Assembly: GCA_003557485.1 (NCBI GenBank)
Contig: PWOI01000210.1
Coordinates: 1-6,316, forward strand
Source of the DNA: Elusimicrobiota bacterium
GTDB taxonomy: Bacteria; CG03; SLGR01; PWQF01
DNA: 6,316 nt
Reading direction: 5' to 3'
Positions 1-6,316 of this stretch are shown one piece after another. Both the position numbers and the translations under genes were made by a program. The notes beneath the pieces were generated by a model. The model ran no database searches and was not told where the DNA came from. It saw only the letters and a list, made by a program, of their open reading frames with translations. Numbering within the stretch: position 1 is the stretch's first letter; each line of letters starts with the position of its first letter.

Positions 1-11
1 ATAAAGCCTTA

Positions 12-1481
12 TTAAGTATTATTATGCTTCCAGTTATCAATTAACTTGGAATATAATATTTTCTGCTCAAGGTCAGCGATCAGGTGAATATTGCCAGAGG
101 CAAGGGCGGTTATGCTGTTCCAGGATAATAGTACAGACAAAATTTCACCCCAGAAAAGCCAGCCTTTTTCCGCATAGGACTTTTTTATTACATTCGTTAT
201 TCGTCTTAGTTTAATAATAAAACTCAATTTTACCAGGAATATACTGCTCATATTTTCTGAAGTTAAAAAATATGAGTTCTTAAGTCTGAATTTTTTCCTG
301 TGAATGGCCTTTCGCTGAAGTGTATCATCGGAGAGTTCAACTTTGGGGAGCGGCCAATAGAAGATATACAAAGTTGTCAGCGGGTTGAGTTCATTTGCAA
401 AAGACAGAGTCTTTTTGATTGAATCTTTTGTTTCTCCCGGCGCTCCCACAATAACGCTTATATTGCATCCCACTCCGGCATTTTTGAGAAATACGACAGC
501 ATTTTTGATTTGTTCTTTGCTTAACATTTTTCGGTATAAACCGTTTCGTACTCGGTCATCACCGGATTCAACACCCAGGCTGACCATTATGCAGCCTGCT
601 TCCGCAACTGTTTCTGCCCATTCTTTTGTTATGATATCTGCACGGGTTGTGCATACCCAGGGGATTTTTTGACGTAATCCTTCTTTAATGTAAAGATGAC
701 AGAATTCTTTAAGCCACCCGGGATTCATTCCAAATATTTCATCGCTCATAAAGATACTGGTTAAACCGCTATCTTTAAATTTCTCATAGTTTATTGTTAT
801 CTCTTCAATAACTTTTGACGGATCCCTAAGTCTGTAATGTTTTCCGGGAGAAGCCTCCCGCAAAGCTTTATTTGAACAGAAAGTGCAGCTGTAGGGACAT
901 CCCCGCGAGGCCAGATGCCTTAATCCTCCGTTAAAAAAAAGCTCGTTCCGGAAATATCTTTTCATATCCCAGTAACTCCAATCGGGGAAAGAAAAATCAT
1001 CTAAATTATTATGATACGGTCTGAGGTTATTTTTGCAAATTTCGCCTTTGCTGTCTTTATACCAAATCCCTGCTACTTCAGGTCGTCTTCCCTCTGAGAG
1101 ACACCTGAAATACTCGACAGAAGAGACTTCTCCTTCTCCTATGCATATTGCGTCAACTAACGGGCTGGATATAGTCTCTTCAGGCATTAGTGTGGGATGG
1201 ACCCCTCCCCATAAAAACGGCACTCCAGGAAGGTTTTTTCTCAGAATACCCGCGATCAGGAGAGCGGCTCTGTAATTTGCGCTGTTAACCGAGAAAGCTA
1301 TCGCATCAGCCTGGAAGCTCTTTAAAAAGGATAAGGTGTGTTTTTTATAATCATTTTCGTGAAATGTGTAATCAAGCAAAGCAACTTTGTTTTCTTTTGC
1401 GACCGCTGTAATTACATATGAAAAACCTATATTCTGGCCGACTATACCCGATAGGTTAGGATTGATAAACAGTACGTTCAT
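12..1481 (-). CDS. B12-binding-domain radical SAM enzyme (BchE/HpnJ-like architecture)
   Basis: The protein has the two-domain layout of cobalamin-dependent radical SAM enzymes, which methylate, cyclise or rearrange unactivated carbons. Residue numbers are from the ATG. The N-terminus MNVLFINPN opens a Rossmann-type B12-binding domain with a conserved LWGGVHPTLMPEE segment near residues 90-102. I do not see the classical DxHxxG lower-ligand motif, as in many BchE-like members. The radical SAM core follows: SRGCPYSCTFC gives CxxxCxxC at Cys195, Cys199 and Cys202. Downstream are the family-typical SLGVESGDDRV (about 301-311) and VIVGAPGET (about 343-351). The last roughly 110 residues are variable and basic to hydrophobic. 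The ORF can extend to a TTG at 1508, adding nine residues. I prefer the ATG at 1481 because the family usually begins M-x-V-L-x-I-N-P; neither start has a clear Shine-Dalgarno. It has its own promoter and leader. The substrate is unknown. Confidence 0.9.
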   Translation of the reverse strand: MNVLFINPNLSGIVGQNIGFSYVITAVAKENKVALLDYTFHENDYKKHTLSFLKSFQADAIAFSVNSANYRAALLIAGILRKNLPGVPFLWGGVHPTLMPEETISSPLVDAICIGEGEVSSVEYFRCLSEGRRPEVAGIWYKDSKGEICKNNLRPYHNNLDDFSFPDWSYWDMKRYFRNELFFNGGLRHLASRGCPYSCTFCSNKALREASPGKHYRLRDPSKVIEEITINYEKFKDSGLTSIFMSDEIFGMNPGWLKEFCHLYIKEGLRQKIPWVCTTRADIITKEWAETVAEAGCIMVSLGVESGDDRVRNGLYRKMLSKEQIKNAVVFLKNAGVGCNISVIVGAPGETKDSIKKTLSFANELNPLTTLYIFYWPLPKVELSDDTLQRKAIHRKKFRLKNSYFLTSENMSSIFLVKLSFIIKLRRITNVIKKSYAEKGWLFWGEILSVLLSWNSITALASGNIHLIADLEQKILYSKLIDNWKHNNT

Positions 1482-1534
1482 TTTTGAAAAATAAGAATCA
1501 ACTTTCAACGAATTTCTGACAACTATTCAATTTA

Positions 1535-1585
1535 TTAGAGCAGGGAACATATTCTTTTTCCGGCAAAGAGCTGGTTCAGGCTCAT
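1535..1585 (-). CDS. Possible 16-aa leader peptide within the structured leader
   Basis: A short reading frame, ATG to TAA, would encode MSLNQLFAGKRICSLL. A GGGG stretch lies a few bases upstream of its ATG, and a GGGAG lies further upstream, so its ribosome-binding site looks better than that of the downstream B12-type radical SAM gene. The start codon lies inside the 5' arm of a strong hairpin (1562-1589), so translation and folding would compete. It ends 53 bp before the ATG of the radical SAM gene. It could be a regulatory leader peptide or a chance ORF in structured RNA. It shows no similarity I recognise. Confidence 0.2.
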   Translation of the reverse strand: MSLNQLFAGKRICSLL

Positions 1586-1633
1586 TGCCCCGTGCTCCCA
1601 ATTGTACAAGTGTCTTATGGGCGCTATGTTTCC
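1543..1633 (-). ncRNA. Candidate structured 5' leader (three-way junction) upstream of the B12 radical SAM gene
   Basis: On the minus strand three stems can form together. The closing stem pairs GGAAACAT (1633-1626) with ATGTTCC (1550-1544), with one bulged A. The second pairs GCGCCCA (1624-1618) with TGGGAGC (1600-1594), one mismatch. The third pairs GGCAATGAGC (1589-1580) with GCTCTTTGCC (1571-1562), nine of ten pairs around an 8-base loop. The element starts about 14 bases after the predicted transcription start and ends 62 bases before the downstream ATG. It has no U-tract, so it is not an intrinsic terminator. I see no B12-box, TPP, SAM-I or FMN signature. A riboswitch-like role is inference only; pairing was done by eye. 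Confidence 0.4.
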
Positions 1634-1653
1634 AAGGGTTTGATATTATAATA

Positions 1654-1683
1654 AGTATAATAATTTATAGCATATGATGTCAA
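1654..1683 (-). promoter_or_regulatory. Sigma70-type promoter for the B12 radical SAM gene
   Basis: Reading the minus strand, a perfect -35 box TTGACA (1683-1678) is followed after 18 bp by TATACT (1659-1654), five of six matches to TATAAT. Transcription would begin near 1647, giving a leader of about 165 nt before the ATG at 1481. A second hexamer, TATAAT, lies slightly downstream (1650-1645) but is badly spaced from this -35. The promoter lies just past the aminotransferase stop, so the last gene can be expressed separately from the upstream operon. Confidence 0.7.
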
Positions 1684-1722
1684 AAACTTAGCGGAGCAAA
1701 GAATATTTAAAGAGAAGCGGGT

Positions 1723-2640
1723 TTAATCAATTTCCGTTATCCATCCTTCGGGGATATTTGCCCCGGATCCGTTGAGATGGGAAATATAGGCAGTTCTTAT
1801 TTTTTTCGTTATATTTTTCCGTGAGCGTTTTAATCTAGTCGTGTCAATGGAGGCTGCACTGCGAATGCCCCCGGCGGTGCTGGTAAGAAAAACCTCATCA
1901 GCAGTGTACAGATCCTCTTTGGTCATAACCCCGGTTTTACAATCAATACCGCAGGATTCAGCTATGTGAATGACAGTTCTTTTTGTGATGCCGTCTATGG
2001 CTCCGGGGCAGTCAGGGGTTATTAGGCAGTTGTTTTTAAGAATAAAAACGTTTGCGGCGCTTGCTTCTGAAATGTTCCCGTTATCATTCAGAAGAACCGC
2101 TTCTCCGGCGCCAAGGTTCAAGGCTTCTGTTCTTGCCAGCAGGTTAATCAGGTATTTCCCTGAAACTTTTGCGCCAAGCAGAGCCCGGGGCGGGGTGTTT
2201 GCGTAATTCGTGGAAAGAATCAGTTTTTTAGGGGCTTTCATGGAGATAAAATAGGCGCGGCTGTTAAACCTGCGCCCCATCAGGGCAAACCCGGCTTTTT
2301 TTGATCTAACTTTCAACTCCCTGTAGCTACCTCTGCTGAAAATAAGGGGACGTATGTAATAGCTTCCCTTTTTTTGGTTCCTTATAAAGTCTTTTACGTC
2401 AGAACAGGCTTTCTCCTCCGTGAGCGGAACTTTCAGCCCCAGCTTCTCAGCGGAAATAAAAAGCCTGTGTATGTGATCATTCAGACGGAAAATTCTCAGA
2501 GCACCTCCGCTTCTGATGCAAAGAATTCCTTCAAAGGCGCAGAGTCCATACTGAAAAGCCTGTCCGGAAAGGATCTCTCCTGCTCCGGTATTATCCGAAA
2601 ATTCCGGGGTAAGATATATTTGCTTATAGGTTTTTTTCAT
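1723..2640 (-). CDS. Class IV PLP-dependent aminotransferase, branched-chain (IlvE) type
   Basis: This fold-type IV aminotransferase most likely moves amino groups between a branched-chain or other hydrophobic 2-oxo acid and glutamate. Visible family features are FQYGLCAFEG (29-38) in the substrate pocket, LNDHIHRLFISA with phosphate-binding Arg59, and SYYIRPLIF with Tyr95 and Arg97. The PLP lysine is probably Lys158 in GAKVSGKYL. The segment SEASAANVF carries the cofactor-contacting Glu192, followed by DGITKRTV and DEVFLTSTAGGI. Tyr31, Phe36, Arg59, Tyr95 and Arg97 fall at numbers matching E. coli IlvE as I recall it. At 305 aa the length fits the family. The segment between Arg97 and Lys158 is unlike classical IlvE, so a specialised substrate is possible; a D-amino-acid transaminase or aminodeoxychorismate lyase is less likely. 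The ATG overlaps the upstream radical SAM gene by 17 bp, with purine-rich AAGAGAAAG before it, implying translational coupling. Confidence 0.88.
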   Translation of the reverse strand: MKKTYKQIYLTPEFSDNTGAGEILSGQAFQYGLCAFEGILCIRSGGALRIFRLNDHIHRLFISAEKLGLKVPLTEEKACSDVKDFIRNQKKGSYYIRPLIFSRGSYRELKVRSKKAGFALMGRRFNSRAYFISMKAPKKLILSTNYANTPPRALLGAKVSGKYLINLLARTEALNLGAGEAVLLNDNGNISEASAANVFILKNNCLITPDCPGAIDGITKRTVIHIAESCGIDCKTGVMTKEDLYTADEVFLTSTAGGIRSAASIDTTRLKRSRKNITKKIRTAYISHLNGSGANIPEGWITEID

Positions 2641-3685
2641 CTTTCTCTTGTTTAAGTAAACGTTTTTTTTCCTTTATGATATTGGCATAACAGAAGGGGA
2701 GAATCTTGCCGTCCATATAGTAACCGGTATTGCACCTGTCTATTTCATACATGTTGATATCCGTTTCATCCGGCCAGGACCTGACACCGATTTTCAGCAT
2801 GTTTTTATTGTGAGCCCAGGGTTTCGTATCAATGCGGAAAAGCACTTTTTTTACGGCGTTGTATAGAAAATTTATTGCACGGGGCCTTAATAAACCGGAG
2901 AGCCCGCCTGTAAAAGGGAAAGCCGGTGTTTCCGTTCGGTTCTCAGGAGAGGTAATATAAAAATCAAAGAAACAGCTCCGGATTGGAAAAATATTAAACG
3001 GGGAGATACTGTTTATTGTTTTTTTGAATTTGAGCGACCGTTCAAGATCGCGTTTCGTTATAGCCTTATGACGGCACAGGATGTCTAGAATTTCCTCTAC
3101 GCTGTACTTGCGGCTTGCGGCAAACCGCCCAAGCGGAGCTGCTGAACGTATGCGGAGTTCTTTTATGAATTTTCTATGCTGAAAGGCATAGTCGATCAGC
3201 CCGTTAATTTCTTTTTCATTTACTCCCGGCACCAGAAGCACCGATAGAATAATGCGATAGTTCAGGCGCATAAGGTTATTCAAAGCAGCCAGTTTCTTAT
3301 CCAGTAAGGCCTCGCCGTTTATTTTTTTATAAGTATCGTCCGAGAATCCGTTTAATGAGAATGAAACATATCTTAATCCGTTTTGTTTAAGTTTCAGGGC
3401 ATACCGGTAATCCGCCAGCAGGATGCCGTTAGTTATAAGGAAAACCGTATTATTTTGAGAAAACATATTAATTATCTCCGGCAAATCCGACCTTAAGGTA
3501 GGCTCTCCGCCGCAAATGGAAATTATTATTCCCTGAAATTCCTTTGAGATTTGTTCAAGTTTATCTAAAGGGATATCCTTTCCACTGCCTGGAACCCGGT
3601 AGCATATTTCGCAGTCAAGGTTGCATTTAGTAGTGATATCCAGCATCACCTTATCGTATCTGGCGTGTTTGTTTCTAAGTCTCAT
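2624..3685 (-). CDS. Radical SAM enzyme, Tes/MJ0619-like, lacking the N-terminal cysteine module (353 aa)
   Basis: DITTKCNLDCEICYR gives CxxxCxxC at Cys21, Cys25 and Cys28, which binds the catalytic [4Fe-4S] cluster. SICGGEPTLR (57-65) is the SAM-binding GGEP motif, with LITNG (83-87) and SFSLNG (108-113) following in the barrel. Further on are SAAPLGR (181-187) and a single Cys238. The tail, YEIDRC then ILPFCYANII, holds Cys318 and Cys332, resembling the C-x(n)-PFC tail I associate with Tes/MJ0619-type enzymes. It aligns by eye with the neighbouring 469-aa radical SAM enzyme along its length, but begins only about 20 residues before the cluster motif and lacks the CPxC module. The start ATG has only a weak AGG upstream; an in-frame TAA two codons earlier rules out a longer version without a frameshift. 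It overlaps the 33-codon small ORF upstream and the aminotransferase downstream. The substrate is unknown. Confidence 0.85.
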   Translation of the reverse strand: MRLRNKHARYDKVMLDITTKCNLDCEICYRVPGSGKDIPLDKLEQISKEFQGIIISICGGEPTLRSDLPEIINMFSQNNTVFLITNGILLADYRYALKLKQNGLRYVSFSLNGFSDDTYKKINGEALLDKKLAALNNLMRLNYRIILSVLLVPGVNEKEINGLIDYAFQHRKFIKELRIRSAAPLGRFAASRKYSVEEILDILCRHKAITKRDLERSLKFKKTINSISPFNIFPIRSCFFDFYITSPENRTETPAFPFTGGLSGLLRPRAINFLYNAVKKVLFRIDTKPWAHNKNMLKIGVRSWPDETDINMYEIDRCNTGYYMDGKILPFCYANIIKEKKRLLKQEKDEKNL

Positions 3686-3776
3686 ATTTTATAAACCTGT
3701 ACCACCGGGCCGCGATCCTGAAATATCCCGGAAACTTGTGCAAAACAATCTGACAAAATAGCCTAAAATCCTTCAT
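3675..3776 (-). CDS. Candidate 33-aa small protein between the two radical SAM genes
   Basis: An ATG lies 2 bp after the stop of the 469-aa radical SAM gene (TAATAATG context). The frame ends in TAG 11 bp inside the next radical SAM gene, so it fills the gap exactly, as a coupled cistron would. The peptide starts MKDFRLFCQIVLHK and continues FPGYFRIAARWYRFIKYET; it is strongly basic and aromatic, with one cysteine and an amphipathic look. There is no convincing Shine-Dalgarno, so expression would rely on coupling. Alternatives are a chance ORF, or the N-terminus of the downstream radical SAM protein split off by a frameshift. The latter is plausible because related enzymes often have a short basic aromatic helix just before the radical SAM domain. 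A radical SAM substrate peptide is a weaker possibility. Confidence 0.4.
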   Translation of the reverse strand: MKDFRLFCQIVLHKFPGYFRIAARWYRFIKYET

Positions 3777-3778
3777 TA

Positions 3779-5188
3779 TTAATGCTGGTTATGCCGAATC
3801 CCTGTGTTTTTATAACGGTTTAGCAGTTCATCCGTCTTCCGGGTCAGGTGTTTACCGGATAAAGTATGGTTAAAGATAATCTGCCGGACGCATGCGGAAT
3901 ATATCTGATCGCTTTCTGGATTGAAATCCGAGTACAGGTTGCAGGAATTCAGCATATCAAAGTCAATGTTTTCCGCGGTTTGAAAAGTTCCAATTATAAT
4001 ACTTGTAAGCGGAGTCTCTTTCAGAAACGAGATCCCTGTTTTTTTAAGGAGTATCATTTTAATAAAACTGAATGTCAGTTTCCTAAAATTTCTGTTTGTG
4101 AGAAAACCTGCTGAGAACTCTGCCAGAAGAAGAGGAAGAGTGCAGTATCGGAACAGGAAATTACCCGGTTTTTTATTTTTCGGACCGATAAAGATGTTTA
4201 AAAGGCGGTTGATTTTCCTAATGTTAAGAATTTTAGATAAAGGAACAGGCCGGGAATTGTTCCATAATATATAGCATCTAAGTTCACACAAAGGCTGGCT
4301 TATATGGGTTATCTTTTTACTGATTCTTGAAAGCAAATAGTGAAATAGATACGCAAACTCTGTGCAGCTCAGAAAATCTTCAGGCTCAATACCGGTCTGA
4401 GAAGTTATCTGATTCAGTATTTCTGAAGCGGTTGTCGGTTTATGGGGCGGTCGTCTACCTGTTTCCCATACAGGATTAAAGTTGATGATGCGAACAAATC
4501 TGTATTTTCGGGTAAGATGTAGTAGCTCCGATATTTCGCAGAAATTGTTTTCTTTCGTGAGCATAACAAAAAGATATACCGGGATTTTATGCTTACTCAT
4601 ATTTTCTATTACCTGGGTTTTTATCTTGACCATAGGTTCTCCCCGCAGGAACTCATAGGTTCTGTCTTTCAGAGAGTCAAACTGTAAAATAATAAAGTCA
4701 ACCCCTGCTTTTTTTAGCTCAGATGCATATGAATAATCCTGTAGATTTTTTCCGTTGGTAAACAACCCCACCGTATATTTTCTGCGTTTTAACCGTTTAA
4801 TTAAAGAAATAAGATGCCTGGAAGTTGTGGGTTCACCCCCTGAAATGTATATAAGGCGGCCTTTGTAATCGGACAATAAAGAGTCAATTTCTTTGGTGCT
4901 CAGCTCCCTTGCTCTTGTCTCTTTTGCGTGTGCGAAACAGAAAGGACACCTCATATTGCAGTCAGTAGTAAGATTAATTACCAGTCCGGGGTGCTGAAGT
5001 TTGGGCAGCTTCCTAAAACCTGTTATTCTGTTATATATATTTTTCTTGTCCCAGATGTGTTTATGCCTGAAGGTACCGTGCTCCGCGCATTTCTTTTCAA
5101 TAAATACATCCCCATATTCAATAGTTCTGGCGCTGATCACGTTAAGGCAAACAGGACATAAGCTCAGAGTATTTTTCAGTGTAGCCAT
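3779..5188 (-). CDS. Radical SAM enzyme, Tes/MJ0619-like, with N-terminal CPxC...CxxHG module (469 aa)
   Basis: The protein opens with a metal-binding module, LCPVC (Cys11, Cys14) and KKCAEHGTF (Cys34, His37), typical of Tes/MJ0619-type enzymes, where it is thought to hold a rubredoxin-like iron. LTTDCNMRCPFCFAHA supplies CxxxCxxC at Cys77, Cys81 and Cys84. YISGGEPTTS (114-123) is the SAM motif, and LFTNGK (142-147) and LQFDSLKD (168-175) continue the barrel. NPVWETGRRPP (238-248) matches the P-x-x-G-R region of its neighbour. Cys301 and Cys305 (QPLCELRCY) plus Cys416 and Cys433 could bind auxiliary clusters. Characterised relatives couple lipid chains in archaeal tetraether synthesis or methylate the methanopterin precursor; the reaction here cannot be told. 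The tail departs from the usual PFCxYN, reading IYSACVRQII. The ATG at 5188 is the first start after an in-frame TAG at 5222-5224; no clear Shine-Dalgarno is seen. Confidence 0.87.
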   Translation of the reverse strand: MATLKNTLSLCPVCLNVISARTIEYGDVFIEKKCAEHGTFRHKHIWDKKNIYNRITGFRKLPKLQHPGLVINLTTDCNMRCPFCFAHAKETRARELSTKEIDSLLSDYKGRLIYISGGEPTTSRHLISLIKRLKRRKYTVGLFTNGKNLQDYSYASELKKAGVDFIILQFDSLKDRTYEFLRGEPMVKIKTQVIENMSKHKIPVYLFVMLTKENNFCEISELLHLTRKYRFVRIINFNPVWETGRRPPHKPTTASEILNQITSQTGIEPEDFLSCTEFAYLFHYLLSRISKKITHISQPLCELRCYILWNNSRPVPLSKILNIRKINRLLNIFIGPKNKKPGNFLFRYCTLPLLLAEFSAGFLTNRNFRKLTFSFIKMILLKKTGISFLKETPLTSIIIGTFQTAENIDFDMLNSCNLYSDFNPESDQIYSACVRQIIFNHTLSGKHLTRKTDELLNRYKNTGIRHNQH

Positions 5189-5378
5189 ATAAGTAAACGC
5201 ATTTTTTATATCAGGAAACCACTATGCAATAAGAAATGATTTTTTTTTCCTGCCGCCCTGCTGGTTATCATTATTAATACGCATTGCCTAAAGATTTTTA
5301 CTCTTTTTCAGTATTCTGCGGGAAACTTTTTCCGAAATGTAAGCGAGTTAGAGACGGCATTGCTTTTTATTATCCGTG
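5189..5378. other. Intergenic gap between the UbiA-like and long radical SAM genes
   Basis: This 190-bp stretch shows no convincing promoter or terminator on the minus strand. It contains a 9-base A run (minus strand) inside a weak inverted repeat, CAGGAAA and TTTCCTG about 28 bp apart, just before the radical SAM gene. A small GGAAA/TTTCC hairpin also occurs, without a U-tract. Two 20-codon ORFs occur (5222-5284 and 5298-5360), neither with a strong ribosome-binding site. The genes on either side could be co-transcribed through it. Confidence 0.4.
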
Positions 5379-6212
5379 CTATATCCGGTAGAAATATACT
5401 GCAAGTAAAGTGCCAAAAACAATATTGTAATACCTTAACCTGTTTCTTATCACTGGGAAAGAGTTATGCCTGTGAAGCAGCAGGATTATTATAAAAGCAT
5501 AAATAGTTGTAAATAGTGAGAAGAGGATATCAAGTTCTCCTGATACGCTAATCAGCACTGAGTATAAGGCCCATAGCAGAACGGTGATGGCCGAGAGTTT
5601 TTTTGATGAAATATCGCTGTAGGGCCAGTATCGGTCCATAGATTTATGAGAGGCCATATGGATTATTTGAAAAGGGATGATTCCCAGCCAGATATAAATA
5701 GATATAATTATGAAAGAGCTCTGAATGGATTTGTTTATCACCCAGCCTATAGCAAATAGTAGTGTAAATCCTGTAGAGTTTAATATTAAATTGAAGGTTG
5801 GAAACTTTTTCAGGTTGAAACTGTCCGACGAGTACAGATAATTAACAGCGGCGCCTGTAATAAATATCAAGAGAACTGTTTTATTAATAAATGCCGCAAG
5901 CACAAGGGCCGGAACTGGTGCAATAGCAGATGCATACAGGGTGTTTTTTTTTTCTTCAGCCGGCAAATTATCGTCAAAATTAAGATTTAGCGAATATCCG
6001 TGAGCAAGGTAGGAGGCGGCTATAAAAAACATAAATAAAAGACCGCTTACTCTGATCTGTGAAGAACTGAAAATATAACCTAGAAATGCTATACCGGTAT
6101 TGTAATACCAATCCCCGATCCTAAGTGACTTAAGAGTGCTTTTAACACTAAACATAAAATAAGTATATAAAATAATAAGAGTCTTGTCTAACCAAAGTCT
6201 TTTCCAACGCAA
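5379..6212 (-). CDS. UbiA-superfamily-like membrane protein with altered Asp motifs
   Basis: This is an integral membrane protein with about eight or nine predicted helices, the usual number for UbiA-family prenyltransferases, which transfer isoprenyl chains onto aromatic or other acceptors. Numbers are from the TTG. The N-terminal LRIGDWYYNTG resembles the family's first helix. The first Asp-rich motif, normally NDxxDxxxD, is NLNFDDNLP, keeping Asn76, Asp80 and Asp81. YSSDSFNLKKFP (127-138) matches the Tyr-x-Ser...Arg/Lys-Leu-Lys loop. The second motif, normally DxxxD, appears as HMASHKSMDR, with His185, His189 and Asp193. The metal site is therefore partly replaced, so the protein may be a divergent transferase or have another function. 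The TTG at 6212 has AGG six bases upstream; an internal ATG at 6155 (MFSVKSTLK) is a reasonable alternative start that still includes the first helix. It is first in the row of genes. Confidence 0.72.
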   Translation of the reverse strand: MRWKRLWLDKTLIILYTYFMFSVKSTLKSLRIGDWYYNTGIAFLGYIFSSSQIRVSGLLFMFFIAASYLAHGYSLNLNFDDNLPAEEKKNTLYASAIAPVPALVLAAFINKTVLLIFITGAAVNYLYSSDSFNLKKFPTFNLILNSTGFTLLFAIGWVINKSIQSSFIIISIYIWLGIIPFQIIHMASHKSMDRYWPYSDISSKKLSAITVLLWALYSVLISVSGELDILFSLFTTIYAFIIILLLHRHNSFPVIRNRLRYYNIVFGTLLAVYFYRI

Positions 6213-6227
6213 GATGAGCCTGAAATA

Positions 6228-6250
6228 AGCCCTCTGTAAAATAAAGGGCT
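6228..6250 (-). other. Small hairpin just upstream of the UbiA-like gene
   Basis: AGCCCT and AGGGCT form a perfect six-base-pair stem around an 11-base loop, 15 bp upstream of the TTG start. On the minus strand it is followed by TATTTC, too poor in T for a confident intrinsic terminator. It may be the weak 3' end of a gene beyond the window or part of the leader of the UbiA-like gene. Confidence 0.35.
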
Positions 6251-6253
6251 AAA

Positions 6254-6295
6254 GAGTCATAATGTCTGTATTATGGTAATTGACATGAAAGACTC
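6254..6295. promoter_or_regulatory. Nested dyads upstream of the UbiA-like gene, operator-like
   Basis: Two inverted repeats are nested here. GAGTC (6254-6258) pairs with GACTC (6291-6295), and inside it ATGTC (6262-6266) pairs with GACAT (6282-6286). Separately CATAAT (6258-6263) and ATTATG (6270-6275) form a dyad with a 6-bp spacer. The position upstream of the first gene fits an operator or promoter region. On the minus strand CATAAT could act as a -10 box, but no good -35 accompanies it. No specific regulator can be named. Confidence 0.3.
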
Positions 6296-6316
6296 AGAAT
6301 TATTGGTAAGTGGTGG

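Follow-up and report, generated by a model that had tools for sequence, protein, structure and literature searches.

The 6,316-nucleotide stretch analysed here (hereafter the window), which is the entire contig C133 of a 2.07 Mb draft genome of an Elusimicrobiota bacterium (212 contigs, estimated completeness 87%), carries five co-directional genes that may form a rare, lineage-restricted operon making a modified lipid or another hydrophobic metabolite, a reading to which a probability of roughly 40% is given. All five genes belong to known enzyme superfamilies, of which they are divergent members, and the combination was found neither described in a literature search nor repeated elsewhere, no orthologous cluster appearing in the genomes searched beyond the source assembly.

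All five genes are long ORFs on the minus strand and are read in the order UbiA-like, rSAM1, rSAM2, aminotransferase and B12 radical SAM. The first one (5379..6155, minus strand) encodes a UbiA-like integral membrane protein of 258 aa from an ATG at 6155, a TTG at 6212 being a less likely start, and has no direct Pfam match. rSAM1 (469 aa; 3779..5188, minus strand) harbors an HMPTM/rubredoxin-like ribbon, a radical SAM core and a Tes-type C-terminal domain, whereas rSAM2 (353 aa; 2624..3685, minus strand) has the radical SAM core and the Tes-type C-terminal Cys but no N-terminal ribbon. They are followed by a class IV (IlvE-like) aminotransferase of 305 aa that has kept its PLP-lysine region AKVSGKY (1723..2640, minus strand) and, as last gene, by a B12-binding radical SAM protein of the BchE/HpnJ type (489 aa; 12..1481, minus strand, ATG at 1481). 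In a Pfam search, three proteins matched Radical_SAM, one matched B12-binding and one Aminotran_4; rSAM1 also matched the HMPTM zinc ribbon. The five co-directional genes of the preliminary description, as well as its three radical SAM families and its IlvE-like family, are thus confirmed. Its statement that the central genes overlap or nearly touch holds for rSAM2 and the aminotransferase gene, which overlap by 17 nt, but not for the other neighbors, separated by 190 nt (UbiA-like to rSAM1), 93 nt (rSAM1 to rSAM2) and 241 nt (aminotransferase to B12 radical SAM).

The contig stops just beyond the UbiA-like gene, and the gene run is read within this one contig. At the other extremity, bases 1-121 of the window are identical to the end of contig C147, the simplest explanation being that the two overlap in the assembly graph. 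On C147, a sulfatase-like gene is found together with a long beta-propeller-like gene; as the latter runs toward the B12 radical SAM gene in convergent orientation, the B12 radical SAM gene ends the run. A TAGACA-17-TATACT sequence at window positions 6155-6190 leaves 6 bases between its end and the ATG that starts the UbiA-like gene, and would mean a leaderless transcript. The GC content of the window (40%, vs 43% in three larger stretches of contigs from this genome) is weakly compatible with an acquisition from outside. An Rfam search of the window gave no match.

A second copy of most of the locus was found in the same assembly. Contig C190, 4006 bases long, matches window positions 1829-5795 at 86% identity and keeps the order UbiA-rSAM1-rSAM2-aminotransferase in the same orientation; the four ORFs are open in this copy too, two of them being cut by the contig ends. 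The dN/dS ratios between the copies are 0.14 for rSAM1, 0.17 for rSAM2, 0.18 for the UbiA part and 0.25 for the aminotransferase gene. This purifying selection indicates that the four genes are real and constrained rather than chance ORFs. The divergence is uneven, dS being about 0.7 along all of rSAM1 but only 0.2-0.3 in rSAM2, the aminotransferase gene and the UbiA part; such a mosaic is best explained by recombination, and C190 would represent either strain variation or another locus. Conserved order and orientation, together with purifying selection, in two copies differing at 14% of their bases support UbiA-rSAM1-rSAM2-aminotransferase as a four-gene unit, this evidence of linkage coming from two related copies in one assembly. 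The earlier proposal that all five genes serve one pathway therefore gains support for these four genes, and this support does not extend to the B12 radical SAM gene.

The membership of this last gene is weaker, because the 241-nt gap preceding it holds the best promoter-like site of the window. This site (TTGACA-18-TATACT; 1654..1683, minus strand), a consensus match only, is the sole 11-of-12 sigma-70-like site on the minus strand (0.08 expected by chance according to shuffles), and the B12 radical SAM gene may thus have a transcript of its own. The genes could even be adjacent but unrelated: the B12 radical SAM gene, and possibly the UbiA-like one as well, would then be transcribed and act apart from rSAM1-rSAM2-aminotransferase. 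The gaps of 190 and 241 nt, the promoter-like site and the several B12 radical SAM paralogues that the genome carries at other loci (one of them 40% identical, on contig C98) would fit this scenario. It is nevertheless considered unlikely, as UbiA-rSAM1-rSAM2-aminotransferase order is found in two copies, all genes are co-directional and a scan of the window for terminators found none on the minus strand. Upstream of the B12 radical SAM gene, window positions 1538-1630 also contain an open stretch, NIAPIRHLYNWEHGAMSLNQLFAGKRICSLL, that lacks an early start codon; this suggests a gene remnant or a leader peptide, and no homologue of it was found.

The B12 radical SAM protein itself shares both domains of the BchE/HpnJ-type proteins, with scores above the cut-offs (58.6 bits for B12-binding and 74.9 bits for Radical_SAM), but falls far under every named cut-off. 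The nearest relative found is the paralogue on contig C98, whose neighbors are other B12 radical SAM genes, adenylating-enzyme-like genes and membrane-protein genes. This region (locus L101, 2-7836) includes four B12 radical SAM genes, one of which is truncated to 181 codons, along with phenylacetate-CoA-ligase-like and SGNH-hydrolase-like genes, and constitutes a second unusual radical SAM locus of the genome.

The gap between rSAM1 and rSAM2 is unalignable between the two copies (48% identity) although the genes are 83-93% identical. In the window, this 93-nt gap is filled by a hypothetical ORF of 33 codons (3675..3776, minus strand) that starts beside the rSAM1 stop and overlaps the rSAM2 start. 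The C190 gap has a 37-codon open frame of unrelated sequence that overlaps the rSAM2 start in a like manner. Such an arrangement could evoke a pathway for a ribosomal peptide whose small, hypervariable precursor would be encoded between rSAM1 and rSAM2. However, open frames of such size are jointly expected by chance in both gaps with a probability of about 6%, so that their openness is not significant; the two gap peptides share no convincing similarity, neither has a homologue in the loci compared and Pfam shows no precursor-binding domain. A peptide product thus appears very improbable.

GDGT-MAS joins archaeal membrane lipids; more generally, the enzymes of the Tes group link carbons that are not activated. 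No product is known for most of their bacterial homologues. rSAM1 is a distant homologue of Tes/GDGT-MAS, and rSAM2 is a second relative, as divergent as rSAM1 and devoid of the ribbon. For both proteins, GDGT-MAS (7tol) ranks first among PDB sequences, with E values of 8e-32 for rSAM1 (about 25% identity) and 1.4e-23 for rSAM2. The fold comparison, which covers rSAM1 only, aligned 381 residues of its AlphaFold model (residues 1 to 461) with 7tol (Z 33.4, 3.3 A), the next-best fold being MoaA (Z 18.2); this model was built from 22 sequences, including Tes-like ones, and has a mean pLDDT of 66.9, confidence being low in the C-terminus and in the helical cap. The likeness of rSAM1 to GDGT-MAS (Tes, MJ0619; PDB 7tol, 7tom) includes the full-length fold with its rubredoxin-like and C-terminal domains, the CX3CX2C motif and the C-terminal Cys. 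The assignment of the central enzymes to the Tes/MJ0619 type in the preliminary description stands for the fold of rSAM1 and at the superfamily level, but neither protein reaches the cut-off of the Tes model NF045702 (157 bits for rSAM1 and 100 bits for rSAM2 vs 450).

The motifs refine this picture. The crystal structure of GDGT-MAS displays a rubredoxin site (C9X2C12X20C33X2H36), an N-terminal cluster for which C73, C77, C80 and a His are the ligands and, besides the radical SAM cluster, a further one at the C-terminus with a labile Met439 (PMC9433317). The M439A substitution leaves GDGT-MAS active. A rubredoxin-like CX2C...CX2H site is present in rSAM1 (C11, C14, C34 and H37) and absent from rSAM2, and both proteins carry the radical SAM core CX3CX2C (C77, C81 and C84 in rSAM1; C21, C25 and C28 in rSAM2). 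The segment of the N-terminal auxiliary cluster is missing from both. Judging from a distant alignment, the Cys of the C-terminal domain would be C301, C416 and C433 in rSAM1, which has neither Met439 nor the second residue of the C-terminal CC pair, and C318 and C332 in rSAM2; these two are invariant in a 13-sequence alignment, in which Met439 is not kept. Residues 316-390 of rSAM1 are predicted to be helical and include many hydrophobic residues, and would correspond to the lipid-pocket helices of GDGT-MAS. Unlike the GDGT-MAS system, the window has two divergent copies side by side, other gene partners and no N-terminal auxiliary cluster. A recent duplication as the origin of rSAM1 and rSAM2 is ruled out by their 23% identity and their separate, very long branches in the tree. 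A defence role was also rejected, the weak viperin matches reflecting the radical SAM core only.

Among NCBIfam models, the top match of both proteins is TrsS (E 4.5e-50 for rSAM1 and 2.3e-37 for rSAM2), followed by Tes and then by MoaA models. TrsS and its halobacterial and Chloroflexota relatives share the layout of ribbon, radical SAM core and C-terminal Cys. These matches and the presence of an aminotransferase in the set could point to a non-lipid pathway, in which MoaA/TrsS-type radical chemistry would make a specialised small molecule or an amino-acid-derived metabolite. However, the full-length fold match is GDGT-MAS and both proteins fail the cut-off of the TrsS model NF045646 (170 and 129 bits vs 490). 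The TrsS-type relatives whose neighborhoods were read adjoin a methyltransferase gene and not UbiA, aminotransferase or B12 radical SAM genes, whereas no methyltransferase of the TrsM kind adjoins rSAM1 and rSAM2, which stand on separate very long branches and have a membrane protein inside their unit. The non-lipid pathway has some chance of being correct but is tentative at best.

The UbiA-like protein has about six hydrophobic segments and matches nothing in Pfam, NCBIfam or PDB (PF01040: none up to E 10; a PF01040 search of its own genome misses it). It does match a homologue from a genome of the same order, G009 (E 8e-4 in the search, 5e-8 pairwise, 24% identity over 187 columns), which is a UbiA (PF01040, E 4e-30). 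On sequence grounds, the protein would thus belong to the UbiA family, being recognisable only through this bridging homologue; the original label is upheld by homology and not by any direct match. It shares with the PF01040 prenyltransferases its polytopic membrane nature but differs from them by its lack of an own Pfam match and by its degraded Asp motifs, which are partly kept as N59-x-D61-D62 and H-x-x-x-D174, other positions being replaced, so that two intact Asp motifs cannot be recognised. Due to this degradation, prenyl transfer is uncertain and the isoprenoid attachment initially proposed appears unsafe. The structure predicted from the single sequence has a pLDDT of 46.8 and is unusable.

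The aminotransferase matches IlvE-type enzymes over its whole length and passes the class IV domain threshold (PF01063, 146 bits), but it scores 182.5 bits against TIGR01122 (IlvE), below the cut-off of 245.55. The genome encodes another IlvE-like protein on contig C42 (33% identical to the window copy) and a PF01040 UbiA on contig C104, beside an apparent polyprenyl synthase. The window copies of both families therefore look specialised.

The distribution of the locus was investigated in a phylum sample of 16 genomes, the source genome and 15 relatives. No match to rSAM1 was found at E 1e-20 in these relatives, one of which is from the same genus; as their genomes are 63-97% complete, this does not prove a true absence. 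Likewise, no orthologue was detected when five other phyla were scanned, about 1,675 genomes in total (sets of 345, 350, 195, 392 and 395 genomes; E 1e-28, or 1e-25 for the first set), which gave two weak distant matches; in such a scan, an empty answer shows little when there is no known positive. One scan of genome contigs yielded 50 distant relatives, mostly from Halobacteria, near none of which aminotransferase, UbiA-like or B12 radical SAM genes were found (tblastn, E 1e-4). Distant homologues lacking the other window genes nearby belong to Halobacteria, Chloroflexota, a deltaproteobacterium and two further genomes; in the tree, a large distance separates them from rSAM1 and rSAM2, and they may have another function. 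A search of 16 genomes carrying distant rSAM1 relatives did not find the UbiA-like protein. Scans of viral contigs with rSAM2 and the UbiA-like protein gave nothing, and a scan of plasmids with rSAM1 gave distant relatives only (<60% identity).

Some neighborhoods of these relatives deserve description. In three loci, including halobacterial ones (L008, 5986-8096; L007, 5980-8143; L069, 2753-6249), Tes/TrsS-like genes adjoin a methyltransferase gene, and the non-halobacterial one also adjoins an adenylating-enzyme-like gene. In a further locus (L070, 7907-9526), a ribbon-bearing Tes-like protein, apparently without the N-terminal cluster motif, groups weakly with rSAM2 in the tree; a nearby 199-codon ORF reads as acyltransferase-like.

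Taken as a whole, the putative pathway could be viewed as follows. The UbiA-like protein would make or hold a hydrophobic precursor at the membrane. rSAM1 and rSAM2 would use the 5'-deoxyadenosyl radical, probably together with a C-terminal auxiliary cluster, as Tes/GDGT-MAS does, and could either alkylate the precursor or create C-C or C-S bonds on inert carbons. The IlvE-type aminotransferase would supply or aminate a keto acid building block, branched-chain-like or aromatic. The B12 radical SAM protein, the weakest link as the last gene or one with its own promoter, may methylate or cyclise the product. A lipid product is favored by the Tes-like fold and the membrane protein. Nevertheless, Tes homologues are also found in Halobacteria that reportedly do not produce GDGTs (PMC8941075), and a Tes-like fold is therefore no proof of lipid work.

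Bacterial Tes homologues have been proposed to act in brGDGT synthesis (PMC8941075, PMC11868695), from iso-C15 tails (PMC8941075). A bacterial pathway for membrane-spanning lipids of the branched GDGT or iso-diabolic type could hence be envisaged, in which the aminotransferase would provide branched-chain starters for iso-fatty acids, the Tes-like enzymes would couple the tails and the B12 enzyme would add methyl branches. The Tes-like fold, the IlvE-like partner and the above proposal (PMC8941075) agree with it. However, an IlvE-like gene already exists elsewhere in the genome, rSAM1 and rSAM2 are both under the Tes cut-off, the window has no ether-forming enzyme, and this pathway would leave two divergent Tes-like genes and the UbiA-like gene unexplained; it is judged quite improbable. 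Within the preferred reading of a modified lipid or hydrophobic metabolite, two divergent Tes-like enzymes acting in series or paired might conceivably, although this is a rather long shot, work with a dedicated aminotransferase and a membrane protein derived from UbiA to give a new class of membrane lipid, such as an isoprenoid that is cross-linked or bears an amino group.

A compact operon with two Tes-like enzymes and defined partners would offer a tractable system for the function of bacterial Tes-like proteins. As membrane-spanning lipids serve as climate proxies, such an operon could also bear on the sources of the lipids used for this purpose.
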